DNA of 44,359 nucleotides, taken from positions 1-44,359 of IMG/VR virus record IMGVR_UViG_3300044712_001271, one strand, 5' to 3'. Below the pieces are notes generated by a model that made no database searches, was not told where the DNA came from, and worked only from the letters and a program-made list of their open reading frames with translations. The stretch comes from a virus. Positions 1 to 44,359 of the stretch are shown one piece after another. Within the stretch, counting starts at the first letter, position 1, and each line of letters starts with the position of its first letter. The position numbers were made by a program, and so were the translations under genes.

Positions 1-1
1 C

Positions 2-3000
2 AAGAAGGGGGAGGCCGCATGGGCGGCGGAACAGGCCGAGATCCAGCGCCGGCGCCTGGCCGCGGCGAGGGAGAAGCAGGCGCTGCAGCAGACCGCGCTC
101 TTCGGGGTGACCGAGTACGACGACACGATGCCCCTGTTTGCCCGGCGGGACGCTGACCCGATCGGCCGGATGCTGGAGCAGGTGGTGGCCGAGCAGCTCC
201 CCGGGGCCCGCCTCCTCGACTGGGAGCAGCACGGCCATGGGGTCACCAGCGGCCGGGCGGTGGCCGATGGGCTGATCTATCGGGTGCGGGCCGATGCCGA
301 CTCTGTGGGCTATCGCCCGGGGTGGGACGGGATCGATGAGGACGGGTGGGCCGCACGGTCTGCCGGGTTCCTGGAGGTGCGCCTGCCCGGCAGCCGGCTG
401 GACTTCAAGACTCCGAAGTTCAGCCAGCTCAAGTCGAAGCGGAAATGCACCACCGGCTACAGCTGCGGCACGACGTGCATCTCCCTGCAGAAGGAGTGCC
501 GGATCACGCCGAAGTCGGCCATCTCGAAGCAGCGCCTGCAGCAGCTGCACGCCCTGGCGAAGGAGGGGAACCCACTGGCGGACCAGCAGGCCCAGGCAGT
601 GGAGACCGCCCGCCTGCAGAAGGCCTACGAGCTGCGGGAGCAGCGGAACCTCGGGAAGCTCAAGAAGCTCATGGAGCGGCCGGAGGTGGCCGAAATGGTG
701 CGGACCGGCAAGGTGCCCACCGCCCCCGCCGGCGAGGGCCAGGGCGACCAGGGCCCGAAGGCCGGGAAGGTGCTCACCGTCTCCCCGAACGACATCGAGG
801 TGGACCCCAAGCGGTTCCAGTACAAGATCAAGTCGAACGCCCAGGGGGAGGTGGGGAGCCTCTCGGGGGTGAAGAAGTGGGACGACAACCTCGCCGGCGT
901 GATCAGCGTCTGGGAGGACCCGAAGGACGGGAAGACCTACGTCGTCAACGGGCACAACCGGCTCGGGCTGGCCCGCCGCCTCGGGGCGGAACAGGTGACC
1001 GTGCGCTACCTCCGGGCGGAGAACGCCACGGAGGCGCGGGCGATCGGGGCGATGCAGAACATCGCCGAGGGCGCCGGCACCGAGATGGACGCCGCCAAGT
1101 TCTTCCGCGACACCGGCATCAAGACCGAGCAGGAGGTGGAGGCCAAGGGCCTGCCGCTGCGCAGCGGCCAGGCCGCCAAGGGCCTCGCGCTCTCGAAGCT
1201 GCCCCCGGAGATGTTCGACCAGGTGGTGCGGGGCGATCTGAGCACCGGCCGCGGCGCGATCATCGGCGGATCGGGCCTCTCCACTGCGAAGCAGCGGGAG
1301 ATCGGGAAGATGCTCCGCCAGCGGAAGAGCATCAGCGACGGCACCCTGCAGGAGTACGTCGAGCACCTTGCCGCCAGCGAGTCGAGGAAGCAGACCACCC
1401 TCGACATCTTCGGGTCAAGCGAGGAGACCGTGGACAACGGCTTGATCCGCGCTGACCTGGCGGCGAGCCTCAAGCGCAAGCTCAAGAGCGAGCGCAGGCT
1501 CTTCGCCACGGTGGCCCGCAGCAGGGCCGCGCAGGAGCTGGAGGAGCGGGCCGGCAACCAGATCAACGTCGAGCGCAGCGCCGACGTGGCCAACGAGGCC
1601 GACCAGGTGCTCAGGGTGTTCGATCAGCTCAAGGGCACCACCGGGCCCGTCAGCGCCGCCCTCAACCGCGCCGCCGAACGGGTCCAGAAGGGTGAGCCGG
1701 CGGCGAAGGTGAAGGCAGAGCTGCAGGAGGAGATCGTTCGGGCCATGGAGGAGGAGCTGGAGGCCGCCGGCCTGCGGAAGAAGCCCAACACCGAGGCCCC
1801 GACGATGAGCATGTTCGACGCGGCCGACGCCCGCCTCGATGCCCTGGTGGCCCGCCTCGACGCCAAGAAGTGCGTCAAGGGCACCCCCTGCGGCAACACC
1901 TGCATCCCCAAGGGCCGGCAGTGCAAGGCGACCGGCAGCCCGGAGGGCACGAAACGGCTCACGGAGCTGGTGAAGGGGGAAGAGGACCAGCCGGCCAAGG
2001 GGCAGGCGGCCCCCGCGGCGCCGGCCAGCCCCGAGCGGGAGCAGGGGGGCGGCGGTGGCTTCCGCTCCATCGCCCGGGCAGCTGGCCGGGCCCTCGGGCA
2101 GGCCCTGGCCCGCCTGCTGGGCCGCGGCGGTGGCGCGCAGGCCCCGGAAGCGGCGGCTGCGCCCGCCGAAACCGTGCAAACCGTGCGCGAGCCCCAAGCG
2201 CCACCGGCACCGGCCGCCCGCGAAACCGTGCAAACCGTGCGCAGCGCCCAAGCGAAAGCAGCCCCCAAGCAGGGCAAGGCCCCTTCGGGTGACCTTGGAA
2301 AATGGGAGTGGGAAGAGGTCAGCTTCGACAGGGATTATGTCCGCCGCTACGAAACGACCCTAAGCAGCCCCGTAGAAGTAGACGGCAAGCAGCACAAGAG
2401 CATCCATTTCGACATAACAAGCGATGAATCAACCTATGGAGAAAAGCAGAAGCGGCTTTTAAGTAAAGCCGGATTCAACCCTCCCGAGGGGGGCGGGACG
2501 AAGGCCATCGAGCTCAGTTTCGAGGTTGGCGTAGGTGAGGGCTCCGGCGACTTCAGCCGTATTGAGTTTGCCGACCCCAGGGTGTCGCGGCGGGTAGCGC
2601 TTGAAATCGCCAAGCGGATTAAGGCCCGGATTGCTGACATGCCTGACGGAACCATCGTGGCGGCCGGGTATTGGAAGGACGACGGGGCTGGAGCAGAAAG
2701 GAGGCGCCTGTACGAGGCCGCCGGTTTCTCCTTCTACGAGCAGGACCCGGAGGACACCGCCCCCAACGGCTTCGCCATCGTCAGGGGCGGCAAGCTCCAC
2801 CGCTTCGAGCGGGGCCGGCAGGACTCAGCCGGCGATGCCGAGATCGATCTCGATGCCATGATCCTCCAGCTGCTCCAGATGGGCAGGAAGGGCAAGGCTC
2901 CAGAGGGGCGGACCGATGCGATCGAGGCCCGCCTCGACTCACTCTCCGGCTTCCTTGGGGCCCTCGGTCGCGGCGGGCAGCCGTTTGGTCTTGATCCCAC

Positions 3001-5488
3001 GCTGCCGGCACCAGGCCCAGAAGTCCTCATCAGTGGTGGGCAGAGCCGCCTCGGGCTCAGAGGTGGCGCGCGGATCCCTCATCAGCGTCATGGGGTCGGT
3101 GAATCGGCTCATAGCAGGGGTGTGCGATGGGACAAGGCTACCGCCGGCAGGAAAGGGAAACCCTGCGGCGACAGCTTCATCTCTGCAGGCTACGACTGCC
3201 ACAAAGGGGAAAGCGGTCAGCGGTCAACGACGCGGGACACCAACTATCCGATCAACGCCCAGACCCTTGGAGTGAGCGAAGAGGAGGCAGAGGACACTCG
3301 GCGGCAGATTCTCTTCTGGTCATACGAACAACACCGGAAGTATCAATGGGCTCAGATCAAAAGAGCTCAATCACAAGGGCTTGAGCTGGATCACTACAGC
3401 CGCTATGAGCTGGAGACCGAAGCAATGCTAAGGGAGTCTATCCCGACCCTAAGAGAGAGGGAAGTCGTCAGCGACGAAAAGCTGGCCAGCTTCGAGCGAG
3501 TATTTAACGGCTCAATCCCCGCATACGAGGGTGAAATCTACCGGGGTATGTCGTTTCAGCCAGCGTATCGGGGCCAGAACACTCCGAGCTTTACCAGCCA
3601 GGAATTAGTCGCGGCGCTCATCCGGTCAATTGAGGCGGGCGAGACGGTCGCGCACAGCACATCTTGGACGCCGGACCCAGCGGTGGCGATGAGATTCTTC
3701 GCGAACCCTAAGCTCCCCTACGATAACGTCATCCTGAAAATCAGAGACAACCGCCTGGCCGTCCCTGTCACGGATGCGACCTACGAGAAGAAGGAAAAGG
3801 AGATTCTGATGCCGCCTGGCGTCAGAATGAAGGTGGTGTCTGTGACCGAAAAGGAGCGCGGTGTGGATGTCTACTACGCCGCTCTGAAAGAAACCAGGAC
3901 ACTGCAACAGCCTTACATTGAGATCGAGGTACAAGTGCAGGCGACGCAACACACGCCAGGGGTCCGGCGGCAAGATCAAGCCGATGTGATCGAGGCTCGG
4001 ATTGAGGCCCTGGCTGAGCGGCTCGACGCCCGCCGCAAGGTCCCGCAGTCGCCGGGGCAGATGAGCCTCTTCGGCGAGGGCACAGGGAAGCCCTGCGGGG
4101 AGTCGTTCATCTCCGCCGGCAAGGAGTGCCACAAGGGGGGAGGCGGGGCCCCGCAGAGCGCAGGCAAGGCCCCCCCGACCCGGGAGGAGCGGGTGGCCGA
4201 GCAGGAGCGCCAGATCGCCGAGGTGCGGGCCCGCAGGGCGGAGCAGGACAAGCGCGCTCTCGCGCCCAACGAGATCCCCATCACCGAAGGGGACATCGAG
4301 GGCATGGAGAGGGCCCGGGAGATCATGGCCGGCACCCGGAACCCCAGGGCCGAGCTTGAAGCGTGGGCCAGGGCCCAGGCAGAGCAGGAGACCGCGGCCA
4401 AGGCCAAGGCTGAACCCCCGGCCGAGAAGCGTCCCTTCGCCACCCCTGACGAGCTCGACAGCCGCCTGGCCATGGCCGCCCATGCCGGCACCTCCTTCGA
4501 CCCGGAGAAGCGCGGCCGGCAGCACCAGGAGGAGTACGCCGCCCACCTGAACACCCTCTACCAGGGCCTGCAGAAGGAGATCAGCTCCCCCGAGCAGCAG
4601 GCCACCCTCGACACCGAAATGGCGGCATACAAGCAGGGCTTCACGGCCCGCTACAAGGCGTGGCTGTCGGCCAAGAGCCGGGTCGTCTCGCCCATGATTG
4701 CCGGCCCCAGCAACTTCCCTGTCCGACGGATGGAGAAGCGCAACGAGTCGGAGCGCCGTCGCTTCAACGAGCTCACCGAGTACCAGACGAAGGCCCAGAC
4801 GGCGATCCGCCGCAAGCTGCAGCGGGGCCTCCCCCCCGAGCAGGCGCGGGACCAGGAGTTCCGCGAGTACACCCGAGACTTCGGCCGCAGCATCCAGACC
4901 GTGAAGGAGATCGACGCCGGGCGGTCGCCGTTCAGCCGATCCGCTTTCACCACCTCGATCCACGGCAAGCTCACCCGGCTGGCGGAGAAGGGAGACGTGG
5001 AGCTGGTCACCCGGCTCCTCGATCACCTTCATGCCGAGCAGTCGGTGATGAGGAAACCGCTCTTCACTCCCCGCCATTCGATCTGGGATCTGCGCGACAC
5101 TGCTCGCTCTCAGCGCTCGAAGCAGGAGAAGGCCGCCGCCGCCCAGCAGCAGCAGGGCCCCGAGGAGTTCGCCCACGGGCAGATCGAACGCGACTTCGAG
5201 GGGAACCGGGTCCGGATCTACTTCCAGGGCAAGCCCGACGAGACCACCCGAACCATGCTCAAGCGCTCGGGCTGGAAGTGGAGCCCCACCAATGGCGCCT
5301 GGCAGCGGATGAACACCGAGAACAGCGTTTATTCCGCCCGGCAGATCCTCCGGAGCCTGGAGGCTGACCGGAAGGACTCTGCCCTCGACACGGTGTCCAA
5401 CCGGATCGCCGCCCTTGGGCAGAGGCTGAAAATCCAGCCTCACCAGACTGCCGGCAGCCCCGCATCCATGGGCAGAGGTGCCGCATGA
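2..5488 (+). CDS. Giant polyvalent effector protein (ParB-like, acetyltransferase-like and ADP-ribosyltransferase regions), 5' end outside window
   Basis: The frame is open from base 2, so the gene begins left of the window; the first in-window candidate start is GTG at 107, from which it would be 1793 aa (residues below count from there). Seen in order: a cysteine motif (about 113-132); a ParB/sulfiredoxin-like domain with GHNR at 282-285; a helical region to about 560; a second cysteine module; an acetyltransferase-like region ending in RRLYEAAGF (about 866-874); a third module; an ART domain with R1146, S-T-S 1184-1186 and E1230-x-E1232 followed by LMPPG; a fourth module; a phage domain with SPMIAGPSNFPVRR (about 1529); and a C-terminal domain with GWKWSPTNGAWQR typical of large polyvalent proteins. 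This architecture matches the polyvalent proteins of phages and conjugative elements, which are thought to enter the host with the DNA. The ART call is strong from its three motifs; the acetyltransferase call is weak. Its position before the head genes fits a MuF-associated, virion-borne protein. Confidence 0.8.
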   Translation, partial: KKGEAAWAAEQAEIQRRRLAAAREKQALQQTALFGVTEYDDTMPLFARRDADPIGRMLEQVVAEQLPGARLLDWEQHGHGVTSGRAVADGLIYRVRADADSVGYRPGWDGIDEDGWAARSAGFLEVRLPGSRLDFKTPKFSQLKSKRKCTTGYSCGTTCISLQKECRITPKSAISKQRLQQLHALAKEGNPLADQQAQAVETARLQKAYELREQRNLGKLKKLMERPEVAEMVRTGKVPTAPAGEGQGDQGPKAGKVLTVSPNDIEVDPKRFQYKIKSNAQGEVGSLSGVKKWDDNLAGVISVWEDPKDGKTYVVNGHNRLGLARRLGAEQVTVRYLRAENATEARAIGAMQNIAEGAGTEMDAAKFFRDTGIKTEQEVEAKGLPLRSGQAAKGLALSKLPPEMFDQVVRGDLSTGRGAIIGGSGLSTAKQREIGKMLRQRKSISDGTLQEYVEHLAASESRKQTTLDIFGSSEETVDNGLIRADLAASLKRKLKSERRLFATVARSRAAQELEERAGNQINVERSADVANEADQVLRVFDQLKGTTGPVSAALNRAAERVQKGEPAAKVKAELQEEIVRAMEEELEAAGLRKKPNTEAPTMSMFDAADARLDALVARLDAKKCVKGTPCGNTCIPKGRQCKATGSPEGTKRLTELVKGEEDQPAKGQAAPAAPASPEREQGGGGGFRSIARAAGRALGQALARLLGRGGGAQAPEAAAAPAETVQTVREPQAPPAPAARETVQTVRSAQAKAAPKQGKAPSGDLGKWEWEEVSFDRDYVRRYETTLSSPVEVDGKQHKSIHFDITSDESTYGEKQKRLLSKAGFNPPEGGGTKAIELSFEVGVGEGSGDFSRIEFADPRVSRRVALEIAKRIKARIADMPDGTIVAAGYWKDDGAGAERRRLYEAAGFSFYEQDPEDTAPNGFAIVRGGKLHRFERGRQDSAGDAEIDLDAMILQLLQMGRKGKAPEGRTDAIEARLDSLSGFLGALGRGGQPFGLDPTLPAPGPEVLISGGQSRLGLRGGARIPHQRHGVGESAHSRGVRWDKATAGRKGKPCGDSFISAGYDCHKGESGQRSTTRDTNYPINAQTLGVSEEEAEDTRRQILFWSYEQHRKYQWAQIKRAQSQGLELDHYSRYELETEAMLRESIPTLREREVVSDEKLASFERVFNGSIPAYEGEIYRGMSFQPAYRGQNTPSFTSQELVAALIRSIEAGETVAHSTSWTPDPAVAMRFFANPKLPYDNVILKIRDNRLAVPVTDATYEKKEKEILMPPGVRMKVVSVTEKERGVDVYYAALKETRTLQQPYIEIEVQVQATQHTPGVRRQDQADVIEARIEALAERLDARRKVPQSPGQMSLFGEGTGKPCGESFISAGKECHKGGGGAPQSAGKAPPTREERVAEQERQIAEVRARRAEQDKRALAPNEIPITEGDIEGMERAREIMAGTRNPRAELEAWARAQAEQETAAKAKAEPPAEKRPFATPDELDSRLAMAAHAGTSFDPEKRGRQHQEEYAAHLNTLYQGLQKEISSPEQQATLDTEMAAYKQGFTARYKAWLSAKSRVVSPMIAGPSNFPVRRMEKRNESERRRFNELTEYQTKAQTAIRRKLQRGLPPEQARDQEFREYTRDFGRSIQTVKEIDAGRSPFSRSAFTTSIHGKLTRLAEKGDVELVTRLLDHLHAEQSVMRKPLFTPRHSIWDLRDTARSQRSKQEKAAAAQQQQGPEEFAHGQIERDFEGNRVRIYFQGKPDETTRTMLKRSGWKWSPTNGAWQRMNTENSVYSARQILRSLEADRKDSALDTVSNRIAALGQRLKIQPHQTAGSPASMGRGAA
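443..502 (+). repeat. Cysteine motif, copy 1 (C-x6-C-x3-C-x6-C type)
   Basis: Encodes KCTTGYSCGTTCISLQKECR. Four cysteines could form a zinc knuckle. Copy 2 has the same four-cysteine spacing, while later copies keep two cysteines (PCGxSFI-x5-C). It precedes the ParB-like domain and has no obvious RLDA helix before it. Confidence 0.75.
1805..1927 (+). repeat. Effector module copy 2 (helix + cysteine motif)
   Basis: Encodes MSMFD, the amphipathic helix ARLDALVARLDAKK and the motif CVKGTPCGNTCIPKGRQC. It separates the ParB-like and acetyltransferase-like regions of the giant protein, so the module acts as a punctuation element between enzymatic domains. Confidence 0.75.
2909..3208 (+). repeat. 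Effector module copy 3, interrupted
   Basis: The helix DAIEARLDSLSGF and the motif GKPCGDSFISAGYDCHKG are separated by about 65 residues, against roughly 15-20 in copies 4-6. The extra stretch contains an open reading frame on the opposite strand and looks inserted. The ART domain follows directly. Confidence 0.65.
2939..3112 (-). other. Antisense open frame within module copy 3
   Basis: From an ATG at 3112 the opposite strand reads a 57-residue peptide starting MSRFTDPMTLMRD and containing DFWAWCRQRGIKTKRLP. It reads more naturally than the Gly/Pro-rich sense frame here. It coincides with the extra stretch that interrupts module copy 3. It may be a live antisense gene, or the start of another gene captured in reverse during module shuffling. 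I cannot tell whether it is expressed. Confidence 0.3.
3983..4138 (+). repeat. Effector module copy 4 (helix + QMSLF + cysteine motif)
   Basis: A complete copy: helix DVIEARIEALAERLDARR, then SPGQMSLFGEG, then GKPCGESFISAGKECHKG. QMSLF fits the bacterial sliding-clamp-binding pentapeptide consensus. The copy sits between the ART domain and the C-terminal polyvalent-associated domains. Confidence 0.8.
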
Positions 5489-5832
5489 TCGAGATCATCC
5501 TGCCCGTGATCGCCCCCGTGGCCGCGGCGATCATCTCCGTGGGTGGCGGCATGGTGGGCGCGAAAATCTCCCGCTCAGCGGAGCAGCGCCGCAAGGCCAA
5601 GGAGGAGCAGCAGGCCCTGGGGCAGAGCGTGGCACTGCTGAACCAGGGCCTCGATGCGGTGGTGAACAAATTGGAGGAGATCCGGGCCGAGTGGCAGCTC
5701 GATAGGCGCGACTTCCACATCTGGCAGCAGCGGGTCGAGACCCGCCTCAGCCACGTCGAGGCCGCGGCGGGGGTGATGCGGGTCGTGCCGCCGATCTGCC
5801 CCTTCCCCGAAGATCCGCCCGCACGGGGCTGA
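5485..5832 (+). CDS. Small membrane-anchored coiled-coil protein
   Basis: This is a 115-aa protein whose ATG overlaps the stop of the giant effector gene (ATGA), implying coupled translation. An N-terminal hydrophobic segment (about residues 3-27, IILPVIAPVAAAIISVGGG) is followed by a basic, then heptad-rich helix (about 30-95), suggesting a single-span membrane protein with a cytoplasmic or periplasmic coiled coil. I do not recognise the family. Its place between effector genes suggests a partner in their delivery, a membrane pilot factor or an immunity factor. A holin-like role is less likely, because a holin-lysozyme pair lies at 36743-37650. These functions are inferences from position only. 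Confidence 0.6.
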   Translation: MIEIILPVIAPVAAAIISVGGGMVGAKISRSAEQRRKAKEEQQALGQSVALLNQGLDAVVNKLEEIRAEWQLDRRDFHIWQQRVETRLSHVEAAAGVMRVVPPICPFPEDPPARG

Positions 5833-5836
5833 GCCG

Positions 5837-7225
5837 ATGAGCCTGGCCGCCGTCGCTGATCGCCTGGCTGCCCTGGAGGTGCGCCTCGATGCCCGCCGCC
5901 CCCGCCAGGCCCCGGGGCAGCTGGAGCTCGGCCTGGCCACCAGCAGCGGTCAGGGGAAGCCCTGCGGGGAATCGTTCATCGCCCCGCAGAAGCAGTGCCG
6001 CAAGGGGGGCGGCAAGGCGGCTGCCCCGAAGGCGCCGGCCGCCGCACCGAAAGCCCCGGCCGCCCCCTCGAAGCCATCCCTCACTGGTCGGATGGCAGAG
6101 CTCCATGCCGAAACCCAGAAGCGGCTGGCAGAGGAGAAGGCCCAAGCAGACGCAGCACGGGAGAAGCTGGCCCGCCCCGATGGCCCGGGGGTCGTGATCA
6201 GCGGGCCCGAGCTCAGCAGCCCCGACTCAAGCGGCAACGTGCATGGGCTCCCCACCATCGACGGCCGCCCCCCCTCGAAGCGCCTCGGGGGAGGGGCCTA
6301 CGGCGACACCTACCTCTTCGAGCTCAAGGACGGCCGCCGGGCCGTGGTGAAGGTCGATCGGCTCACCAACTTCGACCCCTTGGCAGACGGAAACTCGCTG
6401 AAACCCTCCGAGAACGAGCGGATGCTCATGGTGCAGCGCGAGCTGGCCATGCTCACGACCGCCGCCGCCGTCGGGGTCGCCCCCCGCCCGCTGAGCACAG
6501 CCGTCAGCAAGCTGCCGGACGGGCGCTTCGCGTTCGCCTACGAGTTCCAGCCTGGGGCGACCCTGACGAAGGATCACACCACCAACGAGCTTACCGAGCA
6601 GGCCGCGGCGATTCTGTCCCGGCCTGGGGCGATGGGCCGCTACGCCGAGGGCATCGCCAGGCTGGCCAGGGCGATGGCAGAGGCCGGCCTGGAGCACCGC
6701 GACGAACACGGCGGCAACCTGCTGCTGCTGGAGGACGGCACCCCCCAGCTGCTGGACTGGGCCATGGCCAAGGATGTCCCTACGACTGCGCAACAACAGG
6801 GCCTCACCGAAAGCCGCCTACTGGGAGTGTTCGGCGACATGGTGGGCGTGACCCGTGCGGGGCCTGGTGGGCGGCCGGCGCTTGCCATCGATGACGCCAT
6901 CAAACGGGCCTACAAGGCCCAGTTCGCCGGAGATGAAGAGCTGGAGGACTGGGTGATGCAGCAGAAGAAGGGGCGGGACCCGACCGAGCGAATGTCATCG
7001 GAGGAGTTCCGAGAGCGCATGAACCTGGCCAACCAGATCCAGAGGCAGAACAAGGGAAAGCGCTTCATCTGGGCGCAGATCGAGGCGGGCCTCAGTCCCA
7101 AGCCCCCTCCGGATGTGCTGGAGCAGGCCCTCGGGGCCGCTGACCGGGCTTTCGGCCCCGAAGACCTCGCGCAGATGCGCCGAGAGATCGACCAGCACAT
7201 GGCTGCATGGAGGGGCAACCCATGA
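5837..7225 (+). CDS. Phage effector with shared N-terminal module and protein kinase-like domain
   Basis: A 462-aa protein. Residues 1-60 are the shared module (helix VADRLAALEVRLDARR, then PGQLELGL, then GKPCGESFIAPQKQCRKG). An Ala/Pro/Lys-rich linker and a helix follow. The kinase-like domain begins at about 147: glycine-rich loop GGGAYGDTY (151-159), candidate ATP-binding lysine K172 in VVKVD, catalytic HRD (287-289) with N294, and D307 in LLDWA, where most kinases have DFG. The key residues are present, so it is probably an active Ser/Thr-type or small-molecule kinase; the substrate is unknown. It starts 4 bases after the membrane protein stop and its stop overlaps the next ATG. Its function in the virion or the infected cell is inferred from the module it shares with the neighbouring effectors. 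Confidence 0.75.
   Translation: MSLAAVADRLAALEVRLDARRPRQAPGQLELGLATSSGQGKPCGESFIAPQKQCRKGGGKAAAPKAPAAAPKAPAAPSKPSLTGRMAELHAETQKRLAEEKAQADAAREKLARPDGPGVVISGPELSSPDSSGNVHGLPTIDGRPPSKRLGGGAYGDTYLFELKDGRRAVVKVDRLTNFDPLADGNSLKPSENERMLMVQRELAMLTTAAAVGVAPRPLSTAVSKLPDGRFAFAYEFQPGATLTKDHTTNELTEQAAAILSRPGAMGRYAEGIARLARAMAEAGLEHRDEHGGNLLLLEDGTPQLLDWAMAKDVPTTAQQQGLTESRLLGVFGDMVGVTRAGPGGRPALAIDDAIKRAYKAQFAGDEELEDWVMQQKKGRDPTERMSSEEFRERMNLANQIQRQNKGKRFIWAQIEAGLSPKPPPDVLEQALGAADRAFGPEDLAQMRREIDQHMAAWRGNP
5846..6007 (+). repeat. Effector module copy 5 (helix + QLELGL + cysteine motif)
   Basis: A complete copy at the N-terminus of the kinase-like protein: RLAALEVRLDARR, PGQLELGL and GKPCGESFIAPQKQCRKG. QLELGL closely resembles QLVLGL, the sliding-clamp-binding peptide of E. 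coli Pol IV. Confidence 0.8.
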
Positions 7226-8646
7226 CCACCCCGGAGCGGCTGCAGCTGCTGGCCAGGGCTGTGGCGGCGGAGCGCCGGGGCGACCTGGCGGCCTACGAGG
7301 CCCTGCGAAAGCGCCAGCTGGCCATGATCCCCCTCCCGCCGGCGGGGGAGAGCCTGGCCGAGCGGATGCTCGCTGGTGCCGCCCCGGTGCCCCCCCAGGG
7401 CTCGCGGCTCGCCGACGTGGCCGACCGCCTGGCGGGCCTGGAGGGCCGCCTCGATGCCCGGCGGAAGGCCAGCCCCGGCCAGCTGGCCCTGGGCCTCGAC
7501 GCCCCCCCAGACCGGCCCGGAGTGCCCTGCGGGGAGTCGTTCATCAGCGCCGACAAGACGTGCCGGATCGGGCAGGCCGCCACCCCGGCGGCGCCCCCGG
7601 CCGCGGCGGACAGCTACCAGCCCCGGCCGATCACCGAGCACATGCTGGCCGGCGAAAGCGCATCAGTCCGGCCGGAGCAGTTCGAGGAATGGCTGGGAGC
7701 CCTTGAGGCGCTGCCGGGCCTCACCGGTGAGCACGCCAGGCGGCTGAGGGAGTTCGCCAACAAGTCGCAGATGCAGGTGCTGATCGTCAATTCAGGATCG
7801 AGCATGCTCAACACATGGAGGGACACCAGCAACTTGGAGCAGCAGCTGCTGCGCCGCTCAACGGATTGGTCAGGCAACGATCCCCCTTTCGGCGAGCAGC
7901 TCCGTGCCGTCAGGCAGGCCATCAACAAGGGGGATCCAGTCGATCCGGTCCTGGAGGCCCGGATGCGGCGGGTGATGAGTCTCCCGGCCGAAAACGCAGG
8001 CCTCGCCTACAGGGCGGTGCCCCTGATCGTGGTTCATGGCGGAGCGATGGAAACTGGCACCAATCCCCAGCGACTCTCCGAGACGCAACCAACCCCCGAA
8101 GCTATCGCGATTCATCGAGCCAAGATTGCGACGGCGACCCTGGCCTATTCCGCCATGGGGTCAGAAGAGAAGCGCCGGGCCGCGTTCAAGCAGTTCATGG
8201 AGGAGAAAGGGAAGTTCCCGGGGCCTGAGCGGCGCATGTACGAACGGATGTTTGAGTCATTCATGCGCAAGGATGCCCTGTATCTGACAACTACGCGGAG
8301 TGGATTCGGGGACAACATAGCCGCTTACATCCATGAGATGGGCCATCAGATCGACAACACGGCCAACCGTCGATCCCCCCCCCCGATGCGTTCGGCTTAC
8401 CGAGGCGCCATTCTCCTGGCCCCCAGCGACTACGGGCAGCTCAACCGTGAGGAGGCCTTCGCGGAGTCGTTCGTGTCCTACGTGCTGGCGCCGGAAGCGT
8501 TGAAGATCGCATCCCCCCAGACCTACGAGTGGGTGGATTCCACGGTCCAATACTCACAGGTGTGGGCCGACCGGCACTGGCTGACCGATGATCAGCGGGC
8601 CAAGGCTGACGGGATGACGCCTGCCGCCGTGAGGGCCGCCGCATGA
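7222..8646 (+). CDS. Phage effector with shared N-terminal module and zincin metallopeptidase domain
   Basis: I chose the ATG at 7222 because it overlaps the preceding stop as ATGA; an in-frame ATG at 7207 would add five residues. From 7222 the protein is 474 aa. Residues about 65-117 carry the shared module (VADRLAGLEGRLDARR, PGQLALGL, GVPCGESFISADKTC). The C-terminal half contains HEMGH (H371-H375), the HExxH zinc motif, followed about 45 residues later by REEAFAESFVSYVL, which can supply the third zinc ligand. This matches zincin-like peptidases found in polyvalent and toxin-type phage proteins. It probably cleaves a host or phage protein; the target is unknown. It is translationally coupled to the kinase gene and to the small gene that follows. 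Confidence 0.75.
   Translation: MTTPERLQLLARAVAAERRGDLAAYEALRKRQLAMIPLPPAGESLAERMLAGAAPVPPQGSRLADVADRLAGLEGRLDARRKASPGQLALGLDAPPDRPGVPCGESFISADKTCRIGQAATPAAPPAAADSYQPRPITEHMLAGESASVRPEQFEEWLGALEALPGLTGEHARRLREFANKSQMQVLIVNSGSSMLNTWRDTSNLEQQLLRRSTDWSGNDPPFGEQLRAVRQAINKGDPVDPVLEARMRRVMSLPAENAGLAYRAVPLIVVHGGAMETGTNPQRLSETQPTPEAIAIHRAKIATATLAYSAMGSEEKRRAAFKQFMEEKGKFPGPERRMYERMFESFMRKDALYLTTTRSGFGDNIAAYIHEMGHQIDNTANRRSPPPMRSAYRGAILLAPSDYGQLNREEAFAESFVSYVLAPEALKIASPQTYEWVDSTVQYSQVWADRHWLTDDQRAKADGMTPAAVRAAA
7414..7572 (+). repeat. Effector module copy 6 (helix + QLALGL + cysteine motif)
   Basis: A complete copy near the N-terminus of the metallopeptidase: RLAGLEGRLDARRK, PGQLALGL and GVPCGESFISADKTCRIG. 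It has the same order and spacing as copy 5, though the domains that follow are unrelated. Confidence 0.8.
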
Positions 8647-8870
8647 ACCCCACCGTTCGCTATGCCTTCACCCTGGCATCGAGGGGGGATTTCAGCCGCG
8701 AGGCCTGCGAGGAGCTCGTGAGGCTGCGCAACCTGGTGGTCGGCGAGGACCGGCGGCGGATCGGCCAGCTGTTCGAGTCGCAGCTGGCCATGGCCACCCC
8801 CCAGGAGGCCGACTGGCTCCTCGCCCTCCTCGAAGCCGCCGACGGCACCGGGCCCGATCCGCAGCGCTGA
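8643..8870 (+). CDS. Small hypothetical protein, last gene of effector cluster
   Basis: This is a 75-aa, mostly helical, charged protein whose ATG overlaps the stop of the metallopeptidase gene (ATGA). It has no transmembrane segment or cysteine motif and I do not recognise it. The coupling puts it in the effector operon, where an accessory or protective role is possible. Clean overlap and good codon use make it a real gene. Confidence 0.6.
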   Translation: MNPTVRYAFTLASRGDFSREACEELVRLRNLVVGEDRRRIGQLFESQLAMATPQEADWLLALLEAADGTGPDPQR

Positions 8871-8906
8871 ACGGCTTCCCTACCCTGACCCAGCAACGGC
8901 AGGGAA

Positions 8907-9269
8907 TTGGCGGCTCCGAACCTGATGAGCCCCACCAGCGTGGTGGGGAGGACCGACTGCTGGGCCCTGGGCACGTCGATGACCACCCTGCTGTCAAATG
9001 CTGCGGCAAGCGGGCAGGCGCTGAAAGTGACTTCGATCCGCGCGGTGAACGCCGATGGAGCGAACCCGGCCGACGTGGATCTGGTCAGGCTGCGGAGCGG
9101 AACAGAACGATACCTAGGCCCCAAGGGGATACCCATCCCGGGCCTCGGCTGCTACGTCTTCCTGAGCCGGGAGGAGTACATCTACCTGGAGGAGGGGGAC
9201 GAGATCCGCGCCAAGGCCTCGGTCGCTGGTGATGTCGAACTCTGGATTAGCTGGGAAGTGGTGAGCTGA
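8907..9269 (+). CDS. Small virion structural protein, cyanophage type
   Basis: A 120-aa beta-rich protein. I chose the TTG start at 8907 because it yields the N-terminus MAAPNL, which resembles short cyanophage structural proteins that begin MA(A/N)PNL and continue with a VxGxT stretch; an ATG at 8925 is the alternative. The pattern of short strands and small residues suggests a virion surface or tail-associated protein. Its stop overlaps the next ATG (TGATG), linking it to the LamG adhesin. Confidence 0.6.
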   Translation: MAAPNLMSPTSVVGRTDCWALGTSMTTLLSNAAASGQALKVTSIRAVNADGANPADVDLVRLRSGTERYLGPKGIPIPGLGCYVFLSREEYIYLEEGDEIRAKASVAGDVELWISWEVVS

Positions 9270-10027
9270 TGCCGAAACGATTGATCGGCGGATACTCGGG
9301 GCAGAGGCCGGCATGGTCGGCAAGCTACGCCCCAGGGATCTGGACACCCGAGCAACAACTGGACAGGGTAAAGGCTGGTGAATGGCCGCGGGAAGCGCTT
9401 AACCCATTCTCTGATCTGCTGCTGACTTTCAATCAGTCAGCCGGAACTACTGTGCCAGCTGACTGGAGCACCAGGCAAAACGTAATGCCCCGAGTGGCCG
9501 GGGGTGCTGTTTCCGAGAGCCAAGCGAGGCAGGGAACAGGCTCCTGGTTCGTGAACACCTCAGGCGCAAGCCTTAAGGGGAACAAGCTGATCACCGTACC
9601 GGGTGATTTCATGTGGCAGTGCTATTGGTACCCCGAGGTGTATCAGGCTGGCTACAAAGCGCTTTTTGGCCTTGAGGGCGCATCATCCTGGCAGTTGTTT
9701 ATCAACGACGACGGAAGCAGGCCACCGTTCTTCTTGAAGCACCGGCCAGGGTTCAACATGATCCTGTCGCCCGGGGGCGGGATCCCGCTAAACCAGTGGA
9801 ACCACGTTGCACTTACCAGGGAGAGCGGCACACTGACCTTGTGGTTTAACGGCACTCCTCGCGGATCGACGACATTCACAGAAACAATGTCAGGCCTCCC
9901 GGTGGCTAATGAATGGTTCACCGGAACCCCTTACCTCGGCTACATCGACCTCGTGCAGATGGTAACGGGAGTCCCTGTCTTCACCTCGGCATTTACGCCC
10001 AGCGGTCTCCCCTATCAAGGCCCGTGA
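9269..10027 (+). CDS. LamG/concanavalin-like lectin-fold tail adhesin
   Basis: A 252-aa protein. After about 45 variable residues comes a laminin-G/concanavalin-type beta-sandwich (about 48-250) with GYKALF, SWQLFINDD, IPLNQWNHVALTRE and LWFNG, the last two typical of LamG-like domains. Such domains bind cell-surface sugars and are common in phage tail adhesins. A paralogue lies at 34248-35054. The gene is translationally coupled to the small virion protein before it and converges on the leftward tail-fibre operon 25 bases away, so it belongs to the host-recognition cassette. Confidence 0.7.
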   Translation: MPKRLIGGYSGQRPAWSASYAPGIWTPEQQLDRVKAGEWPREALNPFSDLLLTFNQSAGTTVPADWSTRQNVMPRVAGGAVSESQARQGTGSWFVNTSGASLKGNKLITVPGDFMWQCYWYPEVYQAGYKALFGLEGASSWQLFINDDGSRPPFFLKHRPGFNMILSPGGGIPLNQWNHVALTRESGTLTLWFNGTPRGSTTFTETMSGLPVANEWFTGTPYLGYIDLVQMVTGVPVFTSAFTPSGLPYQGP

Positions 10028-10052
10028 TCCTTGGCGGCCTGCTTGCAGTGAC

Positions 10053-10640
10053 TCAAGAACTGCTCTTCTCCAGCGAGAGGATGCCGTCGAGGTGAGACGC
10101 GACCAGCAGGGCCTGCAGCTCGGCCATGTGGCCGGGCGTCAGGGTGGCGTGCGTGAGCACGGTCCAGATCGCGTTCTGCACGGCGGCCGGAATCGGCGTG
10201 CCGGTCATTGCCGCCGTGAGGGCCAGGCCCACGTCGACATAGCCGCCCTGCAGATCGGGGTTTGAGCTGCGCTGCGCCAGGACGGCTTGGTAGGTCTGGG
10301 AGCCCACCAGTCCCACGTAGAAGGCAGTCCAGTCGGGCACTGGGAGTGATGCCGCGATCTCTTCAGGGGTTGCGGGCCGGACCCTCCACCGCTGGACCCA
10401 TTGACCTTCGACAAGCTCAGGCTGGATCTGTTCCGTCCTCTCGGCAACGGGATCGCACGGAGGAGGTTCTGTGGGTCGTGGTCGAAAGACGTGGATTGGC
10501 GGCTCAAGATCCGCAAGGGTTGCCAGTTCTGTATCGGGTAACTCCATGCTCAGGCTCAGAGATGGATTCTCCGCCCGCAGTTGCGCCGCGCTGTAGGGCC
10601 AGACGATGCCAGCGTCAGTTTCAAGAATTAGGTCGTTCAT
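10053..10640 (-). CDS. Tail fibre assembly/adaptor-like protein
   Basis: A 195-aa protein and the last gene of a four-gene leftward tail-fibre operon; its ATG overlaps the stop of the glycine-rich adhesin gene (ATGA). The N-terminal half has the style of tail-fibre assembly chaperones: a YSAAQLRAENPSLS-like opening, a Pro-rich middle, then EGQWVQRWRVRPATPEE. The C-terminal half is helical. Tail-fibre chaperones are usually encoded directly after their fibre, as here. The family call is by resemblance and position. Confidence 0.6.
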   Translation of the reverse strand: MNDLILETDAGIVWPYSAAQLRAENPSLSLSMELPDTELATLADLEPPIHVFRPRPTEPPPCDPVAERTEQIQPELVEGQWVQRWRVRPATPEEIAASLPVPDWTAFYVGLVGSQTYQAVLAQRSSNPDLQGGYVDVGLALTAAMTGTPIPAAVQNAIWTVLTHATLTPGHMAELQALLVASHLDGILSLEKSSS

Positions 10641-11596
10641 GGGATAAACAGCCGATAGCGAAGAATGATGATTCCAGAGCCTCCCTTACCGAATACCCAT
10701 GGGGTCGTGTTCCGGGCACCACCGCCCCCGCTGCCGGTGTTGGCCGCGCCATCGGTTGCCTGGCGAAGGAGGCCCCCGGTCCAGTCCCAGGCGCCCTGGC
10801 CGCCCCCACCACTGCCGCCTGTCCCGGCGGATGTTGGGGCAGCGCTGAATCCCTGCGCCCAATGACCACCGCCCCCGCCTGCAGCACGCTGCACCGCGGT
10901 TCCAGTGATAGAGCTGAACAGTCCATTCCCGCCCCTAGGGGGCAGGCCGCCGGATGCGTTTTGCGTGGGAGACGCACCAGCACCGCCAGCGCCGCCGCCG
11001 GAGCCCCCGCCATAGGGTTCGCCAGCACTGAGGCCAGCACCACCGCTGAACCCCTGAACAGGGCTCGTTGATCGAGCACCACCAGCACCGGCAGACGTGG
11101 TGGACCCACCGCCGCCGCCTCCGCTACCGCCGCTGCCGCCGGCACTGGCAGGCGAGCCAATGACAAGTCCTCTACCACCGCCTCCACCAGTAGATGTGAT
11201 GCTGCCGAGAATTGAGTCCTGGCCGTTGGATCCAGCGGATTGACCGCCATTCCCAACGAATACAGGGATTGCTCCTACTCCAATCGATAGCTCTGGTTCG
11301 GCTGATCCAAGGGCTCCGGTGACTTCACCTGTGACGGAGCATCTATAACCACCAGCACCGCCGCCGCCGCCACGGAAGTTATCCCCTGCTCCTCCACCTG
11401 CGATTACCAGGTGCTGTGCTGTAGCCCCAGGGTATGCGCGACTAACCAGAAGTTCGGCTGCACCGGTAGTGCGAAACTCATGGACACGCCACGGCTGACC
11501 TCCGACGGTGATGTCGTAGACAAGATCACCACCTGTCGCGGCAATGATTCCGTCGGACTGCCCGAGGAATGCAAGGTCACGCAGGTTGAGCGTCAT
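10637..11596 (-). CDS. Glycine-rich tail fibre tip adhesin
   Basis: I placed the start at ATG 11596 because it overlaps the stop of the long fibre gene (ATGA), giving 319 aa (MTLNLRDLAFLGQ...). An N-terminal virion-attachment-like region (about 1-75) leads into long glycine-rich runs (about 75-300: GGGGGAGGYR, GGSGGSGGGGGG and others) and ends in GGSGIIILRYRLFIP. Polyglycine-helix adhesins of the T4 gp38/S16 type and many cyanophage fibres look like this. The glycine loops probably set receptor specificity. Confidence 0.7.
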   Translation of the reverse strand: MTLNLRDLAFLGQSDGIIAATGGDLVYDITVGGQPWRVHEFRTTGAAELLVSRAYPGATAQHLVIAGGGAGDNFRGGGGGAGGYRCSVTGEVTGALGSAEPELSIGVGAIPVFVGNGGQSAGSNGQDSILGSITSTGGGGGRGLVIGSPASAGGSGGSGGGGGGSTTSAGAGGARSTSPVQGFSGGAGLSAGEPYGGGSGGGAGGAGASPTQNASGGLPPRGGNGLFSSITGTAVQRAAGGGGGHWAQGFSAAPTSAGTGGSGGGGQGAWDWTGGLLRQATDGAANTGSGGGGARNTTPWVFGKGGSGIIILRYRLFIP

Positions 11597-12981
11597 GCCT
11601 GCACACCCCAAGCAGCGACGCAATCGGTGTCGGCAGTTCCAAAGAATGAAAGGGACAGGATCCCCGTCTTGCCTGCCGGAATGTTGGAAGGCTTGCTGCC
11701 AACAAATACCCAGGCCGCCGGGAATGTCAGCGTCCGGGTCGAGCCGTCTCCGACAATCCTGATAGTCACATTCCCGCCGTTTGACCTATTGCTGCTTGTA
11801 AGGGTGAGATTTCCTGCCAGGGTGATGGTCCGAAACAGCCCGGTCAACGCCGCAATGTCAAGGTTGACCGAGGCGGAATAGGCCAGGGTCGCGTTGCTGA
11901 AAGTGAGCACGTCGCTGAGCCGCGCCACGTTCCCGGTTCCACCGGAGGCGTCGAGCGTGGCGGAGCTGCCCAGCCCCAGCGCCAACCGACCCGCCGCCTG
12001 GTCCGCTGCGGCGATCAGACCTTGCCCGAACGAGGTCACCGCCGCGATCCATGCCGGCTTCCCGCTCAGGGTGTTCCAGGTCACGGCTGCGATGGCACGG
12101 GCCGCCGTGAAGTACAGATTGCCGCCGGTCTCCGCCAGGTCTCCCGTGCCCAGGGTGACGGTCCCCGTCTGCCCGTTCACCGCAGACACGGCATCGATGC
12201 CGGTCGGCAGCTCCAGCCAGTCCGCCAGCACCGCTCCCGTGCCGGCGATCAAGACCCACTTCGTTCCCTTGTCGCTGCGGATGCACCAATCGGCCTCCTC
12301 GCCCCGCAGCGCCAGCATGGCTGCCTGATTGGCCACCGTGCCGAGGTACGTCACCAGCGCGATCGAGGGGATCTGGCTGGTGGGGATCACCCCGCCGACC
12401 AGATCAGCCTTGGCCGCCAGCGCCGTCGCGGTGGCATTGCTGACCGGCTTGGCGGCGTCGGACGTGTTGTCCACGTTCCCCAGGCCCAGCGCCGTCCGTT
12501 GCGCCGCCGCGTTCGCAGCCGTCACCAGAACCCGGCCGGCGGCCGTGGAGCTGGCCTGCCACCAGGCCGCGATGGCCTGCCAGACCCGCTCGACCGTCCA
12601 GGCCCGCCTGGCGGTGCCCGTGCCGGCTTCGGCTTCGGCCTGTTCGACCGTGGGTGCCGTCCAGTCCCGGGCATCCCCAAGGCGTGGATCATCGGCCAGC
12701 ACGGCCTGCAGCAGCCTCTGAATCTGCTCCGCTGTGGCCAGGCCGGCCAGTGTCGCCGTTGCGGGCGGCACATCAGCGTCCGCCCCCGTGTCGGAGGTGA
12801 TCCTCAGGGAGGTTGCCGTCCTGGCGGACACTCCGAGGTTGGTCGTGCCACCAACCGATGAGCCGGGCAGCCCGGGGATTTCGACCTCGAATCCCACCAG
12901 CTGGCTGTCGCTGCCTTCAACCTCGACCACCTGGATGGCGGCAGGAAGGATCTCGGCCTCTACTTCCAGAAAGAGCGGCAT
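11593..12981 (-). CDS. Tail fibre protein
   Basis: A 462-aa protein. The middle carries classic tail-fibre sequence, ALGLGNVDNTSDAAKPVSN followed by an Ala-rich helix and LVGGVIPTSQIPS, then beta-rich repeats (NGQTGTVTLGTGDL, GNLYFTAARA, LGLGSSATLDASG) and a jelly-roll-like C-terminus. It is therefore a fibrous trimeric shaft that carries or precedes the glycine-rich tip encoded next. Its ATG overlaps the stop of the 126-aa gene upstream (TGATG), and its own stop overlaps the next start. Confidence 0.8.
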   Translation of the reverse strand: MPLFLEVEAEILPAAIQVVEVEGSDSQLVGFEVEIPGLPGSSVGGTTNLGVSARTATSLRITSDTGADADVPPATATLAGLATAEQIQRLLQAVLADDPRLGDARDWTAPTVEQAEAEAGTGTARRAWTVERVWQAIAAWWQASSTAAGRVLVTAANAAAQRTALGLGNVDNTSDAAKPVSNATATALAAKADLVGGVIPTSQIPSIALVTYLGTVANQAAMLALRGEEADWCIRSDKGTKWVLIAGTGAVLADWLELPTGIDAVSAVNGQTGTVTLGTGDLAETGGNLYFTAARAIAAVTWNTLSGKPAWIAAVTSFGQGLIAAADQAAGRLALGLGSSATLDASGGTGNVARLSDVLTFSNATLAYSASVNLDIAALTGLFRTITLAGNLTLTSSNRSNGGNVTIRIVGDGSTRTLTFPAAWVFVGSKPSNIPAGKTGILSLSFFGTADTDCVAAWGVQA

Positions 12982-13361
12982 CAGACTTGCTCCTCGCTGA
13001 GGCCTTCTAGGTACTGCACCGGCCCGCGCATCAGGTAGATGCGGGAGAGCTCAGGAGGCCCTCCCCCGGGCAGGCCCGCCAGCAGATCCCACCGGGCATC
13101 CGGGTAGCGGATCAGAGAGTCCGCCGCCGACACACGAACGGAAACGTGCCAGTCATCAGGCCCGAGCGGGGCAGTGATGATTGGCTGGATCACAGAAACT
13201 TCGATGTCGGAATACTTCCGATCACGATCCTTGTCGTAAATCTGCGCAAAGAACTCCCAGCCGGTGATGTCCGCATAATCGCCCGCGGCATTCTTGAAGC
13301 GGAACCGCCTGAAATAGCCGACACGCTGCTGGATCAACAGTGGGAAGTAACCCGCTTGCAT
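12981..13361 (-). CDS. Baseplate or fibre-attachment protein, first gene of the leftward fibre operon
   Basis: A 126-aa protein with the layout of a common phage domain: an opening beta segment (RVGYFRRFRFKNAAGDYADI), a TGWEFFAQI strand, an immunoglobulin-like core, and a closing 'R-Y-x-D-L-L... R-G-P-V-x-Y' strand. Proteins of this type sit at the base of tail fibres. The predicted start is ATG 13361. Only about 38 bases separate it from the rightward gene at 13400, so a divergent promoter must lie there or inside the flanking genes. Confidence 0.55.
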   Translation of the reverse strand: MQAGYFPLLIQQRVGYFRRFRFKNAAGDYADITGWEFFAQIYDKDRDRKYSDIEVSVIQPIITAPLGPDDWHVSVRVSAADSLIRYPDARWDLLAGLPGGGPPELSRIYLMRGPVQYLEGLSEEQV

Positions 13362-13399
13362 CAGGGCGTCTAGGCTGCATCAGCGTAGCCACGAGCGAA

Positions 13400-13567
13400 A
13401 TGGCAGCCCCTGCGGCTCAACAGGATGCACCCGAGCAGGAGCCGATCAACTGGGACCGGGTGATCAGCGAGGCGGCCGAGATGGTGAGGCTCAACCAGCC
13501 CAGCGGCCAGGGCCAGCAGGCCATGGGTGATGGCGACCGAACACCTGAGGCCGACAAGGGGCAGTAG
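13400..13567 (+). CDS. Small hypothetical protein
   Basis: A 55-residue acidic protein (MAAPAAQQDAPEQEP...) with one likely helix, WDRVISEAAEMVRLNQ. I chose ATG 13400 over an upstream in-frame ATG at 13340 because the upstream one would overlap the start of the divergent fibre operon. It is unrecognised and the support is modest. Confidence 0.4.
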   Translation: MAAPAAQQDAPEQEPINWDRVISEAAEMVRLNQPSGQGQQAMGDGDRTPEADKGQ

Positions 13568-13597
13568 AACGGCAGGAGCCCCCATCCATCCCCAACG

Positions 13598-13888
13598 ATG
13601 CGCCACCTGCTCCTGGCCGTGGCTGTCGCCGGCTCGCTCCTGCTGGCGCCCCCTCCCCCCGCGGCGGCCAACACGGTTCGAGCGGCGGCCCGCTCGATGG
13701 CGGACAACTTCTGCACGGCCCTGCAGGGCGGCTACAGCATCAACGCCGCCACTGACCACATGATCGAACAAGCCCGCGGGGTCTGGCTGCAGGAGACCCG
13801 ATCCCCCCTCTGGTGGCCGCTGTTCAAGGGATTCGTGGCCCAGCAGTGCGGCCCCCTGGTGCGCCAGCTGGAATCACAGCAGCAGTAG
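13598..13888 (+). CDS. Small exported protein
   Basis: A 96-aa protein with a clear signal peptide: MRHLLLAVAVAGSLLLAPPPPAAANT, likely cleaved after AAA or AAAN. The mature part has two cysteines (C39, C84), which could pair in the periplasm. I do not recognise the family. Its last 15 bases overlap the XRE regulator gene tail-to-tail. An exported small protein beside a phage regulator could be a lysogenic-conversion or superinfection-exclusion factor, but this is inference only. Confidence 0.6.
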   Translation: MRHLLLAVAVAGSLLLAPPPPAAANTVRAAARSMADNFCTALQGGYSINAATDHMIEQARGVWLQETRSPLWWPLFKGFVAQQCGPLVRQLESQQQ

Positions 13889-14119
13889 GACGTGCGGATC
13901 CATCTGCAGCACCAGGCAGATCATCCGCAGCTGTGAGGCGTCGGCCCGGATGCGGCCGGCCTCGACCCGTGACACCCAGTTCTGCGCGACCCCCAGCACT
14001 TCGGCCAGCTGGCCCTGGGTGAGCTCGCGGTGCTCCCGCCAGGCGCGGATCCGCAGGCCCATGGTCTGCAGCACGTATTCCCGTGAGGGGTAGGGCAGCA
14101 GGGCCGGCGGCGCTGGCAA
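13874..14119 (-). CDS. XRE/Cro-C1 family HTH transcriptional regulator
   Basis: A helix-turn-helix of the Cro/C1 type: LRIRAWREHRELTQGQLAEVLGVAQNWVSRVEAGRIRADASQL. The longest start is TTG at 14119 (81 aa). ATG at 14062 would give a 62-aa protein starting just before the first helix, closer to the usual small Cro-like size. A perfect palindrome (14124-14142) lies just upstream and is a probable operator for this protein. It diverges from the head operon beginning at 14198. Its role may be repression of morphogenesis genes or part of a lysis-lysogeny switch. Confidence 0.75.
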   Translation of the reverse strand: MPAPPALLPYPSREYVLQTMGLRIRAWREHRELTQGQLAEVLGVAQNWVSRVEAGRIRADASQLRMICLVLQMDPHVLLLL

Positions 14120-14123
14120 TGGG

Positions 14124-14142
14124 TTATCCCATCGAGGGATAA
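14124..14142. promoter_or_regulatory. Palindromic operator candidate between XRE gene and head operon
   Basis: TTATCCC-ATCGA-GGGATAA is a perfect 7-bp inverted repeat with a 5-bp spacer, the size expected for a dimeric Cro/C1-type protein. It sits in the 78-base divergent gap between the regulator (start 14119 or 14062) and the protease gene (GTG 14198). Confidence 0.55.
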
Positions 14143-14197
14143 AGGCGCATCAGGGTAGAGAGATGGCCCGACAGTCGGCGCAGCATCCGCCGACCTT

Positions 14198-15478
14198 GTG
14201 GCCGAGGCAATCCGATTCGACCGTGCACGGATCACTTCCTGGGAGAGAACCCCGGAGGGGTTCCTGCGCGTTCATGCGACGTTTGGCCGCACCGGATTGC
14301 AGCGCTACCGCAACCCGGACGGGTCCGTTCGGGTTGAGTACCGCCCCGAGGCGGAAGTGGCCCGCCAGGACAGCCTGGACAGCTACGGGGGCCGCCCCGT
14401 AACGCTGGAGCACCCGCCCCATCTCCTCACCCCCGACAACACCCGGGAGCACTCCCGTGGCAGCACTGGCACGAGGGTGAACTACGACACCGGGTTCGTC
14501 ACGGGGACCATCACCCTGACCGACCGGGAGGCGATCGAGGCGGTTGAGCGGAGGGATGCGGTCGAGATCAGCCCCGGCTACCGGGTCACCTACGACGGCA
14601 TCCCCGGCGTGGCGCCGAACGGGGAGCGGTTCGACGGCACGCAGCGCAACATCTCCGTCAACCACGTCGCTGTGGTGCGGAAGGGGCGCGCCGGTTCTGA
14701 GGTGTGCATCCACATGGATGCAGCGGACACCGAAGACATCGGCATGGCCATCGATGCGATCGATGGCGACGACCATTCACCACAGGAGCACCAGATGGGA
14801 GCGCAACGCACCGACGGGCGGAAACAGGCGCCCGCCCCCGCCGACGCCTGGGAAGAGGGCGGCGAGGGGGAGGAAAGCATGGAGGAGGAGCACGAGGAGG
14901 GCACCCATCCCGCGCCCAAGGCCAAGAAGCGGCGTGACGCCGGCCGGTGCGACTCCGAGACCGTGCCCATGGAGAAGTACCTCCAGGTGGTCGATGAGCG
15001 GGATACCGCCATCCGTGAGCGGAACGACGCCCTGGAGCAGCTGGAGCTGAACGAGGGCCGGGCCGCGGCACTGATCGAGCGCCTGGACGCTCTGGAGGCC
15101 GAAGTGAGCGAGCGGCTGGATGCTCAGCCTGACTTTGACGCCCTGGTGCAGGCCCGTATCCAGCTGCTGGATCAGGCCGAACAGCTCACCAACCAGCGCG
15201 AGACCTACGACGGGCTTTCGGATCGCGAGGTGCGAATCGACGCCCTCGAAAAGTTCGGCGTCGATCCCGATCGCTTCGACGGCCGCAGCGACGACTACGT
15301 GGAAGCCGCCTTCGAGAGCTACCTCTCTCTCGGCGATCTGCGGGGGAATGCTGCCGACGCCCTGGGCCAAGCCCTGCAGGTGATCACTTCCCCTCGACTG
15401 GACGCCGCACCGGTCTCGATCGAGGAGGCCCAGCAGCGAATGATCGAGCGCACCGCCGCCGCCCACCAGCAGGCCTGA
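14198..15478 (+). CDS. Prohead protease fused to scaffold (DUF2213-like)
   Basis: A 426-aa protein, start GTG 14198. Residues about 1-175 match DUF2213-type head proteases (IRFDRARITSWERTPEGFLR opening; VTLEHPPHLL; VEISPGYRVTYDG; NISVNHVAVVRKGRAGSEV). An acidic, low-complexity linker (about 190-250, with EEGGEGEESMEEEHEEG) follows, then a long coiled coil (about 260-345) containing ERLDALEAEVSERLDAQ, and a C-terminal helical part, as in scaffolding proteins. It matures and shapes the prohead. It is the first gene of the rightward head operon and faces the XRE operator. Its scaffold helix resembles the RLDA helix of the effector modules. Confidence 0.75.
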   Translation: MAEAIRFDRARITSWERTPEGFLRVHATFGRTGLQRYRNPDGSVRVEYRPEAEVARQDSLDSYGGRPVTLEHPPHLLTPDNTREHSRGSTGTRVNYDTGFVTGTITLTDREAIEAVERRDAVEISPGYRVTYDGIPGVAPNGERFDGTQRNISVNHVAVVRKGRAGSEVCIHMDAADTEDIGMAIDAIDGDDHSPQEHQMGAQRTDGRKQAPAPADAWEEGGEGEESMEEEHEEGTHPAPKAKKRRDAGRCDSETVPMEKYLQVVDERDTAIRERNDALEQLELNEGRAAALIERLDALEAEVSERLDAQPDFDALVQARIQLLDQAEQLTNQRETYDGLSDREVRIDALEKFGVDPDRFDGRSDDYVEAAFESYLSLGDLRGNAADALGQALQVITSPRLDAAPVSIEEAQQRMIERTAAAHQQA

Positions 15479-15509
15479 CCCACCGCAACCGCCCCATCGC
15501 TTTCGAGAA

Positions 15510-16070
15510 ATGGCTCAGACGTACACCACCAACGCCGCCAGCGACACCACCCAGGGCGTGCAATCGGACTACCCCCTCGACATGGATCGGGGGATCCCCG
15601 GCCAGCTGGCCGACCTCTCCGACACCCATGTGATCTCCGGCTCGAACGAGACCGCCAACCGGATCGCCTACGGCGTGCCGCTGGTGCGGAACAACTCCGG
15701 AGTCCTGCCCAACTCGGCACAACCGGCAACGGCAGCGTCCACCCTGCTGGGCCTGCACGTCCGCACGCATACGCAGGAGTTCAGCCCGCCCCCCAACTAC
15801 AGCCAGGGGGTGCCCCCCGGCCAGGCGATCAACATCCTCAAGCGAGGCGCGATCTACCTGGAGGTGGTGGAGGCCGTCGCCCCTGGCGATGCTCTCCGCT
15901 ACTACAAGTCGGGCCCGAATGCTGGCAAGTGGGGCAAAACCGCGAGCGCCGGCAACAGCCTGCTGCTCACCGCTGGCAACTGGGAAATCCAGAAGGCGGG
16001 CAAGGTCGGCCAGGTGTTGAAAGTGTATTTCAACTGCCCCGCCAACGTTGCGGTCACCGCCGACACCTGA
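15510..16070 (+). CDS. Capsid decoration/cement protein
   Basis: A 186-aa beta-rich protein lying between protease and major capsid protein, the standard place of a decoration or cement protein. Features include an N-terminal arm (MAQTYTTNAASDTTQG) and a compact beta domain (GQAINILKRGAIYLEVVEAVAPGDALRYY) of the DUF2190/gp53-like cement type. It is likely to trimerise on the shell and stabilise it. The exact family is inferred from position and general pattern. Confidence 0.65.
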   Translation: MAQTYTTNAASDTTQGVQSDYPLDMDRGIPGQLADLSDTHVISGSNETANRIAYGVPLVRNNSGVLPNSAQPATAASTLLGLHVRTHTQEFSPPPNYSQGVPPGQAINILKRGAIYLEVVEAVAPGDALRYYKSGPNAGKWGKTASAGNSLLLTAGNWEIQKAGKVGQVLKVYFNCPANVAVTADT

Positions 16071-16109
16071 TCCCACTGCACACGCTGAAACCTCACGGAG
16101 ATCGTTCCA

Positions 16110-17045
16110 ATGTCTCACCGAATGGATGCCGCCATGCAGGCGGGCCCCTACCTCGACCGGGAACTGCAGCAGACGCTCCCCAAAGTTTACGATAAAACCT
16201 ATGCGGAGATCCCCTATTCGCGGATGGTTCCCGTCAGCACCGTGGTGGATCCCGGCGCGGTCACGTTCAAGTATGACGTTTGGGATCGCGTCGGTGAGTT
16301 CGACCTGATCTCTGACTTCGCGGATGATCTGCCCACTTCCGATGTGAAGCGCGGCGAGGTGATCAACGACGTGCGCCCGTTCGCGGGTTCGTTCACCTAC
16401 ACGGAGGACGAGATCCTGCATGCGCAGTTCGCGAAGAAGCCCATCGACACGAAGAAACAGGAGGCAGTGCGCGAGTCCTACGAGCGCCGGGCGAACACCA
16501 CCTGCCTCTTCGGTCGCGCCGGAACCAACCTCAAGGGGTTCTTCAACCACCCGGCGGTGGACACGATCGCGGTCACCGGTAACAACAGCGATGCGTGGTT
16601 CGATGATCCGAACATCACGCCCCAGCAGATGCTGGACCTGCTGAACTTCGGCGTTACCGCCATGGTCAACTCCACCCAACAGGTGGAGCGCCCGAACGCC
16701 CTGGCGATGCCCTACAGCGACTGGCGCAAGGCGAGCACCACCTGCCGGAGCAGCACCGACAACACCACCGTGATGGAGCTGTTCCAGAAGCAGAACCCCT
16801 ACATCACCTCCATCGACGCGATCAACGAGTTGGACCCGGCCAACTCCAACGGGAACCTGTCTGCCAAGCGGATGGTGTTCTACACCAAGTCGCCCGAGAA
16901 GATGGAGTTTCACATCACTCTGCCTCTCACCTTCCTGCCCCGCCAGTCGCGGAACCTGGCCCACAAAATCCCGGCCTGGGCGAAGTTCGGCGGCTTCACG
17001 CCCTACTTCCCCAAGTCGATTCTGTACCTGGTGAAAGGCGCCTGA
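16110..17045 (+). CDS. Major capsid protein (DUF2184-like)
   Basis: A 311-aa protein of HK97-like type, resembling the DUF2184 capsid family. Seen are an N-terminal arm with LQQTLPKVYDKTYAEIPYSRMVPVST, a strand-rich centre (KYDVWDRVGEFDLI), a P-domain helix (EDEILHAQFAKKPIDTKKQEAVRESYE), NTTCLFG, and a late beta region (KMEFHITLPLTFLP). It follows the decoration gene, as usual. It should be the most abundant virion protein. Confidence 0.8.
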   Translation: MSHRMDAAMQAGPYLDRELQQTLPKVYDKTYAEIPYSRMVPVSTVVDPGAVTFKYDVWDRVGEFDLISDFADDLPTSDVKRGEVINDVRPFAGSFTYTEDEILHAQFAKKPIDTKKQEAVRESYERRANTTCLFGRAGTNLKGFFNHPAVDTIAVTGNNSDAWFDDPNITPQQMLDLLNFGVTAMVNSTQQVERPNALAMPYSDWRKASTTCRSSTDNTTVMELFQKQNPYITSIDAINELDPANSNGNLSAKRMVFYTKSPEKMEFHITLPLTFLPRQSRNLAHKIPAWAKFGGFTPYFPKSILYLVKGA

Positions 17046-17083
17046 GCCCATCGCCATACTGACCCGCCATCACAACATCCCTC

Positions 17084-17605
17084 ATGGCTGCAGCAACTGC
17101 GAACAAGGCCGAGCAGAGCACCACGGCACCGGCGACCTCCGATCAGGAGACCGCCGGGCCTTCGGGTGAATCGCCTCGCCCTGTGGCGATCGGGTTCAAT
17201 CCCGAGCTCGGCGACCCCCTGCTGGTGAGCTGCCGCGGCGGCTCGATCTCGTTCGTGACCGACATCGGCAACGGGACGGCACGGCCCGACCTGGAGATCC
17301 ACCCCGGGCTCAACACCGCGGTGGACCCATCGGCATGGGCCCGAGCCCGCCGGCTGGAGTCCGTGCAGCAGCTGCTGGTCAACCACGTCATCGAGGAGAT
17401 CCCTCTCCCCGATGAGTTCGCCCCTGTCTTCGATGGCAGCCCGATCAACAGCCTCGAAGCGTTCACTCCGGTGAAAGCCCAGCGGATGATCCATCACCAG
17501 CGGGACGTGGACACCCTCGCGGTCTGGCTCAAGGCCGAGGGCCGGCCGGCGGTGCGCCAGGCCATCGCCCGCCGGCAGAAGGAGCTCAACCAGGGGGGCA
17601 GCTGA
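17084..17605 (+). CDS. Hypothetical head-tail region protein
   Basis: A 173-aa protein: a disordered N-terminus (about 1-32, rich in Ala/Thr/Gly/Ser/Pro) and a compact domain from about 33 onward ending in a basic helix (RPAVRQAIARRQKELNQ). It lies between the major capsid protein and the DUF4054-like connector, so a structural or connector-associated role is likely, but I do not recognise it. The next gene starts immediately after its stop. Confidence 0.55.
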   Translation: MAAATANKAEQSTTAPATSDQETAGPSGESPRPVAIGFNPELGDPLLVSCRGGSISFVTDIGNGTARPDLEIHPGLNTAVDPSAWARARRLESVQQLLVNHVIEEIPLPDEFAPVFDGSPINSLEAFTPVKAQRMIHHQRDVDTLAVWLKAEGRPAVRQAIARRQKELNQGGS

Positions 17606-17923
17606 ATGGCGATCCCCACCCGCGAGGAGTTCCTGGCTCGGTTCCCGGAGCTGGCCATCCACGACGGCGCCGTGGTGGATGACGCTCTGGCCGCCGCCGG
17701 CCGCCGCTGCCCCGACCTCTGGGGTGAGCAGCAGTACGACGGCGCCAGCTACTACGCCGCCCACCTGATCTCTTCCCGCGTGCGGGAGATCGGGGCCAGC
17801 ATCCAGATGGCCGCCGGCACCCCCCCGGCGAAGGGCTCCACCGGGACCGACACCTCCTTCTACGGGCAGCAGTTCGAGGAGATCCGGGCCCTGCTGCCCA
17901 CTTACGGAGCCGCGCTGGTATGA
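17606..17923 (+). CDS. Head-tail connector (DUF4054-like)
   Basis: A 105-aa helical protein with the DUF4054 pattern: an N-terminal FLARFPELA, a helix (VVDDALAAAGRRC), W-G-E, then a helix with YYAAHLISS, and a C-terminal SFYGQQFEEIRALLP. These proteins form the ring below the portal. It begins directly after the previous stop and overlaps the next gene by ATGA. Confidence 0.7.
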   Translation: MAIPTREEFLARFPELAIHDGAVVDDALAAAGRRCPDLWGEQQYDGASYYAAHLISSRVREIGASIQMAAGTPPAKGSTGTDTSFYGQQFEEIRALLPTYGAALV

Positions 17924-18336
17924 GCCTGCCGGTCGCTGCCTACGCCCCGTGGGGGAACGCCGAACTGGCCTTCACAGTCAGCGGCGGCACCACCGCGGTG
18001 GACCCGGAAACGGGGAACGTCGTGGCGGCGCCGGTGGTTCTCACCTACTTGGCCGCCCTGCGCCTGCAGCGGCCGAACGTGCGGGATGAGCCCGGGGCGG
18101 ACGTGACCCTGTACCGGTGTGACGGCCGCCTCCTCTCCCCAGCCGTCCTCGACCCACGGATCACTAACGGGAGCGAGGCCGAGGCGCGGGTGAACGGCTA
18201 CCTCGGCCGTTTCGTCCTGGAGTTCGACCTCGCCCAGGACGAGCCGGCCCGGCCGTTCATTCGCCAGTCCATCGGCGGCAGCTTTCGAGTCGTCGGTGGG
18301 CGCCCGCTGCCAACCATGGCAGCAGGAGGCCGCTGA
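17920..18336 (+). CDS. Head-tail joining/stopper-like protein
   Basis: A 138-aa beta-rich protein, coupled to its neighbours on both sides (ATGA at its start, TGATG at its end). Order and size match the neck stopper/head-closure position between the DUF4054-like connector and the tail-completion protein. I see no diagnostic motif, so the call is positional. Confidence 0.5.
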   Translation: MSLPVAAYAPWGNAELAFTVSGGTTAVDPETGNVVAAPVVLTYLAALRLQRPNVRDEPGADVTLYRCDGRLLSPAVLDPRITNGSEAEARVNGYLGRFVLEFDLAQDEPARPFIRQSIGGSFRVVGGRPLPTMAAGGR

Positions 18337-18737
18337 TGCCTCTCCTCGACCTGCGGATCAACGACGCTCTGGAGGAGACGTGGCGGGACTTCACGGCCTA
18401 CGTGGCCCGCCGCTTCACCGACGAGATCCGGGCGGAGAAGTGGGAATGGCCCCGCGACCCCTCCCCCCGGGACATCAAGGACACGGGCGATCTGCAGCGG
18501 TCGCTCGACATCGACATCAAGCAGGGCCAGCTGCTTTCCGAGTTCACCTGGAAGGCGCCCTACGCCCCCTATGTCCACGACGGCGCCGTGTTCAAGAGGC
18601 CAGGCGCCGACGGCAACCCGATCACGATGCCCCCCAGGCCCTGGACCCGTCCGGTGCTGCGGGATGCCGAGACCCTGCAGCGCTATTTCCGGCTGCGGTT
18701 CGCCATGGCCATGCGCAACCGGAGGGGCCAGCAATGA
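18336..18737 (+). CDS. Tail completion/minor tail protein (HK97 gp10-like)
   Basis: A 133-aa protein with the HK97 gp10-like layout: an N-terminal helix (LEETWRDFTAYVARRFTDEI), then DTGDLQRSLDI, then YAPYVHDGAV and PRPWTRPVL near the end. Such proteins sit between the connector and the tail. Its start and stop overlap both neighbours. Confidence 0.65.
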   Translation: MPLLDLRINDALEETWRDFTAYVARRFTDEIRAEKWEWPRDPSPRDIKDTGDLQRSLDIDIKQGQLLSEFTWKAPYAPYVHDGAVFKRPGADGNPITMPPRPWTRPVLRDAETLQRYFRLRFAMAMRNRRGQQ

Positions 18738-19180
18738 GCTGCGACCTCGCCGTGCAGGGGGCGTCCCTCCGGGCCATCCGGGATGAGATCGAAGCGGTGT
18801 TCGGCGACCTGCTGGGCGTCTACTTCCTCCCATCCGGGAGCACCATCCCGGCCCTGTGGGTCCGGGGCTTCCCGTCTGCCGTGACGCTGGAGCTCGGGCT
18901 CAATCCGAACCAGCTGCGGCCGGACTGGAGGGCGGACGGGATCGAGGCCATCCTCGAAAACCCGCCCGAGCTGGATCGAGTCGGCACCGGAGCCGTCACC
19001 CGCCGCACCTGGACCCTGACCTTCACGCAATGGGACACCCGCCGAACCCTGGCGGAAGCGGTCATCAGGGCCCACCGCGCCTATCCCTCGGCCCGGAAAC
19101 GGCACCAGCGGCAGACCGCCGACACCTACGAGCGGCTCATCGTTGAGCTCCTCGACCACGTTCTCATCCAACCGCTCTAG
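18734..19180 (+). CDS. Tail terminator-like protein
   Basis: I placed the start at ATG 18734, which overlaps the previous stop (ATGA) and gives 148 aa. It combines an N-terminal helix (LRAIRDEIEAVFGDLL), a beta core with GAVTRRTWTLTFTQWD, and a C-terminal helix (ETYERLIVELL-like). Size and place just before the tail tube gene match the tail terminator (lambda gpU/SPP1 gp17 class). The call is based on order and general fold pattern. Confidence 0.6.
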   Translation: MSCDLAVQGASLRAIRDEIEAVFGDLLGVYFLPSGSTIPALWVRGFPSAVTLELGLNPNQLRPDWRADGIEAILENPPELDRVGTGAVTRRTWTLTFTQWDTRRTLAEAVIRAHRAYPSARKRHQRQTADTYERLIVELLDHVLIQPL

Positions 19181-19185
19181 GAGGG
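19179..19185 (+). promoter_or_regulatory. Strong ribosome binding site for the tail tube gene
   Basis: AGGAGGG, overlapping the end of the tail terminator gene and ending 4 bases before ATG 19190. It is one of the best Shine-Dalgarno sequences in the window, fitting the need for many tail tube copies. Confidence 0.75.
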
Positions 19186-19189
19186 CAAA

Positions 19190-20218
19190 ATGACGATCGA
19201 CTACGCCATCGGCGCTTCCTTCCACAAGGCGAATCGGAGCCTCCTGCGAGTGGTTCCGCTCAAGTCGCCCTGCCGCTATTTCGCCACCCGCGACTCCGCT
19301 GGATTCATCACCCTGCCGACTCTCGATCCTGGCTATGCCTACACCGAGCTGCAGGGTGTGTCGCAGGCCGGCTTCCAGGTGGACAACAACGAAAAGGAGT
19401 TCAGGCTGTTCGGCGATGACGGATGGTCCGACTCGGTGACCGTCGGCAGCCGCGTGCGTAGCAGCATGCAGACCTACTTCCGCAAGAATGTGGAGGTGCC
19501 CGCTGGTCAGGCCTGCCCCGAGTTCCGCGGCGACTACAGCGAGGATTACGCCATCATCGAGCGTAGCCGGTATGATACCGACTACGAAATCTACTTCGAG
19601 CTGCTCAAGGAAATGGGCAGGGTGAATGGTGATTCCGGGGATTACATCTACGACTTCGCCGGCTTCAACGGCGTGGCCAGGAACTACAAGGAGAGCCCGA
19701 CTCCGGAAGACCTGACCATGGTGACGTTCGACGTGATGTCCCGTGGCCGCGGCATTTTCGGCCGTTACAACTCCGGTTCCACTCCGATCCCCATCGGTGA
19801 GATCCAGAGCACGCTGCTCTTTACCTTCCCCGCCAGCGCCAACACCGGCACCCGTCGCTACGCCACGGTGCCGGCGGCCGACGCCAACGGGGTATCTGTC
19901 AGCGCTGCCATCACCGTCACCTACACCGATGGGACCGACCCTCTGGCCCAGCTGCGCCTGGGGCAGCCGGACGGCAGCGGGTTCCGCCTCGAAGTGGGGA
20001 GCACCGGCATTCGGGTTCCCTGCACCGTCACCTTGGGCGGTGGCGGCAACAACGTGGTCACGATCACCCCGCAGGCGAACCTCGGATCCGGCACCATCTT
20101 CCACCTCATCGTCCGGGACGGCGCCATCACCCAGGCGATCGACGGCAGCGGCAGCCCCAATGCGAACGGGGTGCTCAAGCCCCTGCAGGGCTTCTCCAGG
20201 CTGTTCCGCACCGCCTGA
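19190..20218 (+). CDS. Major tail tube protein with C-terminal Ig-like domain
   Basis: A 342-aa protein. Residues 1 to about 200 form a tube-like domain (YAYTELQGVSQAGFQVD, SRVRSSMQTYF, DYEIYFELLKEMGR, VTFDVMSRG). Residues about 205-330 form a separate Ser/Thr/Gly-rich beta domain of Ig-like type, a common surface decoration on tail tubes that may bind cell surfaces weakly. A strong Shine-Dalgarno upstream and an intrinsic terminator downstream mark it as a highly expressed gene. Confidence 0.75.
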   Translation: MTIDYAIGASFHKANRSLLRVVPLKSPCRYFATRDSAGFITLPTLDPGYAYTELQGVSQAGFQVDNNEKEFRLFGDDGWSDSVTVGSRVRSSMQTYFRKNVEVPAGQACPEFRGDYSEDYAIIERSRYDTDYEIYFELLKEMGRVNGDSGDYIYDFAGFNGVARNYKESPTPEDLTMVTFDVMSRGRGIFGRYNSGSTPIPIGEIQSTLLFTFPASANTGTRRYATVPAADANGVSVSAAITVTYTDGTDPLAQLRLGQPDGSGFRLEVGSTGIRVPCTVTLGGGGNNVVTITPQANLGSGTIFHLIVRDGAITQAIDGSGSPNANGVLKPLQGFSRLFRTA

Positions 20219-20248
20219 TCGCCCTAGCCTGCCAGCGCAAGGTAAGCA

Positions 20249-20275
20249 GGGGGCCGCTCGACCGGCCCCCTTTTT
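20249..20275 (+). terminator. Rho-independent terminator after tail tube gene
   Basis: GGGGGCCG-CTCGAC-CGGCCCCC followed by TTTTT: a perfect 8-bp GC stem, 6-base loop and five T. It would end or attenuate the head/tail-tube transcript before the tail chaperone genes. The next start codon follows immediately, at 20277. Confidence 0.85.
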
Positions 20276-20276
20276 C

Positions 20277-20543
20277 ATGCCCGACACCTTTCACCCGCTG
20301 CTGACGGATCCGCTCCGGAGCATCTTCCTGATGCACTGCACCCTGACGGCATCCGGCAGTCTCACCGCTGCGGTGGCCGTGGTGGATGCCTCAGTGACCA
20401 GCGACCATGCCAGGCTGCAGGCGGTGGCAGATGAGAGCCATGCCGTCTACGACGTGACCCTCCCTCCTCAGATGGTCGGTCGTGGGTGTCGCTATAAGGC
20501 ATTCCAAGCCCAGATGGGCTATCACCAACTTCCATCCCCATGA
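20277..20543 (+). CDS. Small hypothetical tail-region protein
   Basis: An 88-aa protein (MPDTFHPLLTDPLRSIF...). Its ATG is 2 bases after the terminator T-run, so it may be translated from a read-through transcript. An internal ATG at 20331 gives a 70-aa version. Its stop overlaps the start of the tail chaperone (ATGA), which supports its reality. The function is unknown; its place between tail tube and chaperone is typical of small tail accessory proteins. Confidence 0.5.
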   Translation: MPDTFHPLLTDPLRSIFLMHCTLTASGSLTAAVAVVDASVTSDHARLQAVADESHAVYDVTLPPQMVGRGCRYKAFQAQMGYHQLPSP

Positions 20544-21085
20544 GCAATAAGGATCGCCTGTTTGCAGGCCTCACAGAGGAATACGCCTACTTTGGCAACC
20601 TCAGACTGCGGAAGTATGGAGACGTTCTCAACGGTGAGGCGGAGATTCTGGAGGATGACGACAGGCGTAGCGGGCAGGAGCTCTACCGGCTGGAAACGGT
20701 AAAGCAGGCCATCGCCACCGCCGAGGGCATCACCGAGGAGGAGGTGACCAAGCGGATCTTCACGACCGAGACCCAGGACAAGTCGCTGGTGCTCAAGTAC
20801 GGCAGCCAGATCGCCGCGCTGGTCGCTCAGCAGACCAACACGGTCACGGCGGCCATCGCCCTGGCGACCCTCTTCATCCAGTCCCGGGGGGAGGTGCTGA
20901 TGGAGGACGGCAGCTGGGAGCCCATCGAGGGATGGACCGAGGCCGACACCCGCCGGTGGCCGAAGGGCCAGCGTGCTCAGCTCGATGCGTTCATCGCTGA
21001 GGAGCGCGCCGCAGCTGGGGGAAAGCCGAAGCCCAACCCGGCTCCGTCCGCAAGGAGAGTGCGGGCGAGGCACGGGAGCGCCTGA
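20540..21085 (+). CDS. Tail assembly chaperone, short (G-like) form
   Basis: A 181-aa protein in the position between tail tube and tape measure that is always held by tail chaperones. It has a mostly helical body (ETVKQAIATAEGITEEEVTKR, IAALVAQQTNTVTAAIALAT) and a proline/lysine tail translated past the slip site. Near its end, in the correct reading phase, lies GGGAAAG at 21019-21025, the same heptamer used in lambda gpG/gpGT. The short form is the unshifted product and probably coats the tape measure during tail assembly. Confidence 0.8.
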   Translation: MSNKDRLFAGLTEEYAYFGNLRLRKYGDVLNGEAEILEDDDRRSGQELYRLETVKQAIATAEGITEEEVTKRIFTTETQDKSLVLKYGSQIAALVAQQTNTVTAAIALATLFIQSRGEVLMEDGSWEPIEGWTEADTRRWPKGQRAQLDAFIAEERAAAGGKPKPNPAPSARRVRARHGSA

Positions 21086-21504
21086 GGAAGTTCCTCGAAC
21101 GGCCGCGGTTCGATTGGAACCGGGTCTACATCCTCCTCAACTCCGGCCCGTTCTCCGACCCCCGCTTCCACGCGAGCACCTTCGCCCGGCAGCCGATGCG
21201 CCAGACCCTTGGCGTGCTCGACCAGGTGATGCGGCGCGAGCGGTGGCTGCTGAATGCCCAGTCCGCGTCTACCGCCAGGGTGGGCGAGACGGTGGCCATC
21301 GCGGCCAGCATGGGGAAGGACGAGAGGACCGAGCTCGACTTCCTGCCGTTCCCCGCCGAGGCCCGGGATCGTCAGAGCCGGATCAGCGAGGCCGCGGCCA
21401 CCACCGTCCGGTGGCTGATCAAGGATCGGCTGCTGCCCCTCGATGTGGCCGCCATGCTCATGGAGGATCTGCCGAAGCATCACGAGGAGGAGACGCCAGA
21501 CTGA
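20540..21504 (+). CDS. Tail assembly chaperone, frameshifted (GT-like) fusion
   Basis: A -1 slip on GGGAAAG (21019-21025) moves ribosomes into a frame that stays open to 21504. The sequence after the slip reads GKAEAQPGSVRKESAGEARE, then FLERPRFDWNRVYILLNSG, and continues through QVMRRERWLLNAQ to EETPD. It is clearly protein-like upstream of the first in-frame ATG (21196), so the T part has no obvious start of its own and is best read as an extension. The fusion product is about 321 aa. The T part should contact the tail tube protein while G coats the tape measure. Confidence 0.8.
21019..21025 (+). promoter_or_regulatory. Programmed -1 ribosomal frameshift site
   Basis: GGGAAAG with zero-frame codons GGA-AAG, an exact X-XXY-YYZ slippery heptamer and the same as lambda G/T. 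After the slip the codons read GGG-AAA-GCC. Confidence 0.85.
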
Positions 21505-21521
21505 TCCGCTGCGATGGATGA

Positions 21522-24500
21522 ATGACGGCAAGCGGGGGCGGGGCACCGACTGGCTATGACCTAGGCGGTGCCGTGCTGCGGCTCTACGGCGACCGCAGCG
21601 CCCTGGACCGCGAGCTGGAGCTGCTCAAGCGCTACACGGACAAGCTCGAAGCGCAGGGCATCCGCGTCAAGTTCGACGTGGATGGCGTCCAGGGGGCGAC
21701 CCGGGACATCGACGGGTTCCGACAGCAGCTGTCGCAGGTGGCCCAGTCTCTGCGGGCCGTCCGCGATGGCATCCAGGGGGATGATTCGGTCTGGCGGGGG
21801 ATCTCCACCCGCCTCGCGGCGATGGGGGAGGCCGCGGCGGCCAGCGGCGGGCGCCTCGGGGCGCTGGGCAGCGCCGCGGCCAACCTCGCGGCCGGCGGGG
21901 TGCGGCTGCTGCCGATCCTCGGGCAGATCGGGCTCGCCGCCGAAGGCCTGCGGTCCATCTTCGAGGGGGTGACCGGGGCGATCAATGGCGTCCTCGCGCC
22001 ACTGCAGGCCCTGGCCGCCGAGACGGGCCGGTTCAACCAGCAGGTGGCAGAGGCCGCCATCTTCACCGCCAACGCATTCGCGGTGTTCGGCCCCGACGGC
22101 CGGATCATCGAGGGCACGGCCCAGCAGATGCGAGCCCTGCGGGGGGTGGTCACCGACGAGTTCCTCCAGATCCAGCGGGAGGTGGCCCAGATCAGCGGCG
22201 CCACCTCCGCCGAGGTCTACGAAGGCTTCAACATCATCTTGCAGAACGTGGCCGGCCTGGGGGAGGCCGGCCAGAAGATGGAGAACCTCTCGAAGCTGGC
22301 GCTTCGGACGGCCGCGGCGATGAACACCCTGAACATTCCAGGGTTCCAGCTGCGCAGTGAGCTGCAAAGCCTGCTGACTGGTGACGTGCAGATGTACGAC
22401 CAGCTGGCATCGAAAATCTATGGCGCCGGCGCGGCCGACAAGATCCGGCAGTTGCAATCGGAAGGGAAATACTACGACGACTTGATGGCCAAACTGCAGA
22501 AGCTGTACGACGGCCAAAAAGTGCTGGCGCTGTCACTGGAGAACGTTAAATCTAACTTCGCCGACGTGTTCCAGACGATCAGCGCCCAGGCAGGAGTGGC
22601 GCTGGAGCGTGGCCTGGCCCGCATGATGCAATCGGTCCTGACGCCATTGACCAGCCTGCAGGACTCCTTCACCATGCTGGGCCGCTCCCTGGCGGACGCC
22701 TTCGAGCCAGTGTTCAAGATCCTCGGGCAGGTGGGGTCGGCCGTGGTGTCCGTGGCGTCAGCCCTTGCCTCGATCGCGTCCATCGCCATGAACGTGGCCG
22801 CTGTGGTGCTCAACGCCGTGGGGCTCGGGGTGCTGCCAGTGCTGGAGATTGCGGCCAAGAGCCTGGAGACCATCGCGAAGCTGGTCGAGATCATCGCGAA
22901 GCTGATCGACATCGCGCTGAAACCAGTGAGCGCGCTGTTCCGCGTGTTCGGAGAGGTGAGCGTCGAGAGCGTCGATAACTTCTTCGACGTGATCATTCGC
23001 CAGCTCGAACGGTTCAACAACCTCCTCGACCAGGTAGGGAAAAAGATCGCGGGGCCGGGCCGGGCCATCGTCTCCTGGGCGGCTGGCCTGGCGGCGCAGG
23101 TTGCGGTCGTGTCCGACCCGCAGACGGGGCAGGTACGGCGGCTGACCGCTGAGGAGCGGCGGGACATGGTGGCCCGGGCTGAGGCCTCCTACGACGCGAG
23201 CACCGGCACGAACCAGAGCGTTTCGATCTCCGCCATGGGGTACAACCCCAAGACGGTCGCGCTGATGGATGAGCTCACCCGCCGGTACGGCAGCAGCAGC
23301 CAGCGGCAGCTGCAGACCGCGAAGGAGGTGAGCCAGATCAAGCAGGACACCTACCGGAACGAGATCACCAGCCTGGAGAACGGCCTGCGGCTGCTGCAGG
23401 CCCAGAAGTCGATGCAGGAGGCCATGAACGGCCTGGCGGAAGCGCGCCGCGACATGGCGATGAAGCAGGCCGCCTTCCTCGGGCAGCTGGCGGTCTCGCC
23501 TGAGGCCCGCCTGGCGGCAGGCGACCGGCAGAACCAGCTGGCGGCAGACCAGGAGAGGGAGCGGATCCGCGAGAGGGTCGGCATGCTCGGCATGGAGCGG
23601 GAGATGCTGCGGCAGCAGCTGGCCATCCAGGAGCGACAGGCGGCGATCCAGCGCGAGGGGCTGGTGATTCAGCAGCTGGAGCTCCGGATCCAGCGCGACA
23701 AGGCCAGCGCCGCAGCGGTGGATGTCTACTCCAAGATCCAGACGATGCAGCGGGGAGGTGTGAGCCGGGACAACCCGCAGCTGCTGGCGGCGCAGGAGAC
23801 CTTCCGCCAGCTCAACCGGGAGGTCGATCTCCGCAACAGCCAGCTGGGGGTGATCCGCCGCCAGATCGAGCTCAGCGACGAGGGGGCGAAGATCAGCCAG
23901 ACGATCAACACCATCGAGGAGCGACGCCTGGGGCTGCAGGAGCAGACCCTCGGGGTGCAGGAGCAGCTGGTGGGCCTGACCCTGGAGCAGCAGCAGCAGC
24001 TCTCTGCGCTGCAGCGGCAGGAGCAGCAGCTCCAGAACCAGGCCGCGGCGAAGAAGAAGCTCCTGGAGGAGGGCCTCAGCCCGCTGGAGGCCGAGCTCAA
24101 GGCGCTGCAGCAGCAGCAGGAGGCCGGCGGCCGGCTGGAGCAGATCGAGAAGGCCAGGGGAGAGCTGGCCAAGGCCCGCGTCGCCAACGAGGTGAAAGCC
24201 GCGGAGAACGCCCTCAAGCTCGCTCAGCTGCAGGAAGGGGCCCGCCGCGGCGGGGCCGATGAGTACCTGGCGCTGGTGGCCGAGCAGATCGCCACCGGGC
24301 AGAGGGGGCAGCTCACCGTGGTGGATGCCACGCGGCGGCTCTACGAGGCGCGGCAGAAGCAGCTGGAGCAGGAGCAGGCGATGCAGCGCCGGGCGCTGGA
24401 GATCCAGCAGCAGCGGGAGATGTCCGAGCGGCGAATCGCGATGCTGCAGCTGCAGATCCAGCTGGGGCAGGCCAAGCTCCAGGAGCTGGAGCTCCGGAGC

Positions 24501-26711
24501 CAGCAGGCCCTGCTGGGGCTCCGGGCGGAACGGGACGCCATCTCTGGCACGGTCACCGGCGCCGGCGCCCTACCCACCACTGGCGGGGCGACCCAGGGTG
24601 GGGTGGCGAACTTCCTGCCCTTCTCGAGGAGCCCGTCGATCAACGACGGCACCGATGCCTGGAGGGATGGCGGCACTCGCCGCCACAACGGCCAAGACAT
24701 TGGGGTGGATTGGAACGGTGACCGCACCGTGGCGGCGCGGATGGACGGGAAGGTGATCGATGCCTACTCCAGGGGTTTCGGCACCGTGGGGGGTGCCGTG
24801 GTGGTGCGCTACTCGAACGGGCAGGAGGGCACCTATGGCCACGTCACCCCGGTGGCGGGCCTCAGGCCGGGGATGACGGTCGCCGCCGGCCAGAAGATCG
24901 CGGACGTGACCCCAGACCGTCGAGGTCGTGGCGACAACACCCACTTGCACTACGAGCTCCGGGACGCCCTCGGGAAGGTCCTGAATCCGCTCACCGCGGT
25001 GCTGCAGAGCCTGGCCGTGAAAGCGGGACAGATGCCGGCGGCCCAGCCCTCCGCGACGGCAACCAGGACCACTGGCCGCGGCGCCCCTCAGGGGGTGCCT
25101 CAGCTGGATGCCACCGGGGCCGCCCGGCTGGATCGGTTCCTGAACTACCTCGCGTTCATCGAGAGCGGATTCAACAACGGCGCGCAGAACGCCAGCAGCG
25201 GCGCCATCGGGCGCTTTCAGTTCACCGCCCCAACGCTCCAGGACGCCCGAGAGAAGTACGGCATCGATCCGGCTGACCTGAGGAGCAGCGACTTCGCGAG
25301 GCAGAAGAGGGCCGTGGCCGAGTTCATCCGGAAGGACGCCATCGAGGCCTACCGGGCCATCACCAGCGGGAACACCCCCCTGGCGGAGCAGCTGCTGCTC
25401 CGCCGCTGGCCGTCCCTGCGCGGCGGGGACCAGGCCGCCACCGGTGATCGCCTCGCCACCGGGCTGAGCTACCTGAACGGCGCCGCGCCACCGATCCCCG
25501 GCTCCATCGCCGCCGGAGCGCAGAGCCTCACCGGTCGCCTGCTCGGGGCCGGCCAGACGCCCGACAGCGTGACCAACGAGGCGGAGCGCCTCACCCAGGG
25601 CCTCACGGAGAACACGGGCGTGCAGGAGCAGCTCCAGACGGCGCTCACGGAGCTCACCGAATGGATCAAGAAGCTGCCAGACCTGTTCAAGGACCAGTCC
25701 GACACGCTGAACGAGCAGCAGCAGGGCGATGCGGCCAGCCTTCGGCTGGAGGGGGTGCGGGCCCGGGTGGAAGCGGCACTGAATGCCGATCCGCAGGTGC
25801 GATTCGCCCGCGACCAGACCAACATCATCACGGGGGGGATCGGCAACCTCGTTCGCACCGGTGTGATGGGCCTGGCCAGCGGGAACACGGCCGGCCTCAA
25901 GGAAGCGCTGGCGGGGGCCTTGGCCGACCTCGGCAGCCGGATGCTGGAGAGCACAGTGAACGCCCTGCTGGAGCCGCTGCTCGCGCAGCTGTCGGGCGTG
26001 CTGGTCAACGCCATGGCCGGCCCGCGGATACAGGAGATCGCCGCCACCCAGGGGCTCACCGCCGCCGGCGGCACTCTGCAGACCGCCGGGGTCGCCCTGA
26101 CGAATGCGGCCCTCATGCTCTCCGCCCTCTCCACCGCGCAGGGGGCCGGCGGGGCCCTGGGGGGCATCGCCAAGGTGTTCGGAGCCATCGGCGGGGCCTT
26201 CGGGGGGTTCGGCCTGCCTTCGCTGGTGCCCGGGGCTGAGGCGCTTGCATCCACCCTCCCGAACTTCGCGGGCAGCCTCGGGGCGGTGCAGTTCAACCCC
26301 TTGGCCTTCTCCAGCGGCTTCGCCGGGTTCTTCGCCGGCGGGGGCGACATCGACTGGGGGATGGGCGCCGTGGTGGGCGAGAGAGGCCCGGAGCTGGCCT
26401 ATTCCGGCCGGCCGAGCTCGATCATCTCGGCCGACCGCACCGCCACCATCCTGTCCCGCACGCGGCAGGCCCTGGAGTCCTCACGGTCCGAGCGGCAGCA
26501 GAGCGGCATGCTGGCCCAGCTGGAAGAAATGCCGGCGCGGCCGATCCCCATCGAGAGCCGCGTCATCAATCAGGTGGAGTACGTCACCCGCGAACAGGCG
26601 CAGCAGCTGGCGGAGCGGGCGGAGATGCGCGGGGCCCGTCGGGGGCAGGCCATGGCGTTCAACGAGATGCAGAACAACCTCCGCGTCCGCCGCCGGCTGG
26701 GGATGGGCTGA
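21522..26711 (+). CDS. Tape measure protein with M23 peptidase and lysozyme-like domains
   Basis: A 1729-aa protein; its length sets tail length. It has an N-terminal helical part, hydrophobic segments (about 120-170 and 400-450), and a long Gln/Arg/Glu-rich coiled coil (about 600-1010). Next is an M23 metallopeptidase domain with H1055 and D1059 (HNGQD), a YGHV motif, and H1141/H1143 in HLHYEL, so the zinc ligands are complete. A lysozyme/transglycosylase-like domain follows: E1214 in FIESGFN, then GAIGRFQFTAP. The C-terminus has another hydrophobic region and a basic end. The two domains should open peptidoglycan at the tail tip during DNA entry, one cutting peptide and the other glycan. 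It follows the chaperone gene as usual and overlaps the next gene by TGATG. Confidence 0.9.
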   Translation: MTASGGGAPTGYDLGGAVLRLYGDRSALDRELELLKRYTDKLEAQGIRVKFDVDGVQGATRDIDGFRQQLSQVAQSLRAVRDGIQGDDSVWRGISTRLAAMGEAAAASGGRLGALGSAAANLAAGGVRLLPILGQIGLAAEGLRSIFEGVTGAINGVLAPLQALAAETGRFNQQVAEAAIFTANAFAVFGPDGRIIEGTAQQMRALRGVVTDEFLQIQREVAQISGATSAEVYEGFNIILQNVAGLGEAGQKMENLSKLALRTAAAMNTLNIPGFQLRSELQSLLTGDVQMYDQLASKIYGAGAADKIRQLQSEGKYYDDLMAKLQKLYDGQKVLALSLENVKSNFADVFQTISAQAGVALERGLARMMQSVLTPLTSLQDSFTMLGRSLADAFEPVFKILGQVGSAVVSVASALASIASIAMNVAAVVLNAVGLGVLPVLEIAAKSLETIAKLVEIIAKLIDIALKPVSALFRVFGEVSVESVDNFFDVIIRQLERFNNLLDQVGKKIAGPGRAIVSWAAGLAAQVAVVSDPQTGQVRRLTAEERRDMVARAEASYDASTGTNQSVSISAMGYNPKTVALMDELTRRYGSSSQRQLQTAKEVSQIKQDTYRNEITSLENGLRLLQAQKSMQEAMNGLAEARRDMAMKQAAFLGQLAVSPEARLAAGDRQNQLAADQERERIRERVGMLGMEREMLRQQLAIQERQAAIQREGLVIQQLELRIQRDKASAAAVDVYSKIQTMQRGGVSRDNPQLLAAQETFRQLNREVDLRNSQLGVIRRQIELSDEGAKISQTINTIEERRLGLQEQTLGVQEQLVGLTLEQQQQLSALQRQEQQLQNQAAAKKKLLEEGLSPLEAELKALQQQQEAGGRLEQIEKARGELAKARVANEVKAAENALKLAQLQEGARRGGADEYLALVAEQIATGQRGQLTVVDATRRLYEARQKQLEQEQAMQRRALEIQQQREMSERRIAMLQLQIQLGQAKLQELELRSQQALLGLRAERDAISGTVTGAGALPTTGGATQGGVANFLPFSRSPSINDGTDAWRDGGTRRHNGQDIGVDWNGDRTVAARMDGKVIDAYSRGFGTVGGAVVVRYSNGQEGTYGHVTPVAGLRPGMTVAAGQKIADVTPDRRGRGDNTHLHYELRDALGKVLNPLTAVLQSLAVKAGQMPAAQPSATATRTTGRGAPQGVPQLDATGAARLDRFLNYLAFIESGFNNGAQNASSGAIGRFQFTAPTLQDAREKYGIDPADLRSSDFARQKRAVAEFIRKDAIEAYRAITSGNTPLAEQLLLRRWPSLRGGDQAATGDRLATGLSYLNGAAPPIPGSIAAGAQSLTGRLLGAGQTPDSVTNEAERLTQGLTENTGVQEQLQTALTELTEWIKKLPDLFKDQSDTLNEQQQGDAASLRLEGVRARVEAALNADPQVRFARDQTNIITGGIGNLVRTGVMGLASGNTAGLKEALAGALADLGSRMLESTVNALLEPLLAQLSGVLVNAMAGPRIQEIAATQGLTAAGGTLQTAGVALTNAALMLSALSTAQGAGGALGGIAKVFGAIGGAFGGFGLPSLVPGAEALASTLPNFAGSLGAVQFNPLAFSSGFAGFFAGGGDIDWGMGAVVGERGPELAYSGRPSSIISADRTATILSRTRQALESSRSERQQSGMLAQLEEMPARPIPIESRVINQVEYVTREQAQQLAERAEMRGARRGQAMAFNEMQNNLRVRRRLGMG

Positions 26712-27226
26712 TGTCTGAGTTCAACACCGCCCAGTACATCCGCTTTCAGACCGATTGCGGCGACTACGTTCCCGAGCGGGCCTTTCAGGCCTACTTCATC
26801 AACAAGCAGCGCACCTTCGAGGGAGTGGTCTACCGCTGGTGCCCGTTTCGCATCTCCGGCGGCGGCTCCTCCCTCGGCGGCTCCGGCATGCAGGCCTCAT
26901 TCGTCACGGTGCCGAACCCCCTCACCGTCGCCCTGGTGGCAGAGGCGTGCCTCTCGGAGTGGCTGATCGAGGTGAAGACCGTCCTGATCAACGTGCTGGG
27001 GCCGGACTCGATGACCGAGGCCATGACCGTGAGCACCGAGCTCTGGAGCTGCACCGGCGGGAAGCGCGAGGAGGCCCCGGCCGATTCGGAGGAGGAGGAC
27101 ACGAGCAACTGCACGATCCAGCTCACCACCCCCCTCGATGCGGTGGGGCTGGACGTGCCGCGCCGCGTGCTCAGCGCTCACATGGTCGGGTCGCTGCCGC
27201 CGACCGGATCCATTTTCGCGACGTGA
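26711..27226 (+). CDS. Minor tail protein
   Basis: A 171-aa protein between tape measure and the NlpC/P60-like gene, the slot of distal tail/minor tail proteins. It has a beta-rich core (RTFEGVVYRWCPFRISGGG; SFVTVPNPLTVALVAEA) and four cysteines. It may be the distal tail protein or a lambda gpL-like protein that binds an iron-sulphur cluster; I cannot assign the cysteines with confidence. Confidence 0.55.
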   Translation: MSEFNTAQYIRFQTDCGDYVPERAFQAYFINKQRTFEGVVYRWCPFRISGGGSSLGGSGMQASFVTVPNPLTVALVAEACLSEWLIEVKTVLINVLGPDSMTEAMTVSTELWSCTGGKREEAPADSEEEDTSNCTIQLTTPLDAVGLDVPRRVLSAHMVGSLPPTGSIFAT

Positions 27227-27238
27227 CCACACTGAGCC

Positions 27239-27628
27239 ATGGTGAACCCTGAGACCTGGCAGCCGTGGCTCGGCCTGCCGCACATCATCGGCGCCGATCC
27301 GGCGGAAGGCCGCGGCGCCTGCTGCCTCCGGATGGCCGCGGCTCTCTACCGGGCCGCAGGCCGGCCATTCCCCGACCCCGACCCATTCCTGGAGCTCGCC
27401 CGCCGGGGGCAGTGGGGCGTGCTCCAGATCCGATTCGAGAAGCTCTCTGAGCCGGTGGAGCCGGGCCCCCTGGCGCTCACCCTCCTGCGCAACCCCCGCG
27501 AGGGCCTCGGGATCGGCATCCACGTTGGCACCCACCTGCTGATGCCCCACCATCGCCGCGGCGTGGTGGCGGTGCCTGTGGAGCTGCTCAAGCCCCTGGC
27601 CTATCGCCGACCCCTGGAGATGGCCTGA
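27239..27628 (+). CDS. NlpC/P60-like tail assembly cysteine peptidase
   Basis: A 129-aa protein. GRGACCLRMAAALYRAAG carries the nucleophile candidates C29/C30 at the head of a helix, and VGTHLLMPHHRRGV offers the histidine, in the order of the NlpC/P60 (CHAP-like) fold. Tail NlpC/P60 proteins (lambda gpK class) help cell-wall passage and tip assembly. It is short for the family, so it may be a minimal or reduced version. Its stop overlaps the ATG of the tail hub gene (TGATG). Confidence 0.6.
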   Translation: MVNPETWQPWLGLPHIIGADPAEGRGACCLRMAAALYRAAGRPFPDPDPFLELARRGQWGVLQIRFEKLSEPVEPGPLALTLLRNPREGLGIGIHVGTHLLMPHHRRGVVAVPVELLKPLAYRRPLEMA

Positions 27629-30600
27629 TGCGGTTCGACCACCAGGCGCCGCCGCTGCTGCCGGAGACCCGGTACATCGCGAACATGCTCGGGCTGAGCG
27701 TGGAGGAGTTCGAGCGGTTCGAGGCGGAGATCCGCTCGAAGGTCCGCATCGACCCGAGCGTGCCGCAGGCCGGCCTCGAAACCCTGGCCCTGGTGTCGCT
27801 GGTCAGCACCGTGGTGTCGGTGGGCCTCACCCTGGTGGCCAGCTTCCTCAAGCCCCGGGCCAGGCAGAACCGGCCGCTGCAGGTGGACCGGATCAATTCC
27901 GACCAGGCCAACATCACCCGGACCGCCCGCTACGCCCAACGGGTTGGATTCGACTCGGTGCAGCAACCGGCACCGCTCCAGTCCGTCGTGCCCCTCGTGT
28001 TCGCCCGCCGGCAGGAGCTGCCCGAGCAGGCCTCCCCACCGCGCCCCGCGGGCCGCTACGGGGGCATCCGAGTCTCCACCCCCCTGATCTGGTCGCAGCT
28101 CACATGCCGGGGCGGCTCGCAGTTCCTCCGTGCCATGTTCCTGGTGGGCGCCGGCCGCATCCCCTGCGTGGACGCTGGTGGGTTCGCCCTGGGGGACACG
28201 GCGCTCAGCAACTATGACCTGGAGTCGGCCGCGGCGAATGCCTCCAGCTCTCGGCTCTCGATCTACTGGCGGGAGAACGGCGGAAGGATCACCGCCAGCG
28301 ACCAGCTGGCAGGCCGTGCAGCGTCCGCGGATCCAGGGAACGCCATGCTGCAGGGCGCCCCCGATGTGTTCTGCGTCAAGGGGGCAGGGAATGAATGGCG
28401 GCAGGACTTCTGCTACACCACGAAGCCCTCCGCTTCCACTGTGTTCGGCATCTACGGAATGCTGCCGAACAACCTCGCCCTGCGGATCAGCCCCAGGCTG
28501 CAGCCCACAGTTCAGTTCCAGACGAAGGCCAAGAATCAAGGCCGCAACTACTTCTGCTACACCGAGGACGACCCCCAGGCGATTGCATCCTTCTGGAAGT
28601 CGAAATACTGCTGGAGCGGTAGGGCGGGCATCATTGATACCTCCACCGGCGGCGAGCAGCTGGAGGTAGGCGATGAGTTCGTCTATCAGCTGGTGAGCGG
28701 ATCCGATGCGAAAACCCGCATCCGGTTCGACCGCACCAACAGCGTGATCAGTCCCGACACCAAGGGGGAGGTGCTCGGTGAGGTGGACTGTGGCGACATT
28801 GCATCCACGGTCTCGGGCAGACAGAGAACGGCGGACGACCTCCTCCAGCTGGGGGAGATGTTCAGGGCTGGCAGCTGCTTGGCGGTCCTGATCGACCGTT
28901 CCCCCACTGATGGAGTCTTCATCAGCGATGGGGAAAACGAGCCGGTGGGGGGCGGCAGGACCATGCTCTACCGCTTCCGAGTGGTTCGAGCGGGGCGCCT
29001 GAGCAGAATCCTCGGGCCTTTCCTCAATCCGGAGACCTCCGGCCGTGTCATCCGGCCGCCCAGGGGCGTCGGCTGGGGCGACGATGAGGACGGAGGGCCG
29101 AGATACTCGACCGCCAGCAACACGGCCCAGCTGTTCCGCTGCGCGACCGCCACGATCACCCTCCCGCGCCCCTGCCGTGTGTTCGAGGTGAATGTCCGGT
29201 CAGCGGTGGGCCTGCGGGTGCAGGGCCTGTGCAACTTCCGCGACGCCCTCACATTGTCGGAAATCAATCAGCGTGCTGGGCAGAAGTACAACGGCCAGAC
29301 GTTCGACGAAGGCGACCGAGTGTCAATCTGCCCGGGCTACGTGTCGGGCGTGATCAACGCCACCGCCCAGAGATACTCATTCTGGCGGGTACACTACAGA
29401 AAGAGAGGAGGAAGCTGGACGAAACTCGCCGCCACGATTGGGGTAAGGAGTGACACCAGTGAAGCGATTTATACATCGATCCGGTACGAGATGCCGGCCA
29501 CCAGATCGTGGGAGCTGTGGTACGAGCCTGTCTCTAGCTGGGAAGTGCGCCGTGGCTTTGTGGACTCGCCACTGATCATCTGTGATCCGAAATACAGCCG
29601 AGAGCAGCAGCGAGCATTCCCCGAGCAAGAGGGGATCATCATCTACTGGACCGGCACAACGGTGAGGCGGACGCGCAAGACATTTAGCCTCGACATCATC
29701 GAGCCCCGAGAAGCACTTGAAATTGGCCTGTCGGATGACGAGTCGATTGCCGACGACTGGGGAAAGATCGCTGAAACGTTTGTCTGGGAGGAAATCCAGA
29801 GCACAGCGCTGAATGGTCCCGAGCATGAGGTGGTCGGGATCAACATCATCAGCGAGAACGAACGGCCGCCGCTGTACGACAACCTGAGCATCCTCGGGCT
29901 GAACATCAGGGCGTCCCGTGAATGGGCCCAGTTCTCCCAGTTCTCCGCCTACCTCTCCGGCGGGATGACGATGCCGTGCCTGCTGGAAGAGGACCGGTGG
30001 GCATCGAGCAACCTCTACCCGGACATCCTCCGGTTCCTGCTGCTCAGCGCCCGGGACGGCGCCGGCCGGCGGATCAAGGCGGCGCAGATCGACCGGGAGG
30101 CCTTCGAGGCCGCCGCGGCCTGGTGCCAGCGCCGCCGCTACTTCTGCGATCTCGGCCTGAGCGAGCGGATCAACCTCCGGCGGTGGGCATCCGATGTCGG
30201 GGCCTCGATGCTCCTCGACGTGGTGCAGAGCTCCGGCCGCTGGGCCCTGGTTCCGGCCGTCCTGTTCCCCGAGGACGGCCCGGTGCCGATCGCGGGCCTC
30301 TTCACCAACGCCAACATCGCCGAGGGCACGTTTGCCCTGGAGTTCGTGGAGCAGCAGGACAGGCAGCCCATCCAGGTATCGGTGAAGTGGCGAGAGGAGA
30401 GGGCCCGGGATGACCTGACGAGCGGCGGCCTCTTCCCGGTGGAGCGGGAGGTGCTGGTGCGCGAGGCGGACCGGCCGGACACGGACCCGATCGAGGGGTT
30501 TGACGCCAGCGACTACTGCACCAACCTGGAGCACGCGATCGATTTCGCCGCCTACGTCATCCGCGTGCGGCGACTCATCACTCACTCAATCCGGTTCGTG

Positions 30601-31056
30601 ACCAGCCCCGAGCACATCAAGGCCGACCTCAAGGCGGGCAGCTACATCCGGGTGGCCACCGACCTGAGCTTCTATGACGAGTTCGCCAACGGCGGAGTCC
30701 TGGGCGACGGCACCCTGGTGACCAGTCGTAGCGATCTCCTCACCCCTGGCACCCATGCGGTGTGGGCATGGACCGGCGCCAGCGATCCCGTGCAGGAGAC
30801 GACCCTCACGGTCAACAACGACGGCACTGCCTCGCCCACTGGCATTCTGTTCGTGAAGAAGACGAGCACCAGCCAGGAGCGCACCTACAAGGTCCAGGAC
30901 ATCAAGATCGACCAGCGGGGAGCGATCACGATCGAGGCGATTCACCACCCTACTGATAGCAACCGCATCTCTCTGATCGGCAAAAACTGGCCGTCATACG
31001 ACTTCACCCAGCAGCGCTACGTCTCAGACTCGAACTGGATCATCCAGGCTGGCTAA
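27628..31056 (+). CDS. Tail tip hub/host specificity protein (J-like)
   Basis: A 1142-aa protein and the first large gene after the NlpC/P60-like gene, as for lambda J and its relatives. Near the N-terminus it has a hydrophobic segment (about 52-76, LALVSLVSTVVSVGLTLVASF). It then has a hub-like domain (PLQSVVPLVFARR; GGSQFLRAMFLVGAG, about 110-180), long beta-rich middle parts, and a C-terminal region with LVREADRPDTDPIEG and AYVIRVRRLITHSIRF typical of tail hub proteins. It closes the tail tube and anchors fibres. No frameshift or truncation is visible. Confidence 0.8.
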   Translation: MRFDHQAPPLLPETRYIANMLGLSVEEFERFEAEIRSKVRIDPSVPQAGLETLALVSLVSTVVSVGLTLVASFLKPRARQNRPLQVDRINSDQANITRTARYAQRVGFDSVQQPAPLQSVVPLVFARRQELPEQASPPRPAGRYGGIRVSTPLIWSQLTCRGGSQFLRAMFLVGAGRIPCVDAGGFALGDTALSNYDLESAAANASSSRLSIYWRENGGRITASDQLAGRAASADPGNAMLQGAPDVFCVKGAGNEWRQDFCYTTKPSASTVFGIYGMLPNNLALRISPRLQPTVQFQTKAKNQGRNYFCYTEDDPQAIASFWKSKYCWSGRAGIIDTSTGGEQLEVGDEFVYQLVSGSDAKTRIRFDRTNSVISPDTKGEVLGEVDCGDIASTVSGRQRTADDLLQLGEMFRAGSCLAVLIDRSPTDGVFISDGENEPVGGGRTMLYRFRVVRAGRLSRILGPFLNPETSGRVIRPPRGVGWGDDEDGGPRYSTASNTAQLFRCATATITLPRPCRVFEVNVRSAVGLRVQGLCNFRDALTLSEINQRAGQKYNGQTFDEGDRVSICPGYVSGVINATAQRYSFWRVHYRKRGGSWTKLAATIGVRSDTSEAIYTSIRYEMPATRSWELWYEPVSSWEVRRGFVDSPLIICDPKYSREQQRAFPEQEGIIIYWTGTTVRRTRKTFSLDIIEPREALEIGLSDDESIADDWGKIAETFVWEEIQSTALNGPEHEVVGINIISENERPPLYDNLSILGLNIRASREWAQFSQFSAYLSGGMTMPCLLEEDRWASSNLYPDILRFLLLSARDGAGRRIKAAQIDREAFEAAAAWCQRRRYFCDLGLSERINLRRWASDVGASMLLDVVQSSGRWALVPAVLFPEDGPVPIAGLFTNANIAEGTFALEFVEQQDRQPIQVSVKWREERARDDLTSGGLFPVEREVLVREADRPDTDPIEGFDASDYCTNLEHAIDFAAYVIRVRRLITHSIRFVTSPEHIKADLKAGSYIRVATDLSFYDEFANGGVLGDGTLVTSRSDLLTPGTHAVWAWTGASDPVQETTLTVNNDGTASPTGILFVKKTSTSQERTYKVQDIKIDQRGAITIEAIHHPTDSNRISLIGKNWPSYDFTQQRYVSDSNWIIQAG

Positions 31057-31093
31057 CGGCCGTCGCTACGCTGACGCAGCTCTGCCCTGAATC

Positions 31094-31522
31094 ATGCCCA
31101 TTGCCCTGACGAAGTTCAACTGCTGGCCGCTTGATCTGGGCCTCAAGAAGCACGATCTGAGCTCTGATGCGTTCTTCATGGCGCTCAGCAACACAGCCCC
31201 CAGCGCGGGAAACACAGTTCTTGGAGACATCACGCAGATAAGCCCTGGCAATGGTTATAGCGCTGGTGGCTTCTCGTTGACCGCAACGGGTAGGAGTTTC
31301 TCGGGCTCCGGCGGCATCGCCAGGATGATTGTCGCAGACTACACGCTCAGTGCATCGGGCGGAAACATCGCCACCTTCCGTTACCCCTTCATCTACAACA
31401 ATACCCATCCATCCAAGCCACTGGTGGGATGGGGTGACATTGGAGCGGCGATCACTATCACCGATGGCACCTCCTGGCTATTCGACTTTGACCCGACCGA
31501 TGGCGTGATCGTCATTCAGTGA
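31094..31522 (+). CDS. Small phage structural protein
   Basis: A 142-aa protein with the layout of a common small virion protein family: KFNCWPLDLGLKKHDLSSDAF, then MALSNTAPSAGNTVLGDI, a Gly/Ser beta region, and DGTSWLFDFDP at the end. It lies between the tail hub and the large tail protein, so it is probably a tail-surface or fibre-associated component. Confidence 0.6.
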   Translation: MPIALTKFNCWPLDLGLKKHDLSSDAFFMALSNTAPSAGNTVLGDITQISPGNGYSAGGFSLTATGRSFSGSGGIARMIVADYTLSASGGNIATFRYPFIYNNTHPSKPLVGWGDIGAAITITDGTSWLFDFDPTDGVIVIQ

Positions 31523-31529
31523 GCGGAGA

Positions 31530-34244
31530 ATGGTGAACCGCATCCTCAGCTGGGCGATCGATGCGGGCCTGTGGGATCCGCTCGATCTCGATCTGCCCAT
31601 TGCCAGTGAGCCGCCGACCTCTGCGGTCATCGGTGCGCTCACCACCAGCGCCGGCCTCCGCGGGCCTTCCGTCGTTCCCGCCGGGGTCGAGGTGGGTGCG
31701 CTCTCGACAACAGCAGCCCCGGTCGGCTTCATCCTTTGGCAGCTGACTGCTGAGGCGCTCGTCTCCAGCGCCGAGCTTCAAGGCTTCGCGCTCAGGAGCG
31801 TCGCCGGGGCCTTCGGCCCGTTGGTGACCACTGCTCAGCCGCAGCCTTTCGACGGCCGCGGCCTGATCCCGCTGGCGAATCTTGAGACCACCGGCGAGCT
31901 GCAGGCCTTCACGGCGAGGCCGACCGGCATTCAGCTCTCCGGACTGATCACCAGGGCGACCCTGCGGCCCCTCGAAGCGCTGCCGATCACCCCCTTTGGG
32001 GGCCTGGTCACTTCCGCCAGCCTGCTCAGCCTGACCGTGGCAATCAGCACGGGCAGCAGCAGCGTCGAAAGGCTGGCCTCAGAGGCCCAGCTGGGCACGT
32101 TCTCCCTGCGGGAGCTCAACCCGAGGGGAAGGTTCTCGGCCCTGGCCACCGCCGCGGCGTTGGGCGGCGTGCGGGTGGTGCAGCTCACGCCCGCCAGCTT
32201 CCCGGCCCTGCGGCCCTCGACCCTCAACTTCACGCCGCCGCAGCACGCGATCATCAGCGCCCGGATGCAGAACGGGCGGACGGTGGACAGCCTGCTCGCC
32301 GATGAGCCGGGCGGTGCAACCCTCGACCTTGGGTTCAGGGTCATCCCCGACGCCAGCGCAGAAGCGGTGTGGGCCAGCCACGAGGCCGCGAAGGGGCACG
32401 CCCAGGACTTCCTCCTGCCCCCCGAGGTGCTGGCCTACGCCGACGGCGAGCTGGCCGCATTCCTGAGCCTGGAGGGCACGCGGCAGCGGTGGGTCTATCG
32501 AGGGCCCCCGGTCATCACCGCTGCGGGCATCCCGGGCTACAGCAACGTGCGAGTCCAGCTCCGGTCGCGCAACGCCCCCCCGATCAATCGATTGCCTGCC
32601 CCCGTCGAGCCCCCTTGCCCGGCCGCAGCGTTCGAGGATCCCGGCGCGCCAGTCAACTGCGATTCGAGCTTCACGCCGGGGGGCTCTTGCGAGTGCGCCA
32701 CCATCGCGGGAACGCCATCGGTCGGGCAGACCTTGACCCTGGGCCCAGTGATCTGCACCGACGGGGAGGCCACTATCACAGATGTGCAATGGCTGCGGAA
32801 TGGAGTGCCCGTGTGGGCCGCTTACGGCGCCGCCCAGTACGCCCCGGCCACGGAGCCATCGTCAGACATGAGCCTCGATGCGCCCCTGATCACGGATTCC
32901 ACCGGGACCAGCTACGCGGCGTTCTGGCTCGGTGCTCCTCATGTGGTCGCGTTTCGCAGCGATTTCAGCGTCCGGTGGGTGCGCTCCTACAAGGCCGACA
33001 CGGCCAACTTCGCCCCCACAACCGGCATCCGGACCCGTTGCCCCCGACTCGCAATTGATCCGCAGGGCCGGCTGTGGATGGCCTTCACCCGCTACAAGCA
33101 GGACGTTTTCGGCAACAGCCCTGACCACCGGTTGCGGCTCTATGTCTGCCGGCTGAACAGCGACACCGGTAGGGTCAGCCAGACGATCTGCCACCAATTC
33201 CGAGTCCCGACCACCTCCGGCGGTTCTGCCGGGATCGCCGAGAGCGGAATCACCGACATGGTGATCACATCAGGAGGCGATTTCCTGTTCTGCGGTGCCC
33301 GCCGCATCCCCTCCTCTTCTCTCCTGGTGGCGAGCCTCTACCGCTTCGACGGGAGCCTGGCCTACCAGTGGGGGAAGCTCATCCCCGGCGCCGCCACCGA
33401 GAGCACCATCGCCCGGCGAGTGGTGGTCGCCGCCGGCAAGGCCTACGTGGCGATTGATTCGGAAGCTGGATCCGGTGGGCAGGTGCCATTCCTGGCGGTC
33501 TTCGATGACACCGGAGCCTCTGTGGGCGCCCCGGTTGGCGGCACCATCCCCGACGTGCTGGTGGGGGGCGGCAGCACCTCAAAGCGGCTGCGAGCCACGA
33601 GCGTGGCGGTGGACACCGCGGGCGCCATCTTCCTCTCCCTGGCGGCCGATGGCGCAGCGGGACGGGAGAGCGACCGCCGCTTCGGGGCGATGCGCCTGAG
33701 CAGCAGCCTCACCGCCACCTGGTGCCGATTCTTCGACCTGACCGGTAACGGCAGCCTCGCGATAGGGAGATCACAGCTCACCGACCTGCAGATGGACGGG
33801 GCCACCGTCTGCGGCCTGGGGTTCTCCGCCGGGGCGGCAGGGGAGGCTTCCGTCTACGTGCTGCAGCTCACAAGCGCTGGCGGAATGGTCCGGCTGCGAC
33901 GGCTGAGGAGAGAGGGGATCGCGCTGCAGAACGATGCTGCTCGGCTCGGCATCAACCGCTCCGGCGCCAGGGTGCTGCCGATCCATGCCGGCCGCGGCCA
34001 CCTCCTCACCCTCGACCCGGACAGCGCACAGAGCGGGACTTACGACATCCCCGGGGTGACGCCTGACCTTGTGATCACGTCCCTTGCGGCCGACGTACCG
34101 ACAGCCGCCACTCCGACCCTGTTCACGATGTCAGCGGTCGATGAACCATCTCGATCAACCCTGCAGACGGACGTGCTCGGGGTTGATTCGGAAGCTCCGA
34201 CTCGCGATCTCTCCATGCTGAACCTTGTCGGCATCACAGGCTGA
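31530..34244 (+). CDS. Large tail protein: N-terminal repeats, tail domain, half Ig domain and inserted beta-propeller
   Basis: A 904-aa protein. Residues about 28-225 are short repeats of roughly 20-27 aa with consensus xLxTxAxLxxFxxR (GALTTSAGLRG, GALSTTAAPVG, PLVTTAQPQPF, GLITRATLRPL, GLVTSASLLSL, ALATAAALGGV). Residues about 235-350 are a tail domain ending WVYRGPPVITAAGIPGYSNVRVQLRSR, similar to the 134-aa protein at 35054. Residues 393-430 (GTPSVGQTLTLGPV to VQWLRNGVPVW) are the first half of a bacterial Ig-like domain. Residues about 432-904 are beta-propeller-like repeats with recurring 'D-x-x-G-x-hydrophobic' blade starts (AIDPQGRLWMAF, VITSGGDFLFCG, VAVDTAGAIFLSL). The second Ig half appears at the start of the next gene. 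It is probably a receptor-binding or fibre-attached tail protein. Confidence 0.65.
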   Translation: MVNRILSWAIDAGLWDPLDLDLPIASEPPTSAVIGALTTSAGLRGPSVVPAGVEVGALSTTAAPVGFILWQLTAEALVSSAELQGFALRSVAGAFGPLVTTAQPQPFDGRGLIPLANLETTGELQAFTARPTGIQLSGLITRATLRPLEALPITPFGGLVTSASLLSLTVAISTGSSSVERLASEAQLGTFSLRELNPRGRFSALATAAALGGVRVVQLTPASFPALRPSTLNFTPPQHAIISARMQNGRTVDSLLADEPGGATLDLGFRVIPDASAEAVWASHEAAKGHAQDFLLPPEVLAYADGELAAFLSLEGTRQRWVYRGPPVITAAGIPGYSNVRVQLRSRNAPPINRLPAPVEPPCPAAAFEDPGAPVNCDSSFTPGGSCECATIAGTPSVGQTLTLGPVICTDGEATITDVQWLRNGVPVWAAYGAAQYAPATEPSSDMSLDAPLITDSTGTSYAAFWLGAPHVVAFRSDFSVRWVRSYKADTANFAPTTGIRTRCPRLAIDPQGRLWMAFTRYKQDVFGNSPDHRLRLYVCRLNSDTGRVSQTICHQFRVPTTSGGSAGIAESGITDMVITSGGDFLFCGARRIPSSSLLVASLYRFDGSLAYQWGKLIPGAATESTIARRVVVAAGKAYVAIDSEAGSGGQVPFLAVFDDTGASVGAPVGGTIPDVLVGGGSTSKRLRATSVAVDTAGAIFLSLAADGAAGRESDRRFGAMRLSSSLTATWCRFFDLTGNGSLAIGRSQLTDLQMDGATVCGLGFSAGAAGEASVYVLQLTSAGGMVRLRRLRREGIALQNDAARLGINRSGARVLPIHAGRGHLLTLDPDSAQSGTYDIPGVTPDLVITSLAADVPTAATPTLFTMSAVDEPSRSTLQTDVLGVDSEAPTRDLSMLNLVGITG

Positions 34245-34247
34245 ACC

Positions 34248-35054
34248 ATGCCTCTGTCTCTGACGACCTACACCGTGAGGGCCGGCGACGCCGGCAAGAG
34301 CATCTCGGCCTTGGTGCGCTACAGAAAACCGAGCGGCGAAGTAGGTAGCTGCACAACAGCCGGCATAAGCATTCCCCCCCCATTGCCTGCAGACGGCAGC
34401 CTTCTACTGCGAATGGAAGGTGAGAACAACTCGACTTCGATTATCGACAGCGGGCCCGATGAGCGAACTGTCTCGATCATCGGAAGTGGGCGCATCTCGA
34501 CCGCACAATCCAAGGCCGGACTGTCTTCCTACTACAGCCAGACCATTAACGACAGGCTGCTGGTGTCTGGGCTCTTCAACTATGGCCCGGGGGACTTCAC
34601 CTGGGAGACATGGTGGTATCCGACCGAGTTCACCAACGGCTACAAGGCGCTGTTTTCGGTGGCAGGGAGTGTTACATCGTGGCACCTTTTCACAAACGAC
34701 GACCTAATCGGAAGAAGGATGTTGTTTGTGCGAGAGAATGGCGTTGGCGATTTCTACGTCCTCGACGGCTTGTCAGGGGTGACGATCCCACTGAACCAGT
34801 GGAACCATGCGGCCGTGACTCGCGAGGATGGAATCCTACGCACACGCTTTAACGGAGTCGTGTTGCAGTCGGGGCCTTTCCCGGATAGCGTCTCCGGCAT
34901 CTGCTCCGTGGGCACCCATGCGACCGATGGATTTGCCTTCGGCCCGGGTTACAACCCCTTGGGAACAAGAATAGGTTTTCTCGACCTCGTTAGAATGTCT
35001 CCATTCTGCCGGTATCCGGGGGCTGACCCATTCATCCCCCCCGTGGACTACTGA
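34248..35054 (+). CDS. Ig-half plus LamG-like tail adhesin
   Basis: A 268-aa protein starting 3 bases after the previous stop. Residues 5-45 (TTYTVRAGDAGKSISALVRY...) read as the second half of an Ig-like domain whose first half ends in the preceding protein. Residues about 50-265 form a LamG-like lectin domain (WETWWYPTEF, GYKALF, SWHLFTNDD, IPLNQWNHAAVTRE, RFNG), a paralogue of the adhesin at 9269-10027. It was likely part of one longer protein with the upstream gene. It overlaps the next gene by TGATG. Confidence 0.65.
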   Translation: MPLSLTTYTVRAGDAGKSISALVRYRKPSGEVGSCTTAGISIPPPLPADGSLLLRMEGENNSTSIIDSGPDERTVSIIGSGRISTAQSKAGLSSYYSQTINDRLLVSGLFNYGPGDFTWETWWYPTEFTNGYKALFSVAGSVTSWHLFTNDDLIGRRMLFVRENGVGDFYVLDGLSGVTIPLNQWNHAAVTREDGILRTRFNGVVLQSGPFPDSVSGICSVGTHATDGFAFGPGYNPLGTRIGFLDLVRMSPFCRYPGADPFIPPVDY

Positions 35055-35458
35055 TGTCTGTTGCATTCCCTGCTTTGGTGCCGTCCGGCCGTGAGTTCGT
35101 CTGCCCCAAGTTCCGCGTGTCTGTAGGGAAGCTGCCCGATTTCGGCAGCGGCCTTTTCGAGTCGCCGCGGGAGGTGGGGAACAAGGGCTATGACAGCCGG
35201 CTGAGCCTGACCTTCCAGACCCGTACCGGCGCCGAAACTGCAGAGGTGCTATCGGCTTACCGTGCCAGCATCAGCGGCCTTCTGCCCCTCTCCTTGCCGG
35301 AGGAGATCGTGGGTGGCATCGATGATCCGACCCTTGCCTCGAAGATGCGGGAGGCGGAACACCTCGAATGGAAGTTTGCCGGACCGCCCAGGGTTGAGGG
35401 GGTGCTTCCGACGGGCATCTCTAACCTGCGGGTGGAGCTGATCGCGAAGATGCCATGA
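35054..35458 (+). CDS. Minor tail protein
   Basis: A 134-aa protein. Its end (EWKFAGPPRVEGVLPTGISNLRVELIAK) resembles residues about 320-350 of the 904-aa tail protein (RWVYRGPPVITAAGIPGYSNVRVQLRSR), and both have helical FLLPPE/LSLPEE stretches before it, so the two look related. It may be a free-standing copy of that tail domain. It is coupled to neighbours at both ends (TGATG and ATGA). Confidence 0.55.
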   Translation: MSVAFPALVPSGREFVCPKFRVSVGKLPDFGSGLFESPREVGNKGYDSRLSLTFQTRTGAETAEVLSAYRASISGLLPLSLPEEIVGGIDDPTLASKMREAEHLEWKFAGPPRVEGVLPTGISNLRVELIAKMP

Positions 35459-35847
35459 TCCCCATCGGCGCCCTGGCCCAGCTCCGGTTCAACGGGCAGA
35501 AGGTGGGTCGGGTGATCAACTTCAAGCTGCGGATCGCTCGCGGTGCGGTGGAGAACACCCCCCTCGATCTGTGGGACGACACGTTCGTATCGGGCCGGCG
35601 CAACAGCTCGGGCACCGGCATGGTGGTCTACGACCCCGCCGACGGTCCAACCGCTGCCCTGATGAATGCTGTGCTGCTCGACAGCGCAGCCACCCAGGGC
35701 TTCGAGCTGGTGTTTGACCGGGTGCTCGGCAAGTCCATGGAGTTCGGCGCTGTGCTGACCCAGCTGGAGCCCGGGGTGGCATTCGGGGAAGCAATGATCG
35801 TGCCGGTGTCCATCCAGCTCTCTGGCAAGCCTGTGGGGACGTTCTGA
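35455..35847 (+). CDS. Tail-tube-like protein, paralogue 1
   Basis: A 130-aa protein with a tail-tube-like pattern: a first strand LAQLRFNGQKVGRVINFKL, then a switch segment ENTPLDLWDDTFVSGRRNSSGTG and a helix (DGPTAALMNAVLLDS). This order is shared with the C-terminal part of the next protein. It lies after the tail hub, an unusual place for a tube protein. It is coupled to both neighbours. Confidence 0.55.
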   Translation: MIPIGALAQLRFNGQKVGRVINFKLRIARGAVENTPLDLWDDTFVSGRRNSSGTGMVVYDPADGPTAALMNAVLLDSAATQGFELVFDRVLGKSMEFGAVLTQLEPGVAFGEAMIVPVSIQLSGKPVGTF

Positions 35848-36725
35848 TGTCGGCTCTCTCTGGCGCGGGTGGTGATCTGGAGCTGCGGCGGCGGTTCCCC
35901 GATCCCGTGGTGCTGCCCGCCGCGGCCCTCTCCGGAGGGTTCCTGACGCTGCGGTCCGACGACTTCTTCCCCACCGATCAGGTGGTGCTGGTGCATGGGT
36001 CAGGGGTGGTGACCGGCTTCCTGCACCGGGACCTCCTCGATCGGGTGACGCTCCACAGCTCCGCCCGGGGGGCCCTGAACAACGAGGCCGGCACCAGGGT
36101 GAGCCTCTCGGGAGTGGCGGCCGGGCCCACCGTGCTGGCCACGGCCGGGCCCTCTGCGCAAACCGCAGTGCTCACCGCTTTCCGGGCCGCCCTGACGGAT
36201 CCGGTGACCGAAGAGATCGGCCTGCGGCGGTGGCCGACTGTGATCAGCGACTACATCACGGCGGGGCTGAGCGAGGGCAACTGGACGGGGTGGCGGTTTC
36301 AGGGGCAGGTGGGCACTTGGCGGCTCAAGCGACGGGCCCTCATGGCGGACATCAGCAGCATCGGCGAGCTCTTCGGCGAGGGCACGAAGGCTGGCATCAC
36401 GGGCACCGGCACCATGGAGTTCTCGATCGACCTCTACGCCGACGCCCCCCGGGACGGTGCCGATCCCCTGCTCCGCTACCTGCTGCTGACGGAGCGTGCG
36501 AGCCGGATCGATGCCAGGTTCTACCTCCGCAAGGTGAGCACCATGGAGGCCTCGCCATCCTGTACTGACCGGACGGCACTGATCGAGGCCCTGTTCTTTC
36601 GGGCGCAGCTCATCGTCATCGATGACGAGACCGATTGCTCCACCCAGGACCTGGTGGCGGGTTCCATCGACTTCGCCACGTTCGGCCCGATCCGTCTCGG
36701 CAGCGACATCCTGCCCGGCCCCTGA
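35847..36725 (+). CDS. Virion protein with tail-tube-like C-terminal domain
   Basis: A 292-aa protein. The N-terminal half is beta-rich (VVLPAAALSGGFLTLRSDDFFPTDQVVLVHG). From about 150 it follows the plan of the preceding protein: KRRALMADISSIGELFGEGT, GITGTGTMEFSIDLY, then a helix DGADPLLRYLLLT and RFYL. With 35455-35847 it forms a tube-like pair of unknown role, perhaps a distal ring or fibre adaptor. It is the last structural gene before lysis. Confidence 0.5.
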   Translation: MSALSGAGGDLELRRRFPDPVVLPAAALSGGFLTLRSDDFFPTDQVVLVHGSGVVTGFLHRDLLDRVTLHSSARGALNNEAGTRVSLSGVAAGPTVLATAGPSAQTAVLTAFRAALTDPVTEEIGLRRWPTVISDYITAGLSEGNWTGWRFQGQVGTWRLKRRALMADISSIGELFGEGTKAGITGTGTMEFSIDLYADAPRDGADPLLRYLLLTERASRIDARFYLRKVSTMEASPSCTDRTALIEALFFRAQLIVIDDETDCSTQDLVAGSIDFATFGPIRLGSDILPGP

Positions 36726-36742
36726 CTTCCGAAACCCGACCC

Positions 36743-37177
36743 ATGGCACCCCACGCAACCACGACCCGGCGCCGGCGGCGGCCGGCCGCTCGAAAGGCGG
36801 CGCCCGTCATCCCGCCGCGGCCCCCCCTGACCCGCGCCGCCGCGGCCATCCTCAGCTGGTCGCTGGCCCAGGTGCTGGTGAGCGGCGCCTACCTCGGCAC
36901 CTGCCTGTATCAGACGGGCGGGCAGTGGGGCCGGTGCAATGTGCCGTGGCTCCTCTTCCTGGGGACCATCTACTCCGGCGGCCAGGGCACCATGGCGTTG
37001 ATGACCGAGGCCTTTCGCGGCGGCGGGGCGACCGGGGCCCTGCTGCAGACCGTGATCAGCACCATCGAGGCCCAGCAGGGAGCCGGCGGCGGCGGAAAGG
37101 CGCCGGCCGCGGCCACCGTCACCACCCCCACGCGGCGCCGCGTCGGCCTCGCCGAGAGTGAGGACGGCAAGGCATGA
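36743..37177 (+). CDS. Holin-like membrane protein
   Basis: I placed the start at ATG 36743 (144 aa); a longer in-frame opening from 36635 runs through the previous gene. A basic N-terminus (TTRRRRRPAARKAAP) leads to two hydrophobic segments: about 32-56 (AAAILSWSLAQVLVSGAYLG) and about 68-90 (VPWLLFLGTIYSGG). The C-terminus is disordered and charged. It sits directly before and overlaps (ATGA) the lysozyme gene, so it is a holin by context. Confidence 0.65.
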   Translation: MAPHATTTRRRRRPAARKAAPVIPPRPPLTRAAAAILSWSLAQVLVSGAYLGTCLYQTGGQWGRCNVPWLLFLGTIYSGGQGTMALMTEAFRGGGATGALLQTVISTIEAQQGAGGGGKAPAAATVTTPTRRRVGLAESEDGKA

Positions 37178-37650
37178 GCAAGGAAGCGATGCTGCGGCTG
37201 GCGGTGCCGCTGATTCAGGAGTTCGAGGGGCTGGAGCTCGCCGCCTACCCCGACCCGCTCAGCGGGGGGGAGCCGTGGACGATCGGCTACGGCTCCACAC
37301 GCTGGGAGGACGGCAGCAGGGTGCGGCGGGGGCAGACCATCACCAAGGAGGGGGCCCTGGCGCTGCTGGGCCACCAGCTGGAGCACTACATCCTCCCCCC
37401 GCTGGCCAAGATCCCCTGCTGGCCGCGGCTTTCACCGGCGCGGCAGGCTGCCCTGACCAGCTTCGCCTGGAACCTCGGCCCCAACTTCTACGGCTCCGAG
37501 GGGTTCGAGACCATCTCCCGGTGCCTGCGCGAGGAAGACTTCGGGGCCGTGGGCGCTGCCTTCCTGCTCTACGTGAACCCGGGCAGCAACGTGGAGGTGG
37601 GCCTCCGGCGCCGGCGGGAGGCGGAGCGGGCCCTCTGGAACCAGGGCTGA
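37174..37650 (+). CDS. Endolysin, GH24 lysozyme
   Basis: A 158-aa phage-type lysozyme. The GH24 signature is clear: EFEGLELAAYPDPLSGGEPW followed by TIGYGST. Catalytic candidates are E18, D27 and T36; E18-D27 matches the T4 E11-D20 spacing. The late motif TSFAWNLGPNFYG is also typical. There is no signal peptide, so it should need the holin encoded just before it. It converges on the M15 peptidase gene 4 bases away. Confidence 0.9.
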   Translation: MSKEAMLRLAVPLIQEFEGLELAAYPDPLSGGEPWTIGYGSTRWEDGSRVRRGQTITKEGALALLGHQLEHYILPPLAKIPCWPRLSPARQAALTSFAWNLGPNFYGSEGFETISRCLREEDFGAVGAAFLLYVNPGSNVEVGLRRRREAERALWNQG

Positions 37651-37654
37651 GGGG

Positions 37655-38452
37655 TCAGTAGTCCCATTCCGCGTAGGGGGTGCGGCCGGCGCCGGGGACG
37701 AAGCCGCCGCCGTTGCGGGTATCGAGGTGGACGAAGCCGCGATTCCGTCCGTCACCAAGGCCACCGGTCCAGCGAGTCCGGATCCAGCGGTAGAACTCAT
37801 CCAGGCCGCGGCCGATCGGGTAGATGTCCATCGCTTCTCCGGTGACGTGGCGGCTCCCGGGCACGCCCCCCACCTGCCGGTTGATGGGCTCGGGGCGGTA
37901 GAAGCTGGTCACCCCCAATGGGGTGCCCCATGCCTGGCGAATGCGGTTGAACTCGCGGGCGGTTTTCAGGATCCGAACCACGTCACCACCCACCGGATCG
38001 GGCCGGCGGCGCTGGTCGAACTGGAGAATCTCGCCCACGGTGAGGAAGGGGCTGATTCGCTGGTTAAAGTCGTGCCAGTCGATGTCCGGCTCGACCGGGA
38101 CCAGCTCCTGCTCCTGCCGGAAGTGGGGCCCGAAGATCACCCAGCTGCCGGCGCCGGCGGCGAGGGTGACCCGCTTGTGCGCGTCAGCCGCAACCTCCTC
38201 GACCTTCATCACCCCCAGGCGCCGCTGGCGAGGGACCGCCACCTTCTCGTCGGCTGGCAGGGTCTCCGCCGGGGCAGTGCTCTTCTTGAGCCAAGTGTTC
38301 TGGATCGCTTCGAGGTAGAGGACGGGTTTGTCCTCCTTCCGCTTCTTCGAGGGGGCCGCGGCGATCGACTGATCAGCGTCGGCGGAGGTTTCGGTAGCGG
38401 CGGTTGCGGGTTCGGCCACGGGCGCCATTCGGTTGCGAGTCATTCTGGGCAT
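37655..38452 (-). CDS. M15-family peptidase-like protein
   Basis: A 265-aa protein, last gene of the leftward early operon. The C-terminal domain has M15 (D-Ala-D-Ala carboxypeptidase-like) motifs: TSFYRPEPINRQVGG, SRHVTGEAMDIYP (the S-x-H-x2-G-x-A-x-D zinc motif) and RGFVHLDTR with the last histidine. The N-terminal third is low-complexity and charged. Start candidates at 38452, 38443 and 38428 all overlap the preceding gene. It cuts cell-wall peptides, probably for lysis, but it is transcribed with recombination genes, away from the holin-lysozyme pair. Confidence 0.75.
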   Translation of the reverse strand: MPRMTRNRMAPVAEPATAATETSADADQSIAAAPSKKRKEDKPVLYLEAIQNTWLKKSTAPAETLPADEKVAVPRQRRLGVMKVEEVAADAHKRVTLAAGAGSWVIFGPHFRQEQELVPVEPDIDWHDFNQRISPFLTVGEILQFDQRRRPDPVGGDVVRILKTAREFNRIRQAWGTPLGVTSFYRPEPINRQVGGVPGSRHVTGEAMDIYPIGRGLDEFYRWIRTRWTGGLGDGRNRGFVHLDTRNGGGFVPGAGRTPYAEWDY

Positions 38453-38783
38453 TGCCGAAACCAGCAGGACTCGCAGGCTGTTCCTCAGTTGGCTTTGTCA
38501 TTGCCTCCTGCAGGGCGGCAGAAGCAAGGGGGACTACATCTTTCACTATCTGCACGAGACGCTTATGCAGTTCCTCTTCCACACCACAGAGCCTTATGGT
38601 CTCTCTGTCAAGTGTCAGGAGGAACCGAAGAATGTTGGTTGTGTCCTCCCCGCAAGCGTTTCTAGCGGCGCAATCCGCAACACCTGCACGCCAAATGGAA
38701 ATCAAGAGTTCATTCATCACCTCGCAATAGTCCGAGAAGGGAACCTTAGATTGCGCTGCGGGGCTCTGTTCAGGGGCGATCAT
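38373..38783 (-). CDS. Hypothetical early protein
   Basis: A 136-aa protein with a helical, acidic body (YCEVMNELLISIWRAGVADC; ILRFLLTLDRETIRLC) and four cysteines. Its tail is strongly basic (GARGRTRNRRYRNLRRR), perhaps for nucleic-acid binding. That tail overlaps the start of the M15 gene in another frame by 80 bases. Its own ATG overlaps the stop of the 25-residue gene (ATGA). The family is unrecognised. Base use is lower in GC than the virion genes. Confidence 0.55.
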   Translation of the reverse strand: MIAPEQSPAAQSKVPFSDYCEVMNELLISIWRAGVADCAARNACGEDTTNILRFLLTLDRETIRLCGVEEELHKRLVQIVKDVVPLASAALQEAMTKPTEEQPASPAGFGNAQNDSQPNGARGRTRNRRYRNLRRR

Positions 38784-38857
38784 GGTTCAACGGCAAGGGG
38801 GCGGCACGCCCGCATCCGCCGGCGGGCATTCAGGCGCAAGTATGGCAGCCCTCTCAT
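38780..38857 (-). CDS. 25-residue microprotein gene bridging two genes
   Basis: A very short open frame, MRGLPYLRLNARRRMRACRP and five more residues. Its ATG overlaps the stop of the gene before it (38854-38857) and its stop overlaps the ATG of the gene after it (38780-38783), both as ATGA. Two perfect overlaps in tandem argue for translation. The peptide is strongly basic. It may act in coupling ribosomes between its neighbours, bind nucleic acid, or both. Confidence 0.5.
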   Translation of the reverse strand: MRGLPYLRLNARRRMRACRPLAVEP

Positions 38858-39459
38858 TCCGGCGCCGGGCCATCGAACACCCACCAGGTGAAGTCCTCGG
38901 GTGCCTGGCCCGGATCCAGCCCGAAGGCCTGGCAGCCGGCGATGCGGCCCGCCTGGTCGAGGAACAGGACGGAGGTGGGCCCCATTTGCTCGGGCATGTT
39001 GTCGTAGCGATACCAGCGGGCCGCCCACCCCGGGACGGGATGGTGCGGGTTACGGATGGGGATGGGCGAGTACCAGCTGCGCACCTCCCCTTTCGCATCC
39101 GCGAAGAGCTGCACCGCCCCGGGCGGCAGCCTGATGATGTTCCCCTCCCTCGCATCGAACGGCAGACCCGGGGGGAGAAGGTCCACCGTGATAATGCGGC
39201 GGAAGCTGCCAGCGGGCTCGATCTCCATTATCTCGATCTGGCTGAGGTGCCCAGCCGGCTCGAAGCTCCCCACGATGAACTGCAGCTCGTGGGGGCAGTA
39301 GCTGGTGCAGAACCCCCAGCTGGAGATGCTGGTGCGCAGCTCCGTGGGGGGCTCGAAGCGGATCGGCACGGCCAGCCCGGCATGCTTCTCGCGGCTGCCC
39401 GTCGCAGTGGTGACCGGCTGAGCCCAGAGCTCACGGCCAACGATCTCGGCCAGGTTCAT
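38854..39459 (-). CDS. Hypothetical early protein
   Basis: I placed the start at ATG 39459, which overlaps the nuclease stop (ATGA), giving 201 aa (MNLAEIVGRELWAQPVTTAT...). It has a mixed alpha/beta pattern with aromatic-rich segments (SSWGFCTSYCPHELQFIVG, WYSPIPIRNPHHPVPGW, TWWVFDG). I do not recognise it. The operon context is the recombination/early region. Confidence 0.55.
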   Translation of the reverse strand: MNLAEIVGRELWAQPVTTATGSREKHAGLAVPIRFEPPTELRTSISSWGFCTSYCPHELQFIVGSFEPAGHLSQIEIMEIEPAGSFRRIITVDLLPPGLPFDAREGNIIRLPPGAVQLFADAKGEVRSWYSPIPIRNPHHPVPGWAARWYRYDNMPEQMGPTSVLFLDQAGRIAGCQAFGLDPGQAPEDFTWWVFDGPAPE

Positions 39460-39896
39460 GGGGAGGGGGTGCGGGTTCTGATCAGGTTGGCCAGACGCGG
39501 CAGCCAGACCAGCTCCTGATCCCGGAGCATGGTGGTGGTGAGCTGCACGAGGATCCAGCCGCCCTCCTGCGCCACCCAGCTCTTGAGGCAGTCGCGATCG
39601 ATGCCGCTGCCGCTGGAGTGCCCGCTGCGGCGGCGCGACCACGTTCCGCCCTGCATCTCCAGCGCCACCAGGGCGCGGGGCCAGGCGAAATCGACCCGCA
39701 TCGGTGGCGGCCGGCGGGCCAGCCGCCCGCTCTCCTTCATCCATGCGGCCCAGTCGCGGAACGCGGGAAGCACGAGCTCCCGCTCGGGGGGGAGCTCGGG
39801 GAAGCGGGCCCGCCACTGCAGCAGGAAGCTCTGTTCGAGGGCACTGGGCTGGCGCGGACCGGCCGCGGCCTTACGCCGCGGTGCCTTTCTCGGCAT
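39456..39896 (-). CDS. PD-(D/E)xK nuclease (VSR/DUF559-like)
   Basis: I placed the start at ATG 39896, giving 146 aa. Catalytic elements appear in order: MRVDFAWP (D), LVALEMQGGTW (E-x-Q), then RDCLKSWVAQEGGWILVQLT. The segment 'G-G-T-W-S...G-S-G' between them is typical of phage nucleases of this class. It probably processes recombination or replication intermediates. It overlaps its upstream gene by 26 bases and the next by ATGA. Confidence 0.7.
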   Translation of the reverse strand: MPRKAPRRKAAAGPRQPSALEQSFLLQWRARFPELPPERELVLPAFRDWAAWMKESGRLARRPPPMRVDFAWPRALVALEMQGGTWSRRRSGHSSGSGIDRDCLKSWVAQEGGWILVQLTTTMLRDQELVWLPRLANLIRTRTPSP

Positions 39897-40257
39897 CCTT
39901 CTGGCTCGCGTGGGAGTGCATCTCCAGCACGGTGGCGGCCACGGCCCGGCACACCGCTTCGATGTTCCACCGGTTGATGGTGCCCGGGGTGGCCATGACC
40001 ATCTTCTCCACGACCCAGCAGGCATCGCGGCAGGTGCGCCAGTGGAACCAGGACCGCAGCAGCCGCCAGTTCACCGGGTCCCACTCGAAGAAATCACAGT
40101 CCGGCCACTCGCAGGCGCGATCGAGGGAGATCAGCCGGCCCCGTTGATCGATCGCCACGTCACCCAGCCGGGCGACCAGGAAGGCATGGAACCCGTGCTC
40201 GTCATAGAGAGCGCCGGCGTCGGGGATCCCGAGGATGGGGAAGAAGGCAACAGCCAT
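39871..40257 (-). CDS. Hypothetical early protein
   Basis: A 128-aa protein. The N-terminus is VAFFPILGIPDAGALYDEHG, the middle is Trp/Cys-rich (CEWPDCDFFEWDPVNWRLLRSW), and the end is helical. Five cysteines including CEWPDC suggest possible metal binding. It is unrecognised, and overlaps the nuclease gene. Confidence 0.5.
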   Translation of the reverse strand: MAVAFFPILGIPDAGALYDEHGFHAFLVARLGDVAIDQRGRLISLDRACEWPDCDFFEWDPVNWRLLRSWFHWRTCRDACWVVEKMVMATPGTINRWNIEAVCRAVAATVLEMHSHASQKDAEKGTAA

Positions 40258-40490
40258 GGGTAGAGATGCAAAGGGTCAGGTGAAGAGGGGATGAGGGGAA
40301 TGGGTGGGCAGTGCTCGGCGGCTCCTTGAACGGGGGGAGCAGGTCTGGCCCTTGTGGCCCCCGCCAGCTCGATGGCTCCCGTCTGCCTGGTGCGGCCCCG
40401 TTGACCACCTGCCACGCCTGGCGGTCCACCGCGCCATCTGGGAGGAGAGTGCCCAGTCCCTATCTGGTGCCGATACAGCTGCCCGGTTCC
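40258..40490. other. Gap between leftward early genes
   Basis: 233 bases separate the 128-aa gene from the 91-aa gene. Several short leftward frames cross it, rich in Arg/Ser/Pro (for example one starting MARWTARRGRWSTG), but none overlaps a neighbour neatly. I see no convincing gene, terminator or promoter. Confidence 0.4.
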
Positions 40491-40766
40491 TCATAGCGTG
40501 TCCGATGGGATGGGCCCCTCCTCGTAGACAGTGACCGCCTTGCATGCACCGCCCTTACCGGCATGTGCGCAGATCGATGGATACCAGGCCTGATCAACGA
40601 TCTCTCTGTCTTGTTTCAGCCAGTGATGATGTATGGCTAACTCGGCGTCTACCCTCTTGGTGGTAGCAGTTAGCAATACCCATTCATCAGTGGGCGTTTG
40701 CCGAAAAAAAGCGTAGTGCTTGATTTCGCCCTCGTTATTGGTGATCGTGCGGATCTTGTATCCCAT
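40491..40766 (-). CDS. Small hypothetical early protein
   Basis: A 91-aa protein (MGYKIRTITNNEGEIKHYAF...). It starts with a beta hairpin-like segment, then a helix with AIHHHWLKQDREIVDQAW and two cysteines near the end. Its GC content is visibly lower than that of the virion genes, which suggests a more recent arrival. The family is unrecognised. Confidence 0.55.
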   Translation of the reverse strand: MGYKIRTITNNEGEIKHYAFFRQTPTDEWVLLTATTKRVDAELAIHHHWLKQDREIVDQAWYPSICAHAGKGGACKAVTVYEEGPIPSDTL

Positions 40767-40806
40767 GGGTCAACGAAGCAGTGGGGTTTGAGGATGTGAG
40801 GATGTG

Positions 40807-41127
40807 TCAGGGGCACCAACGGCTGATGAAGTCCAGGCCGGCACGTCTTGCTTCCGATGTGTCGATGTAGGCGAGGCCGATCCCCATCCCCTGCAGGGTC
40901 TGCACAGCCACGCGGCTGGTGAGAGAGGAGTCGGCGGCCGGGTTGCGGCGGTCGTAGCAAACCGCAGCGCCCACCACCCATCCGGTGCATGTGGCGGCGC
41001 TGTACTGCATCAGGCAACCATTCGGCACGGTCTGGGCCGCGGCCGGCCGTGGGCTGTGAACCAACAGCGCGGCAGCCACCAGGGCCAGGAGGGAGTTCAT
41101 GGGTTTCATGGGGTTCATGGGGTTCAT
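40807..41127 (-). CDS. Small exported cysteine-containing protein
   Basis: A signal peptide is clear (NSLLALVAAALLVHSPRPAAAQ, likely cleaved at AAA-Q). The mature part has four cysteines (PNGCLMQYSAATC, AAVCYDRR, SRWCP), enough for two disulphides. The start is ambiguous because a 9-bp tandem repeat offers in-frame ATGs at 41127, 41118, 41109 and 41100; 41109 gives a lysine in the n-region. The protein is about 97-106 aa, and its role is unknown, perhaps periplasmic interference with superinfection or lysis timing. Confidence 0.6.
   Translation of the reverse strand: MNPMNPMKPMNSLLALVAAALLVHSPRPAAAQTVPNGCLMQYSAATCTGWVVGAAVCYDRRNPAADSSLTSRVAVQTLQGMGIGLAYIDTSEARRAGLDFISRWCP
41096..41127. repeat. 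9-bp tandem repeat at start of exported protein
   Basis: About three and a half units of TTCATGGG(G/T), each giving an in-frame ATG on the minus strand (MNPMNPMKPMNS). Changes in copy number would keep the frame and change N-terminal length. Confidence 0.7.
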
Positions 41128-41147
41128 CAAGTAGGGACAGGGGTGGA

Positions 41148-42164
41148 TCAGCCCGCAACCTTGCGGGGGGTGGCCGCGGCGGCGGCGGCCTGGAGGCGGT
41201 TCTCGATCTCCTGGAACCGCTCGGGGGTGATGTTCACGTCGGCGAGCTCGGCCTCCAGGGCCAGCCGCTCGGCCTTGCTCAGCCATCCAGGCGGCGGGCC
41301 GGATTGGGCAGACGTGGCGGTGGCGGCACCGGGGGGGCGAGAGGGGGGGGCCGCTCTCCCCCGCCGGCCAGCCGCCGGGGCCCCGTGGGGGCCCTCGGCG
41401 CCGCCGCCGTCCTCCTCTTCCGGAGCGATGCCCAGCAGCAGCTGCACCAGCACCCGCCGGGCCGTGGTGAGCGCCATGCTCACCCGCTGGTGCTGGGAGG
41501 CCATGGAGCTGTCCGCCGGCGGCGCCGACCAAAGCCCGGAGCTGATCGCACCGCCCCCGGAGTGCAGCGCCAGGGCCACCACGGTGATGTCGCCCGGGTG
41601 GGGCGGGGGCACCCTCACGCAGACGATCGAGATCCCGTGCTCCCCGGCCTTGTAGGCCGCGGCCATCACCGCGCCGAGATCCGCATACCCGTAGCTCACC
41701 TCCTGCGAGGCCCTGCCCTCCCGCTCCTTGGTCTTGAACGCCGCCCCCCTGTTCTTCTGCACGAGCTGGAGGCTGGCCTGGAACTTCGCCAGGGCCCCCC
41801 AGAGCTCCGCCTGCTGGGCCGGGGTGGGCTTGTAGCCGATCAGCGCCTCGATCGAGTAGGGGTCAGGGCCTGCAGGCCCCTGCGCCATGGCCTGCGCGTC
41901 CGCCACGGCCGCGGCCATGCCCTGCAGCTGGTGGTCGATGCTGTCCAGCCGGCCCCCGACCACCTGCGCGAAGGCCTCCAAGGCCCGGATCTGCTTGTGC
42001 GCTCCCTGTGCCCAGCTGCGCACGCGGCTGAGGTCGTCCTCCCCTGTGGATGCACCAGCAGGGGCGTTCTGACTGTTGGTGGGGCGCCCTGCGGCGGGGG
42101 TGTCGTCAGAATCCGACAGTTGGTGCTGCACATCTGCAGAATGCTGCAGCGTTGACGGTTCCAT
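41148..42164 (-). CDS. ERF-family single-strand annealing protein
   Basis: I placed the start at ATG 42164, giving 338 aa. The N-terminus is disordered. The ERF core runs from about residue 105 to 265, with a helix ALAKFQASLQLVQKNRGAAF, the YGYADLGAVMAAAYKAGEHG signature, and SMALTTARRVLVQLLLGIAPEEED, which matches the classic ERF ending. A Pro/Gly linker and a short C-terminal helical domain follow. It anneals single strands in recombination and replication. As first gene of the leftward early operon it diverges from 42253. Confidence 0.8.
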   Translation of the reverse strand: MEPSTLQHSADVQHQLSDSDDTPAAGRPTNSQNAPAGASTGEDDLSRVRSWAQGAHKQIRALEAFAQVVGGRLDSIDHQLQGMAAAVADAQAMAQGPAGPDPYSIEALIGYKPTPAQQAELWGALAKFQASLQLVQKNRGAAFKTKEREGRASQEVSYGYADLGAVMAAAYKAGEHGISIVCVRVPPPHPGDITVVALALHSGGGAISSGLWSAPPADSSMASQHQRVSMALTTARRVLVQLLLGIAPEEEDGGGAEGPHGAPAAGRRGRAAPPSRPPGAATATSAQSGPPPGWLSKAERLALEAELADVNITPERFQEIENRLQAAAAAATPRKVAG

Positions 42165-42252
42165 GCAGGTTCTGCGGCCTCGCCGCCTTGCTGCACCGGA
42201 TCCTAGCCGCCATCCATGCGTCTGAACGCGCACCCCTGAGGACGGTTCCCCG

Positions 42253-42477
42253 ATGCCTATTCCTGAGCTCACCGTCAACCGCGCAAACGGCGTGCTGGAG
42301 ATCCGGACGGACAACGAGGCCCAGGCCGATCAGGTGTGGATCGAACGGGAGGCCTGGCTGCGCCGCTTCCCAGCTCAGACCCTGCGCCTGATCTGGACTG
42401 ATGCCGAAGACCCCCAGTGTCAGGCCGTGATCGAGTTCAGCCCTCAGATGTCGAGCGAGCTGCAGCCGATCGGCTGA
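42253..42477 (+). CDS. Small hypothetical protein
   Basis: A 74-aa protein (MPIPELTVNRANGVLEI...), beta-rich at first, with WIEREAWLRRFPAQTLRLIW. It diverges from the ERF gene across an 88-base gap and overlaps the 303-aa gene tail-to-tail by 41 bases. It is unrecognised. Confidence 0.5.
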   Translation: MPIPELTVNRANGVLEIRTDNEAQADQVWIEREAWLRRFPAQTLRLIWTDAEDPQCQAVIEFSPQMSSELQPIG

Positions 42478-43348
42478 GCTTCCTCAACGCGATGGCCACC
42501 GCCGCCCGCTCGTCCTCCACCTCCTCGGGGGACCAGAAGCTCCTGGCGAAGGCCACGTCCTTGATCTTCGCCAGGCGGTCCCGGTCGTTCGAGGGGTAGG
42601 CCGCCACGAAGCTGCTCCAGTCGTCCACCAGATCCAGGCCAGCGGCCACCATGCCCTGGCGGATCTGCCGGGCCAGCTCGGCGCTGACGGCCGCCGCCTC
42701 CTCCTCGCTCATGGCAGAGATGGAGACCGGCCCCTCCAGCCGACCGAGGTACACGCCGAGAAACTCCTCAGGCCCGAACACCCCGTCGGCGTCCGCGATC
42801 ACGATCCCCTGTGCTGCCTTCTCCACCAGCCGGGGCTCCGCCTGCAGAGCAACACGCCCGGCCCGGACATCCGCCAGAAACTCGTTGAGCAGCCCCAGGG
42901 CATCGAACACCTGCGTGCCCACGATCGTGGCCCGCCCCCGGACGATCAGGTTCAGCTGGGAGGGGTGGAGCCGTTTCAGCGCAAGGACGTGCTCCCAGTC
43001 ACCGTCGCCAGACTCCTCCCCCCGGCCCGTCCGGGGGCCGTCGAGCTCCCCGTCCACCATCACCAGCCTGGTGGCCCGCCGCGCCCGCCAGACGTGGCCC
43101 CGGTAGTGCATTGTGGCCCCTGCGGCGTAGGAGCGCTCAGCCGCGGCCGGCACGTCCGGCGCATCAGCCCGGGCCACGGCGAGCTCCGCCAGATCGCTCA
43201 TCACTTGTAGCGACCAGTCAGACCGTTTCAGCCACTTCTCGATCAGCCGCTGGAACGCCACACGACCCTGTTCCTCGCGGACGACACCGGGGACCGTTCT
43301 CCTGGTTCTACCCGTTGCGCCCATCGTGTCGTTTGTTACCCGTGCCAT
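42437..43348 (-). CDS. Hypothetical early protein
   Basis: I placed the start at ATG 43348 (303 aa); a longer opening to 43432 would run into the palindromic region. It has a basic N-terminus with helix FQRLIEKWLKRSDWSLQVMSDLAELAV, then a beta stretch (GATMHYRGHVWRARRATRLV), an RGRATIVGTQVFDALGLLNEFL region and a helical C-terminus (SEEEAAAVSAELARQIRQG). I do not recognise the family. Its place between the ERF operon and the replication genes suggests a regulator or replication factor. Confidence 0.55.
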   Translation of the reverse strand: MARVTNDTMGATGRTRRTVPGVVREEQGRVAFQRLIEKWLKRSDWSLQVMSDLAELAVARADAPDVPAAAERSYAAGATMHYRGHVWRARRATRLVMVDGELDGPRTGRGEESGDGDWEHVLALKRLHPSQLNLIVRGRATIVGTQVFDALGLLNEFLADVRAGRVALQAEPRLVEKAAQGIVIADADGVFGPEEFLGVYLGRLEGPVSISAMSEEEAAAVSAELARQIRQGMVAAGLDLVDDWSSFVAAYPSNDRDRLAKIKDVAFARSFWSPEEVEDERAAVAIALRKLSRSAAARSTSEG

Positions 43349-43399
43349 TACATCATGGCGCGCAGGATCCACTGCACGCCTTCCGTCCCGGTGGGGTAA

Positions 43400-43415
43400 C
43401 CATCCATACGGATGG
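43400..43415. promoter_or_regulatory. Palindromic operator candidate
   Basis: CCATCC-ATAC-GGATGG, a perfect 6-bp inverted repeat with a 4-bp spacer, followed by another GGATGG half-site at 43418-43423. It sits 52 bases upstream of the leftward 303-aa gene and faces the rightward replication genes, so it could control both. Confidence 0.45.
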
Positions 43416-43481
43416 ACGGATGGCCGCGGCATTCAGGTTCCGGCTATGTTCGGTGAACCGGCCTGATGCCAGAACGGCAAA

Positions 43482-43509
43482 GCCCCCCTGCTCCGTGGAA
43501 CAGGGGGGC
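43482..43509. promoter_or_regulatory. Strong hairpin in the leader of the replication genes
   Basis: GCCCCCCTG-CTCCGTGGAA-CAGGGGGGC: a perfect 9-bp stem with a 10-base loop. It lacks a T-run on the plus strand; on the minus strand it is followed by TTT. It could be a weak terminator of leftward transcripts or an attenuator-like leader element. Confidence 0.5.
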
Positions 43510-43514
43510 CTGCC

Positions 43515-43540
43515 GTAGCGGTGGCCCCCACCCCCGCTAC
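43515..43540. promoter_or_regulatory. Second hairpin in the same leader
   Basis: GTAGCGG-N12-CCGCTAC, a 7-bp perfect stem directly after the first hairpin and 45 bases before ATG 43586. The pair forms a structured leader. Confidence 0.4.
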
Positions 43541-43585
43541 CTGGTGCCGGTGTGCGCAACACACGAGCCAACGGAGCCATCCTAC

Positions 43586-43963
43586 ATGAATCCCCTTCCT
43601 GGCGACACTGAGGGGCGGGAAGTCCTACTGCGATTGCTGCAGGAGGAATACGCCCATGTGCAACAGCAGAACCAACGGCTGACCAGGCTATCGAGCAGCC
43701 TTGATCAGATCGCCGCCGAGGACAATTCCATTGTCTCGGACATAGCTCGGGAGCTGGTGAAGTGTCGCGCTTCCAGCAACGCATTCGAGGCGCATCAGCA
43801 CTACACGGCCTGCCAGAACCTCCTGGAGGCGAGGGCTGATCTGCTGGAGCGCAGCGACGAGCTGATGGCTCGGGTTGATTCGATTGTGGACGATTTGACC
43901 GCGGGATCGGTTCAGCGGTTGAGCCGCTCTGCCCAGCATGGTGAGACCCAGCGCCATGGCTGA
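43586..43963 (+). CDS. Small coiled-coil early protein
   Basis: A 125-aa, almost wholly helical protein with heptad-like repeats (EYAHVQQQNQRLTRLSSSLD; LLEARADLLERSDELMARVD). I chose ATG 43586; the upstream extension to 43466 would run through the hairpins and is not protein-like. It overlaps the replication gene by 8 bases. It may be a partner of that protein; the family is unrecognised. Confidence 0.6.
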   Translation: MNPLPGDTEGREVLLRLLQEEYAHVQQQNQRLTRLSSSLDQIAAEDNSIVSDIARELVKCRASSNAFEAHQHYTACQNLLEARADLLERSDELMARVDSIVDDLTAGSVQRLSRSAQHGETQRHG

Positions 43964-44359
43964 GTTGAGGCGAGCGGCTCTGACGCAGATCCCGGTCGTT
44001 CTGCTGGACGAGGCGATGGATCTCGGCCGCATGGGCAAACCCCTTGTGGTCGTGTATCTCCGGCTGTGGGACTACGCCGGCGACCGCGACACGGCATTTC
44101 CCTCCGTCGATCGCCTGGCCCTCGAATGCCGGATGAAGGACGACGACGTGCGCTGGTGCCTCCAGTGGCTTAGCCGGCGGGGGTGGGTGCGGCGGCAGGA
44201 CCGCCCGGGCCAGACCACCCTCTTCCACGTCCGCACCGAGCGACCCCTCCCCCCCGAGGGGGATCCCCCCCGAAGGGGATCCCCTTCCAGGGGGGCCCAT
44301 GAAACACAACCCTCATCGCGACAGCGTTCTCAGTCAGACCCCTCCCCCCCGAGGGGGAT
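43956..44359 (+). CDS. HTH replication initiation-like protein, 3' end outside window
   Basis: Open from ATG 43956 to the window end (134 codons visible). The N-terminal 90 residues are a winged-helix/HTH domain of the type at the front of phage replication proteins: QIPVVLLDEAMDLGRMGKPL, VVVYLRLWDYAG, FPSVDRLALECRMKDDDVRW, CLQWLSRRGWVRRQ. A Pro/Arg/Ser-rich linker begins at about 97. That linker is encoded by repeated G/C runs including an exact 23-bp direct repeat. Lambda O has a similar plan, with origin iterons within the gene. The call depends on the HTH and gene order. Confidence 0.6.
   Translation, partial: MAELRRAALTQIPVVLLDEAMDLGRMGKPLVVVYLRLWDYAGDRDTAFPSVDRLALECRMKDDDVRWCLQWLSRRGWVRRQDRPGQTTLFHVRTERPLPPEGDPPRRGSPSRGAHETQPSSRQRSQSDPSPPRG
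44242..44264. repeat. 23-bp direct repeat, copy A (in-gene origin candidate)
   Basis: Starts GACCCCTCCC and ends GAGGGGGAT. An identical copy is at 44337-44359. It is followed by further GGGGATCCCC-type palindromic runs (44258-44285). Confidence 0.6.
44337..44359. repeat. 23-bp direct repeat, copy B (cut by window end)
   Basis: Identical to copy A, with 95 bases between the two starts. It ends exactly at the window edge, so the repeat may be longer and more copies may follow. Confidence 0.6.

What the first reader, a model, noticed from the sequence alone, without database searches (positions are those of the whole stretch)
44242..44359. Exact 23-bp direct repeat inside a replication gene: origin candidate
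Two identical 23-bp copies and intervening GGGGATCCCC-type palindromes lie in the linker region of an HTH replication protein, as lambda iterons lie in gene O. The second copy reaches the window end, so the array may continue.
Basis: partly seen in the sequence, partly recalled or inferred. Interest (0 to 1): 0.5.

Follow-up and report, generated by a model that had tools for sequence, protein, structure and literature searches.

The report
Phage replication origin inside initiator gene
The repeats are very probably the start of a phage replication origin hidden inside the gene for its own initiator protein, as in phage lambda, here in a poorly studied group of probable cyanobacterial phages; the layout is known, and the new value is a natural set of initiators with their candidate binding sites.

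Summary
In detail: GACCCCTCCCCCCCGAGGGGGAT occurs exactly at 44242-44264 and 44337-44359 and is the longest exact repeat in the 44,359-base record. The record ends inside copy 2, so relatives must show what follows.
The gene encodes a helix-turn-helix protein related to lambda-O-type initiators. Each copy is a C-tract/G-tract dyad; the copies are 95 bp apart, hence read in different frames. A DNA-only scan for the unit found 67 viral loci; 20 encode this domain, and in all 20 the unit lies in that gene on its coding strand. A profile search gave 44 loci, 33 distinct: 31 run past the array and show repeats or dyads there, two end inside it. Many have dyad steps 20-16-25-25, then an A+T-rich tract. 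Silent positions in the array are unusually conserved.
Closest: ori-lambda; but L072 and L105 have a DnaB-like helicase gene next. Binding and origin activity are untested. New member of a known kind; distant relatives use other repeats in the same place.

The parts
43938..44359 (+). O-like replication initiator gene, 5' part only (open at the record end); ATG at 43938, more likely start ATG 43956
   Evidence: HTH_36 3.7e-5, 23.9 bits, just under its cutoff of 25; phrog_391 O-like 4.4e-9, phrog_270 replication initiation 1.2e-8; start inferred from the alignment to relatives and from overlap with the stop of the preceding ORF
43938..44243 (+). Predicted winged-helix DNA-binding domain
   Evidence: AlphaFold2 on 17 aligned sequences, mean pLDDT 80.8, H12-15 H20-27 H30-47 H57-64 H68-80 E84-87 E95-98; Foldseek matches generic winged-helix proteins, none at E <= 0.001
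44242..44264 (+). Iteron candidate 1 (exact 23-mer copy 1; dyad centre 44256.5)
   Evidence: a profile made from relatives only ranks 44244 first in 44 kb, 16.9 bits against 6.7 for the best site outside the array
44264..44280 (+). Iteron candidate 2 (dyad centre 44273)
   Evidence: 74% direct-repeat match; weak in the profile (4.0 bits, tenth)
44280..44296 (+). Iteron candidate 3, degenerate (CCCCTTCCAGGGGGG, centre 44287)
   Evidence: where it aligns with the third dyad of L072; not among the 12 best profile sites
44337..44359 (+). Iteron candidate 4 (exact 23-mer copy 2, cut by the record end; dyad centre 44351.5)
   Evidence: not scorable by the 22-column profile, which would need one base more
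44259..44268 (.). GGGGATCCCC junction between dyads 1 and 2
   Evidence: sequence
44275..44284 (.). GGGGATCCCC junction between dyads 2 and 3
   Evidence: sequence

Best explanation
This is the left part of an intragenic, lambda-type theta replication origin. The gene encodes a lambda-O-like initiator whose N-terminal winged helix binds, probably as a dimer, to C-tract/G-tract dyads (iterons) encoded in its own Pro/Gly-rich linker. Several bound dimers at set spacing would wrap the array and strain an A+T-rich tract that, in relatives, begins about 10 bp from the centre of the last dyad; that tract opens and a replicative helicase is loaded. In the nearest sequence found (L072) and in L105 the next gene encodes a DnaB-like helicase, so the helicase is probably phage-encoded there. 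SHOWN by computation: the repeats, their place and frames, DNA-level conservation, array geometry and A+T-rich tract in relatives, the helicase gene in L072 and L105. INFERRED: binding by this protein, dimerisation, strand opening, helicase loading, and that this record continues like L072.
For: O-like family matches. Repeats behind the same domain in all five database-phage genes checked, of 13 records hit. DNA-first scan: 67 loci, 20 with the domain, 20 of 20 with the unit inside that ORF on its coding strand. Profile scan: 44 loci, 33 distinct; in 26 of the 30 tested the linker holds the longest exact repeat of all 230-base stretches of the locus. Dyad steps 20-16-25-25 within 0.5 bp in 10 of 17 genes examined, over all three frames. 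Redrawing codons reached the observed dyad number in 0 of 2000 trials for 15 of 17 relatives. Silent-site conservation. A+T-rich stretch, GC 0.28-0.40 over 40 nt, in 16 of 17 genes. L072, the only viral record found with the exact core of this unit, starts inside an array, has the window's 16- and 14-bp steps, continues 18-25-25, and then shows an A+T-rich stretch (GC 0.35) and a DnaB-like helicase gene. Lambda: iterons bind O dimers and the neighbouring 40-bp A+T-rich region opens (PMC5043065, passages); O contacts the distal Gs of the G-tracts (PMC7466680, passages).
Against: The record ends in the array, so its A+T-rich tract and most of the protein are unseen. The window's third step is 64.5 bp and its dyad 3 is weak; dyad 2 scores only 4.0 bits with the relatives' profile, below several unrelated sites, and dyad 3 is not in the top 12. 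Permuting the window's own linker codons gave four dyads in 87 of 5000 trials and a 21-bp repeat in 14 of 5000, so the window alone is moderate evidence. L012 and L004 fail the dyad-count test. The A+T minimum is in the lowest 5% of its locus in only 20 of 30 loci, and L122 has no long exact repeat. In the A+T-rich/right element the conservation of Pro and Gly codons (0.88, 0.75) is close to what its codon use gives (0.76, 0.78). Many relatives belong to a few related groups, so shared geometry is partly shared ancestry. No P-type helicase loader was identified. 47 of the 67 DNA-first loci show no such domain. No binding data exist.
Confidence: 0.88

Rival explanations
1. The DNA repeat is a by-product of selection for a flexible Pro/Gly-rich protein linker in a G+C-rich phage.
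For: The linker is Pro/Gly rich; permuted codons of the window linker occasionally give the same dyad count (87 of 5000).
Against: The two window copies are read in different frames; relatives' dyads fall in all three frames; Pro codons in the array are identical in 0.81 of pairs against 0.49 expected from codon use there, in the domain 0.31 against 0.29; redrawing codons did not recreate the arrays in 15 of 17 relatives.
Confidence: 0.04
2. The dyads are operator or centromere-like sites at which the HTH protein represses its own operon or helps partition, not an origin.
For: Foldseek matches to the model include MarR-type regulators and a plasmid centromere-binding protein, all weak; L072 carries a ParB-like gene.
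Against: The sites lie inside the gene, not at its start; an A+T-rich tract lies beside them in relatives; family matches are to replication initiators; a DnaB-like helicase gene follows in L072 and L105.
Confidence: 0.05
3. The dyads act as hairpins in mRNA or single-stranded DNA (attenuation or priming signals) rather than as duplex protein-binding sites.
For: C-tract and G-tract arms with 2-6 nt between them could fold; not tested by folding here.
Against: Distant relatives keep the place with other repeats (L124, L125, L126); steps are kept nearly to the base pair, which suits duplex phasing; the repeat finder lists no inverted repeats in the L012 array or in the genes of KBS-S-2A, the Microcystis phage, phi2 and MD8, though it does in PotUPM1.
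Confidence: 0.04
4. The second copy is an assembly artefact at the contig end.
For: The contig ends exactly with the repeat; other contigs also stop in such arrays (L017, L099, L072).
Against: 72 bp lie between the copies, holding other dyads and about 40 bp unlike the unit; relatives have multi-copy arrays inside longer contigs. Stopping in an array is what a true repeat does to short-read assembly.
Confidence: 0.04

Closest known systems
Bacteriophage lambda ori (iterons within gene O)
   Same: Iterons inside the initiator gene; C-arm/A-run/G-arm units (lambda CCCTCAAATTGGGGGAT, L010 CCCCCAAATGGGGGAT); A+T-rich tract next to the last unit in lambda and in relatives
   Different: Arms here are longer C/G tracts; steps 20-16-25-25 in many relatives against 20-24-23 between annotated lambda iterons; a DnaB-like helicase gene rather than an identified P gene downstream in L072 and L105; A+T-rich tract often built of 14-bp repeats
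Stx-phage and other lambdoid origins with extra iterons
   Same: Number of in-gene iterons varies (6 against 4 in lambda), the protein linker lengthening accordingly (PMC7466680, passages)
   Different: Other phage group; other unit arms and spacing
Phage P22 type (O-like gene 18 followed by helicase gene 12)
   Same: O-like initiator followed by a phage DnaB-type helicase, as in L072 and L105 (P22 layout recalled, from no call)
   Different: No P22 sequence was compared
Cyanophage KBS-S-2A CPKG_00028 (hypothetical protein)
   Same: 32% identical over query residues 10-108; in-gene repeats such as CCCCCAAAAGGTGGCACCACCCCT
   Different: Annotated only as hypothetical; only one C4/G4 dyad by the criterion

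Membership tests
Lambda-type intragenic replication origin | Repeated candidate binding sites inside the initiator gene, behind its DNA-binding domain | tested here: met
   Window; relatives. Presence and place only; binding not tested
Lambda-type intragenic replication origin | Units of about 19 bp with dyad symmetry | tested here: met
   C-arm/G-arm dyads, best for copies 1 and 4; lambda iterons read from NC_001416
Lambda-type intragenic replication origin | A+T-rich unwinding tract directly beside the array | tested here: inconclusive
   Seen in relatives (16 of 17; L072); cannot be seen in the window, which ends in the array
Lambda-type intragenic replication origin | Origin activity and specific binding by the initiator | not testable with these tools
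   Needs binding and replication assays
O-like initiator protein family (PHROGs) | Significant match to O-like profiles | tested here: met
   phrog_391 4.4e-9; relatives match phrog_270, 391, 678 and 345 among others. Only the N-terminal part is present in the window
Lambda O protein proper (Pfam family of lambda O; that such a family exists is recalled) | Match to that curated Pfam family | tested here: not met
   The only Pfam match of the window fragment at E up to 1 is HTH_36; full-length L010 gave HTH_36 and GntR at E up to 0.01. Lambda O itself was not scanned
Lambda O/P replication module | P-type helicase loader gene directly after O | tested here: inconclusive
   The window ends before it. 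L072 and L105 have a DnaB-like helicase gene there. ORFs following the gene in L010, L014, L085, L101, L103, L104 and L124 matched no loader, but five of the seven matched nothing at all and two matched families of unknown function

The most novel reading that the evidence does not exclude
One phage initiator family keeps a common origin layout (in-gene array behind the winged helix, then an A+T-rich tract, in many members made of 14-bp AACAAGA repeats that could be a sequence-specific single-strand capture site) while its iteron sequence changes together with the winged helix, giving at least four repeat types. The layout and the A+T-rich repeats, not the iterons, would be the conserved core of the origin.
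Probability: 0.3. Interest if true: 0.55.

Novelty: new member of a known kind. Interest (0 to 1): 0.42.

Why it matters
Intragenic iteron origins are well known in lambdoid phages. I saw no description for this group of probable cyanophages: the search 'iteron' plus 'cyanophage' gave two papers, neither on such an origin by title and abstract; a broader search (48 papers, 10 listed) and one for KBS-S-2A (13 papers, 8 listed) listed none by title or abstract. Only open-licence papers are held and most were not opened, so this is weak evidence of absence. The 33 distinct relatives form a natural series of DNA-binding domains with candidate sites, which could be used to work out how O-type winged helices read their iterons. 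Such arrays may also interrupt short-read assembly: this record, L017, L099 and L072 all stop inside one, so such virus records may be broken at their origins.

Tried and rejected
Rejected: Pro/Gly linker as sole cause (frames, silent sites); chance; terminal repeat of the contig (copy 1 lies 95 bp before copy 2, not at the other end). Tried without result: pattern scans for two GGGGATCCCC blocks and for a stricter unit gave 0 loci; the first genome-contig scan found no relative; solved structures by sequence gave nothing credible; Foldseek gave only generic winged-helix matches, none at E <= 0.001, among them DnaD N-terminal domain and phage O proteins. One paper search for P22 genes 18 and 12 listed a single SPP1 paper, not opened. 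L072 may come from the same or a sister phage (tetranucleotide correlation 0.938; four window chunks against the rest 0.89-0.96), but its sample relation is unknown and blastn found no long shared stretch (longest 53 bp, at 74%), so I do not join them.

Rows dropped or lost: one search stopped with an error at L070, so L070, L081, L082 and L017 were not printed there (one search covers them). In one search a position filter lost the arrays of L022, L031 and L048, so the profile rests on 37 distinct units from 11 of 14 genes. One search used 11 of the 17 genes; L012, L017, L020, L041, L048 and L062 were left out. One search used 30 of 33 distinct loci; L083, L089 and L099 end too soon.

Full report
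WHAT IS THERE. The window is a whole IMG/VR virus record of 44,359 bases, classed linear. The 23-mer GACCCCTCCCCCCCGAGGGGGAT occurs exactly at 44242-44264 and 44337-44359 and nowhere else in the record. It is its longest exact direct repeat; 0 of 300 shuffles reach 23 at each of three scales, and 0 of 748 other 118-base stretches do. Each copy is a dyad: C-tract, short spacer, G-tract. Two more dyads lie between the copies (centres 44256.5, 44273, 44287, 44351.5). The GGGGATCCCC palindromes are where one dyad's G arm meets the next one's C arm.

THE GENE. The ORF from 43938 (more likely 43956) encodes a helix-turn-helix domain (HTH_36, 3.7e-5, just below its cutoff) that matches phage initiators (phrog_391 O-like 4.4e-9, phrog_270 1.2e-8). 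A model of residues 1-102 from 17 aligned sequences has mean pLDDT 80.8 and a winged-helix order of elements. Structure searches return generic winged-helix proteins, none at E <= 0.001. The dyads begin directly behind this domain.

WHY IT IS DNA, NOT PROTEIN, THAT REPEATS. The two exact copies are 95 bp apart, so they are read in different frames. In relatives the dyads fall in all three frames. With the protein held fixed and codons redrawn, the observed dyad number was reached in 0 of 2000 trials for 15 of 17 relatives; L012 and L004 are the exceptions (304 and 227 of 2000). With the gene's own codons permuted the same 15 gave 0 to 48 of 2000. For the window: 21-bp repeat 0 of 5000 redrawn and 14 of 5000 permuted; four dyads 17 and 87 of 5000. 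Among 11 relatives, four-fold codons for the same residue share the third base in 0.79 of cases in the array and 0.89 in the A+T-rich/right element, against 0.51 in the domain and 0.47 in the C-terminus; in four divergent ones 0.77 and 0.81 against 0.32 and 0.31. For proline alone: 0.81 in the array (0.49 expected from codon use there), 0.31 in the domain (0.29); for glycine 0.73 (0.50) and 0.47 (0.39). In the A+T-rich/right element proline (0.88 against 0.76) and glycine (0.75 against 0.78) are close to expectation, so those codons add little there.

RELATIVES, FOUND TWO WAYS. By protein: the first scan gave L003, whose contig also stops in the array; a two-sequence profile gave five viral loci and one contig of a Synechococcaceae MAG (L014). 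By DNA alone: ACCCCTCCCCCNNNNGGGGNA gave 67 viral loci. A seven-sequence domain profile, none of whose members came from that scan, finds the domain in 20, and in all 20 the unit is inside that ORF on its coding strand. These 20 are not independent: two are contigs already used for the profile (L017 is L003's, L055 is L010's), and six repeat a domain already seen. The other 47 show no domain; one of them, L072, is a contig that begins in the array. Of 15 loci with two or more matches 13 carry the domain; the others are L072 and L026, which looks like unrelated repeats. By a 17-sequence profile, 11 of them from the DNA scan: 44 loci, 33 distinct by DNA, many of them the same contigs as above and some near-identical. 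Of the 33, 31 run past the array and show repeats or dyads behind the domain; in L094 and L122 these are degenerate; two end inside the array. In 26 of the 30 long enough to test, the linker holds the longest exact repeat of all 230-base stretches of the locus; the misses are L088, L093, L102 and L122. Named phages: 13 records are hit; the five genes looked at (KBS-S-2A, a Microcystis phage, Pseudomonas phages phi2, PotUPM1 and MD8) all have repeats there.

ANATOMY IN RELATIVES. Of 17 genes examined, 10 have dyad steps 20-16-25-25 within half a base pair (nine; L014); L070 and L082 have 20-16-25; L020, L041 and L048 have more dyads and end 16-25-25; L012 and L017 show one dyad by this criterion. 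A stretch of GC 0.28-0.40 over 40 nt follows in 16 of 17; L017 ends before it. It is in the lowest 5% of its locus in 20 of 30 loci. In eight of the 17 a further dyad lies beyond it: 70.5 bp from the last one in six, 71 in L014, 72 in L055. In many genes the A+T-rich tract is built of 14-bp repeats starting AACAAGA, read in several frames: of 36 regions examined 18 have at least two ACAARA motifs, five have one and 13 none (among them L104, L107, L108, L110, L115-L118, L122); 25 of 30 steps are 14 bp.

A PROFILE FROM RELATIVES. A profile of 37 distinct units from 11 relatives, window excluded, puts copy 1 first in the window at 16.9 bits; the best unrelated site has 6.7. Dyad 2 scores only 4.0, dyad 3 is not among the 12 best, and copy 2 is one base too short to score. 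So copies 1 and 2 carry the case; the two dyads between them are weak.

THE NEAREST SEQUENCE. In coding orientation L072 starts in the array, has steps 16-14-18-25-25 against the window's 16.5-14-64.5, and has an A+T-rich stretch (GC 0.35) starting about 10 bp from the centre of the last dyad. Its next gene is a DnaB-like helicase (phrog_19, 3.5e-51), then come a serine integrase on the other strand, a ParB-like gene and the large terminase. The window starts in a portal gene and ends in the initiator, so L072 looks like a missing part of a similar genome; identity is not shown.

HOW IT MOST LIKELY WORKS. In lambda, iterons bind O dimers and a neighbouring 40-bp A+T-rich region opens (PMC5043065, passages), and the protein contacts the distal Gs of each G-tract (PMC7466680, passages). 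By analogy: initiator dimers bind the dyads, the filled array strains the A+T-rich tract, and a DnaB-type helicase enters. The resemblance extends to sequence: lambda CCCTCAAATTGGGGGAT, L010 CCCCCAAATGGGGGAT. In a lambdoid phage, changes in iterons that left the O protein unchanged abolished replication of a test plasmid (PMC7466680, passages); that is the experiment needed here.

WHAT DIFFERS. The Pfam match is HTH_36, and no P-type loader was found behind the gene: L072 and L105 have DnaB-like helicases, seven others ORFs without a match or of unknown function. The most distant relatives (32-39% identical domain) have other repeats in the same place: L124 ACTAGTGTCCAAAAAGCT, L125 GGGCTCAAATGAGCC, L126 TGCCAAATCTGGCACTGGGG (units picked by eye). 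Whether each domain matches its own repeat is untested.

HOST. Probably a cyanobacterium of the Synechococcus group: L014 lies in a Synechococcaceae MAG, the capsid protein's best phage match is Synechococcus phage S-CBS4 (40%), and the first-listed initiator hit is cyanophage KBS-S-2A (32%). This is inference.

VERDICT. As a kind it is known; the group, its tract-type iterons, its steps and its changed repeats are useful additions.

Noticed in passing
L010:5485-5976 (+), just upstream of the initiator gene: A 164-residue protein that is mainly a DnaB helicase N-terminal domain (PF00772, 8.8e-9) without the motor domain; it might modulate helicase loading.
   Followed up: partly
L124, L125, L126 (about 2740-2990 of each): Distant relatives carry entirely different repeat units in the same place behind the domain.
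   Followed up: partly
window 2-8646: Several consecutive ORFs share a short Cys motif of the type GKPCGESFISAGKECHKG and a helical RIEALAERLDARR-like stretch (read by eye); the 20-base repeat at 4090/7524 seems to belong to this.
   Followed up: no
window 5837-7225: ORF with a protein-kinase-like stretch (HRDEHGGNLLLLEDGTPQLLDWA), read by eye only.
   Followed up: no
window 41148-42314 (-): Erf-like single-strand annealing protein (phrog_155, 6.6e-8), near the initiator gene.
   Followed up: partly
L072:6932-8275 (+): Serine integrase on the opposite strand between the helicase and the ParB-like and terminase genes.
   Followed up: no
L088, L093, L102: Loci where another repeat (21, 24 and 48 nt) outside the initiator linker is longer than the iteron repeat.
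   Followed up: no
L017, L099, L072 and the window: Four virus contigs stop inside the same kind of array (L062/L089 stops 160 nt behind the domain), suggesting that short-read assembly breaks at these origins.
   Followed up: partly
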